A DNA stretch of 41,843 bases from Fidelibacterota bacterium (GTDB taxonomy: Bacteria; Fidelibacterota; Marinisomatia; Marinisomatales; SCKK01): positions 1 to 41,843 of the forward strand of contig SCKK01000030.1 of the NCBI GenBank assembly GCA_004124475.1, read 5' to 3'. Below, in pieces: positions 1 to 41,843 of this stretch. The position numbers and the translations under genes were made by a program. The stretch's first letter is position 1; the number at the start of each line of letters is the position of its first letter. Below the pieces are notes generated by a model. It did no database searches, was not told the DNA's origin, and saw only the letters and a list, made by a program, of their open reading frames with translations.

Positions 1-1
1 C

Positions 2-184
2 TTGGGATCAATATGTTCAGAACAGCAACGTATGTACGGAAAAACTCGCAGATTGCATCACTTTCCTGTCTTTTTCGGCGATTTAGGCTATATTTGGCGT
101 CAAAATATCGCCAATGGTTGCTCATACGAAGAGTTTGTTGGACAAGATGCTCGAACACTCGAATATCTTGCTCAAACAGTTTAA
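2..184 (+). CDS. Possible 3' end of an unidentified gene, cut by the window edge
   Basis: A reading frame that is open at the left edge ends at a TAA at 182-184, about 35 bases before mreB. Its codon choice resembles that of neighbouring genes and its end (EEFVGQDARTLEYLAQTV) looks protein-like, but I do not recognise a family. A second frame (bases 3-86) is also open from the edge and also looks plausible, so either only one is real or there is a frameshift near base 80-90. The frame is uncertain and no function is proposed. Confidence 0.3.
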   Translation: MGSICSEQQRMYGKTRRLHHFPVFFGDLGYIWRQNIANGCSYEEFVGQDARTLEYLAQTV

Positions 185-218
185 ATAGAATGGTGTACTT
201 TTTGCGAAGTTGTCAATT

Positions 219-1247
219 ATGAGAAAAAAGAATAATAAAAAATTATTTGGCCGCTGGATATCGGGAGATCTCGCTATAGACCTGGGTACTACCAATACCC
301 TAATTTGGTTAAAAGGCAAAGGGATTGTAGTGAATGAGCCTTCTATCATTGCAAGGTCTATCAATAACGGGAAAGTGTTGGCTGTCGGGAAAGAAGCAAA
401 GGAGATGGAAGGGAAAACCCACCATGACATTGAAACTATCAGACCATTAAAAGACGGGGTAATTGCTGATTTCCAGATGACGGATGGTATGCTTCAAGGC
501 TTCATTCGAAAGATCAATTTTAACCGGATAGCCAGACCGAGGATGGTTATTTGTGTTCCAAGTGGTGTAACTGAAGTAGAACGCCGGGCTGTAAAAGATT
601 CCGGTGAAAGAGCAAATGCCAGAGAAATTTTCCTGGTTGAAGAACCAGTGGCGGCAGCTATCGGCATTGGGTTGGATATTAGCAGGCCTGTTGGAAATAT
701 GATCGTGGATGTGGGTGGAGGTACTACGGAAATTGCGGTGATTGCTTTGAATGGTGTGGTTATCAAAGAAACGATCCGTGTGGCAGGACGTGAGATGGAC
801 GAAGCCATTGTTTCCTGGTTTCATAATGAGCACAAATTAGAGATTGGTGGTCCAACAGCTGAAAAAATTAAAATAGCCGTAGGCTCTGCAATGCGGATGA
901 AACAGATGCCCATCTCAGTCAAAGGCAGAGATCTTGTATCCGGAATCCCCAAAACTATTGAAATATCATCTGATGAAATTCGACAAGCATTAAAGGATAG
1001 TGTGGCTCAGATAGTTGAAGCCGTGAAAAGAGCTTTGGAAAAAACTCCACCCGAATTAGCGGTAGATATACTTGATAGTGGGATTATACTAACCGGAGGC
1101 GCCTCACTTTTGAAGGGAATAGATCAAAACATGCGGGAAAGAACAAATTTACCAGCAAATGTGTCTGAAACGCCACTCCTCGATGTCGTTCGGGGAACCG
1201 GGATGATTCTTGACGACCCTAAAAAATACGCTGACGTTCTCGTTTAA
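219..1247 (+). CDS. mreB: Rod shape-determining protein MreB (bacterial actin)
   Basis: MreB is a cytoplasmic actin homologue that polymerises beneath the inner membrane and guides the elongasome (MreCD, PBP2, RodA). The protein is 342 aa, the usual family length. Visible motifs are phosphate-1 DLGTTNTLIW at residues 21-30, phosphate-2 VDVGGGTTEIAV, and the adenosine-site TGGASLLKG near the C terminus. The ATG at 219 is chosen because MreB proteins begin with a short basic tail before the phosphate-1 strand; an in-frame TTG at 210 would add three residues. It is the first gene of a tight mre-mrd operon, with mreC starting 8 bases after its stop. Identity is certain; the exact start is slightly less so. 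Confidence 0.97.
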   Translation: MRKKNNKKLFGRWISGDLAIDLGTTNTLIWLKGKGIVVNEPSIIARSINNGKVLAVGKEAKEMEGKTHHDIETIRPLKDGVIADFQMTDGMLQGFIRKINFNRIARPRMVICVPSGVTEVERRAVKDSGERANAREIFLVEEPVAAAIGIGLDISRPVGNMIVDVGGGTTEIAVIALNGVVIKETIRVAGREMDEAIVSWFHNEHKLEIGGPTAEKIKIAVGSAMRMKQMPISVKGRDLVSGIPKTIEISSDEIRQALKDSVAQIVEAVKRALEKTPPELAVDILDSGIILTGGASLLKGIDQNMRERTNLPANVSETPLLDVVRGTGMILDDPKKYADVLV

Positions 1248-1255
1248 TACGGTCC

Positions 1256-2056
1256 ATGCGCCGCCTGCTCGGTATTTTATATGAATGGAGAGATTATTTT
1301 TCTCTCCTTTTTGCTGTAACTATTTCACTATATCTTCTGTTTTCCAACGATGTAAAACAGGTTCAAATTCTTCGAGCTAAAGGCAATACCGTTTTTTCAG
1401 TTCTTTATTCACCTGTTGTATGGGTAAAAGGAATTAATGAACTCAAAACTGAAAATGAAATACTGCAGGAACGCGTTGTCCAATTAAAGCTCCTTAATTC
1501 TTTATTACTTAGCAATAAATTTGAAAATGATCGTTTGCGGGAGATGCTCGAGTATGAGAAAAATACGGTTTTAAACCTAATCCCTGCGAAAGTTGTGGGA
1601 ATGGGAGTATCTCCTTTGATTACATCTATATCAATTGATGTAGGAAAAGATTTTGGGATTGTGCCTAACACGGCGGTCATCAGCATGGATGGATTGGTCG
1701 GGAAAGTTATTACAGTATCGAATAATACATCACTTGTACAGATAATGTTGGATTATAATTTCCGAGTAAGTGTTAAGTTAGAAGAATCAGGGACAACCGG
1801 AATATTAAGATGGAAATCCGGTAATATTTTTGAGGTGTGGGAAATTTCCAAATCTGTAAGTGTGAAAATTGGGGAGAGAATTGTTACTTCTGGTTATAGT
1901 GATATTTTCCCTGAAAACTTACCTGTTGGAGAAGTAACGGGGATCATAGACCGAAGAGAAATGCTCCATAAAATTGTTGTGGCTAAAGCCTTATCCAAAT
2001 TTGCATCTCTGCAACATGTGTTTGTTATAAGTAAAGGAAAAAATGAGTCATCGTAA
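1256..2056 (+). CDS. mreC: Rod shape-determining protein MreC
   Basis: MreC is an inner-membrane-anchored periplasmic scaffold that links MreB and MreD to PBP2 and RodA during side-wall synthesis. At 266 aa it has the normal layout: short cytoplasmic tail, one transmembrane helix at about residues 13-29, a coiled coil at about 55-95 (rich in E, L, N and K), then a beta-rich C-terminal domain with the family-like stretch TAVISMDGLVGKV and repeated GI/TSGYSDIFP-type turns. It starts 8 bases after mreB and overlaps mreD by 14 bases, which implies translational coupling. Confidence 0.94.
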   Translation: MRRLLGILYEWRDYFSLLFAVTISLYLLFSNDVKQVQILRAKGNTVFSVLYSPVVWVKGINELKTENEILQERVVQLKLLNSLLLSNKFENDRLREMLEYEKNTVLNLIPAKVVGMGVSPLITSISIDVGKDFGIVPNTAVISMDGLVGKVITVSNNTSLVQIMLDYNFRVSVKLEESGTTGILRWKSGNIFEVWEISKSVSVKIGERIVTSGYSDIFPENLPVGEVTGIIDRREMLHKIVVAKALSKFASLQHVFVISKGKNESS

Positions 2057-2528
2057 ATTAATACCAATTGGCGTTCTAGTTTTCTTTATCCAATTTTTTT
2101 TATTGGAATATTTGACCATTGAATTTACCAGACCGGATTTTATTCTTATTTTTATCCTTTATGTGGCGATAGAGAAAGGTAGTACGGCAGGAGTATTATA
2201 CGGCTTTATTTTCGGGCTTCTTGAAGATTTGGTTGGTGTCGGTTCACTCTTTGGTTTAGCCCCATTCACAAAATCGATATTGGGCTTTTCGGTTGGTTTT
2301 CTACAAGGTCGATATACAAGGATGAATCCGATTGCGTATCACGTGATCTGGTCGAGTTTGACGGTAATTTACTTTCTAATATATGTCTATATAAGATTTC
2401 AAGATGTATATGAATTTTCTCAGTTACTATTTTGGAAAACGTGGTTTTTTACAATGCTTTATACGTTTGCATTTATTCTGATTTTTCAAGTGATTCGCCC
2501 AATTCAAAAGGTAAGTCAGGGGAATTAG
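2043..2528 (+). CDS. mreD: Rod shape-determining protein MreD
   Basis: This is a small polytopic inner-membrane protein of the elongasome. It is 161 aa, mostly hydrophobic, with about five predicted membrane helices. The segment RPDFILIFILYVAIEKGSTA followed by GFIFGLLEDLVGVGSLFGL is typical of MreD (a GxxxGLLxD-type helix). The start overlaps the end of mreC by 14 bases, and mrdA begins three bases after the stop. MreD sequences diverge widely, so the call rests equally on its topology and its position between mreC and the PBP2 gene. Confidence 0.9.
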   Translation: MSHRKLIPIGVLVFFIQFFLLEYLTIEFTRPDFILIFILYVAIEKGSTAGVLYGFIFGLLEDLVGVGSLFGLAPFTKSILGFSVGFLQGRYTRMNPIAYHVIWSSLTVIYFLIYVYIRFQDVYEFSQLLFWKTWFFTMLYTFAFILIFQVIRPIQKVSQGN

Positions 2529-2530
2529 AA

Positions 2531-4315
2531 GTGCTGAAAAGTAACATACATATTACTCCGTTTAGAAGGAATATGGTGTATGGGATAGTAATATTTCTTT
2601 TCGCTATTATCGTGAGTAAACTTTTTTATCTCATGATTTTCCAGCATGACAAGTATAGTCAATTAGCAGATTATAACAGGATTCGTCCTGTATTGGTCAA
2701 TGCTCCCAGAGGTCACATTTTTGATAGAAATGGAGTACTAATCGCCGCAAATCAATCGGTTTATTCTGTATCAGTTGTTCGCGATGAAATGCGAAATGAA
2801 GATGACGAATTAAATCTTTTAGCTGAATACATCGGAATAAAAAGGGAAATAATAAATCTCAATATGAAGAAATATTATCGCGGAAGGTTTTTACCTGCAA
2901 CGATTGCCAGAGATGTATCTATTAAGAACCTAAGTCTAATAGAAGAACACCGGGGTGACCTACCCGGTGTCAATTACTCCGAGTTTCCAATTCGGCTATA
3001 TATGGATAAACCTGGACCTCAATTATCTCACGTACTCGGTTATCTACGGGAAATAGGTCGCAATGAACTGGAAAAATATGCGAATTCTGATTACACCCCA
3101 GGAGATTTTATTGGTGCGCAAGGCTTGGAAAAACAGTATGAATGGCGTTTGAAAGGTTTGAAAGGAAATTTGTATTATCAGGTGGATGCCCTTGGGAGGG
3201 AAGTAGGACTGGTTATGGATAAAGCGCCAATCCCTTCCACACCAGGTGAAGATCTTACGATTACTATTGATTTAGGACTTCAAGGATATGCAGAAGAACT
3301 TTTAGAAGGGGAAATTGGGTCCACAGTCATGATGAATGCTTCGACGGGTGAAGTGTTAGCAATGGTGAGTAAACCAGATTATGTGTTGGATGATTTTGCA
3401 GGATTTATTGATGAAAGAAGTTGGGGGGAATATGTTAGTGATACCACTAAACCGTTACTAAATAGAGCAACATTGGGTTTATATCCTCCCGGTTCAGCCT
3501 ATAAAATTATTACTACAATTGCTGGGTTAGAAGAGTATAAGGTGGATCCACTATGGACAGTTGAGTGTTCAGGTATCTATCAGTATGGGGATCGGTCATT
3601 TGGTTGTTGGAAACCTGAAGGACATGGGACGGTTAATTTATCAAAAGGGTTGGTGGAGTCGTGTAATATTTATTTTTATCATCTAATTCAAAGGATGGAA
3701 TTAGATGTATGGTACAAATACGGACGTATGTTCGGGTTTGATGAAAAGACAGGAATTGATCTTCCAGAGGAATACTCAGGAATTATTCCCGACAGAAAAT
3801 ATATGGATAACAAGTATGGCAAACGTAGATGGACACGAGGTTTCTTACTTAATGTAGCCATTGGTCAAGGTGATATTCTTGTTACGCCACTTCAAATGGT
3901 TCGATTTATTTCCATGATTGCCACTCGAGGGAAATATATTCAACCATGGTTGGTAGAATTATCTCAATTGTCAGAGGAAGAAAAAAGAGATAAACGTGTT
4001 AAACTAAATAAGTCAACTTGGGATAAGATTCATAAAATGACATTTGATGTAGTAAATGCATTTAACGGAACAGCCTATTCCAGCAGAATATCAGAAAAAA
4101 AAATCAAATTTTATGGAAAAACAGGAACAGCTGAGAATCCACATGGCAAACCCCATGCCTGGTTTGTGGGATTTGCCATTTATCGTAGTGAAATTGTATC
4201 AATCTCAGTGATTATTGAAAATGGTGGCCATGGAGGTGCAACTGCAGCCCCTATTGCCAGCAAACTTATTCAATATTGGTTTGGATTTGGGGAAGAAGTA
4301 TTGACCTTACAATGA
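2531..4315 (+). CDS. mrdA: Penicillin-binding protein 2, elongasome transpeptidase
   Basis: This class B PBP cross-links peptidoglycan during cell elongation. The protein is 594 aa with a membrane anchor at about residues 17-36, a pedestal domain that includes NAPRGHIFDRNG (57-68), and a transpeptidase domain carrying all three active-site motifs: SxxK as S322-A-Y-K325, SxN as S377-C-N379, and KTG at 530-532. The GTG at 2531 is chosen because AGGGGA lies about 8 bases upstream and the start directly follows mreD; the same frame is open further upstream, inside mreD, but that would give a non-family N terminus. The gene ends in an ATGA overlap with rodA. Confidence 0.95.
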   Translation: MLKSNIHITPFRRNMVYGIVIFLFAIIVSKLFYLMIFQHDKYSQLADYNRIRPVLVNAPRGHIFDRNGVLIAANQSVYSVSVVRDEMRNEDDELNLLAEYIGIKREIINLNMKKYYRGRFLPATIARDVSIKNLSLIEEHRGDLPGVNYSEFPIRLYMDKPGPQLSHVLGYLREIGRNELEKYANSDYTPGDFIGAQGLEKQYEWRLKGLKGNLYYQVDALGREVGLVMDKAPIPSTPGEDLTITIDLGLQGYAEELLEGEIGSTVMMNASTGEVLAMVSKPDYVLDDFAGFIDERSWGEYVSDTTKPLLNRATLGLYPPGSAYKIITTIAGLEEYKVDPLWTVECSGIYQYGDRSFGCWKPEGHGTVNLSKGLVESCNIYFYHLIQRMELDVWYKYGRMFGFDEKTGIDLPEEYSGIIPDRKYMDNKYGKRRWTRGFLLNVAIGQGDILVTPLQMVRFISMIATRGKYIQPWLVELSQLSEEEKRDKRVKLNKSTWDKIHKMTFDVVNAFNGTAYSSRISEKKIKFYGKTGTAENPHGKPHAWFVGFAIYRSEIVSISVIIENGGHGGATAAPIASKLIQYWFGFGEEVLTLQ

Positions 4316-5535
4316 ATCATTTCTCCGAGAAAATTAGGGGAATTCCCTTTTCATGGCTAATAATAGCCTTTTTGATGAATGGATTAGGTCTATTCGCTCT
4401 TTATAGTACATCTACTTACTCAATAGAATTGTCCCTTCAATCTCGTTTTGTTAAACAAATACTTTGGTTAATTCCCTCATTGGCTGTCTTTTTCTTTTTA
4501 TTGTTTATTTCAATGAAGAAAATTCACAAATATTCATATCCTATATTTGGGTTAACATTTTTAGTTTTATTTATTCCATATATCACAGGTTCTGTTGCGG
4601 GCACCTATAGATGGATCTCCATAGGTGGGATGAATTTCCAACCCTCTGAAATTATGAAGTGGGTTGGTGTACTGGCTTTGGCGAAGTATTTATCCGATTT
4701 TAATCTGCAAATACAAAAGATTCAATCCATGTTGATTCCTATTGCTATTATGTTAATTCCAACTATGGTGATTGTTAAACAACCAGACCTTGGATCTGCA
4801 ATTATAATAATGTCGCCATTGATTCCTATGTTATATTGGGTAGGCGCAAAACCCTTTCATATTCTTCTGCTGATAGCACCAATCATTAGTATATTAACTG
4901 CTTTTAATTATTACACATTCACTATCTGGATTGTCGGATTGGCAATTATATTATATCTGGTTAGACCTAACATGAAAGTTAGTTTAATCAACTTTTTTTC
5001 TAATATATTTATTGGGTTACTTACACCGTTTTTATGGAACCAACTCCAACCATACCAAAAAGAGAGGGTTTTGGTTTTATTGGACTTAAATAGAGACCCT
5101 CATGGAGTAGGATATCAGGTCATTCAATCGCAGACAGCGATTGGTTCAGGTGGATTTTGGGGGAAAGGTTGGCAAGGTGGAACACAAACTCATCTAAAAT
5201 TTTTACCTGAGCAGGAAACTGATTTTATTTTCTCCGTTATTGGTGAAGAATTCGGATTTTTTGTTATATCTATCCTTATCATTTTTGCTATGTTTTTTAT
5301 TATCGGAATGATTAAAGCTGCTTTTAAATCTGGTGAGCGATTTCCAAGTCTTGTTTTGATCGGTATTGCGACATTATTTATGGCACATTTTTTCGTAAAT
5401 ATTAGTATGACTATTAACCTACTTCCGGTAAAAGGATTACCACTTCCATTTTTAAGCTATGGTGGAACATTTCTCGTGTCATGTTATGGAATGTTGGGAT
5501 TAGCGATGAATATGTCGGTTGAAACATTTGAATGA
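4312..5535 (+). CDS. rodA: RodA, SEDS-family peptidoglycan glycosyltransferase
   Basis: RodA polymerises lipid II into glycan strands as partner of PBP2. It is 407 aa with about ten hydrophobic helices. The SEDS landmarks are TYRWISIGGMNFQPSEIMKW early in the protein, KQPDLGSA in the middle, a periplasmic loop ending FLPEQETDFIFSVIGEEFG, and a terminal LPLPFLSYGGTFL. The ATG at 4312 overlaps the PBP2 stop (ATGA), so the pair is translationally coupled. RodA rather than FtsW is supported by its place next to the PBP2 gene and mreBCD. It is the last gene of the operon; a gap of 224 bases follows. Confidence 0.95.
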   Translation: MNHFSEKIRGIPFSWLIIAFLMNGLGLFALYSTSTYSIELSLQSRFVKQILWLIPSLAVFFFLLFISMKKIHKYSYPIFGLTFLVLFIPYITGSVAGTYRWISIGGMNFQPSEIMKWVGVLALAKYLSDFNLQIQKIQSMLIPIAIMLIPTMVIVKQPDLGSAIIIMSPLIPMLYWVGAKPFHILLLIAPIISILTAFNYYTFTIWIVGLAIILYLVRPNMKVSLINFFSNIFIGLLTPFLWNQLQPYQKERVLVLLDLNRDPHGVGYQVIQSQTAIGSGGFWGKGWQGGTQTHLKFLPEQETDFIFSVIGEEFGFFVISILIIFAMFFIIGMIKAAFKSGERFPSLVLIGIATLFMAHFFVNISMTINLLPVKGLPLPFLSYGGTFLVSCYGMLGLAMNMSVETFE

Positions 5536-5759
5536 CATGTTGATAGAAAAAAATACCATAATTGAATATTCTAATTTTAGGTGTCTCAGTGCATTACTGG
5601 AATATGTCTCTGAATCAGGAATGTTTGAATTCTAAGTGACTTCTGATAATGGGGATGTCCGGTTTAGGTAAAATCATTTGAATAACTATGAATGTGAACG
5701 TAAATTTCGACACTCTAAATTAAGTAGTTATTCAACAATCAATTACAAATTCCTCTATT
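5536..5759 (+). other. AT-rich intergenic gap after rodA
   Basis: This stretch of 224 bases separates the elongasome operon from the CpoB-like gene. It contains only a 32-codon frame at 5537-5635 (starting MLIEKNTIIEYSNF), which has no recognised homologue and no clear ribosome-binding site. I see no strong terminator hairpin. Any promoter for the downstream gene would be expected here, but I cannot point to convincing -35 and -10 boxes. Confidence 0.4.
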
Positions 5760-6611
5760 ATGAAACGATGCCCAATCTTTATTAGCTGGATTATTTCCAT
5801 ATTATTTATCGGTACGTTTTCTTCTGCGGTTGCAGCAACTCAGCAGCGAAGAACTTCACAGCCTGACCAAAATTCTTCCGAAACCAGCAACTTAAAGCGT
5901 CAATTAGAGCGACAAGCAACGAGAATTGCTGAACTTGAGGCACAGTTAAATCAAGTTGTAAGTATCGTATTACCCGATTTTAAAATGGGTATGGAGACTC
6001 TTGTTAAATCCAAATCACAGTCTGATAGCGTTACGATTATGATAATTAATCGAATCAATATAATCCAGAATAAAATCAAATTATTAGAAGATAAAGCAGC
6101 CTATTCAGATAGCACGAATTTTGAAGTACTTACACAATTAGTGATGATGGAGAATAAAATTACGTCTATGACAAGGAGTTTTAATGAACTGTATGCGCTC
6201 CGGTCGGATCTATCTGACGTGGAATCGAAGCGAATCAGTAGTGAAGATTATAGACGAAAATATATTGACGCTCTCAGTTTTTATAAAAATAGTGAATTCC
6301 AGAATGCGATCGGGGGATTTTCAGAATTAGTAATTATGGATTCTAAGCACATGCTTGCAGACAACAGTCAATATTGGCTTGGGGAATGTTATTATTCTTT
6401 GAAAAATTATAAGCGGGCTATATTAGAATTCGAAAAAGTACTGAAATTTTCAAGTTCGGATAAATTAGATGATGCTCAGTTAAAACTTGGTTTATGTTAC
6501 CGTAGTATCGGAAACAATGAAAGAGCATCTGCCGAATTTCAAAAATTACTCGAATATTATCCCAATAGTGAATATTACACCAAAGCGCAACAATATCTTC
6601 GTCAACTTTAA
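5760..6611 (+). CDS. CpoB/YbgF-like periplasmic TPR protein
   Basis: This is a probable periplasmic protein. Residues 1-26 form a signal peptide ending SSAVAA; residues about 36-62 form a heptad-rich coiled coil (LKRQLERQATRIAELEAQLN); a second helical stretch follows; and residues about 170-283 carry three TPR-like repeats (FYKNSEFQNAIGGFSEL, YSLKNYKRAILEFEKVL, ERASAEFQKLLEYYPNSEYY). Coiled coil plus C-terminal TPR at this length is the CpoB (YbgF) architecture, which in other bacteria coordinates peptidoglycan synthesis with Tol-Pal-driven outer-membrane constriction. No tol or pal gene is adjacent, so the role is inferred from architecture and from proximity to the elongasome genes. Confidence 0.75.
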   Translation: MKRCPIFISWIISILFIGTFSSAVAATQQRRTSQPDQNSSETSNLKRQLERQATRIAELEAQLNQVVSIVLPDFKMGMETLVKSKSQSDSVTIMIINRINIIQNKIKLLEDKAAYSDSTNFEVLTQLVMMENKITSMTRSFNELYALRSDLSDVESKRISSEDYRRKYIDALSFYKNSEFQNAIGGFSELVIMDSKHMLADNSQYWLGECYYSLKNYKRAILEFEKVLKFSSSDKLDDAQLKLGLCYRSIGNNERASAEFQKLLEYYPNSEYYTKAQQYLRQL

Positions 6612-6649
6612 ACATTTTCAATTAAATATAACATAAGGACAAATTCAAT

Positions 6650-7495
6650 ATGGCGATGAAAATCTATTTTTTAACTTCTGAAATAATACCCTTTGCAGAA
6701 ACCGGAACCTTAGCTCACTTCTCTAAACATGTACCTATTCGCATACAGGAACACGGATGCGATATTAGATTGACAGCGCCCAAATATGGCTTCATCAGCG
6801 AGAGAAAATATATTCTCAGGGAAGTAATTCGTCTTCGAGAAATTGAATGTGAGTTTGACAATGGGATAATCATGGCTTCGGCAAAATCTGCCTTTATTCC
6901 TAAAACCAGAGTACAGGTATATTTCATGGAACATCCGGTATGGTTTCAACCATTGAATCCTTTGCTGTACAAATCCCGCAATGGGCGACCCTTTTCTGAT
7001 AACGATGATCGTTATGGATTCTTTGGTAAAACCGCTCTGAATATGCTGACCCATCTCTTCTGGAGCCCTGATATAATTCTATGTAATAACTGGCAATCCG
7101 CTTTTGTCCCCATCCTTTATAAATCGCTGTACATGAATGATAAATTTTACAAGGATATTAAAACAGTTCTACTCATTCATTCATTAGAAAATTATGCAAA
7201 AGTCTCGAAAGCAACTTATGAAAAGTTAGGAGTTACTATACCCGACCATTTAAATCAGGAAGGGGACACCGTAAATTCTTTGGTTGTGGCGAGTGAATTT
7301 GCAGACCTTATCATCACAATAGATGACTCAAATTCCACAATGAGCAAAGAATTAGCACAATATCCCGACTTTAAAAAATCTTATTCTAATATAAAAAACA
7401 AGCTGGAAACTGTAAATATTAGTGAGGATTCGGTCTCTGGGTATCACGATGTTGCAGATAAGATATACGAACTTCTCCAAGATACCTTCGTTTAA
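6650..7495 (+). CDS. Short glycogen/starch synthase-like (GT5 N-terminal domain) protein
   Basis: The 281 aa protein matches only the N-terminal Rossmann half of ADP-glucose glycogen synthases. MKIYFLTSEIIPFAETG resembles the family opening, and PDIILCNNWQSAFVPIL corresponds to the family's PD..H.HDWQ..L.P segment. The C-terminal half that carries the nucleotide-sugar site of full-length enzymes (about 470-490 aa) is absent. The usual KxGGL substrate loop reads E17-T-G-T-L21, so the lysine and one glycine are missing. Short GT5-like proteins of this length also occur in Bacteroidetes. An AAGGAC lies ahead of the ATG at 6650. Glycogen synthesis should not be assumed; a regulatory or unknown role is as likely. 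Confidence 0.72.
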   Translation: MAMKIYFLTSEIIPFAETGTLAHFSKHVPIRIQEHGCDIRLTAPKYGFISERKYILREVIRLREIECEFDNGIIMASAKSAFIPKTRVQVYFMEHPVWFQPLNPLLYKSRNGRPFSDNDDRYGFFGKTALNMLTHLFWSPDIILCNNWQSAFVPILYKSLYMNDKFYKDIKTVLLIHSLENYAKVSKATYEKLGVTIPDHLNQEGDTVNSLVVASEFADLIITIDDSNSTMSKELAQYPDFKKSYSNIKNKLETVNISEDSVSGYHDVADKIYELLQDTFV

Positions 7496-7539
7496 TTTCT
7501 TTATAAATATTCAAAAAAAAGGAATCCCGGAATTAGAGA

Positions 7540-8742
7540 ATGTCTAGTAAGAATATTCTTATCATCTTGATTGCAGTCTTTGTAGCTGTTGTTACTTTTT
7601 CTTGTGAAGAAGATATCTTTACCACAGAAAATCTACCTGACAGTTTTCTTACACCACATGATACCAGTACCACGGACTTTAAAATAATCTCATATCAAGT
7701 TCCGCCTCAATTAGGAGGAATGGACAGTCTTAATGTGGGTTCAATTGGCAAGTTTGTAATCCCTTTTATTTTATTAAAACCAGGGAACTTAGACTTTTTA
7801 AATGCCTCACTTGTGACTGTAGACAGCGCCTATTTTCGCATTACTTTTGTTCCATTGGCAAATGACAGTATTGACGACAACTCGTTTTTTGAACTGGGGA
7901 TTATAGAAGTTGATTCTGGTTACTCAGAAAATAGTACAAACCATACAAATATTGATTGGATTCCGGACGAATATCCGAAGTTACCGGAGGTTTCGATCAC
8001 GGAAGATACGTTGTTTAATCAATTTTTAAAGTTTGAAATTGATACATCCAGGATTATTGCATGGGCTGATACATCAAAACCGGATTCGATGTTTATCTTA
8101 AAATTAGTTGAGGAATTCCCAACTGAATTAATCACTTTTTATTCAAGTGAAAGTTCGAATCAATCTCCATTCATCGAGGTTTTCTATCATATTGATCCGG
8201 ACACATCAAAGGATACAACAATATTAATGGTGTCGGATATTTCTCTAATTATTCCTCCCGAATTGAACGTTGAAAATTTTGATTCTACAAGAGCATATGT
8301 TTCTGTAGGTGCCGGTTTTAGATCATTGGTTTCCATAAATTTTGATTCGTTAAAAATACCAAGGGATGCAGTCGTGATAAAGGCACATATCGAATTAACT
8401 CCGGATAGTGTAAAAAGTCATTTTTTAACTATTAACAATTTTGAGATACGATTATTTGCTTTAACGGATTCTGCTGATGTGAACTGGGGTGATATATTTG
8501 ATGAAGATAACATTTTTCACGGGGCATCGACAGACATGAAATCAAATGTATCCTCACTTGACGACTCGATATTCAAATTAAATGTAAAAAATATTGTACA
8601 GGCGTTGATTGTAGATCGGTTTGAGAATCTTGGGTTCAAACTACTTGCAACCAATTCCGGTTCAGTATATGACTATTTGAGCTTCTTTACACAACAGTCC
8701 GATTCTCCGCCAAGATTAGAGGTTCTATATGAAGTTCCTTAG
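7540..8742 (+). CDS. Predicted secreted lipoprotein of unknown function
   Basis: This is a 400 aa protein with a hydrophobic N terminus and a lipobox-like VVTFSC ending at Cys22, so it is probably lipidated and envelope-anchored. The rest is Asp/Ser/Thr-rich with alternating hydrophobic residues, suggesting beta-sandwich folds. Two halves share similar strands (VDSAYFRITF and AVVIKAHIELTPDS, each followed by Asp-rich loops and DTSKPDSMFIL or FEIRLFALTDS). This recalls the surface lipoproteins (DUF4270-type) found beside short GT5-like genes in Bacteroidetes, but I cannot confirm the family. It ends inside the start of the next gene (14-base overlap), so the two are likely coexpressed. Confidence 0.7.
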   Translation: MSSKNILIILIAVFVAVVTFSCEEDIFTTENLPDSFLTPHDTSTTDFKIISYQVPPQLGGMDSLNVGSIGKFVIPFILLKPGNLDFLNASLVTVDSAYFRITFVPLANDSIDDNSFFELGIIEVDSGYSENSTNHTNIDWIPDEYPKLPEVSITEDTLFNQFLKFEIDTSRIIAWADTSKPDSMFILKLVEEFPTELITFYSSESSNQSPFIEVFYHIDPDTSKDTTILMVSDISLIIPPELNVENFDSTRAYVSVGAGFRSLVSINFDSLKIPRDAVVIKAHIELTPDSVKSHFLTINNFEIRLFALTDSADVNWGDIFDEDNIFHGASTDMKSNVSSLDDSIFKLNVKNIVQALIVDRFENLGFKLLATNSGSVYDYLSFFTQQSDSPPRLEVLYEVP

Positions 8743-10048
8743 ATTTTCATTCGTTCTTCTTTTCTATTTGGGTACATCATCTGCCCAATCACCCCATAAT
8801 ACCGGTTTGTATGGATTATTTTTTGATCATACTGACGCTGCGGGATTTGCACTTGGCAATACAGGATTGCTACCGAGTCATAATTCTCGTATTTCAATAG
8901 CAAATCCAACTACTTGGTCGGAACTTAAATTTGCTTTATTATCGATTCACTACAATACAGGTGAAATTCGCTATGAGGAAGAAAATTATTTGGCCGGTTT
9001 CGGCATATTAAGTAACGCAGTTTTTATAGTCCCAATAAAAAATAAATATTCTTTTGGGTTGGGCATAAAACCCCTTACTAGAAGAAAATTTCATGTCGAG
9101 AGTAATAAAATTCAGTCTGTCGTTTTTGACAACGATTCTTTGCTTCTGACCAAAAGTATTGAAGGAACAGGAGGTATCAGTTCATTCTATTCGGCATTTT
9201 CCTGGAGATTCAGCCATGAAAATACACTTGCTCTACAACTGGATTTTCTTTTTGGTACATTTGACGAATTTACTTCAAGTAGACTATTTGAGGATAACCC
9301 TGAGACAGTCCCACCTGTTGTCTACCAAAGGCACTTTGAATTCAATATAAAATTATTGTCGTTATATTTTTCATCTCGATCCCTACTTGACCAGCACAAT
9401 CTAATGATGTATGCTTTATTCCAACTGCCGGTTGGAAGCCAGTCACTGAAAGAGATTGATCATCCCCCGTTTGCAGATACTGGATTAGATGGCATTCCCG
9501 GCACGGGTGATTTTGGGGAAGGGGATGGAATACATACTCCGGGCGAATTACCCTATTTGGAGAATGTAGAAGAAAAGACCCTGACACATCGAAATTTCCC
9601 TTTTCCGGTTACGGTATCGGGTGGAATGACGTATAAAATGGGGGGAAAAACCATTATCGGTTTTGAATTTCTAAGTCGAATATTTTCAAAGGGATCAGGA
9701 GAATTCCTTAATTCAGTTTCAACCAATCTGTATAATGGAAATCGAATTAGTATGAGTTTACTCAGAGAGGCAAAACAAGGTTCTCGACAATTGACTCAAA
9801 GATTACACTATCGCATTGGAATTTTTCGACATCAACATTACATTTCGAGCCGACAGAAACCCCTGATTCAAAATGGAATAGGTTTCGGAATTGGGATTCC
9901 TTTTGGACTGTTTCAAAATCAGATTGATATCGGTTTTCGATTTTCTAAAAAGGATGGATTTTTAACTGATGATCCAGAATTTGTTAGGGAGGTTACTATT
10001 GGGTTGTCTCTCGGTGATATTTGGTTGGTTAAAGGAAAAAGGAGATAG
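8729..10048 (+). CDS. Predicted outer-membrane beta-barrel protein
   Basis: The 439 aa protein has a signal peptide (residues 1-19, ending TSSAQ) and then many short amphipathic strands typical of a porin-like barrel of the FadL/PorV type, including an early DAAGFALGNTGLL and NPTTWSEL, reminiscent of the NPAGL turn of PorV-family proteins. Between strands sits an insert rich in Asp and Gly (DTGLDGIPGTGDFGEGDG, about residues 251-268) that resembles a calcium-binding extracellular loop. The start overlaps the upstream lipoprotein gene by 14 bases and the next gene starts two bases after the stop, so lipoprotein, barrel and TPR lipoprotein form one transcription unit. Substrate unknown. Confidence 0.72.
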   Translation: MKFLRFSFVLLFYLGTSSAQSPHNTGLYGLFFDHTDAAGFALGNTGLLPSHNSRISIANPTTWSELKFALLSIHYNTGEIRYEEENYLAGFGILSNAVFIVPIKNKYSFGLGIKPLTRRKFHVESNKIQSVVFDNDSLLLTKSIEGTGGISSFYSAFSWRFSHENTLALQLDFLFGTFDEFTSSRLFEDNPETVPPVVYQRHFEFNIKLLSLYFSSRSLLDQHNLMMYALFQLPVGSQSLKEIDHPPFADTGLDGIPGTGDFGEGDGIHTPGELPYLENVEEKTLTHRNFPFPVTVSGGMTYKMGGKTIIGFEFLSRIFSKGSGEFLNSVSTNLYNGNRISMSLLREAKQGSRQLTQRLHYRIGIFRHQHYISSRQKPLIQNGIGFGIGIPFGLFQNQIDIGFRFSKKDGFLTDDPEFVREVTIGLSLGDIWLVKGKRR

Positions 10049-10049
10049 T

Positions 10050-11342
10050 ATGAATTTTCATAAACAACTATTTACAGTAATATTTACAGTAACTATTATG
10101 GTTGCACTGTTTCATTCATCTTCGTGTGCACCGCCTCCTTCTACAAAAGAATCTGAAGATGCTATTGCACAGGCAAGGTTGGATTCTTTGCGCAAGTTCA
10201 GATGTCCACGGTTGTTAAGTAGCGCAGCAGAATATTATAAAAATAAGGATTGGGAAAACACAGTAAGGGTTTATAAAGAGGTAGTTGATCTCGGTTGCGA
10301 CAGAGGACAAGAAGAGGAAGTATTTCAATATTGGGCTGTCGGGTATGAATATCTGGGTAAATTTGATAGTTCTGAGTATGTATTGTTACAAGGGTTGAAA
10401 CGTCTGCCCGACAACCTTTTTCTACACCAGCGACTTGCCTATGCTTATAAACGATTGGGAGATAAAGAAAAAGAGATTCGTGAATATGAGAGAATCATTG
10501 AACTGATTCCCAATGATACAGAACCCTTAAAACGGTTGAGTGAGTTGTATTATACTGTGGGTAGATACGAGGATCAGATTTATATTTTGGAAAAGATATT
10601 AGAAATCGAACCTAATAACTTGAACGCACAAGGTGATCTTGTAACGGTGTTTAAAAAAATCGGCAAAGATCCTCTTGATATTTTCCGTAAAAGGGTGGAG
10701 GATGATCCGGGAAATGTTTCCTTTGTACTTGACCTGTGTGATAAGCTTATGAACGTCGGTGAATATCATGAAGCTATAAAACACTTGAGTAGGATTGCAC
10801 GCTCGACAACCACCAGTTCACCCGTTACTATAAAATTGGTATTGAAAAAACTTTCTCAGGCGTATTATAAAAATGACCAGCTTGAAGAAGCAGTGGGCGC
10901 TTACATACAGTTGTTCGAGCGTGATCCAAGAGATTTCCGTACTGCATTAGAGATTGTAAAAATAGACTTGGATATTTTAAGGTTTAACGATGCTCTTCAG
11001 TGGGCGAACAAAACCATCAGGATTGCACCTGATAATGGAGAAACCTATGGGATTAAAGGTTTGGTATATTACAAGGCATTCCAGGAATGCAGGAAAAACT
11101 ATCCTTCCATCGATGATAAAATAGTGGCAGCTCTTGCCCATCAGTATTTTTTGAAAGCTGAAGAGAAAAAATATAGATCCATGATGCGTAATCGGAAGTG
11201 GCTTGAAGATAATGATGTAATTTTTGGGAAAAGTGAATGGTTTATGTTAGATGATGAACTGAAAAGAGGTGGAAAGATCTCAGTAAGTGGCGATTGTTAT
11301 AGCTGGGTAAAAGAAGGAATCTCGAAACAGCCTGATTGGTAA
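10050..11342 (+). CDS. TPR-repeat lipoprotein
   Basis: The 430 aa protein has a lipoprotein signal (SSSC, Cys26) followed by a solenoid of at least seven TPR-type repeats. Recognisable units include AAEYYKNKDWENTVRVYKEV, LAYAYKRLGDKEKEIREYER, LSELYYTVGRYEDQIYILEK, LSQAYYKNDQLEEAVGAYIQ and LRFNDALQWANKTIRIAP. The start at 10050 has AAAGGAAAAAGGAGA just upstream; the same frame is open inside the barrel gene but with no family-like sequence. It follows the barrel gene by one base, so it is probably a periplasmic-side partner or assembly factor of that barrel. Specific function unknown. Confidence 0.8.
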   Translation: MNFHKQLFTVIFTVTIMVALFHSSSCAPPPSTKESEDAIAQARLDSLRKFRCPRLLSSAAEYYKNKDWENTVRVYKEVVDLGCDRGQEEEVFQYWAVGYEYLGKFDSSEYVLLQGLKRLPDNLFLHQRLAYAYKRLGDKEKEIREYERIIELIPNDTEPLKRLSELYYTVGRYEDQIYILEKILEIEPNNLNAQGDLVTVFKKIGKDPLDIFRKRVEDDPGNVSFVLDLCDKLMNVGEYHEAIKHLSRIARSTTTSSPVTIKLVLKKLSQAYYKNDQLEEAVGAYIQLFERDPRDFRTALEIVKIDLDILRFNDALQWANKTIRIAPDNGETYGIKGLVYYKAFQECRKNYPSIDDKIVAALAHQYFLKAEEKKYRSMMRNRKWLEDNDVIFGKSEWFMLDDELKRGGKISVSGDCYSWVKEGISKQPDW

Positions 11343-11360
11343 TGGTGTCCTTGACTGTAT

Positions 11361-11500
11361 CGCTTGCCTGCCTGCCATCCGGCGGACGGGCCGTCAGGCA
11401 GGGAATTTCTCTATGAGTCACAAAGGTCACTATGGACTCCCTTGTAGACTCCCACGGAGGCACCCTATCCCAAAGGGATCCGTCAGCTGACGGACGGATC
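11361..11500 (+). repeat. Mosaic palindromic intergenic repeat, copy 1
   Basis: The gap between the TPR lipoprotein gene and glyA holds a GC-rich composite. CCTGCCTG is matched by CAGGCAGG across a GC-rich centre (about 11367-11402), then comes a stretch containing AGGGAATTTCTCTATGAGTC, then a perfect 16-bp palindrome TCCGTCAGCTGACGGA (11479-11494). The part from about 11364 to 11451 is clearly related to 21930-22015, and the 16-bp palindrome recurs at 27718. Much more GC-rich than the flanks. Confidence 0.85.
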
Positions 11501-11596
11501 GCAGCTATGTTTTTAACAGTTTTCTTTCTGTAATTAAGTAATTTTTATGATATTTCTTATTTATATGGGTGTTTTCAAAATAGGAGTTTAATAATA

Positions 11597-12916
11597 ATGA
11601 GCACCCTTAAAAAATATGATTCTGAATTATACGATTCTATCCACAACGAGATAGTCCGTGAAAACACAACGTTAGAACTCATCGCTTCCGAAAATTTTGT
11701 CAGTAATGCAGTATTGGAAGCTGCTGGCGGTGTTATGACCAATAAATATGCAGAGGGGTATCCCGGTAAGCGGTATTATGGCGGATGCGAATGGGTGGAT
11801 GTCGCTGAGAACCTGGCTAGGGATAGAGCAAAGGAGTTATTTAAGGCTGACTATGTTAATGTTCAGCCGCACTCGGGTTCACAGGCGAATATGGCGGTCT
11901 ATTTCACATTCCTCAAACCCGGAGATACCATCATGGGTCTCGACCTGGCTCATGGGGGACATCTGACTCACGGTAGTCCGGTGAATTTTTCAGGCAGGTT
12001 ATATAATATAGTTTCCTACCAAGTGGAGAAGAAAACAGGAAGGGTAAATTTCTCCGAACTTCTGAAGTTAGGTAGGGAAGCTCGTCCTAAAATGATTGTT
12101 TGTGGGGGTAGCGCTTACCCTCGATTTATAGAATTTGAACAGTTCCGTGAAATTGCTGACGATGTTGGAGCATTTCTCATGGCAGATATTGCCCATCCGG
12201 CCGGATTGGTTGCTACGGGTCTCCATCCAAGTCCCATGCTATATTGCGATGTGGTGACTTCTACCACACATAAAACACTTCGTGGTCCCAGAGGTGGACT
12301 GATTTTGATAGGGAAAGACAAAGAAAATTCCTGGGGAGTTGTTGCGCCAAAATCCGGAAGGGTCAAAATGTTATCTGAGCTTGTTGATTCAATGGTGATG
12401 CCGGGGATTCAAGGGGGTCCTTTGATGCATATTATCGCTGCTAAGGCAGTAGCATTTAAAGAAGCTTTACAACCGGATTTTAAAACTTACTGCCAGAATA
12501 TTATCGACAATGCAGAGGCGCTTGCCCAAACTCTTTTAGAAAAAGATTATAACCTCGTTTCTGGAGGTACGGATACACATGTTATTCTCATTGATCTATC
12601 TAATAAGAAAATAACTGGGAAGGTAGCGGAAAAAACATTAGAGAAAGCGGGAATTACAGTAAATAAGAATATGGTACCCTTTGATGAGAGAAGCCCGTTT
12701 ATCACGAGTGGGATACGGATCGGGACACCTGCATTGACGACAAGAGGAATGGGTGTGGAAGAAATGCGCCAGATCGGGTTACTCATTAATCGTATTATTT
12801 CCGATCCGAAAAATGAAAGTGTTATTTCCACAGTAAAATCTGCTGTTAGGGAACTCTGTGAACGATTTCCACTTTATCCACAATCACAGAATATTACAGC
12901 AAAAAACTATACTTGA
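11597..12916 (+). CDS. glyA: Serine hydroxymethyltransferase
   Basis: This PLP-dependent cytoplasmic enzyme converts serine and tetrahydrofolate to glycine and 5,10-methylene-THF, feeding one-carbon metabolism. It is 439 aa, slightly longer than the common 415-420. Motifs are [10 protein letters not shown] (27-36), [16 protein letters not shown] (48-63), HSGSQAN (92-98), the [10 protein letters not shown] block, and the PLP-lysine motif [14 protein letters not shown] with Lys226. A ribosome-binding site (TAGGAG) precedes the ATG. The gene stands alone between two repeat-bearing gaps, so it probably has its own promoter in the AT-rich stretch at about 11510-11590. Confidence 0.97.
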
Positions 12917-13027
12917 CATCCTAATTCATCTGTTAAATGTAATCCATAAATTATGGATGAAAAGACCTGCTCGACATTGAATAAACGCGAACATTCAGTA
13001 AACCAGTTTTCGTCAGCTCGTAGATTC

Positions 13028-13047
13028 CATCCCGAAACTTCGGGATG
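13028..13047. repeat. CATCCCGAA/TTCGGGATG palindrome module
   Basis: This is a 20-bp near-perfect palindrome with 9-bp arms and a 2-base centre in the gap between glyA and the TatT gene. The same ATCCCGAA...TTCGGGAT core recurs at 22091-22108 and, in altered form, near 15251, 17352, 27669 and 28895. It is not followed by a T-run, so it is not a classical terminator, though it could form a hairpin in RNA. Confidence 0.75.
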
Positions 13048-13129
13048 CTGAAAGCTTATGAATAAACCAAGGAGATAAAGTGTTGAGTAAGTTGACTCTC
13101 ATCTCATTGCATGGTAAAATTCATAAGTG

Positions 13130-14095
13130 ATGATGTCACTTACAAAGGCATATTCTTTCTTTAATACGTCCAAGCAATGGTTTGGTGGGTGCGGACTTAA
13201 TCGGTTATCTCTAATTTTTATTATTGGGATATTTTTTAATGCATGTTCTCCTAGGCAGTATTTGTTGAATTATATGATGGGTTCTATGTCAGGACTTGGT
13301 GATATGTATATGACGGAAGGCGATCTTGAACTGGTGAGGGAATCCTTACCTGCAACTTTGAAAATCATGGAAGCGGTTATTCAACAATCTCCTGATAATG
13401 AGAAATTATTGCTATCTGCTGTTCAGGGATTTACCCTATATGCTTACGCATTTGTTCAACAGGATGCCGAAAGAATATTCAATAATGATTATCAAAAGTC
13501 ACTCCGACTCCGAAAGCGAGCTCACAATCTTTTTAAGAGGGCGAAGGGATATGCATTTAAAGCTTGGGAGGTAAAATATCCGGGATTCATAGGGCGCTAT
13601 TATAAAAATCCTGAAGAGACGCTGAAACAAGTTAAAAGAGAGGACGTACCACTTCTTTACTGGACGGCGGCTGCCTGGGGCGGAGCTATCTCAAACGCAA
13701 AGTCAGAACCGGCTGTCGTCATCGATCTTCCCCATGTGGGATATTTTTTGGAACGAGCACTTGCTTTGAATGGTTCATATGATAACGGAAGTATCCACGA
13801 ACTGATGATTTCATATTCATTGGTAAGACCTAATGCGGGGAAGGATGCGTTGGAAATTGCGAAAAAGTATTTTAAGCAAGCTGAAGAACTGGCAAAAGGA
13901 AGTAAAGCTTCGGTTTTTGTTTCGTTCGCTGAAAACATTTGTGTGTTGAAACAAAATAGAGAAGAATTTATCTCCAATTTGGATCGAGCTCTATCAATAG
14001 ATATTGATGCCTACCCCTCTCTTCGGTTGGTTAATGCAATTGCACAAGACAGAGCTAAATGGTTAAAGGAGCAAGTAGATGACCTCTTTTTCTAA
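13130..14095 (+). CDS. TRAP transporter accessory lipoprotein TatT
   Basis: TatT proteins are periplasmic lipoproteins with a TPR-like helical fold that pair with a TRAP solute receptor, as described for Treponema pallidum TP0956/TP0957. This one is 321-322 aa with a hydrophobic segment and lipobox FFNAC (Cys near residue 39-40), then the family-like region LVRESLPATLKIMEAVIQQS, LLLSAVQGFTLYAYAFVQQD and KRAHNLFKRAKGYAFKAWEV. Three consecutive start codons (GTG 13127, ATG 13130, ATG 13133) are possible and no strong ribosome-binding site decides between them. It overlaps the receptor gene by 17 bases, which fits the known pairing. Confidence 0.85.
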   Translation: MMSLTKAYSFFNTSKQWFGGCGLNRLSLIFIIGIFFNACSPRQYLLNYMMGSMSGLGDMYMTEGDLELVRESLPATLKIMEAVIQQSPDNEKLLLSAVQGFTLYAYAFVQQDAERIFNNDYQKSLRLRKRAHNLFKRAKGYAFKAWEVKYPGFIGRYYKNPEETLKQVKREDVPLLYWTAAAWGGAISNAKSEPAVVIDLPHVGYFLERALALNGSYDNGSIHELMISYSLVRPNAGKDALEIAKKYFKQAEELAKGSKASVFVSFAENICVLKQNREEFISNLDRALSIDIDAYPSLRLVNAIAQDRAKWLKEQVDDLFF

Positions 14096-15104
14096 TATGT
14101 TGACTTTTGGGAGATGCTTGATACTGATCTTGCTATTCTCGAATATCAATCTTCTCGGAAAAACTATTAAGATCAAATTGGCAACTCTTGCACCGGATGG
14201 ATCTCCCTGGTATGAACTTTTGGTTGAGATGGGGGAGGAATGGCGGGAAGCTACCGATGGCGAAGTAATATTAAAAATTTATCCTGGTGGAGTAGCGGGT
14301 GATGAGAGAGACATGATCCGGAAAATGCGGATTGGTCAATTACATGCGGCTGCGGTAACTATTGAGGGATTAACTGAAATAAGCCCTAATATGAATGTCT
14401 TTTATATTCCACTGCTTGTGGATTCTTTTAAAGAATTGGATGAAATTCGCACACAACTCCTACCTGAATTGACTGAGGACCTGGAAAAGAATGGTTTCAA
14501 GTTGTTGAATTGGGCGGATGTGGGGTGGGCATACTGGTTTACACGTGAGCCGATAGTTACACCTTCAGATTTAGCTGATATAAAGTTATTTACTTGGGCG
14601 GGTGATTATCGTTGGGCGGATTTGTGGAAAAAGGCTGGATTTCATCCCGTTCCACTGGCATCTGTCGATTTACTTCCTTCATTACAGACAGGTATGATAG
14701 ATGCGTTCTCAACAACACCTATGGTAGCTCTTTCTTTTCAATGGTTTGGATTGGCTCCTTATATGTTGGATTTAAAGTGGGGACCTTTGATTGGTGCAAT
14801 TATCATAACCAACAGGATGTGGAAAAAGATTCCTGAAGAGCATCGTAAGGTTATTATAGAAATAGCCGCAGCGACTGAAAAAAAAGCTCAACAACTTATC
14901 CCAGAGGTTGAGAAGGCGATAAATGTCATGGAAGAACACGGTTTGGAAATCCACTCGTTATCTCCTGAAGAGCGTCAATTATGGTTAAATCTAACAAAAT
15001 CTTTTTATCCTCATTTCCGCGGAACTATAATTCCCGAAAATATTTATGACAAAGTCATCCGGCTAAAAGAAGATATGGATAGAACACGGACTTTGGATCA
15101 TTAG
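14079..15104 (+). CDS. TRAP transporter solute-binding protein, DctP/TatP type
   Basis: This is the extracytoplasmic receptor of a tripartite ATP-independent periplasmic transporter. The 341 aa protein has a signal peptide (about 1-27) and family motifs IKLATLAPDGSPWY, LKIYPGGVAGDERDMIRKMR, and MIDAFSTTPMVALSFQWFGL. Most dicarboxylate-binding DctP proteins have an Arg in the stretch after 'DLKGLKIR'; here that stretch reads SDLADIKLFTWAGDY, with no Arg at the expected point. This suggests a ligand other than a simple carboxylate, as proposed for TatT-linked receptors. It overlaps the TatT gene; the permease gene follows after a repeat-containing gap. Confidence 0.9.
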   Translation: MTSFSNMLTFGRCLILILLFSNINLLGKTIKIKLATLAPDGSPWYELLVEMGEEWREATDGEVILKIYPGGVAGDERDMIRKMRIGQLHAAAVTIEGLTEISPNMNVFYIPLLVDSFKELDEIRTQLLPELTEDLEKNGFKLLNWADVGWAYWFTREPIVTPSDLADIKLFTWAGDYRWADLWKKAGFHPVPLASVDLLPSLQTGMIDAFSTTPMVALSFQWFGLAPYMLDLKWGPLIGAIIITNRMWKKIPEEHRKVIIEIAAATEKKAQQLIPEVEKAINVMEEHGLEIHSLSPEERQLWLNLTKSFYPHFRGTIIPENIYDKVIRLKEDMDRTRTLDH

Positions 15105-15171
15105 TGTATAATTTTGTTAAAACCAGGATGTAACTATTCAGGCTAAGGCAAAGGAAAAGAGCGTTGGACTA

Positions 15172-15275
15172 TCCGCCAGACTTCGGCGTGAACTCAGTCG
15201 AACGCTGGCGGACAGAAATGCTGGTATGGCAACAATCCCTCGAATTATTGGTCCCGAAGCTTAGGGAAACACTCA
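15172..15275. repeat. Mosaic palindromic repeat between receptor and permease genes, copy 2
   Basis: Arms TCCGCCAG (15172-15179) and CTGGCGGA (15205-15212) enclose a short loop, and about 40 bases on comes GTCCCGAAGCTTAGGGA, a degraded form of the TCCCGAA/TTCGGGA module. It sits in the 196-base gap between dctP and dctQM, so it lies within what is probably one operon and would be transcribed. Confidence 0.65.
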
Positions 15276-15300
15276 ACGATAAATAAATAACTACATTTCT

Positions 15301-17214
15301 ATGAATTATCTGACTGTTTTTACCCGTTCCCTTGGAAACCGGTTAAATAGGGGAGAGAATTTTCTTTCTATTTCTGCCTTTTTTATTATGGCGTTTCTTC
15401 CGGTTGTGGAGGCAGTCGCCCGTCTTTTCGGATCACCCGGAGTTCCTGCTTCCTCCGTAATTGTACAGCACATGACCCTCTGGATAAGTTTTTTGGGCGC
15501 TGTTTTGGCTGCACGTCAGAATAAGTTATTGTCTCTTACGGGTCCTCAAACTCCAGGGAAAAAAGAAAAAATTAAAGTATTCAGATGGTTATCCAGTCTG
15601 ATTTCGATTAGTGTGGTTATAGCACTTGCCTTCGCCAGTCTACATCTGGTAATTATTGAAGCCGAATACCCAAGGAATGTACTGCCTGGAGTACCGATTT
15701 GGGTTATGCAGGCTATTATGCCTGTGGGATTTGGACTTATCGCCTACCAGATATTTTCTCACAGTCTAATGGACAAGTTATTGCGCACTTCCATGATCGT
15801 GATTATGATTATTGAATTGATCATTGGCGTCAGCTTTATCCTGATAAATGTTGTCCCGGATTCTTTAATAAATTTCCCTTTTTTGGAACAGCTAATTAGT
15901 GGGTTGGTTAGTAGCTTAGGCACTATTGGATCCTCGTCCTTCTTTCTATGGGCGGGTATCATCGGTATTATATTAGCGCTTGTATTTGGAGCACCTATTT
16001 TCATTGGATTGGGAGGAGTTGCCGTCCTATTGTTTTTACACAGTGAAGTTCCCATCGCTGCCATTCCAACCGAGACTTACCGTATTGTCGTTTCCCCAAC
16101 GCTTCCTACGATTCCCCTATTTACATTGGCTGGCTACATTCTGGCAGAGGGGGGGGCTTCCCGTCGTTTGATCAAAGTCTTTCGAGCATGGTTTGGATGG
16201 ATTCCAGGTGGAACTCCTGTCATGGTAACTCTTTTGTGTGGATTCTTTACTGCGCTTACAGGGGGGTCAGGCGTTACCATTCTTGCTCTTGGAGGACTCC
16301 TTTTGCCCATGTTACTTGCTGAGAAATATCCCCTGAAATTTTCCATTGGGTTGATTACGGTTTCCGGGTCTCTGGGTCTGCTCTTCCCGCCAAGCCTACC
16401 GGCAATTATCTATGGTGTGACGGCAGGTGTACCTATTAATCGTATTTTTCTTGCAGGCATCGTTCCGGGTTTCCTTCTGGTGTTTTTTATAGCGTTTTGG
16501 GGAGTTAGACAAGGATACGTCTCCCAAGTTCGGAAAACAAAATTTGAATTTAAAAAAGCTATGAAAGTCTTTTGGGAAGCAAAGTGGGAAGTGTTTTTAC
16601 CCATAATCATTTTAACAGGAATTTTTGGTGGGTTTACCACATTAGTTGAAGTAGCAGCATTTGTGGTTATTTATGCAATGGTTATTGAGATATTTGTATA
16701 TAAGGATTTAAAACTTCGTTCCATTCCAGGCGTTGTCCTGAATTGTGCCACTTTGGTGGGAGGTGTGCTGATCATTCTTGGGGTAGCAATGGGATTGACC
16801 AGTTATCTTGTGGATGCTCAGGTTCCTATGTTGGCGTTAAGTTGGGTTAAAACCAATATCCACAGCACGTTTACCTTTCTGCTTACCCTTAATGTTTTTC
16901 TCCTCATTGTCGGAAGCCTAATGGATATATTTTCAGCAATTATTGTTGTTGTACCTTTAATTGTACCTATTGGTATTCATTTTGGTGTGGATCCTGTGCA
17001 CTTGGCAATCATTTTTATTGCTAACTTGGAATTAGGTTTTATTACACCCCCAGTCGGAATGAATCTATTTCTGTCTGCTTATAGATTTGATAAATCGATG
17101 CCGGAAGTCTATAAATCAACCCTTCCGTTCTTTGTCATTCGGCTGATAGGAGTCCTTGCCATTACCTATCTTCCAATCTTATCCCTTGGACTCTTGTCTC
17201 TGTTATCAAAATAA
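15301..17214 (+). CDS. Fused TRAP transporter permease DctQM
   Basis: The 637 aa inner-membrane protein joins the small (DctQ, about residues 1-185, four helices) and large (DctM, about 215-637, many helices) permease subunits. DctM landmarks include PIFIGLGGVAVLL, PTLPTIPLFTLAGYILAEGG, FTALTGGSGVTILALGGLLL, GSLGLLFPPSLPAIIYGV and a C-terminal LELGFITPPVGMNLFLSAYR. Together with the receptor and TatT it completes an Na+- or H+-driven uptake system. The start at 15301 is an ATG with only a weak AT-rich leader; the previous gene ends 196 bases upstream. The fusion is common in TRAP systems. Confidence 0.93.
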   Translation: MNYLTVFTRSLGNRLNRGENFLSISAFFIMAFLPVVEAVARLFGSPGVPASSVIVQHMTLWISFLGAVLAARQNKLLSLTGPQTPGKKEKIKVFRWLSSLISISVVIALAFASLHLVIIEAEYPRNVLPGVPIWVMQAIMPVGFGLIAYQIFSHSLMDKLLRTSMIVIMIIELIIGVSFILINVVPDSLINFPFLEQLISGLVSSLGTIGSSSFFLWAGIIGIILALVFGAPIFIGLGGVAVLLFLHSEVPIAAIPTETYRIVVSPTLPTIPLFTLAGYILAEGGASRRLIKVFRAWFGWIPGGTPVMVTLLCGFFTALTGGSGVTILALGGLLLPMLLAEKYPLKFSIGLITVSGSLGLLFPPSLPAIIYGVTAGVPINRIFLAGIVPGFLLVFFIAFWGVRQGYVSQVRKTKFEFKKAMKVFWEAKWEVFLPIIILTGIFGGFTTLVEVAAFVVIYAMVIEIFVYKDLKLRSIPGVVLNCATLVGGVLIILGVAMGLTSYLVDAQVPMLALSWVKTNIHSTFTFLLTLNVFLLIVGSLMDIFSAIIVVVPLIVPIGIHFGVDPVHLAIIFIANLELGFITPPVGMNLFLSAYRFDKSMPEVYKSTLPFFVIRLIGVLAITYLPILSLGLLSLLSK

Positions 17215-17561
17215 AGAAATATGAAGCAATCACTAGTTGTTTACAGTGATGTCTCAGTTATGGGCAGGACACGTGAAATGTGAAACGTGAAACGTGAAGA
17301 GTGATGCGTGCCTGCCCCGTAATGAGCGGAGCGACTGTACGGGGAAACTTGTCCCGAAGCTTCCGGGATATAGGGAGATTTTTTCATTTCCGCAGAATCC
17401 TTTGGAAATCTTACTAATGACTGAGGTATTACGGAAGCGTCTTTGTTTCCTTGTTAAAAAAACTGTTGTGGGATATATTTGCAGAAAGTATTTTGTGCTT
17501 AAACGGGAACACATGGATTATCCATAGGTATAATACCTCTATTTAAACCAGGAACTATTAT
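17215..17561. repeat. Repeat-rich gap: heptamer tandem repeat plus mosaic palindrome, copy 3
   Basis: The 347-base gap holds no convincing gene. From 17273 runs a 7-bp tandem repeat (GTGAAAT, GTGAAAC, GTGAAAC, GTGAAGA, GTGATGC), then GCCTGCC, then CCCCGTAATGAGCGGAGCG closing on TACGGGG, then GTCCCGAAGCTTCCGGGA (to about 17369). The order heptamer, GCCTGCC, CCCCGTA-type hairpin, CCCGAAG module reappears inverted at about 28984-28890. The last ~190 bases are ordinary AT-rich sequence that presumably carries the promoter for the PorV gene. Confidence 0.8.
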
Positions 17562-18893
17562 ATGCAATTATTAAAAAAGACGCTTTTTCATCTCGGGATC
17601 TGTCTATTGATTCCTTTGGGGAATCTATGGGCGGTGAGTGAGGCAGCAGCAATTTTTCTGTTAATTTCACCGGGAGCGAGGGCTGGCGGAATGGGTGAAG
17701 CTCAGGTAGCCGTTGCCAACGATGCTTATGCAAGTTACTGGAACCCCGCCGGATTGGCTTTTTTACCTGGTAGGGAGATTGCTCTCATGCATGTCAATTG
17801 GCTTCCTAATCTTGTCTCGGACATGTACTATGAGTTTATTGCATTTCGTCAGCATGTCCCATCTTTAGGAACATTAGGTGGGCATATCATTTATTTGAAT
17901 TTAGGTGAACAACAACGGACAGACGAACAGGGAAACCCACTCGGTACTTTCACTAGTTTTATGTTTGCTATGACCGGGTCCTATGGAGCCAATATCTCTG
18001 ACAATGCAGCCATTGGATTGAATGTTAAGATCATGCATCAAAAGCTTGCGGAATTGGGAGCTGGTGCTGAAAAGGGGAAAGGTAAATCAACCGATTTTGC
18101 ATTTGATGTTGGCTACCTTCATAAAGAACTTTGGACGCCAAGATTAGATATAGGACTTACAATTACAAACATAGGACCAAAAGTTTCATTTATTGACGAA
18201 GCACAGGCAGACCCCATGCCGACCAATTTTACTTTTGGTATCAATTACAAATTAATCGACTCGGAATTTAATAAATTTCATCTTGTGTTAGACATAGATA
18301 AAATGTTGGTAGCTTCTTATCCGGACATGGATTGGAATAATGATGGAAGGATTGGAGGATTTGATAAAGATGGACACAGTTCAATCACAAATGCTATTTA
18401 TAATAAAAAGGGTCAGCAGGAAACCGCTCATACTGACCCAATTTACATAGGAATATTTACTTCATGGGTAGATGACTGGTATTTGGGTGGTGATATAGAC
18501 AAACAGGGAAAAGGCGGATCCTACGATAAAATAATTGGGGGATACACTTTTAATTCCAATGGAGATATTGAAAAAACCAATGTGGAATGGGGTGAACCTG
18601 GGTATGGTAAGTATAACGACGCCGGCGAACTTGAGGTGGGTACAGGGAAAAAAAGAAGTATAAAAAATGAATTGGATGAAATGATTTTCAATTTCGGAAT
18701 GGAATATTGGTATTCAAAATATTTCGCTTTGAGAGCGGGCTATTATTATGATAAAACCGGAAAAATTAATAATCCTACTTTTGGTATCGGACTTCGATTT
18801 TCAGGGTATGGCTTCGATGCTGGATTTACATTGGGTGAGCCAGGTCATCCATTAACAAATACCATGCGGTTTTCTTTAAACATGGAATTCTAA
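17562..18893 (+). CDS. PorV/PorQ-family outer-membrane protein
   Basis: This is an outer-membrane barrel of the FadL superfamily. In T9SS bacteria PorV shuttles cargo proteins from the translocon to the attachment complex. The 443 aa protein has a signal peptide (about 1-24), then the family signature LISPGARAGGMGEAQVAVAND followed by SYWNPAGLAFLPGREIALMH, and ends in alternating barrel strands with a terminal aromatic residue (SLNMEF). A longer insert with DMDWNNDGRIGGFDKDGHSS (about 255-275) looks like an Asp-rich calcium-binding loop. Directly downstream (13 bases) is a T9SS-tailed protein, so receptor and cargo may form a pair. PorV and paralogues cannot be separated here. Confidence 0.88.
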   Translation: MQLLKKTLFHLGICLLIPLGNLWAVSEAAAIFLLISPGARAGGMGEAQVAVANDAYASYWNPAGLAFLPGREIALMHVNWLPNLVSDMYYEFIAFRQHVPSLGTLGGHIIYLNLGEQQRTDEQGNPLGTFTSFMFAMTGSYGANISDNAAIGLNVKIMHQKLAELGAGAEKGKGKSTDFAFDVGYLHKELWTPRLDIGLTITNIGPKVSFIDEAQADPMPTNFTFGINYKLIDSEFNKFHLVLDIDKMLVASYPDMDWNNDGRIGGFDKDGHSSITNAIYNKKGQQETAHTDPIYIGIFTSWVDDWYLGGDIDKQGKGGSYDKIIGGYTFNSNGDIEKTNVEWGEPGYGKYNDAGELEVGTGKKRSIKNELDEMIFNFGMEYWYSKYFALRAGYYYDKTGKINNPTFGIGLRFSGYGFDAGFTLGEPGHPLTNTMRFSLNMEF

Positions 18894-18906
18894 AAGGATA
18901 AACCGA

Positions 18907-21807
18907 ATGCACAATTCAAGTCCTGTGGTCATGGATTACAGGACTTTTTTATTACAATCTGTGAGAAGGATAATTCCATATTTTTTTCTTATCACCTTTT
19001 CTTCAGGTCAATTTGCCCCCACTATAGGTAAAATATCGGTGCTTGGGATCCGGGTCTCGTTTGTCCTTGATGAAGATATAACCACGACGGGTAATGGCAG
19101 TTTCCTGACTTCTTTGGAAACTGACAGGTGTGGCGTTTACGTCATTGATCCTCCTCCTCACAATAAAAAATATTTTGAAGATCAACTAAAAGCGATGGAT
19201 AGTTACTTTCGATCTGTGTCGAAAGAGAACTTATGGCTCAACTGGTCCATTTTTCCAGAAGCAAATGATTCAAGTTATCAGGTAGATAATGTGATGAAAT
19301 ACTATTATCCCTTTGGTGATGAAGTATTACAAGATCAGAGACTTGCCGAATTTTTCCAATCGTCATTGGAGCAAGCATTTGATATCGATAGCATTAATTT
19401 TGACAGTTACGATGTGGTGGTCATTTTTCACGCAGGTATTGGTCAAGATTTTGCCCTTCCCTTTCTGGACCCTACACCGGAAGATATCCCATCAACTTAT
19501 ATCGATTCCGACTTTTTATCTAAACAACTCGGTATAGATAAAATTGTTTTTGATGACGGGAGTTCAGTATCCTCGGGGATAATACTACCTGAAACCCAGA
19601 ATCACCTTTTGTACGACATAGCTGATGATATATTTGCAGGTGCTGCTCAGCCATGTGACTTCCAATTTGGGTTAACAGGAACTTTTGCCCTCATGATGGG
19701 GTTTGCCATCGGTCTACCACCCCTGTGGAATGTTGAGAATGGACAGAGTGGCGTGGGTGTCTTTGCTTTGATGGATCAAGGTTCAAATAACGGCAGAGGT
19801 CTGATTCCCACACCTCCTGATGCCTGGACACGAATGTATGCAGGTTGGGAATCATCCACAACTATACGACCTACTACTGATGATATTCCCCTCATTGAAA
19901 GGGATTCACTGGAGAATCAGATTGTTAAAGTGGATATCAATGGTTCGGAATATTTTTTGATTGAAAATAGAAACAATTGGATTTCCGGAGAAGCGGATAT
20001 TGATTCCATAAGGTGGAAAAATCGGGATAATAGTGGCGTGATGTCTCCATATGTTCAAATATTGTTTGATTCGGTTGCTGTAGAAATAGACTCCGTGACA
20101 GGAGTAATCACGTCAGTTCCCAATTATGATATTGGCCTACCTAATTCTGGTCTCCTTATCTGGCACGTGGATGAAGACAAGATTTCGGAAGGGCAAGGGA
20201 GTTATGAGGTTAATTCTGACCGTATGCACAGAGGTATTGACCTGGAGGAAGCCGACGGTGCTCAGGACATCGGTTATATTTCGATTTTCCCGTTTTTTGA
20301 TCCATCCATCGGTTTGTGGTCGGATATGTGGTTTGCAAGTAATTCCAGATATTTCTATGCCAATCCTGGTTTTGAGGGACAGTTGCCTTCCTTTGGTCCG
20401 GATACATATCCAAACACCCAAAGTAATGACGGTGCCGACAGCTTTATCGAAATTAATAATATCTCTGATGCAGGAAAGATAATGACATTTTCAGTTGAAA
20501 ATTCTCTGTTAGCTGACGGGTTTCCGGATACATTACTGTACATCCATTTTTTCTACGATTTCACAGGAGATGGCGTGCCGGAAATAATAGGTGGGTTGGA
20601 TTCGCTGTGGTGGTCGAATTCAGATTCGATTTATCAAAATTACTTTTTTTGTTGTACTAGCTCTGAATTCCAATTATTGACCACTGAAGATGAATTAGGG
20701 GTAAGTATAGTCTATGTTGGATTTGGAAAAAAAACTACGGTAAAAGCATTTAAATATAATTCAGAGAATGATCAACTCTCGGAAGACTGGAGTCAAATGA
20801 TTCCTTATTATGTACCTGGATTTGCAATGGGAGATGATAACGGTGGGATTACTCTTTTTGGGGATTCGTCTGAAATATATATCAATAAAGATACAGTAAT
20901 TGTTTCTGATGGACCCATTTCGGAAGGAAATATTTTGCCTATTTCAGTTGTAATTACTGATCCAGTAGCAGGAGATTCTGCTAATTTAGTAATAAGTTTA
21001 CCTGGATTTTCAGCAATTAGAGGGTTAATCATTAAAACCAATGGAATATCAACTGATGGATTAAACGACCATGAATTTTCAAATATAGCAGTTTCAGACA
21101 TTGATCTTGACGGCAAAATTGAAGTGTTGGCAATAGAAGAAGGATCTGTTTTTGTAATTAACACAAACTTTACTTTTGATTCAGGTTTCCCAATTGAACT
21201 AAATACGACCTCGTTAGTACTTACGAGAGACTTATATGGAGATGAACATCCTGAGGTGGTAGTTCAAATTGAGAATGGTGATGTTGTTGTCCTTGACTGG
21301 CAGGGGAGAGAACAGTATCGTCTGTCTAATCCGAAGGAGAGTGAACTTCGAATGCTGAGTCAGTATAAAGGGCGGAACTGCATCGCAACTGAATCATCCA
21401 TCTGGCTCTTCGATGAGGCAACGGAAACAAACAGCAATGAATGGCCATATATTCATCATGATCCTTCAAATCGTAGAATTTATAAAACAACTTTGGAGTT
21501 TAAAACTGCTGATGAATCTAAATTAATCGATACAAAACGCACTTACAATTATCCCAACCCTGCAGAAAATGGCGAAACTACCCTAAGAGTATTTGTGGAA
21601 TCGGCAGAAAAAGTGGAAATTAATATCTATGATCTGGCTGGTTATTTTGTCAAGCGGTTTAGGATGGATGCTCCCATTCAAGGGGAGGTGAACGAAGTGG
21701 TTTGGGATGTGACAAATGTGGAAAGCGGAGTCTATTTTGCTAACATTATGGCAATAAAAGGGAGTAAATCTGAAAATAAGATTCTGAAAATCGCGGTGGT
21801 TCATTGA
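18907..21807 (+). CDS. M6-type metallopeptidase homologue lacking the zinc motif, with FG-GAP repeats and T9SS tail
   Basis: The 966 aa secreted protein has a signal peptide (about 14-36). Residues about 75-315 align with immune-inhibitor-A-like M6 peptidases, including YDVVVIFHAGIGQDF. Where active members read xHEFGHxLGLPDLYD, this one reads ALMMGFAIGLPPLWN (261-275): the two His and the Glu are replaced by L262, F266 and M263, so it should not bind zinc or cleave peptides. Later come FG-GAP-like calcium-loop repeats (DFTGDGVPEI, DIDLDGKIEV, DLYGDEHPEV). The last ~85 residues (from YNYPNPAENGETTLRVF, with NIYDLAGYFVKRF) form a T9SS type A sorting domain. It likely acts as a surface binding protein. 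PorV-family gene is directly upstream. Confidence 0.88.
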   Translation: MHNSSPVVMDYRTFLLQSVRRIIPYFFLITFSSGQFAPTIGKISVLGIRVSFVLDEDITTTGNGSFLTSLETDRCGVYVIDPPPHNKKYFEDQLKAMDSYFRSVSKENLWLNWSIFPEANDSSYQVDNVMKYYYPFGDEVLQDQRLAEFFQSSLEQAFDIDSINFDSYDVVVIFHAGIGQDFALPFLDPTPEDIPSTYIDSDFLSKQLGIDKIVFDDGSSVSSGIILPETQNHLLYDIADDIFAGAAQPCDFQFGLTGTFALMMGFAIGLPPLWNVENGQSGVGVFALMDQGSNNGRGLIPTPPDAWTRMYAGWESSTTIRPTTDDIPLIERDSLENQIVKVDINGSEYFLIENRNNWISGEADIDSIRWKNRDNSGVMSPYVQILFDSVAVEIDSVTGVITSVPNYDIGLPNSGLLIWHVDEDKISEGQGSYEVNSDRMHRGIDLEEADGAQDIGYISIFPFFDPSIGLWSDMWFASNSRYFYANPGFEGQLPSFGPDTYPNTQSNDGADSFIEINNISDAGKIMTFSVENSLLADGFPDTLLYIHFFYDFTGDGVPEIIGGLDSLWWSNSDSIYQNYFFCCTSSEFQLLTTEDELGVSIVYVGFGKKTTVKAFKYNSENDQLSEDWSQMIPYYVPGFAMGDDNGGITLFGDSSEIYINKDTVIVSDGPISEGNILPISVVITDPVAGDSANLVISLPGFSAIRGLIIKTNGISTDGLNDHEFSNIAVSDIDLDGKIEVLAIEEGSVFVINTNFTFDSGFPIELNTTSLVLTRDLYGDEHPEVVVQIENGDVVVLDWQGREQYRLSNPKESELRMLSQYKGRNCIATESSIWLFDEATETNSNEWPYIHHDPSNRRIYKTTLEFKTADESKLIDTKRTYNYPNPAENGETTLRVFVESAEKVEINIYDLAGYFVKRFRMDAPIQGEVNEVVWDVTNVESGVYFANIMAIKGSKSENKILKIAVVH

Positions 21808-22317
21808 TGCAAGGTGAGATTTAGAATTAAAGCTTTAGTTTTTTCTGGGTAGTAGTAATTCAATGAGAGAAATGTATAGAACCCCGAACCGTAAAACCCT
21901 GATGGGGAAATTTCGTCTATCTTGCTGTATTGCCTGCCTGCCGTCAGGCAGGGAATTTCACTATAGGTCACGAAGGTCACAATGGACTCTCCGTGGGAGT
22001 CCTTCGTGACCCTTGGAGACTCCCACAGAGAGTCCCTTCGGGACTGTTTATCGTCCAGATAATTTCTCACAGGTTAATCGTTGAACGGTTATCCCGAACT
22101 TTCGGGATATCGGTATACGTTTTTCGGATACATACCCGTTTGCCGAAAGATCTCAAAGGTTCGGGAGGCCTCGTTACCCCTACCGCTCCGTAAGGAATCC
22201 ATACGGGAAAAGACGATATGCTACCATCACTTGTCAATCATAATTCACTAATCGCCAGTCATAATATTAATCAATCCATCTTAATGAAATCTATCTTTCG
22301 TACGGAATGATGGACAG
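21808..22317. repeat. Repeat-rich 0.5-kb gap: mosaic palindromes, copy 4
   Basis: This is the largest gene-free stretch. It begins AT-rich, then from 21931 carries GCCTGCCTGCCGTCAGGCAGG, AATTTCACTATAGGTCACGA, alternating GGACTC/GAGTCC inverted segments (about 21982-22045, for example GGACTCTCCGTGGGAGTCC), then ATCCCGAACTTTCGGGAT (22091-22108) and a GC-rich tail to about 22200. The first ~85 bases are homologous to copy 1 at 11364. Open frames across this element (for example 21930-22193) are by-products of the GC-rich repeats. The final ~110 bases are AT-rich and may hold the promoter of the next gene. Confidence 0.85.
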
Positions 22318-22323
22318 GTGACG

Positions 22324-25266
22324 ATGGATCAATTTACAAAGCTATGTTCGTTATTATGGATGATTTTGTTCCCTGTCTATTCTCAGGTGGGATACAACCA
22401 TCCGGAATTGGATTGGCAGACGTTTGAAACTCCCCACTTTCTGATTCATTTCACACCGGAAACGGAGCGAACAGCGAGGGAAGGAGCATTTGTGGCTGAA
22501 TCAATTTATCCCCATGTCACCAAAGTATATGATTATGAACCACCCACAAAAACGCACCTCATTTTTCTGGATACCGATGATTATTCGAATGGTATCACCT
22601 ATTATTATGACAATAAGATTGAAATCTGGTCTTCTCCATTGGATTTTGAACTTAGAGGAAGTCATCGCTGGCTTCAGGGTGTGATTACTCATGAATTCGT
22701 TCACATTATATCGCTTCAGAAATCATTCAAATTCGGGAATAACATCCCAGGAGCCTATATCCAATGGATAGGATATGAGAAGGAGACGAGGGAAGATGTT
22801 CTCTACGGCTACCCTCACACATTGATTTCGTATCCAATTCCTGGTGCAACGGTACCACCCTGGTTGGCAGAAGGTGTAGCACAATATATGTATGAAGGAG
22901 CTACTCACGATTTTTGGGATACACACAGGGATATGATATTGAGAGATCATGTCATTCACGGTCATCTCCACACTCTCAATGAAATGAATACGTTCGGAAA
23001 AAGTGGCATTGGAAATGAATCGACGTACAATGCCGGTTTTGCTTTAGTGAGGTACATTGTTTTTAAATATGGAGAATCGTCCCTTAAAAAAATCTTGACG
23101 AATCTTTCCAATCCTTTTCGTTATTCTGTTGATCGCGCTATTAAAATGGCTATCGGACTGTCAGGGAATCAAGTTTATCATGAATTTAAAAATACTCTGG
23201 AAGCACGTTATGAAAAACTATTGGCAAGTATCAAAGAAGAATTCAAGGGAACAGTTTTATTGAATAATGGAACGACAAACATACACCCGGTATGGGCGCC
23301 TGATGGCAGAAGATTTGCTTATCTATCCAACAATAAAAACGATTATTTTAGCCAGACAGATTTATATATTTACGACCTCGATTCGGATATATCAGAGATG
23401 ATCACTGAAGGTGTTATCTCTGCAGCGACTTGGAAATCTACAGGTGAAATTATCTACTACTGTAAAAAATCAAAGCCGGACAAACGTGGATCGAAGTGGT
23501 TTGATTTGTATGAATATAATTTCGAAAAGGATAAAGAGATAAGGCTTACTCATGGAAGCCGTGCTTTTTCACCCGTTCTTCTTCCTGGTGATAGTTTATT
23601 AGCGTATCTGGCTGTAAGTGATGGCACGCATAATGTGGTTTTAATAAACCTTATCTCAAAAGAGTCGGAACAGATTACGGATTTTGAAAATGGGAAACAG
23701 ATTTTCAGTTTGGCTTACGACCAGAAAAAAAACTGGCTTCTTTTCGATTATGTAGAAAATCACTTTCGTAACACGGCATTTCTCAGCTTAACGGATACTA
23801 CATTGGGTAACTATATGGCTACTATGGAATGGGATGAACGCGACATAACAACGTCCGATGGTATAACCGTTTTCTCAAATGACAAAACTGGTATCTTTAA
23901 CCTTTATTTTGTAAATGAATCCACAAGTGAACAGGGATACATCACTAATGTTATTGGGGGAGCATTTATGCCGAATGTCAATAGTGATGGACAAATAATA
24001 TACTCCCTTTATGAGGATGGCGGATATAAAATTGCCTTAATCGATACATTTACGTTGATAAGCGAAGAAGTTGTAGGGTATAGTCCAAACTATTTTAAGA
24101 AGTTTGCTCATCTCCCTGAGCAGACTGATAGTCAGGATGGGTCAGAGGCTAAGAATTATCATGATCTGTTTTCACCGATGTTTATCTTTCCGAAGATCAT
24201 GATAGACTATGGAACAGTAAAACCAGGATTTTACTTTTACTCCAGTGAAATCCTGAACAAACTCAACATATTTGGAGGGGCATCTACAAACAGTATCTTT
24301 GACGTGGATCTTTTCTTGCTATTCGAGTTCAGAAAATTTTACCCAACCCTGTTCTCTGAAATATTTTATATCACGAGAAACATATCGGAAAGCACTAAGT
24401 ATATAGAAGTTTATGATCTGGATTATGATATTCAGTTTCGCCTTTTCCAGTGGGATGCCGGTTTGAGAATCCCAATTCGTGGATCTCATGAGCTAAAGTT
24501 GTATGGCTCATATCAGAAATTTCATGAGAATTTCAAAGAGCGGGTTGAAGGGCAGTTTGGTAAAGTAGGTCTTGATTATTATATTGGAAAACATCTGGGA
24601 ATAAGTTGGAACACTCACCTCGTAAAAAGAACGGTAGATGCAGATATTAATCCAGGACATGGATTTCATCTGTTCTTTGATGGGAAGTGGGAGAAAAACA
24701 AGTTTTTTGAAGGTTTCAAAATCAACGAAGATTATTCTACTCTGCAAGAAGTTTTTACACCCTTTGAATTTTGGCGACTTTCTGCGAATGCTGATTATCA
24801 TTACACAATCCCTCGAACGCCGAGATGGACAGCCTCATTCGGTATAAGATCCGGATGGATGTCTGAAACTGAAGTTGATTCATTTTTCAATTTCTTTGGA
24901 GGTGGATTACCTGGAATAAAAGGATATCCATATTACAGTATAGAAGGGAACAGATTGGTTCAAGGAAACTTTACGCTTCGTATTCCTATAATGATGGAAA
25001 AACACATCCCATTTGGGCCATTTATTCTTCAAAATGTGGTGGTAGGGTTGGTTGGACAGTATGGGGATGCATGGAATGGCGATGGCGGTAAGTTTGATGG
25101 GAAAAAGTCTGTGGGTCTGCAATTTCGTTTTGGTGGATTCTCTTTTTATAATTATCCAACAGGAATTGCTGTGGAAGTTCATAAAGGATTGAATAAATTC
25201 TCGATAGAAGAAACTTCATTTGGTGAAGAAATAAGAACTTATTTCACAATATTATTTGGGTTTTAG
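22324..25266 (+). CDS. Gluzincin metallopeptidase with TolB-like propeller and outer-membrane C-terminal domain
   Basis: This is a 980 aa secreted or outer-membrane protein. A short signal (to about VYSQ) is followed by a peptidase-MA-like domain with an intact zinc site HEFVH (residues 123-127) and the downstream Glu in PPWLAEGVAQY (Glu183), so it should be catalytically competent. Residues about 290-620 contain PD40/TolB-type propeller blades (HPVWAPDGRRFAYLSNN, FSPVLLPGDSLLAYLAV, FMPNVNSDGQIIYSLYED). The C terminus resembles an Omp85-like barrel, with GGGLPGIKGYPYYSIEGNR and a final aromatic residue. The ATG at 22324 has AGGTG just upstream; a GTG at 22318 is an alternative start. Role likely envelope protein processing; substrate unknown. 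Confidence 0.82.
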   Translation: MDQFTKLCSLLWMILFPVYSQVGYNHPELDWQTFETPHFLIHFTPETERTAREGAFVAESIYPHVTKVYDYEPPTKTHLIFLDTDDYSNGITYYYDNKIEIWSSPLDFELRGSHRWLQGVITHEFVHIISLQKSFKFGNNIPGAYIQWIGYEKETREDVLYGYPHTLISYPIPGATVPPWLAEGVAQYMYEGATHDFWDTHRDMILRDHVIHGHLHTLNEMNTFGKSGIGNESTYNAGFALVRYIVFKYGESSLKKILTNLSNPFRYSVDRAIKMAIGLSGNQVYHEFKNTLEARYEKLLASIKEEFKGTVLLNNGTTNIHPVWAPDGRRFAYLSNNKNDYFSQTDLYIYDLDSDISEMITEGVISAATWKSTGEIIYYCKKSKPDKRGSKWFDLYEYNFEKDKEIRLTHGSRAFSPVLLPGDSLLAYLAVSDGTHNVVLINLISKESEQITDFENGKQIFSLAYDQKKNWLLFDYVENHFRNTAFLSLTDTTLGNYMATMEWDERDITTSDGITVFSNDKTGIFNLYFVNESTSEQGYITNVIGGAFMPNVNSDGQIIYSLYEDGGYKIALIDTFTLISEEVVGYSPNYFKKFAHLPEQTDSQDGSEAKNYHDLFSPMFIFPKIMIDYGTVKPGFYFYSSEILNKLNIFGGASTNSIFDVDLFLLFEFRKFYPTLFSEIFYITRNISESTKYIEVYDLDYDIQFRLFQWDAGLRIPIRGSHELKLYGSYQKFHENFKERVEGQFGKVGLDYYIGKHLGISWNTHLVKRTVDADINPGHGFHLFFDGKWEKNKFFEGFKINEDYSTLQEVFTPFEFWRLSANADYHYTIPRTPRWTASFGIRSGWMSETEVDSFFNFFGGGLPGIKGYPYYSIEGNRLVQGNFTLRIPIMMEKHIPFGPFILQNVVVGLVGQYGDAWNGDGGKFDGKKSVGLQFRFGGFSFYNYPTGIAVEVHKGLNKFSIEETSFGEEIRTYFTILFGF

Positions 25267-25267
25267 T

Positions 25268-26152
25268 ATGAAAAAAATAATAACACATCTCATCATTTTA
25301 GGGTTGTTGTCTGTGGTCTCGGTTGAAGCGGGTAACGGTATTTTTCATTATCGACCGGATTTTCACGGACCTATGTTTAATCTGACGGGAGCAATGAATG
25401 ATACAGACTCAGTAGCAGTTGTTACAAAGCCAAACAAATATCCGGCACGAGGGCTTATGTTATCATTAGTTGTTCCAGGTGGAGGTCAACTGTATGCCGG
25501 TTCGAAATTGAAATCGGCTCTCTTTTTCGCAGTAGAAATTGGCGGATGGCTCATATGGCGTGATTATACCAATAGAGGGGAGGATGAACGGCTCTCTTTT
25601 GAGAATTTTGCAGACCGTTTTTGGTCATTAACAAGTTGGGTTAACGTTAACTTTATCAGTTTATTTCATGAGTATCCAGAAGTAGGTATTAAGGGTACGC
25701 ATCACATTACTCTATTAATGCCTGATAGCAGTTTTGTATCATCTGATACTCTTTATTCCGGGTGGATAGAAGGAGCAATTGTGGTACGAGATCATGAGTT
25801 TTATGAGAACATCGGGAAATATAATCAATTCGTTTCAGGATGGATTGATTCAACAGGAAGTACGGAATGGTGGCGGGAGGATAAGAAAATAGGTAATAAT
25901 GTTGAAAATATTTTAATGACGTATAATAAAAAGGATTATTTAGACAAGCGCGCCAGACATAATGAGTTGTTAAAATTCGCTAAATATTCAATCACTGCTG
26001 TCATGTTTAACCATCTATTCAGTGCAATTGATGCAGCCTGGGAAATTAAAAAATCGTCTTCCAAGAAAAAGATTGATGTGACTGCTAACTTGTTTTTTTC
26101 TCCTTATAGTTCCATGGGAATTGGTGGTATAAAGGTCTCTCTGCTCTGGTAA
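25268..26152 (+). CDS. DUF5683-like envelope protein
   Basis: The 294 aa protein has a signal peptide (about 1-22) and the motif YPARGLMLSLVVPGGGQLYAG followed by a hydrophobic helix (SALFFAVEIGGWLIWRDY). This 'P..A...PG.GQ.Y' signature is typical of DUF5683 and related small membrane domains, which occur widely in FCB bacteria without known function. A second hydrophobic segment near YSITAVMFNHLFSAIDA and the ending GIGGIKVSLLW suggest membrane association. It starts two bases after the upstream peptidase gene and precedes bamD by 14 bases, so it is part of an envelope-biogenesis operon. Confidence 0.7.
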   Translation: MKKIITHLIILGLLSVVSVEAGNGIFHYRPDFHGPMFNLTGAMNDTDSVAVVTKPNKYPARGLMLSLVVPGGGQLYAGSKLKSALFFAVEIGGWLIWRDYTNRGEDERLSFENFADRFWSLTSWVNVNFISLFHEYPEVGIKGTHHITLLMPDSSFVSSDTLYSGWIEGAIVVRDHEFYENIGKYNQFVSGWIDSTGSTEWWREDKKIGNNVENILMTYNKKDYLDKRARHNELLKFAKYSITAVMFNHLFSAIDAAWEIKKSSSKKKIDVTANLFFSPYSSMGIGGIKVSLLW

Positions 26153-26166
26153 CGACTCCTTTTTGT

Positions 26167-26937
26167 ATGAACAGGTTTTTTCTTTTCATAGTAGTAGCTC
26201 TAATTGTCTTCTTTGGTTGTTCATCCACAAAGGTGGATTTGTCTGGTAAAGATCTTGAAGAACGGTTTAATAAGGGAATGAGTTACTTTGAAAAGAAAAA
26301 ATATTATCGAGCCCAGGAAGAATTCGAATATGTTTTATTGCGGGGAAAGCATACAGAGCTCGGGGACGATGCCCAATTTTATCTGGCAGAATCTTACTTT
26401 TTAAATAAAGAATATATACTTGCGATTTCAGAGTACGAAAGGTTAGTCAGACAGATGACTTATAGTCCTTTCGTGGAAGAAGCACGGTGGCGGATTTGCC
26501 AGAGTTATTTTAAAAAATCACCTAAATATTATCACGATCAGGATTATACCGTAAAAGCTATTGATAAACTTCAGGAATTTATTGAGGATTACCCCAATTC
26601 TGACTATCGAGAAACTTCTGTTGAAACGATAGGAACTTTAAGGGATAAATTAGCAAGAAAAGTATATGAATCCGGAATTCTTTATATAAAACTTGAGGAA
26701 TATAAATCAGCATTAACCTATTTTGAAGATCTCCTTTTGACCTATTACGATACTTTATTGGCAGATCAGGCACGGGTAAAAATAATAGAGGTTTATATTA
26801 AGGAAAATAGTCTTGAGGATGCGCAGAAATTTTTGGATCAAAATGAGTCGAAGTTCCAGGATAAGAAACTTCTGAAAACTGCAAAATCCCTTATTGCGGA
26901 TGGTCAGTCAAAAAAACGTTCCAAGGACGGTTCATGA
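26167..26937 (+). CDS. bamD: BamD-like outer-membrane assembly lipoprotein
   Basis: BamD is the essential TPR lipoprotein of the BAM complex that inserts beta-barrels into the outer membrane. The 256 aa protein has a lipoprotein signal ending FFGC (Cys18), then TPR units FNKGMSYFEKKKYYRAQEEF, AQFYLAESYFLNKEYILAIS and SPFVEEARWRICQSYFKKSP, which closely match the BamD pattern, and later LEEYKSALTYFEDLLLTYYD. Length and lipobox fit the family. It overlaps nadD by 4 bases (ATGA). Located after two outer-membrane-related genes, which supports the role. Distinction from other YfiO-like TPR lipoproteins is probable, not proved. Confidence 0.88.
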   Translation: MNRFFLFIVVALIVFFGCSSTKVDLSGKDLEERFNKGMSYFEKKKYYRAQEEFEYVLLRGKHTELGDDAQFYLAESYFLNKEYILAISEYERLVRQMTYSPFVEEARWRICQSYFKKSPKYYHDQDYTVKAIDKLQEFIEDYPNSDYRETSVETIGTLRDKLARKVYESGILYIKLEEYKSALTYFEDLLLTYYDTLLADQARVKIIEVYIKENSLEDAQKFLDQNESKFQDKKLLKTAKSLIADGQSKKRSKDGS

Positions 26938-27521
26938 AAGTCTGTATTTTTGGTGGAACATTCGATCCCCCTCATATCGGACATTTAATTATTGCTGGAG
27001 CTATCAAGGAAGCCGAGAATATTGACAGGATGATTTTTGTCCCCGCCTTTTTACCCCCGCACAAAGAGGCGTCAGAATTTTCATCGGTCGAGGATAGATT
27101 GAAAATGCTCAAACTTTCTTTGATAGAAACAGATCATTTTGAATTATCGGACATAGAAATAAAGAGAGGCGGCGTATCTTATTCGATTGAAACTATCCGA
27201 GAAATAAAGAAAGAATTTAAGCTAACCAGGGAAGAAATCTATTTCCTTATGGGTAGTGACAGTCTGATTGAATTTAATAATTGGAAAAATCCCGATAAAA
27301 TTTTACGGGAGAGCCAGGTTATTGTTGCTTTGCGTCCCGGATTTCGACCCAGTAAAATCTCTCAGAAATATCTTTCAAAAATCTGGCTTTCTAATGTACT
27401 ACAAGTTGAAATCTCATCAAGTCAAATTCGAAAGCGGGTCCGTTCCAAGCTGAGCATTAAATACCTCGTCCTGGATTCAGTACTTGAATACATTAAGGAA
27501 AAAGAATTGTATCTTCAGTGA
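26934..27521 (+). CDS. nadD: Nicotinate-nucleotide adenylyltransferase
   Basis: NadD transfers AMP from ATP to nicotinate mononucleotide in NAD biosynthesis. The 195 aa protein shows the nucleotidyltransferase motif GGTFDPPHIGH (7-17), the FVPAFLPPHK substrate segment, YFLMGSDSLIEFNNWKNP, and the second ATP motif ISSSQIRKRVR near the C terminus. The start overlaps bamD by 4 bases and the end overlaps the start codon of a decayed antiporter fragment, so it is in a translationally coupled run. Identification is firm. Confidence 0.95.
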   Translation: MKVCIFGGTFDPPHIGHLIIAGAIKEAENIDRMIFVPAFLPPHKEASEFSSVEDRLKMLKLSLIETDHFELSDIEIKRGGVSYSIETIREIKKEFKLTREEIYFLMGSDSLIEFNNWKNPDKILRESQVIVALRPGFRPSKISQKYLSKIWLSNVLQVEISSSQIRKRVRSKLSIKYLVLDSVLEYIKEKELYLQ

Positions 27522-27833
27522 TGGTTGATCAAAATCTTTTGGTTATCTTATCTAAAATATTTTGGGGGATCATCCTTTTACATTGCAGCGGTGAGTATGT
27601 TGTAAAAGGGGGATGTCATATTGCTCGCCTTTTAGCGCCTTACGAGTTAATTTTTATTATTTTTTGGCATCCCGAAGTTTCGTCCCGGACCCTCGGGATC
27701 TCTGGTTCTCCAAAGTATCCGTCAGCTGACAGACGGCTTGTCCGGTGTAAGAATGTCTCCTTTTATCATCGGTTTTACCGTGGTTACTTTTTGGGCAACA
27801 ACATTTCTCGAAATAGTATGTGTTAGGAACTAA
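27521..27833 (+). pseudogene. Remnant of a Na+/Ca2+ antiporter gene interrupted by a mosaic repeat
   Basis: An ATG overlapping the nadD stop opens a frame whose first 39 residues (MVDQNLLVILSKIFWGIILL, then SGEYVVKGGCHIARLL) resemble the first helix and start of the alpha-1 region of CaCA antiporters ('GEYLVKGASSIARRLG'). At about 27638 the similarity stops. After about 115 bases, which contain the palindromic repeat modules, it resumes in another frame at 27753-27827 as MSPFIIGFTVVTFWATTFLE, the expected continuation 'SPFIIGFTVVAFATSxPEL', ending in TAATG at the start of the intact antiporter. The rest of the protein is missing. Frames and order show one gene fragment disrupted by an insertion, then truncated. 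Confidence 0.7.
27668..27752. repeat. Mosaic palindromic repeat inside the antiporter remnant, copy 5
   Basis: The element contains CATCCCGAAGTTTCGTCCCGG closing on CTCGGGATC, and then TCCGTCAGCTGACAGA (27718-27733), a one-mismatch copy of the 16-bp palindrome at 11479-11494. It sits exactly between the two antiporter-like fragments. The sequence on its left (27638-27667) is AT-rich and of unclear origin. Confidence 0.75.
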
Positions 27834-28753
27834 TGGAAATTCTAAAAGATATTACAATTATTCTTCTTACTATTGTAGTTATTGGGAAGGGGGCTATTTG
27901 GCTGGTTGATGCAGCGATTAGAGTTGCAAAACGTCTGGGAATTTCGGAGTTAGTGATCGGGCTGACAATAGTGGCAATTGGCACTTCCGCACCGGAGTTT
28001 GGGGTGACAATTTTAGCTGCCTTCAGAGGAATGTCTGATATTTCAGTAGGAAATATTGTTGGTTCCAACATATTCAATCTGGGATTTATCCTTGGAGGCA
28101 CAGCAGTCATCCATAGTCTCAAAACTAATAGGACTATTGTTCAGAGGGACGGTTTTTTTCTGCTGTTCGGGTCAATCCTATTGGTTGGTTTTTTGTGGAA
28201 CTTGAGTCTGAACCGAACTGAGGGCATAATCCTCTTTGTTCTCCTCATCGTTTATCTTTCTTACTTATATTTGAAAAAGGAGACTGTGGGAGCTGAGGTA
28301 ACCATAGGAAAGTTTCGATGGCAGGATCCAATGTTATTATTATTGGGAATGGGAATGGTTTTGGGTGGATCCCACTTCCTGGTGATTTCAGCAGTCAGCT
28401 TGGCAAAAATCATGGGAGTTTCTGAGTGGGTAATAGGGACAACTATTGTAGCAGCCGGGACTTCAGCGCCTGAATTTGCCACGTCATTGGTGGCTGCCCT
28501 CCGTGGTCGCTACGGCATTTCAGTCGGCAACCTCATTGGCAGTGATATTTTTAACCTTTTTGGCGTTCTGGGATTGGCAGCAATTCTGAGAAATCTTCCT
28601 GTTGATGACGATGCAATACCAAATCTGATTCTTCTGACTCTAATGGTAATACTGGTGTTAATTTTCATGCGCACAGGATGGGTTATTTCCCGAAGAGAAG
28701 GAGTCGTGTTGGTGATCATTGGGTTGAGCCGTTGGATTTATACTTTCTGGTAA
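27833..28753 (+). CDS. Sodium/calcium antiporter, YrbG-type CaCA family
   Basis: This inner-membrane cation antiporter is 306 aa with about ten helices. Both alpha repeats are present and inverted in topology as the family requires: SELVIGLTIVAIGTSAPEFG with SVGNIVGSNIFNLGFILGG (alpha-1), and SEWVIGTTIVAAGTSAPEFA with SVGNLIGSDIFNLFGVLG (alpha-2). The conserved Gly-Thr-Ser-Ala-Pro-Glu and Gly-Ser-Asn/Asp residues that line the ion path are intact. Its ATG overlaps the TAA of the upstream antiporter remnant (TAATG), so it may still depend on translation through that fragment. Probable Ca2+ or Na+ efflux; exact ion specificity cannot be read from sequence. Confidence 0.94.
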   Translation: MEILKDITIILLTIVVIGKGAIWLVDAAIRVAKRLGISELVIGLTIVAIGTSAPEFGVTILAAFRGMSDISVGNIVGSNIFNLGFILGGTAVIHSLKTNRTIVQRDGFFLLFGSILLVGFLWNLSLNRTEGIILFVLLIVYLSYLYLKKETVGAEVTIGKFRWQDPMLLLLGMGMVLGGSHFLVISAVSLAKIMGVSEWVIGTTIVAAGTSAPEFATSLVAALRGRYGISVGNLIGSDIFNLFGVLGLAAILRNLPVDDDAIPNLILLTLMVILVLIFMRTGWVISRREGVVLVIIGLSRWIYTFW

Positions 28754-29053
28754 GATAAAGTGAATATGTTTTTCAAAACTGTTGAACCGGAAGGGGAATA
28801 TTGGAGTGATGTCCCAGAGGGACTCCTGCGGAGGAGTATGGAGTAATGGGACGTGATAATTCACTACTCCCCCAATACGTTTCTCCGTCACTACCCCGAT
28901 ACCCTGAAACTTCGGGATTCCTCCCTACCCCAGTACGCTCGTTCCTCGCTACGGGGCTGGCAGGGCAGGCACTCACCACTCACCAATCCCTCTTTTCGTG
29001 TTGTTGAGGAATCTTATGTTTATGTTGTACCCACTTTTTCGTTGTATTGAGCA
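28754..29053. repeat. Repeat-rich gap: mosaic palindromes, copy 6
   Basis: The gap of 300 bases contains GTCCCAGAGGGACTCCTGCGG closing on AGGAGT (28811-28838), homologous to 38761-38789; then ACCCTGAAACTTCGGGATT (28901-28919); then CCCCAGTACGCTCGTTCCTC closing on TACGGGG (about 28929-28956); then GGCAGGGCAGGC and a short heptamer pair (ACTCACCACTCACC, 28971-28984). Read on the - strand this is the same module order as copy 3. Open frames on both strands across it are by-products. The final ~60 bases are AT-rich leader for ftsE. Confidence 0.85.
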
Positions 29054-29704
29054 ATGATTTGGTTCGATAATGTTACTTGTACCTTTGTAAAAGGTGCAGG
29101 GTTGTTCGATGCTACATTTGAAGTAGAAAAAGGAGAATTTGTCTTTGTGATTGGACCTACAGGTGCAGGAAAAACAACGCTTTTAAAATTAGTTTATATG
29201 GAAATATTTCCTGATAAAGGGAAGGTAGTTGTAGACAAGTATAATTCCTCAAAAATAAAACAAAGGCAGATTCCTTTGTTAAGAAGAAAAGTAGGGATGG
29301 TTTTTCAGGAATTCGAGTTACTTTCGGATAGAAATGTTTTTGAGAATATTGCGCTGCCATTAAAAGTTAGAGGGGAAAAGAAAAGGGAAATCAAATCAAA
29401 AGTTTATCACGTTTTAGATGAACTTGATATTTCCGATAAGGCGGGTCACTACCCTTCTGAACTGTCAGGGGGCGAAAAGCAGATAGTATCTCTTGCTAGA
29501 GCTATTGTAAAAGATCCAATTGTAATACTTGCGGATGAACCTACAGGAAATCTTGATCCTGTTTCATCCTTTAAGATATTGACATTATTAGAACAAATTA
29601 ATAAAGAGGGTACGGCTGTAATCATGGCATCGCACAACTATAATCTTATTAAAGATCGCGGTCATCGATTTATTGAAGTTGTGGATGGCCGTGTTAGTGC
29701 ATGA
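29054..29704 (+). CDS. ftsE: Cell-division ATP-binding protein FtsE
   Basis: FtsE is the ATPase of the FtsEX complex, which activates septal or side-wall peptidoglycan hydrolases. It is 216 aa. Visible motifs are Walker [10 protein letters not shown] (34-42), [20 protein letters not shown] (Q loop), ABC signature LSGGEKQ, Walker [14 protein letters not shown] and the switch histidine in MASHNY. It overlaps ftsX by 4 bases (ATGA), the invariant FtsEX gene pairing, which separates it from other MacB- or LolD-type ATPases. Confidence 0.94.
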
Positions 29705-30570
29705 TGGAAACTTTTCTATACTTGATAGCAGAAGGCTTTAAAAACCTCTGGCGCGAAAAATTATCAGTATTTGCATCGATTTTTGCTATTGCTATAGCCA
29801 TGAGTTTCGTTGTTTTTGGAGGGATAACAGGGCAGGATTTTTCAAGAATAATAAAAGTTGCACGCTCCCAATATGAACTCCAGGTATTTTTCTCTCCTAT
29901 GATTAGTGACAGTGAGGCGAGTCGTCATGTGGATGAAATCATAAAAATAAGAGGCGTAAAATCTGCCAATCTGGTAACCAAACAGGAGGCAGCGGAAATA
30001 TTCGAACGGGAATTCGGGGAAAACCTGTTTGATCTTCTTAGAGAAAATCCACTACCATCCAGTTGTGTGGTAAAATTTGATGAGAATGTGAAAAAAAAGT
30101 TTGATGTTCACCCCATCGTGAATCAGATAAAAATGATTAAGGACGTTGAGGAAGTACGGTATCAGGGGAGACTAATAACCATAATTGAGAGATACTATCA
30201 GGGTTTTTTTACCATCGTCACCGGGATTTTTGTAATTATACTTCTTGGTACCATGATCTTAATTTTTAACACAATCAGACTGACTATCTATTCGCGCCGG
30301 GACCTGATTCGAGCGTTAAAATTAGTAGGTGCAACCAATCGATTTGTCCGGTTTCCATTTATGGTAGAGGGAATGATTGAAGGATTTATTGCTGCAATGC
30401 TTGCTGGGAGTTTCGCTTATGGATTTATAAGAGTCTCTAATTATTTTCTTGCCGTATTTACACGATATAAAATTCATTGGGATTGGCAGGTTATGTGGCA
30501 ATTTGTTGGGCTTATGGTTCTATTTTCATTAATTGCCAGTCGTCAAGCGGTAAGAAAATTTTTAAAGTAA
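29701..30570 (+). CDS. ftsX: Cell-division protein FtsX
   Basis: This is the membrane half of FtsEX, converting ATP hydrolysis by FtsE into activation of periplasmic hydrolases or their activators. The 289 aa protein has four hydrophobic helices (about 24-45, 165-195, 220-245, 263-280) with an extracytoplasmic domain between the first and second containing VKSANLVTKQEAAEIFEREF, typical of FtsX. The cytoplasmic motif RRDLIRALKLVGATNRFVRFPF is the family's coupling segment. It is followed by an 79-base gap before hrcA. Confidence 0.94.
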   Translation: MMETFLYLIAEGFKNLWREKLSVFASIFAIAIAMSFVVFGGITGQDFSRIIKVARSQYELQVFFSPMISDSEASRHVDEIIKIRGVKSANLVTKQEAAEIFEREFGENLFDLLRENPLPSSCVVKFDENVKKKFDVHPIVNQIKMIKDVEEVRYQGRLITIIERYYQGFFTIVTGIFVIILLGTMILIFNTIRLTIYSRRDLIRALKLVGATNRFVRFPFMVEGMIEGFIAAMLAGSFAYGFIRVSNYFLAVFTRYKIHWDWQVMWQFVGLMVLFSLIASRQAVRKFLK

Positions 30571-30649
30571 TATGCTCTTCCGGACGAACATAAGACCTTG
30601 ATTCTACATATTCCATATCTTAATTTTTAATAACTATAAGAATGGGATT

Positions 30650-31684
30650 ATGACAAAATTTGAAACAAAATCAGACCTTTCTCAGAGGGGAAAAAACATT
30701 TTGAAATATGTTATTGAAGATTTTATTGAAACTGCTGCACCCGTACCGTCAATTAGGCTGAAGAATAAATTCCAGATAAATTTGAGTACAGCTTCTATCC
30801 GTCACACCTTACATTTTCTGGAAGGGGTTGGTCTTTTAGATCATCTTCATAGCTCTTCCGGTCGTGTTCCAACTAACCTTGGATATCGGTTTTATGTGGA
30901 CGAATTGATGGAAATAGAATCCCCGTTAAAAAACGAGATATTACATTTCAAAAGGGAGCTTGAGGAAGTAGCGTTTAATGTCGAAAAAATCTTGCAGAAG
31001 ACAGCAGATTCTTTATCTGCGATTTCGTACTTATTTGGATTCGCTTTTTTTTCACTTTCTCAAAATATTGTCCTTACTGATCTGGATTTGGTCCTGTTAA
31101 GCTCTGGTAAAATATTATTGATACTGGGTTTTCAATCCGACAACGTAAAATCCATTATACTCGAACTCGAATCTGAAATTCGTTCATCACAGTTAGTATT
31201 TACAGCATCAATCCTTAGGGAACGGCTTCTCGGACTATCAATCGAGGAAATTCACCAAACAATAGGTGATCGATTAAAGGAAAGTGAAGTATCCAAGGAT
31301 GAATTGGTATCATTTCTGATCAGGAATGTGAATTCTATTTTCATTACGGAAGAACAGGGGAAAGTATATACCTCTAATAAAGATCTGTTGTTACAAAATC
31401 CCGAATTCAATGAGTCACAATTTATTCAATCGGTGGTATCTGTTCTGGATAATGATGAATTTTTCATTCAATCATTATCCAATGAGTTAAGTGAAATGGA
31501 AACGGAATCATTGATTGGTCAAGAAAATGAAGAAGAGGCAATTCAAGATTGCTCTATTGTGACAAGTAAGTTTAAACTAGGCGATTTGAATGGTCGAATG
31601 GGCATTATCGGACCCACTAGAATGGCATACCGTCAGGCATATGCGGTAATCACCCTATTAACAAATGTATTAAAGCAGGTGTAA
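30650..31684 (+). CDS. hrcA: Heat-inducible transcription repressor HrcA
   Basis: HrcA represses chaperone operons by binding CIRCE operators. The 344 aa protein has an N-terminal winged-helix domain (LSQRGKNILKYVIEDFIETA, then APVPSIRLKNKFQINLSTASIRHTL with SSSGRVPTNLGYRFYVDEL, a family hallmark), a central dimerisation insert, and a C-terminal GAF-like domain ending LNGRMGIIGPTRMAYRQAYA. It starts an operon with grpE and dnaJ. I looked for the CIRCE consensus (TTAGCACTC-N9-GAGTGCTAA) in the leader 30571-30649 and saw none, so autoregulation through that operator is not evident here. Confidence 0.95.
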   Translation: MTKFETKSDLSQRGKNILKYVIEDFIETAAPVPSIRLKNKFQINLSTASIRHTLHFLEGVGLLDHLHSSSGRVPTNLGYRFYVDELMEIESPLKNEILHFKRELEEVAFNVEKILQKTADSLSAISYLFGFAFFSLSQNIVLTDLDLVLLSSGKILLILGFQSDNVKSIILELESEIRSSQLVFTASILRERLLGLSIEEIHQTIGDRLKESEVSKDELVSFLIRNVNSIFITEEQGKVYTSNKDLLLQNPEFNESQFIQSVVSVLDNDEFFIQSLSNELSEMETESLIGQENEEEAIQDCSIVTSKFKLGDLNGRMGIIGPTRMAYRQAYAVITLLTNVLKQV

Positions 31685-31697
31685 AACTATTAATCTA

Positions 31698-32279
31698 ATG
31701 CCGACTAAAAAATCAACAAGCAGTAAAAAAACAGCGACATCTAAAAAGAAAAAGTCGGCAAAAAAGAGAGAAACTGTACTCCTTACAAAAGAGATAAAGG
31801 TGTTAAAGGAATCTTTGACTAATATTGAAAACAGGCATCTTCGGCTCAAGGCGGAGTTTGATAATTATCGCAAAAGGAAAGACCGTGAAATCATAAGGGT
31901 TTTGGAATATAGGGGAGAAAACATAATAAAGTTATTTCTTCCTGTAATCGATGACTTGGAAAGAATGTTAGATTCGGTAAATGGTAACCCCGAATATTCG
32001 GGGGAGAATGTTGTTTCCATTGCTGATGGTATAACTATGATATTAGAAAAATTATTGAAGAATTTAAGAGAAGTCGGGGTAAAACCGTTTGACTCAATTG
32101 GATCGCAATTTGATCCTGATTTACATGATGCCCTTATGATGCAACCTTCTGAAAAGCACGGAGAACACGAAGTAATATCAGAGTTTGAGAAAGGATATCA
32201 ATATAAGGATAGAGTGATTCGACATGCAAAAGTTGTGGTGAGTACTGGACAACAGAAAAAAGAGAAATCTGTGAAATGA
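31698..32279 (+). CDS. grpE: Nucleotide exchange factor GrpE
   Basis: GrpE drives ADP release from DnaK. The 193 aa protein has a lysine- and serine-rich disordered N terminus (about 1-25), a long coiled coil (about 28-65, with RHLRLKAEFDNYRKRKDRE), and the C-terminal beta domain with GVKPFDSIGSQFDPDLHDAL and the GYQYKDRVIRHAKVVVS ending, all family signatures. It starts 13 bases after hrcA and overlaps dnaJ by 4 bases. The dnaK gene that usually accompanies it is not in the window. Confidence 0.96.
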   Translation: MPTKKSTSSKKTATSKKKKSAKKRETVLLTKEIKVLKESLTNIENRHLRLKAEFDNYRKRKDREIIRVLEYRGENIIKLFLPVIDDLERMLDSVNGNPEYSGENVVSIADGITMILEKLLKNLREVGVKPFDSIGSQFDPDLHDALMMQPSEKHGEHEVISEFEKGYQYKDRVIRHAKVVVSTGQQKKEKSVK

Positions 32280-33391
32280 AACGAGACTACTATGATGTAT
32301 TGGGCGTTGATCGAAACGCTGATGAATCCGAAATTAAAAGGGCTTATCGTAAATTGGCAATGAAATATCATCCGGATAGAAATCCCGGAAATAATGAGGC
32401 AGAAATACAATTTAAAGAGGCAGCAGAAGCTTATTCGGTACTTAGTAATTCCCAAAAACGAACACAATATAATCAGTTTGGGCATTCAGGTATAGAGGAA
32501 GCGGGTGGTTTTGGAGGATTTGGATTTCAGGACTTCGATCTTTCTGATGCATTGCGCACCTTTATGGATGGATTCGGCTCATTCGAAGACTTTTTTGGTG
32601 GTGGGCGAAGAGCGAGGAGTAGAAGTCGAAAAGGAGGTGATTTAAGAATTTCTCTTCCCGTAGACCTTGAAGAGATTTACTCGGGGGTCACCAAAACAAT
32701 TAAAGTTAAGCGATACGAAACATGTAAAGAATGTATTGGGTTGGGTGCAGCTTCAGGACACATGCCGTCCAGGTGTATTACCTGTAATGGTTCTGGTGAA
32801 TTGCGTCAAGTTACAAGATCTATACTTGGACAATTTGTTAATGTAACTGAATGTCCCCGCTGTAATGGGACGGGTGAAATCATTTCAAATCCATGTCGTA
32901 AATGCGCCGGTGCGGGTCGTATCAGTAAAAAGGTGGAAATAACTATAAAAGTTCCAGCGGGAGTATCTACTGGGAATTATATGACATTAACAGGACAGGG
33001 TAGTAAAGGTGAAAGAGGTCAACCAGCAGGTGATCTTTACGTTGTTTTTGAAGAGAAAGAACACAAATATTTTACACGCCATGGGAATGATGTATTAACT
33101 GAATTGGAAGTTCCTATTTATCAAGCAGTTCTCGGGGATGCAGTTGAAATACCAACCCTTACAGGAAAAGCTAAATTGACAATTCCACCAGGCATCCAGT
33201 CCGGTAAGATTTTGAGAATGCGTGGAAAAGGTTTCACACAGCTAAGGGGGAGCCGGAGAGGAGATCAATTCGTGCGAATCCAGGTGAAAACGCCTACATC
33301 TTTAAATAAAAAACAAAAGGCGCTTTTTGAGCAACTAAAGGCTTCTAACGGGAGAGCTGAAAAAATATCTGTACGAAAAGTAAAATCATAA
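32276..33391 (+). CDS. dnaJ: Chaperone DnaJ (type I Hsp40)
   Basis: DnaJ delivers unfolded clients to DnaK and stimulates its ATPase. The 371 aa protein has a J domain (1-70) with HPD at 32-34, a Gly/Phe-rich linker (FGGFGFQDFD), a zinc-binding domain with four CxxCxGxG-type repeats (CKECIGLG, CITCNGSG, CPRCNGTG, CRKCAGAG), and two C-terminal substrate-binding domains ending in GKGFTQLRGSRRGD. This full type I layout distinguishes it from CbpA. The start overlaps grpE by 4 bases. Confidence 0.97.
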   Translation: MKRDYYDVLGVDRNADESEIKRAYRKLAMKYHPDRNPGNNEAEIQFKEAAEAYSVLSNSQKRTQYNQFGHSGIEEAGGFGGFGFQDFDLSDALRTFMDGFGSFEDFFGGGRRARSRSRKGGDLRISLPVDLEEIYSGVTKTIKVKRYETCKECIGLGAASGHMPSRCITCNGSGELRQVTRSILGQFVNVTECPRCNGTGEIISNPCRKCAGAGRISKKVEITIKVPAGVSTGNYMTLTGQGSKGERGQPAGDLYVVFEEKEHKYFTRHGNDVLTELEVPIYQAVLGDAVEIPTLTGKAKLTIPPGIQSGKILRMRGKGFTQLRGSRRGDQFVRIQVKTPTSLNKKQKALFEQLKASNGRAEKISVRKVKS

Positions 33392-33841
33392 GTGGCAATG
33401 ACACCGCAGGAAAAACTGATATTTAAATTTTTACTTACTGTTCTGATTGTTGGTTTGGTTACTGGATTTGTTCGGCGAGAATGGTTTTCTGATACCCTGT
33501 TAGATATGGAAGAAGCATCAAAGATGGCAGGGGAGATTGAGGCTATTGTTACTAATATCAAAAACGAAAAAATAAATTTAAAAGATGAGATGGTTCAAGG
33601 AAACGAGAAAACTGAAATTAACGTGAAAGATAGTTCAATTATTCCCGCTGGCAAGGTAAATTTAAACACTTCAACAAAAACAGAATTGATGTTGCTGCCT
33701 AGCATTGGCCCTGCCCTGGCAGAAAGAATCCTGATCTACCGGCAGGACTATGGATTCTTCCAGAGCATTGACGACCTGTTGAAAGTGAAAGGAATCGGAA
33801 AGAAGACCCTCGAAAGGCTTCGAGACCTGGTGACTATCTAG
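33392..33841 (+). CDS. Membrane-anchored ComEA-like helix-hairpin-helix protein, first copy
   Basis: The 149 aa protein has an N-terminal hydrophobic anchor (about 10-27) and a linker, then a C-terminal double HhH domain (about 88-149): VNLNTSTKTELMLLPSIGPA, LAERILIYRQDYGFF, and VKGIGKKTLERL. This is the DNA-binding domain of ComEA, the periplasmic receptor in DNA uptake. Start options are GTG at 33392, directly after the dnaJ stop, or ATG at 33398. A second protein with the same C-terminal domain but a different N terminus follows 66 bases later. Function as DNA receptor is inferred from the domain only; no comEC is present. Confidence 0.82.
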   Translation: MAMTPQEKLIFKFLLTVLIVGLVTGFVRREWFSDTLLDMEEASKMAGEIEAIVTNIKNEKINLKDEMVQGNEKTEINVKDSSIIPAGKVNLNTSTKTELMLLPSIGPALAERILIYRQDYGFFQSIDDLLKVKGIGKKTLERLRDLVTI

Positions 33842-33907
33842 GTTGCCTAATGTCAACGATTCTAACTAAGGATATTAAAGGGACAGCTAGGTAGGAGGAA
33901 ACTAATT

Positions 33908-34363
33908 ATGGTATTTCATGCCGACATAGCAGTTGCACTGATACTCATTGCCCTTGGAGTAGGTTTCTGGGTAATTACCAAAGCCCGTAGCCAAGACGCA
34001 GCTAATATAAGACGGTTTGGGACATTTCTGGGGTATTTCATCGTCGTCGTCTCTTTTCTGACCCTACTATTTGCCGGATACTACACCCTGCGGTATTGGG
34101 GAGAGGGGCAGTTCAGCAAACCTGTTGCCGCCCATGTGGTCGAAGCAAAAGATGTTCAGAGGATTTTGACAGAAAAGGTGAATCTAAACACCGCTTCAAA
34201 AACGGAGTTGATGTCTTTACCCGGGATTGGGCCCTCGATTGCAGAAAGGATAATATTTTACAGAGATGACCATGGTCATTTCAAAAAAGTGGAAGACATT
34301 ACGAAGGTGAAAGGTATTGGTAAGGCAACGTTGGGGAAAATCCGAGATTTAGTTACCCTGTAA
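33908..34363 (+). CDS. Membrane-anchored ComEA-like helix-hairpin-helix protein, second copy
   Basis: The 151 aa protein has two hydrophobic helices (about 5-24 and 38-60) followed by a C-terminal double HhH domain nearly identical in layout to that of the preceding gene (VNLNTASKTELMSLPGIGPS, AERIIFYRDDHGHF, VKGIGKATLGKIRDLVTL). A strong ribosome-binding site (TAGGAGGAAAC) lies before the ATG. The N-terminal half uses more C- and G-ending codons than the AT-rich neighbours, which could mean a different origin for that half. It probably arose by tandem duplication of the HhH domain with a swapped membrane anchor. Substrate presumed to be DNA. Confidence 0.82.
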   Translation: MVFHADIAVALILIALGVGFWVITKARSQDAANIRRFGTFLGYFIVVVSFLTLLFAGYYTLRYWGEGQFSKPVAAHVVEAKDVQRILTEKVNLNTASKTELMSLPGIGPSIAERIIFYRDDHGHFKKVEDITKVKGIGKATLGKIRDLVTL

Positions 34364-34399
34364 ATGTAACTGATTATTTCATTACGAGTGGGTGAAAGT

Positions 34400-35161
34400 A
34401 TGGAACAACCGAAAAAAAGAGTAAATAAATGGTGGATTCGTGACCTGCTCGAATTAGGAATACTTGTCGGGATAATAATGTTAATTGTAGTCATTTATAC
34501 TCCTCGTGTTATCTGGAATGAGGAAGATGCCGTCCGGGATGATAGTCATTTTCGTATGGAAAATATTTATGACGTGCTTTTTTATTATAATCGTATTGTA
34601 GGTAAGAATGATGACGATGGACTATGGGCTATGAATGTAGTTAATGCTGCTCGTGATTCATTGACCGCAGATTCTACATATTTAGGAAAACAAAAAATTT
34701 ATCTACATGACAAAGTTGTAGAAGTTGATATATTTAGAAATTTCGATGTAGTATATGATACTTCATTTGGATTTCTTAAAAGTCGGAAAGATACATTGAT
34801 CGATACTGTCTTCACGGTTCTCACTCAAAATGTAGAGCAGAATACGGTTGACACGACTTTTGTTCGATTAAATATGGTTGGACCTTTTTTAAATGATATT
34901 TTATTTATTAGTATATACGATACGGTTATTTCCTCGCACGTTGAGGTTATTTCCTATTATGATTCTTATATGCCGGATTCTTCAATGTTTTACTGTCCAT
35001 TGACAAATAAACTATATGAGATAGATGTGGAGGAGGGTGACTTAAAAGTAGAAAGTCCTATTAAGAATTCTTATTTGGATAGACGCTATCTTATCTTTTC
35101 TTTCAGGTCTAATTCTCATGGTTCAATTACGAATGGGGAAAAGAGTTGGGCCAGGTTCTGA
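34400..35161 (+). CDS. Single-pass anchored protein of unknown function
   Basis: The 253 aa protein (ATG at 34400, with GGGTGA upstream; a GTG at 34388 is in frame) has a basic N-terminal tail (EQPKKRVNKWWIRDLLELG), one transmembrane helix (about 17-37, ILVGIIMLIVVIYTPRV) and a soluble, presumably periplasmic domain rich in beta-branched and Asp/Tyr residues. Near the end is MFYCPLTNKLYEIDVEEGDL, followed by a SxxYLDRRYLIF strand. I do not recognise the family. Its place between the HhH genes and a PilM-like gene suggests a link to a membrane-spanning DNA or pilus apparatus, but that is inference only. Confidence 0.7.
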   Translation: MEQPKKRVNKWWIRDLLELGILVGIIMLIVVIYTPRVIWNEEDAVRDDSHFRMENIYDVLFYYNRIVGKNDDDGLWAMNVVNAARDSLTADSTYLGKQKIYLHDKVVEVDIFRNFDVVYDTSFGFLKSRKDTLIDTVFTVLTQNVEQNTVDTTFVRLNMVGPFLNDILFISIYDTVISSHVEVISYYDSYMPDSSMFYCPLTNKLYEIDVEEGDLKVESPIKNSYLDRRYLIFSFRSNSHGSITNGEKSWARF

Positions 35162-35479
35162 CTTGAATTATTAATAGGAGTGACTTGTAATCAATATATT
35201 TTTGTATACAACCATCCGTAAATATTTTAATCCGCGAAACTATCAGAAATGGGACCTCTTACCAAGGACAATTCGAATTATTTCTCGATAATTCAGGATG
35301 ATTTCACTCAAAATGTTCTGTCCGAAGGACCCTTCGAATGGACACATACAGTATTAATTGAACAATTTAAGTATCAGGTTCGATCCATCACTCTTTGCAT
35401 CCAAACAATCGGAATACGTACAGGATATGAACATTTTATGTCAATATAAGCGCTGATGCTTAGATTAGACTAAATTATA
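35162..35479 (+). other. Gap with weak open frames only
   Basis: The 318 bases between the anchored protein and the PilM-like gene hold no strong gene. A 66-codon frame (35249-35449, MGPLTKDNSNYFSIIQDDFT...) has acceptable codon use but no ribosome-binding site and no recognised homologue. A second frame (about 35190-35289, reading TTIRKYFNPRNYQKWDLLPR) also looks protein-like but has no usual start codon. One of them could be a small or decayed gene. No repeat module is seen here, unlike other gaps of this size. Confidence 0.4.
35249..35449 (+). CDS. Doubtful small ORF
   Basis: A 66-codon frame from ATG to TAA with amino-acid composition not unlike real proteins, but without a visible ribosome-binding site (upstream CGCGAAACTATCAGAA). 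It lies in an unassigned gap upstream of the PilM-like gene. No signal peptide, membrane helix or motif is visible. It is listed only because the stretch has no better explanation. Confidence 0.18.
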   Translation: MGPLTKDNSNYFSIIQDDFTQNVLSEGPFEWTHTVLIEQFKYQVRSITLCIQTIGIRTGYEHFMSI

Positions 35480-36397
35480 ATGTTAGCTATTTCCATAAAG
35501 AATAATCAGGTCAGATTCGCACAGGCAGATGTATCAGGACATTCTATCATAATTAATCAACTCCAAGTTTTTCCCCTTCCTGAAAACCTTACTACTTCAG
35601 TGAAAAACGAGAATGATTTGAAAGTTGCCTTTGATAGTCTTTTCCAGTCTATCAATGATTCTCTTTCTGTACCTGACAGAGAAATCTATTTATCACTTGG
35701 AAAAAATTGGATTGAGACTGATATACTTTTTGTAGATAGAGATTTGACTGACAGGGAAAAAGAAGAGTTTTTAATGTGGACTCTTAGACTTCGTTATGGC
35801 AATATAAGGGATGACCTTGTCCCATTTTTCCAAAATATTTCTGGCAACAATGACTTACAAGTATTTCAATGTGTTATCCAAAAGAATGTATTAGAATCCA
35901 TAAAGGAAGCAGTTTATGGAATTGGCAGTATCCCGGTTTGGATGGAGCCTTCTGTGCAATCGTCAATACGAGCAATAGCAGGATGTTGTGACACTTTAGA
36001 TTCTCAAGCAGTTCTTATTGAGCCGGAAGGGAGACATTTTCTTGGTAGAATTTTGATTAATGATGAATTGCAATCCATGGCTATTATCAGTGTTAAAGAT
36101 GAGAAAATGATGTTATCTCAAATCAAGGGGAACAAAGAAAATATGTCCCAATTTCTACAAATATTTAATTTTGTCAGAGAGGACAAGGAGAAAAAAGAAT
36201 TCAGTATTTTTTTAATTGGTGAATTTTCTGATATTCAATTAAACAAATGGATAAATCGTATTGAAACCAATAAAATACAAATAGTAGATCCATATCGTAT
36301 GATGGAGAGTAAAACAGTACTATTCCCGGATTCTTCAAATGGATCCTGGGATGTGGATATTCTAGGACTTCTGCTCCGGAGGGGTAACCATGCCTGA
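35480..36397 (+). CDS. PilM-like actin-fold protein, divergent
   Basis: The 305 aa soluble protein has no signal or membrane helix. The layout resembles PilM, the cytoplasmic actin-like protein of type IV pilus and type II secretion inner-membrane complexes: an opening strand pair LAISIKNNQVRFAQADVSG, a mid segment IYLSLGKNWIETDILFVDRD then LTDREKEEFLMWTLRLRYGN and LQVFQCVIQKNVLESIKEAV, then SIPVWMEPSVQSSIRAI, matching PilM order. The usual phosphate-binding motif (GIDIGSSSVK) is replaced by AISIKNNQVR, so nucleotide binding is doubtful. It overlaps a small membrane-protein gene by 8 bases, as pilM does with pilN. Confidence in PilM relatedness is moderate. Confidence 0.6.
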   Translation: MLAISIKNNQVRFAQADVSGHSIIINQLQVFPLPENLTTSVKNENDLKVAFDSLFQSINDSLSVPDREIYLSLGKNWIETDILFVDRDLTDREKEEFLMWTLRLRYGNIRDDLVPFFQNISGNNDLQVFQCVIQKNVLESIKEAVYGIGSIPVWMEPSVQSSIRAIAGCCDTLDSQAVLIEPEGRHFLGRILINDELQSMAIISVKDEKMMLSQIKGNKENMSQFLQIFNFVREDKEKKEFSIFLIGEFSDIQLNKWINRIETNKIQIVDPYRMMESKTVLFPDSSNGSWDVDILGLLLRRGNHA

Positions 36398-36704
36398 GAT
36401 AAATATAATGGGAGAACAAGGTCTTCAGGGAATCATTATCGAAAAGGTATTTGAGGAAAAAACGGAACCTGAAAGGAGTGAGACGCCAAGTAAGAAAAAA
36501 TCCAGCAGGATTCGAGTAGAGGAAATTCTTGCTGCTATTGTATCTTTAGGTGTGATATTGGCGCTTGTTTGGTATTTTTATATGAGGTCACATATAAGAT
36601 CAGAAATAGAGGAATTAACACCAAGACAGTTTAAAGACAGTGTGATTAAAGAAAATCAGAATACTTTCGATCAGGAGCTGGTAACCTACAAATTGATCAC
36701 ATAA
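36390..36704 (+). CDS. Small single-pass membrane protein next to the PilM-like gene
   Basis: The 104 aa protein has a charged cytoplasmic N terminus (about 1-45, rich in E and K), one membrane helix (about 46-66, EILAAIVSLGVILALVWYFY) and a short helical tail (SEIEELTPRQFKDSVIKENQ). PilN has a similar N-terminal tail plus helix that binds PilM, but is normally about 180-200 aa with a periplasmic ferredoxin-like domain, which is missing. The 8-base overlap with the upstream gene indicates coupling. It may be a reduced PilN analogue; sequence similarity alone does not prove this. Confidence 0.6.
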   Translation: MPEINIMGEQGLQGIIIEKVFEEKTEPERSETPSKKKSSRIRVEEILAAIVSLGVILALVWYFYMRSHIRSEIEELTPRQFKDSVIKENQNTFDQELVTYKLIT

Positions 36705-36721
36705 GTCATTTCCGGGAACCC

Positions 36722-37255
36722 GTGAGTTATACTTCGATTATTGCCGGTAGTTTTAAAGGAACTAGACTAAAAACGGGTAATCGAAGTCAAATCCGTCCAA
36801 CTCAATCATGGGTTAGAAAAGGAATTTTCGACACACTTCCAGACCTTTCAGGTGTTACGGTTCTTGATCTTTTCGCAGGTGTAGGCACTCTTGGATTTGA
36901 AGCAATCAGCCGAGGAGCTTCATCTGTAACATTCGTTGATAAAAGTATAAGATCAATTAATATTTTGAAAGATAATCGCCGTCATTTTAATGGAAGTAAT
37001 ATCAAAATAGTTAGGGAAGATGTGTTATCATTTTTAAAAAAGAAGAGCAATTTGCCTTATGATTTGATATTTGCTGATCCCCCATACAGTAAGGTAGATC
37101 TTGATTGTTTGTATTCTTCAGTATTTAAACTATTAACTATTGGCAGTACATTAGTGATTGAATATTCAGTATATGAGAAGTGGAATAGAGAAAATTCGAT
37201 TACTACAAAAAAATATGGTGACACATTAATATCGTACTTCTATAAAAGATCATGA
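36722..37255 (+). CDS. rsmD: 16S rRNA (guanine966-N2)-methyltransferase RsmD
   Basis: RsmD methylates G966 of 16S rRNA using S-adenosylmethionine. The 177 aa protein has the family opening IIAGSFKGTRLKTGN and RPTQSWVRKGIFDTL, the SAM motif LDLFAGVGTLGFEAISRGA, and the catalytic motif IFADPPY. It starts at a GTG (36722) and overlaps coaD by 4 bases. The rsmD-coaD pairing is conserved widely in bacteria, which supports both identifications. Confidence 0.95.
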   Translation: MSYTSIIAGSFKGTRLKTGNRSQIRPTQSWVRKGIFDTLPDLSGVTVLDLFAGVGTLGFEAISRGASSVTFVDKSIRSINILKDNRRHFNGSNIKIVREDVLSFLKKKSNLPYDLIFADPPYSKVDLDCLYSSVFKLLTIGSTLVIEYSVYEKWNRENSITTKKYGDTLISYFYKRS

Positions 37256-37731
37256 TAAACGCAATTTACCCTGGAACGTTTGATCCTATCACAATGGGGC
37301 ATCTGGATATCATTGAAAGAAGTTGTAAACTTTTTGATAAGATTTATGTTACTGTGGCGGTAAATCAAATAAAGAGTACCGTCTTTACATTGGATGAAAG
37401 ATTAGATATGATTAGGAAGTCAACAGAGGCATTATCGCAAGTAGAGGTATCCTATACCTCCGGACTTATTGTTGACTATGCAATAAAGAAAGGAGCAACT
37501 GCACTTATTCGTGGATTGAGATTTGTTTCTGATTTTGAAATTGAATTTCAAATGTCTTGGATGAATAGGCATCTAAATGAAGAAATTATTACCGTTTTTG
37601 TTATGCCTCATGGAAGATATACTCATTTAAATTCTACCGTTATTCGGGAAGTGGCACAACTTGGTGGTGATATTGAAAAGTTTGTCCCTCCAATTGTATT
37701 AGAGAAACTGAAAGAAAAATTTCAGAATTGA
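37252..37731 (+). CDS. coaD: Phosphopantetheine adenylyltransferase
   Basis: CoaD catalyses the penultimate step of coenzyme A synthesis, joining 4'-phosphopantetheine to AMP. The 159 aa protein matches the usual length and shows AIYPGTFDPITMGHLDIIER (nucleotide-binding TxGH), ALIRGLRFVSDFEIEFQM, and the second ATP motif HLNSTVIREVAQLGGD. It is coupled to rsmD upstream by an ATGA overlap and to pta downstream by a TTGA overlap. Placement beside pta puts CoA synthesis next to acetyl-CoA metabolism. Confidence 0.97.
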   Translation: MINAIYPGTFDPITMGHLDIIERSCKLFDKIYVTVAVNQIKSTVFTLDERLDMIRKSTEALSQVEVSYTSGLIVDYAIKKGATALIRGLRFVSDFEIEFQMSWMNRHLNEEIITVFVMPHGRYTHLNSTVIREVAQLGGDIEKFVPPIVLEKLKEKFQN

Positions 37732-38696
37732 ATTCAATTCAGGAGCGAATTCGTGATAGGGCTGCTCGCTTAAATCGTACCCTTGTTTTTCCTGAAGGAC
37801 GTAACAAAAGAATTGTTGTTGCAGCAAAAAAGATTAAAGAGTTGGGAATTGTTGATGTAATCCTTCTCGGAAATATAAATAGTATAAACGAATATGATTT
37901 ACCCGCAAATTTAGAAATTCTTTATCCGGAAAATTGTGATTTCTTTGGTAAATTAACTGATCGTTTTTTGACAATAAATCAAGAAAAAAATCTTGAAATC
38001 GATGAACCTGAAGTGTTCGTGAAAAACACATTGAATTTTGGTGCATTGATGGTGGAACAGGGATATGCAGACGGATGTGTTTGTGGAGCAGTAACATCAT
38101 CCAGTGATGTGATTAAAGCAGCTATCAAACTCATCGGGATGTCGGAATCATCCGAACTGGTTTCCAGCAGTTTTTTAATGACAAGTCCCAATGGAGACAA
38201 ATCTTATACTTTCGCCGACTGTGGAGTAGTTCCAAATCCGACTGCTGAGCAACTTGTTACAATTGCTTATGATTCTGCTCAAACTCATGAGAAATTGACC
38301 GAACAAAAACCGAAAATCGGGTTTCTTTCATATTCTACTAAAGGGAGTGCAAACCATGTAATGGTTGATAAAGTTCGAAAAGCTGCAACCCTTTTTTTTG
38401 ATACTTATCCCGAATACAAAAGTGATGGAGAACTTCAGTTTGATGCTGCTATTATTCCATCGGTAGCAGAAGTAAAAGCGCCTGGTTCTCCCCTGAAAGG
38501 GGAAGCCAATGTTTTGATTTTCCCTGATATAGATGCAGGAAACCTTGGATATAAGATTGCACAAAGATTTGGACGATTCACAGCATGGGGACCATTGTTA
38601 CAAGGACTGAAAAAGCCTATGATGGACTTATCCAGGAGTTGTAATGTTGATGATATTGTGAATATAGCAGCAATATGTGCTATTTTAAGAACATAG
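37728..38696 (+). CDS. pta: Phosphate acetyltransferase
   Basis: Pta interconverts acetyl-CoA and acetyl phosphate. The 322 aa protein is the short, single-domain form. Motifs are RTLVFPEGRNKRIV near the start, MVEQGYADGCVCGAVTSSSD, SSSFLMTSPNG, FADCGVVPNPTAEQLVTIA, FLSYSTKGSANH and the final VLIFPDIDAGNLGYKIAQRF. The TTG start at 37728 overlaps the coaD stop; no better in-frame start preserves the N terminus. No ackA is visible in the window, so acetate production is not fully supported from this segment alone. Confidence 0.95.
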   Translation: MNSIQERIRDRAARLNRTLVFPEGRNKRIVVAAKKIKELGIVDVILLGNINSINEYDLPANLEILYPENCDFFGKLTDRFLTINQEKNLEIDEPEVFVKNTLNFGALMVEQGYADGCVCGAVTSSSDVIKAAIKLIGMSESSELVSSSFLMTSPNGDKSYTFADCGVVPNPTAEQLVTIAYDSAQTHEKLTEQKPKIGFLSYSTKGSANHVMVDKVRKAATLFFDTYPEYKSDGELQFDAAIIPSVAEVKAPGSPLKGEANVLIFPDIDAGNLGYKIAQRFGRFTAWGPLLQGLKKPMMDLSRSCNVDDIVNIAAICAILRT

Positions 38697-38698
38697 CT

Positions 38699-38841
38699 AT
38701 GTTCCAGAGGGGCTCCTCTGGAGAGAATTTCTTAAAAAAGAAGTAGATTGATGGAGTATTGTCCCGGAGGTACTCCTGCGGAGGAGTAGTGCTCTGTAGG
38801 AGCTCCTTCGTAGGAAAATTTTCTGCCTGACGGCAGGCGAT
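38699..38841. repeat. Mosaic palindromic intergenic repeat, copy 7
   Basis: The pta-fmdB gap holds CCAGAGGGGCTCCTCTGG (38704-38721), then GTCCCGGAGGTACTCCTGCGG closing on AGGAGT (38761-38789), homologous to 28811-28838, then AGGAGCTCCTTCGTAGGA, and a GCCTGACGGCAGGC palindrome (38825-38838), which is the reverse complement of the GCCTGCCGTCAGGC core at 21936. All are GC-rich islands in AT-rich flanks. Confidence 0.85.
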
Positions 38842-38863
38842 ATAGAAAAATTATAGGAGAGTA

Positions 38864-39139
38864 ATGCCAACATACGAATATAAATGTAATGAGTGTGGAC
38901 ATATTTTTGAGAAATTACAAAGTATAACTGATGAGCCGTTGAAAGAATGCCCCCTTTGTAGGGGAAAGATACGTCGATTGATAGGAGGTGGTGCAGGTTT
39001 GATATTTAAGGGTTCGGGGTTTTATATCACAGATTACAAAAATGTCGGAGATAAATCCAAAAAAGGAAAAACTGCAAAGTTAGGAAATAGTGGAGATAAA
39101 ATAAAAAATAAAAAAGAAAAGAAAGGTAATGATGATTGA
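38864..39139 (+). CDS. FmdB-family zinc-ribbon protein
   Basis: A 91 aa protein of the FmdB family, with the constant opening [13 protein letters not shown], a CxxC pair at Cys8 and Cys11, a second CxxC at Cys29 and Cys32 (CPLC), then [18 protein letters not shown], which is the usual continuation. The tail is a Lys/Gly-rich disordered stretch. Such small proteins are thought to bind zinc and are often called putative regulators, but no defined role is known. It has a ribosome-binding site (TAGGAGAG) just upstream and overlaps icd by 4 bases (TTGA), so the two genes are probably co-translated. Confidence 0.92.
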
Positions 39140-40452
39140 AATTGGGAAAGTATAATTATATCGAAGTTCCAACAGAGGGTGAAATGATAGTTCTGGCTAA
39201 CGGTATTCTTTCTATACCGGATAATCCCATTATTCCATTTATAGAAGGAGATGGAATTGGTCCGGACTTAAGGAGCGCTTCAGTACGAGTTTGGGATGCG
39301 GCTGTAGATAAATCGTACAAAGGAAAGAAGAAAATTGCATGGATGGAAGTATTCGCAGGTCAAAAAGCATTTGACAAGACTGGGGAATGGTTGCCTCAGG
39401 AGACTGTGGTTGCAATCGGGGAATTTTACATTGCTATTAAAGGACCCCTTACAACTCCAGTAGGTGGGGGAATCCGAAGTCTAAATGTTTCACTTCGTCA
39501 ACTCCTTGACCTTTATGCTTGTGTTCGTCCGGTAAGGTGGCTGAAAGGTGTTCCATCCCCGGTTAAACACCCGGAGAAAATGGATATTGTTATCTTTCGT
39601 GAGAATACCGAAGATGTTTATGCAGGTATCGAGTGGCAGAGCGGGAGTGAAGAGGCGGAAAGAATCATCGAGTTTATCAAAAATGACCTAAATAAAGAAA
39701 TTCGTGAAAAGTCTGGTATTGGCATCAAGCCCATCAGTCCATTCGGTTCAAAACGCCTTGTTAGAAAAGCCATCAACTATGCCATCGATCGGGGAAGGAA
39801 GTCTATTACTTTTATGCACAAAGGTAATATAATGAAATATACAGAAGGTGCATTTAAGGACTGGGGGTATGAACTGGCATTGGAAGAGTTTAGAGATCAG
39901 ATAATCACTGAAGCTGAATTATGGGATGAAACAAGGGCAGAGGATGGCGTCACATCTGTCACCAAACATGGTACATTTTCAAATTTGAGAGGAGGAAAAC
40001 CTGCCGGTGATCCCGGTAATCGAATCATTGTGAAAGATCGAATAGCAGATTCCATGTTTCAACAGATTCTTACTCGGACGGATGAATACGATGTGGTATG
40101 TACTCCAAATCTAAACGGTGATTACATTTCGGATGCAGCCGCAGCTCAAGTAGGTGGATTAGGATTGGCACCAGGCGCTAATATCGGTGATTATGTTGCA
40201 CTATTCGAAGCAACTCACGGAACAGCACCTAAATATGCGGGTCAGGATAAGGTGAATCCCGGTTCGCTTATTCTATCGGGAGTGATGATGTTAGAATACC
40301 TGGGCTGGCAGGATGCGGCTGATATGGTTGTCCAGGCAATGGAAGAGACTATCCTTCAAAAGACAGTTACCTATGACTTGGAGCGGCAAATGGAAGGGGC
40401 AACAAAAGTGCCTACATCCAAGTTCGCAGATGCAATTATAGCCAATATGTAA
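39136..40452 (+). CDS. icd: NADP-dependent isocitrate dehydrogenase
   Basis: Icd decarboxylates isocitrate to 2-oxoglutarate in the TCA cycle. It is 438 aa, slightly longer than the E. coli enzyme (416 aa). Signatures are [29 protein letters not shown] (Ser of the isocitrate site), [34 protein letters not shown], and [19 protein letters not shown], with [19 protein letters not shown]; the Lys-Tyr in the last motif indicates NADP rather than NAD. The TTG start at 39136 is chosen because the N-terminal [18 protein letters not shown] matches relatives; an ATG at 39184 would remove this. It overlaps fmdB by 4 bases. Confidence 0.96.
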
Positions 40453-40462
40453 ATTTCTTAAT

Positions 40463-40518
40463 AGATGCGACGCACGTTCCCTGTAAAAGATTCCTTTAGA
40501 TCAAAGTGCGTCGCATCT
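40463..40518. terminator. Perfect 13-bp inverted repeat between convergent genes
   Basis: AGATGCGACGCAC (40463-40475) is matched exactly by GTGCGTCGCATCT (40506-40518) across a 30-base loop. It lies between icd (+) and msrBA (-), which converge, so it is well placed to act as a bidirectional terminator. There is no T-run after either arm and the loop is long, so it is not a textbook intrinsic terminator. Its exact symmetry stands out in an otherwise AT-rich region. Confidence 0.55.
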
Positions 40519-40531
40519 GTTTAAGAACCAC

Positions 40532-41452
40532 TTAAAACTTCTTCTTGTAGAAATGGCAATAGGGGAGAGTCCCCTTTTTATCGTAATAATCCTGATGGTA
40601 ATTCTCAGCTTCCCAAAAAGTGTTTCCAGGAGTCACATTTGTGACTACACCGTATCCTTTTTTCTTTAGAATTGTAATCAATTTTACAGCTGTTTCCCTC
40701 TGCTCGTCATCCAAATAGAATATTTCGGATCTATACTGGTGTCCAATATCAGGTCCCTGCCGGTTTAACTGGGTTGGGTCATGAGTCTCAAAAAATAACT
40801 TGGCTAATTTCTCATATGATACTTTTTCCGGATCGTAGATGACTTCTATCGCTTCAGCATGACCTGTCGTTCCCGTGCAGACTTCTTTATATGTTGGGTT
40901 GTCTTTATGTCCGCCAGTGTATCCTACGCTGGTAGAAATGACCCCGTCTATTTTTGATAAGTGATATTCCGTCCCCCAGAAGCATCCTGAAGCAAATACA
41001 GCACGTTGAGTTTTAACTTTATCTGCTGCTGCTACAAAATTCATTGATATTGAATTGATACAATGTCTCGTATTTTTCGATGTGAATCTTTCCCCTAAAA
41101 AAACATGTCCTAAATGAGCACCGCAATTGTTACAAACTATTTCGGTGCGAACACCATCTGCATCAGGAACTCGTTTAACCGCTCCTTCAATTTCATTATC
41201 AAAACTGGGCCAGCCACAATGGGAATCAAATTTATTCTCTGATTGATACAATTGCGCGTTGCATCGCTTGCAAGTGTAAATCCCTGTTTCGTAGTAGTTT
41301 GTATATTTACCGGAGTAAGGTCGCTCTGTCCCTTTTTGAAGGATCACGTATTCTTCTTCGGGTGTCAGTTTGTTGTATGTCATTGTCTGTTGTCCTTTAC
41401 CAATTTGGAGTAGGAATGGAATTATAGAAAATAATATTATTAATTTTTTCAT
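40532..41452 (-). CDS. msrBA: Secreted MsrB-MsrA fusion, peptide-methionine sulfoxide reductase
   Basis: This 306 aa bifunctional enzyme repairs oxidised methionine in proteins. It has a signal peptide (about 1-20, MKKLIILFSIIPFLLQIGKG), so it acts in the periplasm or outside. Residues about 25-140 are MsrB, with zinc cysteines Cys61, Cys64, Cys107 and Cys110, HCGWPSF (78-84) and the catalytic RHCINS (Cys131). Residues about 148-306 are MsrA, with the catalytic GCFWG (Cys157). The order is MsrB then MsrA. The gene faces the opposite way from its neighbours and stands alone. Upstream sequence is AT-rich with no obvious operator. Confidence 0.94.
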   Translation of the reverse strand: MKKLIILFSIIPFLLQIGKGQQTMTYNKLTPEEEYVILQKGTERPYSGKYTNYYETGIYTCKRCNAQLYQSENKFDSHCGWPSFDNEIEGAVKRVPDADGVRTEIVCNNCGAHLGHVFLGERFTSKNTRHCINSISMNFVAAADKVKTQRAVFASGCFWGTEYHLSKIDGVISTSVGYTGGHKDNPTYKEVCTGTTGHAEAIEVIYDPEKVSYEKLAKLFFETHDPTQLNRQGPDIGHQYRSEIFYLDDEQRETAVKLITILKKKGYGVVTNVTPGNTFWEAENYHQDYYDKKGTLPYCHFYKKKF

Positions 41453-41720
41453 TTACTTAATTTCTTAACGTGGATAACGTGAGATATTATTAGCATTTCC
41501 AATTTTAATGACATATCATGTAAAATTGTATGCTTTTTCAAATTAAAACAGACCAATGTGAAGAAAGTTCCTAAGCAGAATGTCTCTGTACCTTGATGTG
41601 GTTGGACTCTTAAATGTGAAGGGAATATCTGCCAACTTGAGAATAACATCTTTTTTTTCTAATTAGCTAAGAAACTTGACTAATTCATATTTCTTACTTA
41701 ATTTACATAAGAATTATCAG
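41453..41720 (-). other. AT-rich stretch between msrBA and an IS element
   Basis: The 268 bases upstream of msrBA hold no convincing gene. A 66-codon minus-strand frame (41449-41649) overlaps the msrBA start and has a low-complexity, non-family sequence. The msrBA promoter should be here. No member of the palindromic repeat family is seen. Confidence 0.45.
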
Positions 41721-41745
41721 TAGTGTCCGGTTAAAATAAGTATAA

Positions 41746-41817
41746 GGTCTGGTAATCCTCATAAAGGAGAGTAATTTCTCCTTATGAAATCATAGAATAA
41801 CAGAGGAGAACCAGACC
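41746..41817 (+). promoter_or_regulatory. Predicted hairpin covering the transposase ribosome-binding site
   Basis: GGTCTGGT (41746-41753) pairs with ACCAGACC (41810-41817), TCCTC (41756-41760) pairs with GAGGA (41803-41807), and inside this ATAAAGGAGA (41761-41770) pairs with TCTCCTTAT (41777-41785) with one bulge. The GAGGAG ribosome-binding site at 41803-41808 would be paired. The transposase ATG begins at 41818, directly after the 3' arm. Transcripts reading in from outside would carry the whole dyad and should be poorly translated. Confidence 0.6.
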
Positions 41818-41843
41818 ATGAGGCAAGTTAACACGATTATGTT
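41818..41843 (+). CDS. IS transposase, first eight codons only (cut by window edge)
   Basis: ATG at 41818 preceded by GAGGAG (9-10 bases upstream) begins MRQVNTIM and then runs off the end. This opening matches my memory of IS4-family transposases with a DUF4372 N-terminal domain ('MRQVNT...'). Eight codons are too few to prove it; the terminal repeat just upstream supports it. Confidence 0.5.

Follow-up and report, generated by a model that had tools for sequence, protein, structure and literature searches.

An inactivated M6-like peptidase encoded beside porV: a candidate non-catalytic component of the T9SS attachment module

The gene m6i (18907..21807, + strand) lies within a 41,843-nucleotide stretch of DNA (the window) from a Neomarinimicrobiota MAG, and encodes a T9SS-dependent inactivated M6-like protein of 966 aa, identified by its match to NF052323, by a structure model and by fold search. 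The M6 fold is retained in the model, and the zinc site is dead throughout the family; the protein ends in a T9SS sorting domain, its gene is linked to porV and often also to porU, it co-occurs with PorU, and it is under purifying selection. We give an even chance to the reading that M6i is a surface protein with a type A CTD, is retained by PorV and acts as a non-catalytic component of the attachment module of the T9SS; it would be exported, retained on PorV, bind peptides and take part in handling cargo. The T9SS mechanism is known from Bacteroidia models, which appear to have no m6i; a dead peptidase that is fixed beside porV across several phyla, often together with porU and an active-looking peptidase, suggests a machine component that such models cannot reveal. 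M6i is also a clear example of a peptidase fold retained for a purpose other than cutting, with graded candidate intermediates.

Results and discussion

Architecture and fold of M6i

An AAAGGA-like ribosome-binding sequence is located 5' of the ATG at 18907; in some relatives the start lies further in, with an in-frame stop within the first ~18 codons. The structure model places a hydrophobic helix at residues 11-33, which is followed by an M6-like pseudopeptidase domain (residues 38-534; 19018..20508, +), a fast-evolving, beta-propeller-like middle region (residues 536-870; 20512..21516, +) and a T9SS type A sorting domain (residues 882-959; 21550..21783, +). The sorting domain scores above the cut-offs of both TIGR04183 (32.7 bits; cut-off 23) and PF18962 (33.8 bits; cut-off 27), which upholds, at the level of this domain, the T9SS secretion proposed in an earlier note on this DNA. 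SprA, PorU and PorV are all found in the window's genome (G000). The FG-GAP loops, which had been described as intact, fared less well: the middle region is all-beta and propeller-like in the model, but its match to FG-GAP_3 at residues 731-786 is sub-threshold (22 bits; cut-off 26.9).

The whole-chain model has a pLDDT of 86.5 and a pTM of 0.82. Because propellers swamped the whole-chain fold search, in agreement with the propeller-like middle region, the M6-like domain was modelled alone (residues 38-534; pLDDT 93.3, pTM 0.93). The only PDB matches of this domain model at E < 1e-3 in Foldseek were four chains of InhA2 from B. anthracis (4yu5/4yu6; E 8e-13 to 8e-12), with ADAMTS/ADAM metzincins next, so that the modelled fold is of the M6/metzincin kind; the structure prediction that the earlier note had recommended leads to InhA2. 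A profile search of the PDB with M6i gave no match. With the M6 peptidases (immune inhibitor A, 4yu5/4yu6) M6i shares the fold (E 8e-13), the position of the active-site helix, the GLP motif and the Met of the Met-turn (Met289; 19771..19773, +; present in 114/115 members). It differs from them in that all four conserved residues of HExxHxxGxxD (H, E, H, D) are replaced, in its T9SS sorting domain, and in its score against the M6 domain model TIGR03296, which at 43.1 bits is far below the cut-off of 110.8.

The dead zinc site

At residues 262-272 (19690..19722, +), LMMGFAIGLPP replaces HEFGHALGLPD. Within the surrounding segment (residues 261-275, ALMMGFAIGLPPLWN) the H, E and H of the M6 motif have become L262, M263 and F266, and the Asp of HExxHxxGxxD, generally known as the third ligand, has become P272. 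This role of the Asp is part of the description of Asp-zincins (PMC3890501). An M6 paralogue with an intact site in the same genome, G000:C3 (CHEFGHALGLPDLYDTD), aligns with the site region of M6i without gaps over ALMMGFAIGLPPLWNVE; it exceeds the TIGR03296 cut-off (195 bits; cut-off 110.8) and its sequence finds InhA2 in the PDB (4yu5, E 1.8e-17). The window's genome has two such intact M6 paralogues alongside the dead one, G000:C3 and G000:C55 (L003 and L005; HEFGHALGLPDLYD).

Homologues of M6i were gathered from its own genome, from near relatives, from 199 genomes belonging to the phylum and by scanning the GTDB genome collection. The catalytic Glu occurs in 0/115 non-redundant homologues from independent assemblies; the first His occurs in one of the 115, the second His in six and the Asp in 12, and 20 further m6i loci agree on the dead site. 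Because the Glu is missing in 115/115, the loss of the catalytic site is, judged by this comparison, ancient and conserved. A second HExxH, named beforehand as the counter-evidence to look for, was found nowhere else in the M6i protein; HEISH/HEITH is present in five relatives, where it is unrelated and unconserved. Misalignment as the cause of the apparent dead site is ruled out by the intact paralogue, the 115 relatives and the fold search, and chance or assembly error by the 115 non-redundant homologues from independent assemblies. The earlier note gave the frame and its coordinates correctly, and its placement of L262, M263 and F266 in a gap-free segment at residues 261-275 is confirmed; its deduction that catalysis is lost and the M6 fold retained is supported by the sequence, the whole family and the structure model, and the comparison of homologues that it advised finds the replacement conserved.

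One relative (L152) has AHQFGH near residue 262 of the alignment, that is, both zinc His with Gln replacing Glu, and the Gemmatimonas-titled relatives mostly keep the second His alone; both are possible intermediates of inactivation. The graded retention of His and Asp across relatives suggests that an ancestral M6 peptidase was inactivated early and that its ligands drifted afterwards.

Selection on M6i

Comparison of M6i with its nearest relative (L009, 82% identical), a single pair analysed by a simple counting method, gave Ka/Ks values of 0.166 for the M6-like domain, 0.045 for the surroundings of the dead site and 0.58 for the propeller-like region, and there are zero amino-acid changes in the 89-residue sorting-domain stretch (residues 878-966). 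Mean pairwise identity among 27 order-level M6i sequences is 0.55 in the M6-like domain, 0.78 at the site, 0.30 in the propeller and 0.47 in the sorting domain. The dead site is thus better conserved than the rest of M6i, which argues against decay of the gene. The earlier suggestion that the protein is kept for binding is consistent with this strong purifying selection (Ka/Ks 0.17 in the M6-like domain and 0.045 around the dead site), the ligand itself being putative.

Family membership and distribution

NCBIfam already has an entry, NF052323 ('T9SS-dependent M6-like inactivated metalloprotease', T9SSA_dep_M6i), to which M6i is homologous over residues 37-531 and with which it shares the dead M6 site and the type A sorting domain. 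The window protein scores 449 bits, under the curated cut-off of 600, and is not a member by NCBI's rule; this cut-off is reached by no genome in the sample of the window's phylum. Proteins of Balneola (L165, 961 bits) and Ignavibacteriales (L166, 803 bits) exceed it in the same gene context, with PorV directly upstream as in the window, a context not known to be part of the NCBI definition. Since these same-context proteins pass while 449 bits fall short of 600, the window M6i is best classified as a divergent branch of a kind already named by NCBIfam. The literature searched yielded no report of an inactive M6 protein associated with the T9SS.

Matches to M6i were found in 176/199 genomes of the window's phylum, representing 76/76 genera, mostly as a single copy per genome. 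The GTDB scan detected M6i in Candidatus Neomarinimicrobiota, KSB1, Calditrichota, LCP-89, Balneola and Balneolaceae, Ignavibacteriales, unclassified Bacteroidetes and a record titled Gemmatimonas phototrophica; in a 64-genome sample of the phylum around the last record, 61 genomes have it.

The porV-m6i cassette

The stop codon of porV (17562..18893, +) lies 13 bases before the start of m6i. The porV gene encodes a canonical-type outer-membrane shuttle protein of the PorV/PorQ family, with 269 bits against NF033709 (cut-off 90), 203 bits against NF033710 (cut-off 250) and 93 bits against PF19572, and is the best and most canonical of six PorV paralogues compared in its genome, the other five scoring 40-82 with NF033710. 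Elsewhere, the m6i-linked PorV rises above the NF033710 cut-off of 250, with 259 bits in Calditrichota and 287 bits in Balneola. On these profile scores, the m6i-linked PorV is of the canonical kind. A PorV homologue is located directly upstream of m6i, on the same strand, at 76/76 genome-collection loci with upstream sequence, and likewise at the loci collected earlier where the sequence allows. In the lineages further from the window's own, Bacteroidota and several other phyla among them, the order is porU-porV-m6i; it is seen in records of Balneola, Ignavibacteriales, LCP-89 and Calditrichaeota, in the Gemmatimonas-titled ones and in others.

In 247 genomes from the phylum of the Balneola record (the Bacteroidota sample; PorU threshold E <= 1e-60), M6i is present in 95, PorU in 165, both in 88 and neither in 75. 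PorU lies <=2.5 kb upstream of m6i on the same strand in 78/83 of the genomes with both places listed. In the window's genome PorU is on a separate contig (G000:C65), and porV and m6i are still paired. Seven genomes of the Bacteroidota sample (G276, G296, G323, G334, G386, G418 and G450) retain M6i without PorU at E <= 1e-60, which rules out dependence of M6i on PorU; SprA is found in 7/7 of them, and PorV is upstream of m6i in 3/3 loci read (L183, L190 and L191). Because m6i without PorU still adjoins PorV, PorV is the constant partner of M6i. These seven genomes apparently have a T9SS without its sortase. Replacement of PorZ by M6i is ruled out, as PorZ co-occurs in 80/95 M6i genomes.

Downstream of m6i, an MA-clan peptidase with HEFVH at residue 125 and a TolB/PD40-like propeller is encoded at 22318..25266 (+; PF13485 (Peptidase_MA_2) and PF07676). 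Its homologue follows m6i across phyla, at 55/56 loci having >3 kb of downstream sequence, and the H, E and H of its HExxH are invariant in 61/61 aligned sequences. One cassette thus holds both a strictly active-looking peptidase and the strictly dead M6i.

A possible role in the attachment module

PorV is described as a translocon component (PMC10994853) and as the shuttle that serves all cargo of type A (PMC12618676). The T9SS attachment complex is reported to consist of PorU, PorZ, PorV and PorQ, including surface proteins with sorting domains, and the sorting domain of PorZ is uncleaved (PMC8545088). PorU and PorZ of Porphyromonas gingivalis resemble M6i in being surface proteins with T9SS sorting domains, and they belong to the machine (PMC8545088); furthermore, PorU is PorV-anchored, and porU is in the same cassette as m6i in many genomes. 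The folds are unrelated, however, PorU being a gingipain-like sortase and PorZ consisting of propellers without a peptidase domain. Another parallel is with PorP/SprF-type shuttles and their type B substrates, where the shuttle gene also adjoins the gene of a sorting-domain protein; in those pairs each type B substrate is served by a shuttle of its own or by a few, encoded downstream (PMC12618676), whereas the sorting domain of M6i is type A and PorV is a general shuttle. The earlier note had regarded porV and m6i as a receptor and cargo pair. The link to PorV is real and conserved, but PorV is reported to serve all type A cargo, the window PorV is canonical, and the cassette also includes porU and the active-looking peptidase; a private pair is too narrow a description, and a T9SS module is the better one.

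We propose that M6i is synthesized with a putative signal peptide in addition to its type A sorting domain, passes the outer membrane via the T9SS and would then be handed to the PorV encoded just upstream. Unlike ordinary cargo, it would remain within the attachment module built on PorV, in the manner of PorU in Porphyromonas. The dead, hydrophobic cleft of its M6-like domain may bind polypeptide, whether the tails of cargo or a partner protein, and leave it uncut; the cutting would fall to PorU and possibly also to the downstream-encoded HExxH peptidase. We favour this proposal because of the linkage to PorV, the porU-porV-m6i order, the co-occurrence of M6i with PorU (88/95) and the usual single copy; because the linked PorV is canonical and m6i stays with PorV after loss of PorU; and because constraint peaks around the dead site and in the sorting domain. 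Against it, the T9SS of the classical models apparently functions in the absence of M6i, the Bacteroidia models appearing to have no m6i, and M6i is absent from 77/165 PorU-positive genomes of the Bacteroidota sample and from SprA-bearing reduced genomes. Since the use of PorV is common to type A cargo, linkage alone does not prove retention on PorV.

Some weight, although clearly less than to membership of the attachment module, is given to the explanation that M6i is a conserved PorV-dependent surface cargo with a job of its own, such as adhesion or maintenance of the envelope, and that its gene sits in a T9SS operon because the protein depends on the machine for export. Its type A sorting domain is ordinary and above the cut-offs, as in cargo, and the fast evolution of the propeller-like region (Ka/Ks 0.58; identity 0.30) is expected of an exposed surface domain; fixed linkage to porV in several phyla, a copy number near one and co-occurrence with PorU are nevertheless unusual for cargo, and in the one pair compared the sorting domain is unchanged in amino acids from the nearest relative. 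We consider it rather unlikely that M6i is a pseudoenzyme that inhibits, activates or presents substrate to the downstream HExxH peptidase, with PorV as exporter only: the conservation of that peptidase gene at 55 of the 56 loci, and the contrast between its invariant H, E and H (61/61) and the dead site of the M6i encoded beside it, would fit such a role, but the folds of the two proteins belong to different families.

Residual catalysis by the M6-like domain, through another metal site or set of residues, is very improbable. Several His, Asp and Glu residues (H85, H175, H420, D290, D422 and E448) are invariant in the M6i family, but H420, D422, E448 and the H175 region fall within motifs common to the intact paralogue (IWHIDE, EEADG and HTG/HAG) and look structural, the substituted helix is hydrophobic, and there is no conserved second HExxH. 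The probability that m6i is a decaying pseudogene or an assembly artefact is close to nil: although every record comes from a metagenome-assembled or single-cell genome and the catalytic residues are gone, the frame is open across dozens of independent assemblies, identical replacements are conserved across phyla, Ka/Ks is 0.045 around the site, and the tail and the operon position are intact.

Additional observations

Reduced relatives of the same order (family f15, 0.7-1.0 Mb; G015, G025, G032, G038, G046, G050 and others) have a SprA homologue without M6i or a full PorU, which suggests a trimmed T9SS. A simple dependence of M6i on SprA is unsupported, the reduced genomes of this one related family being mostly SprA-positive and M6i-negative. 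Elsewhere in the window's genome, a 1614-residue open frame (G000:C68:69696-71846, L071) scores 192 bits against NCBIfam PorU_rel_Nterm (cut-off 450), and a weak PorV-family match (C68:66703-67629) is located ~2 kb from it; the two perhaps form a second PorU/PorV-like pair. The downstream peptidase gene is followed by one for a 298-aa protein, weakly DUF5683-like (25256..26152, +), which is also downstream in most loci and is conserved more weakly. Between m6i and the peptidase gene there are ~500 bp (21808-22317) that include repeat-like sequence (e.g. ctgcctgccgtcaggcaggg); because the corresponding gap is almost nil in most relatives, this stretch looks like an insertion.
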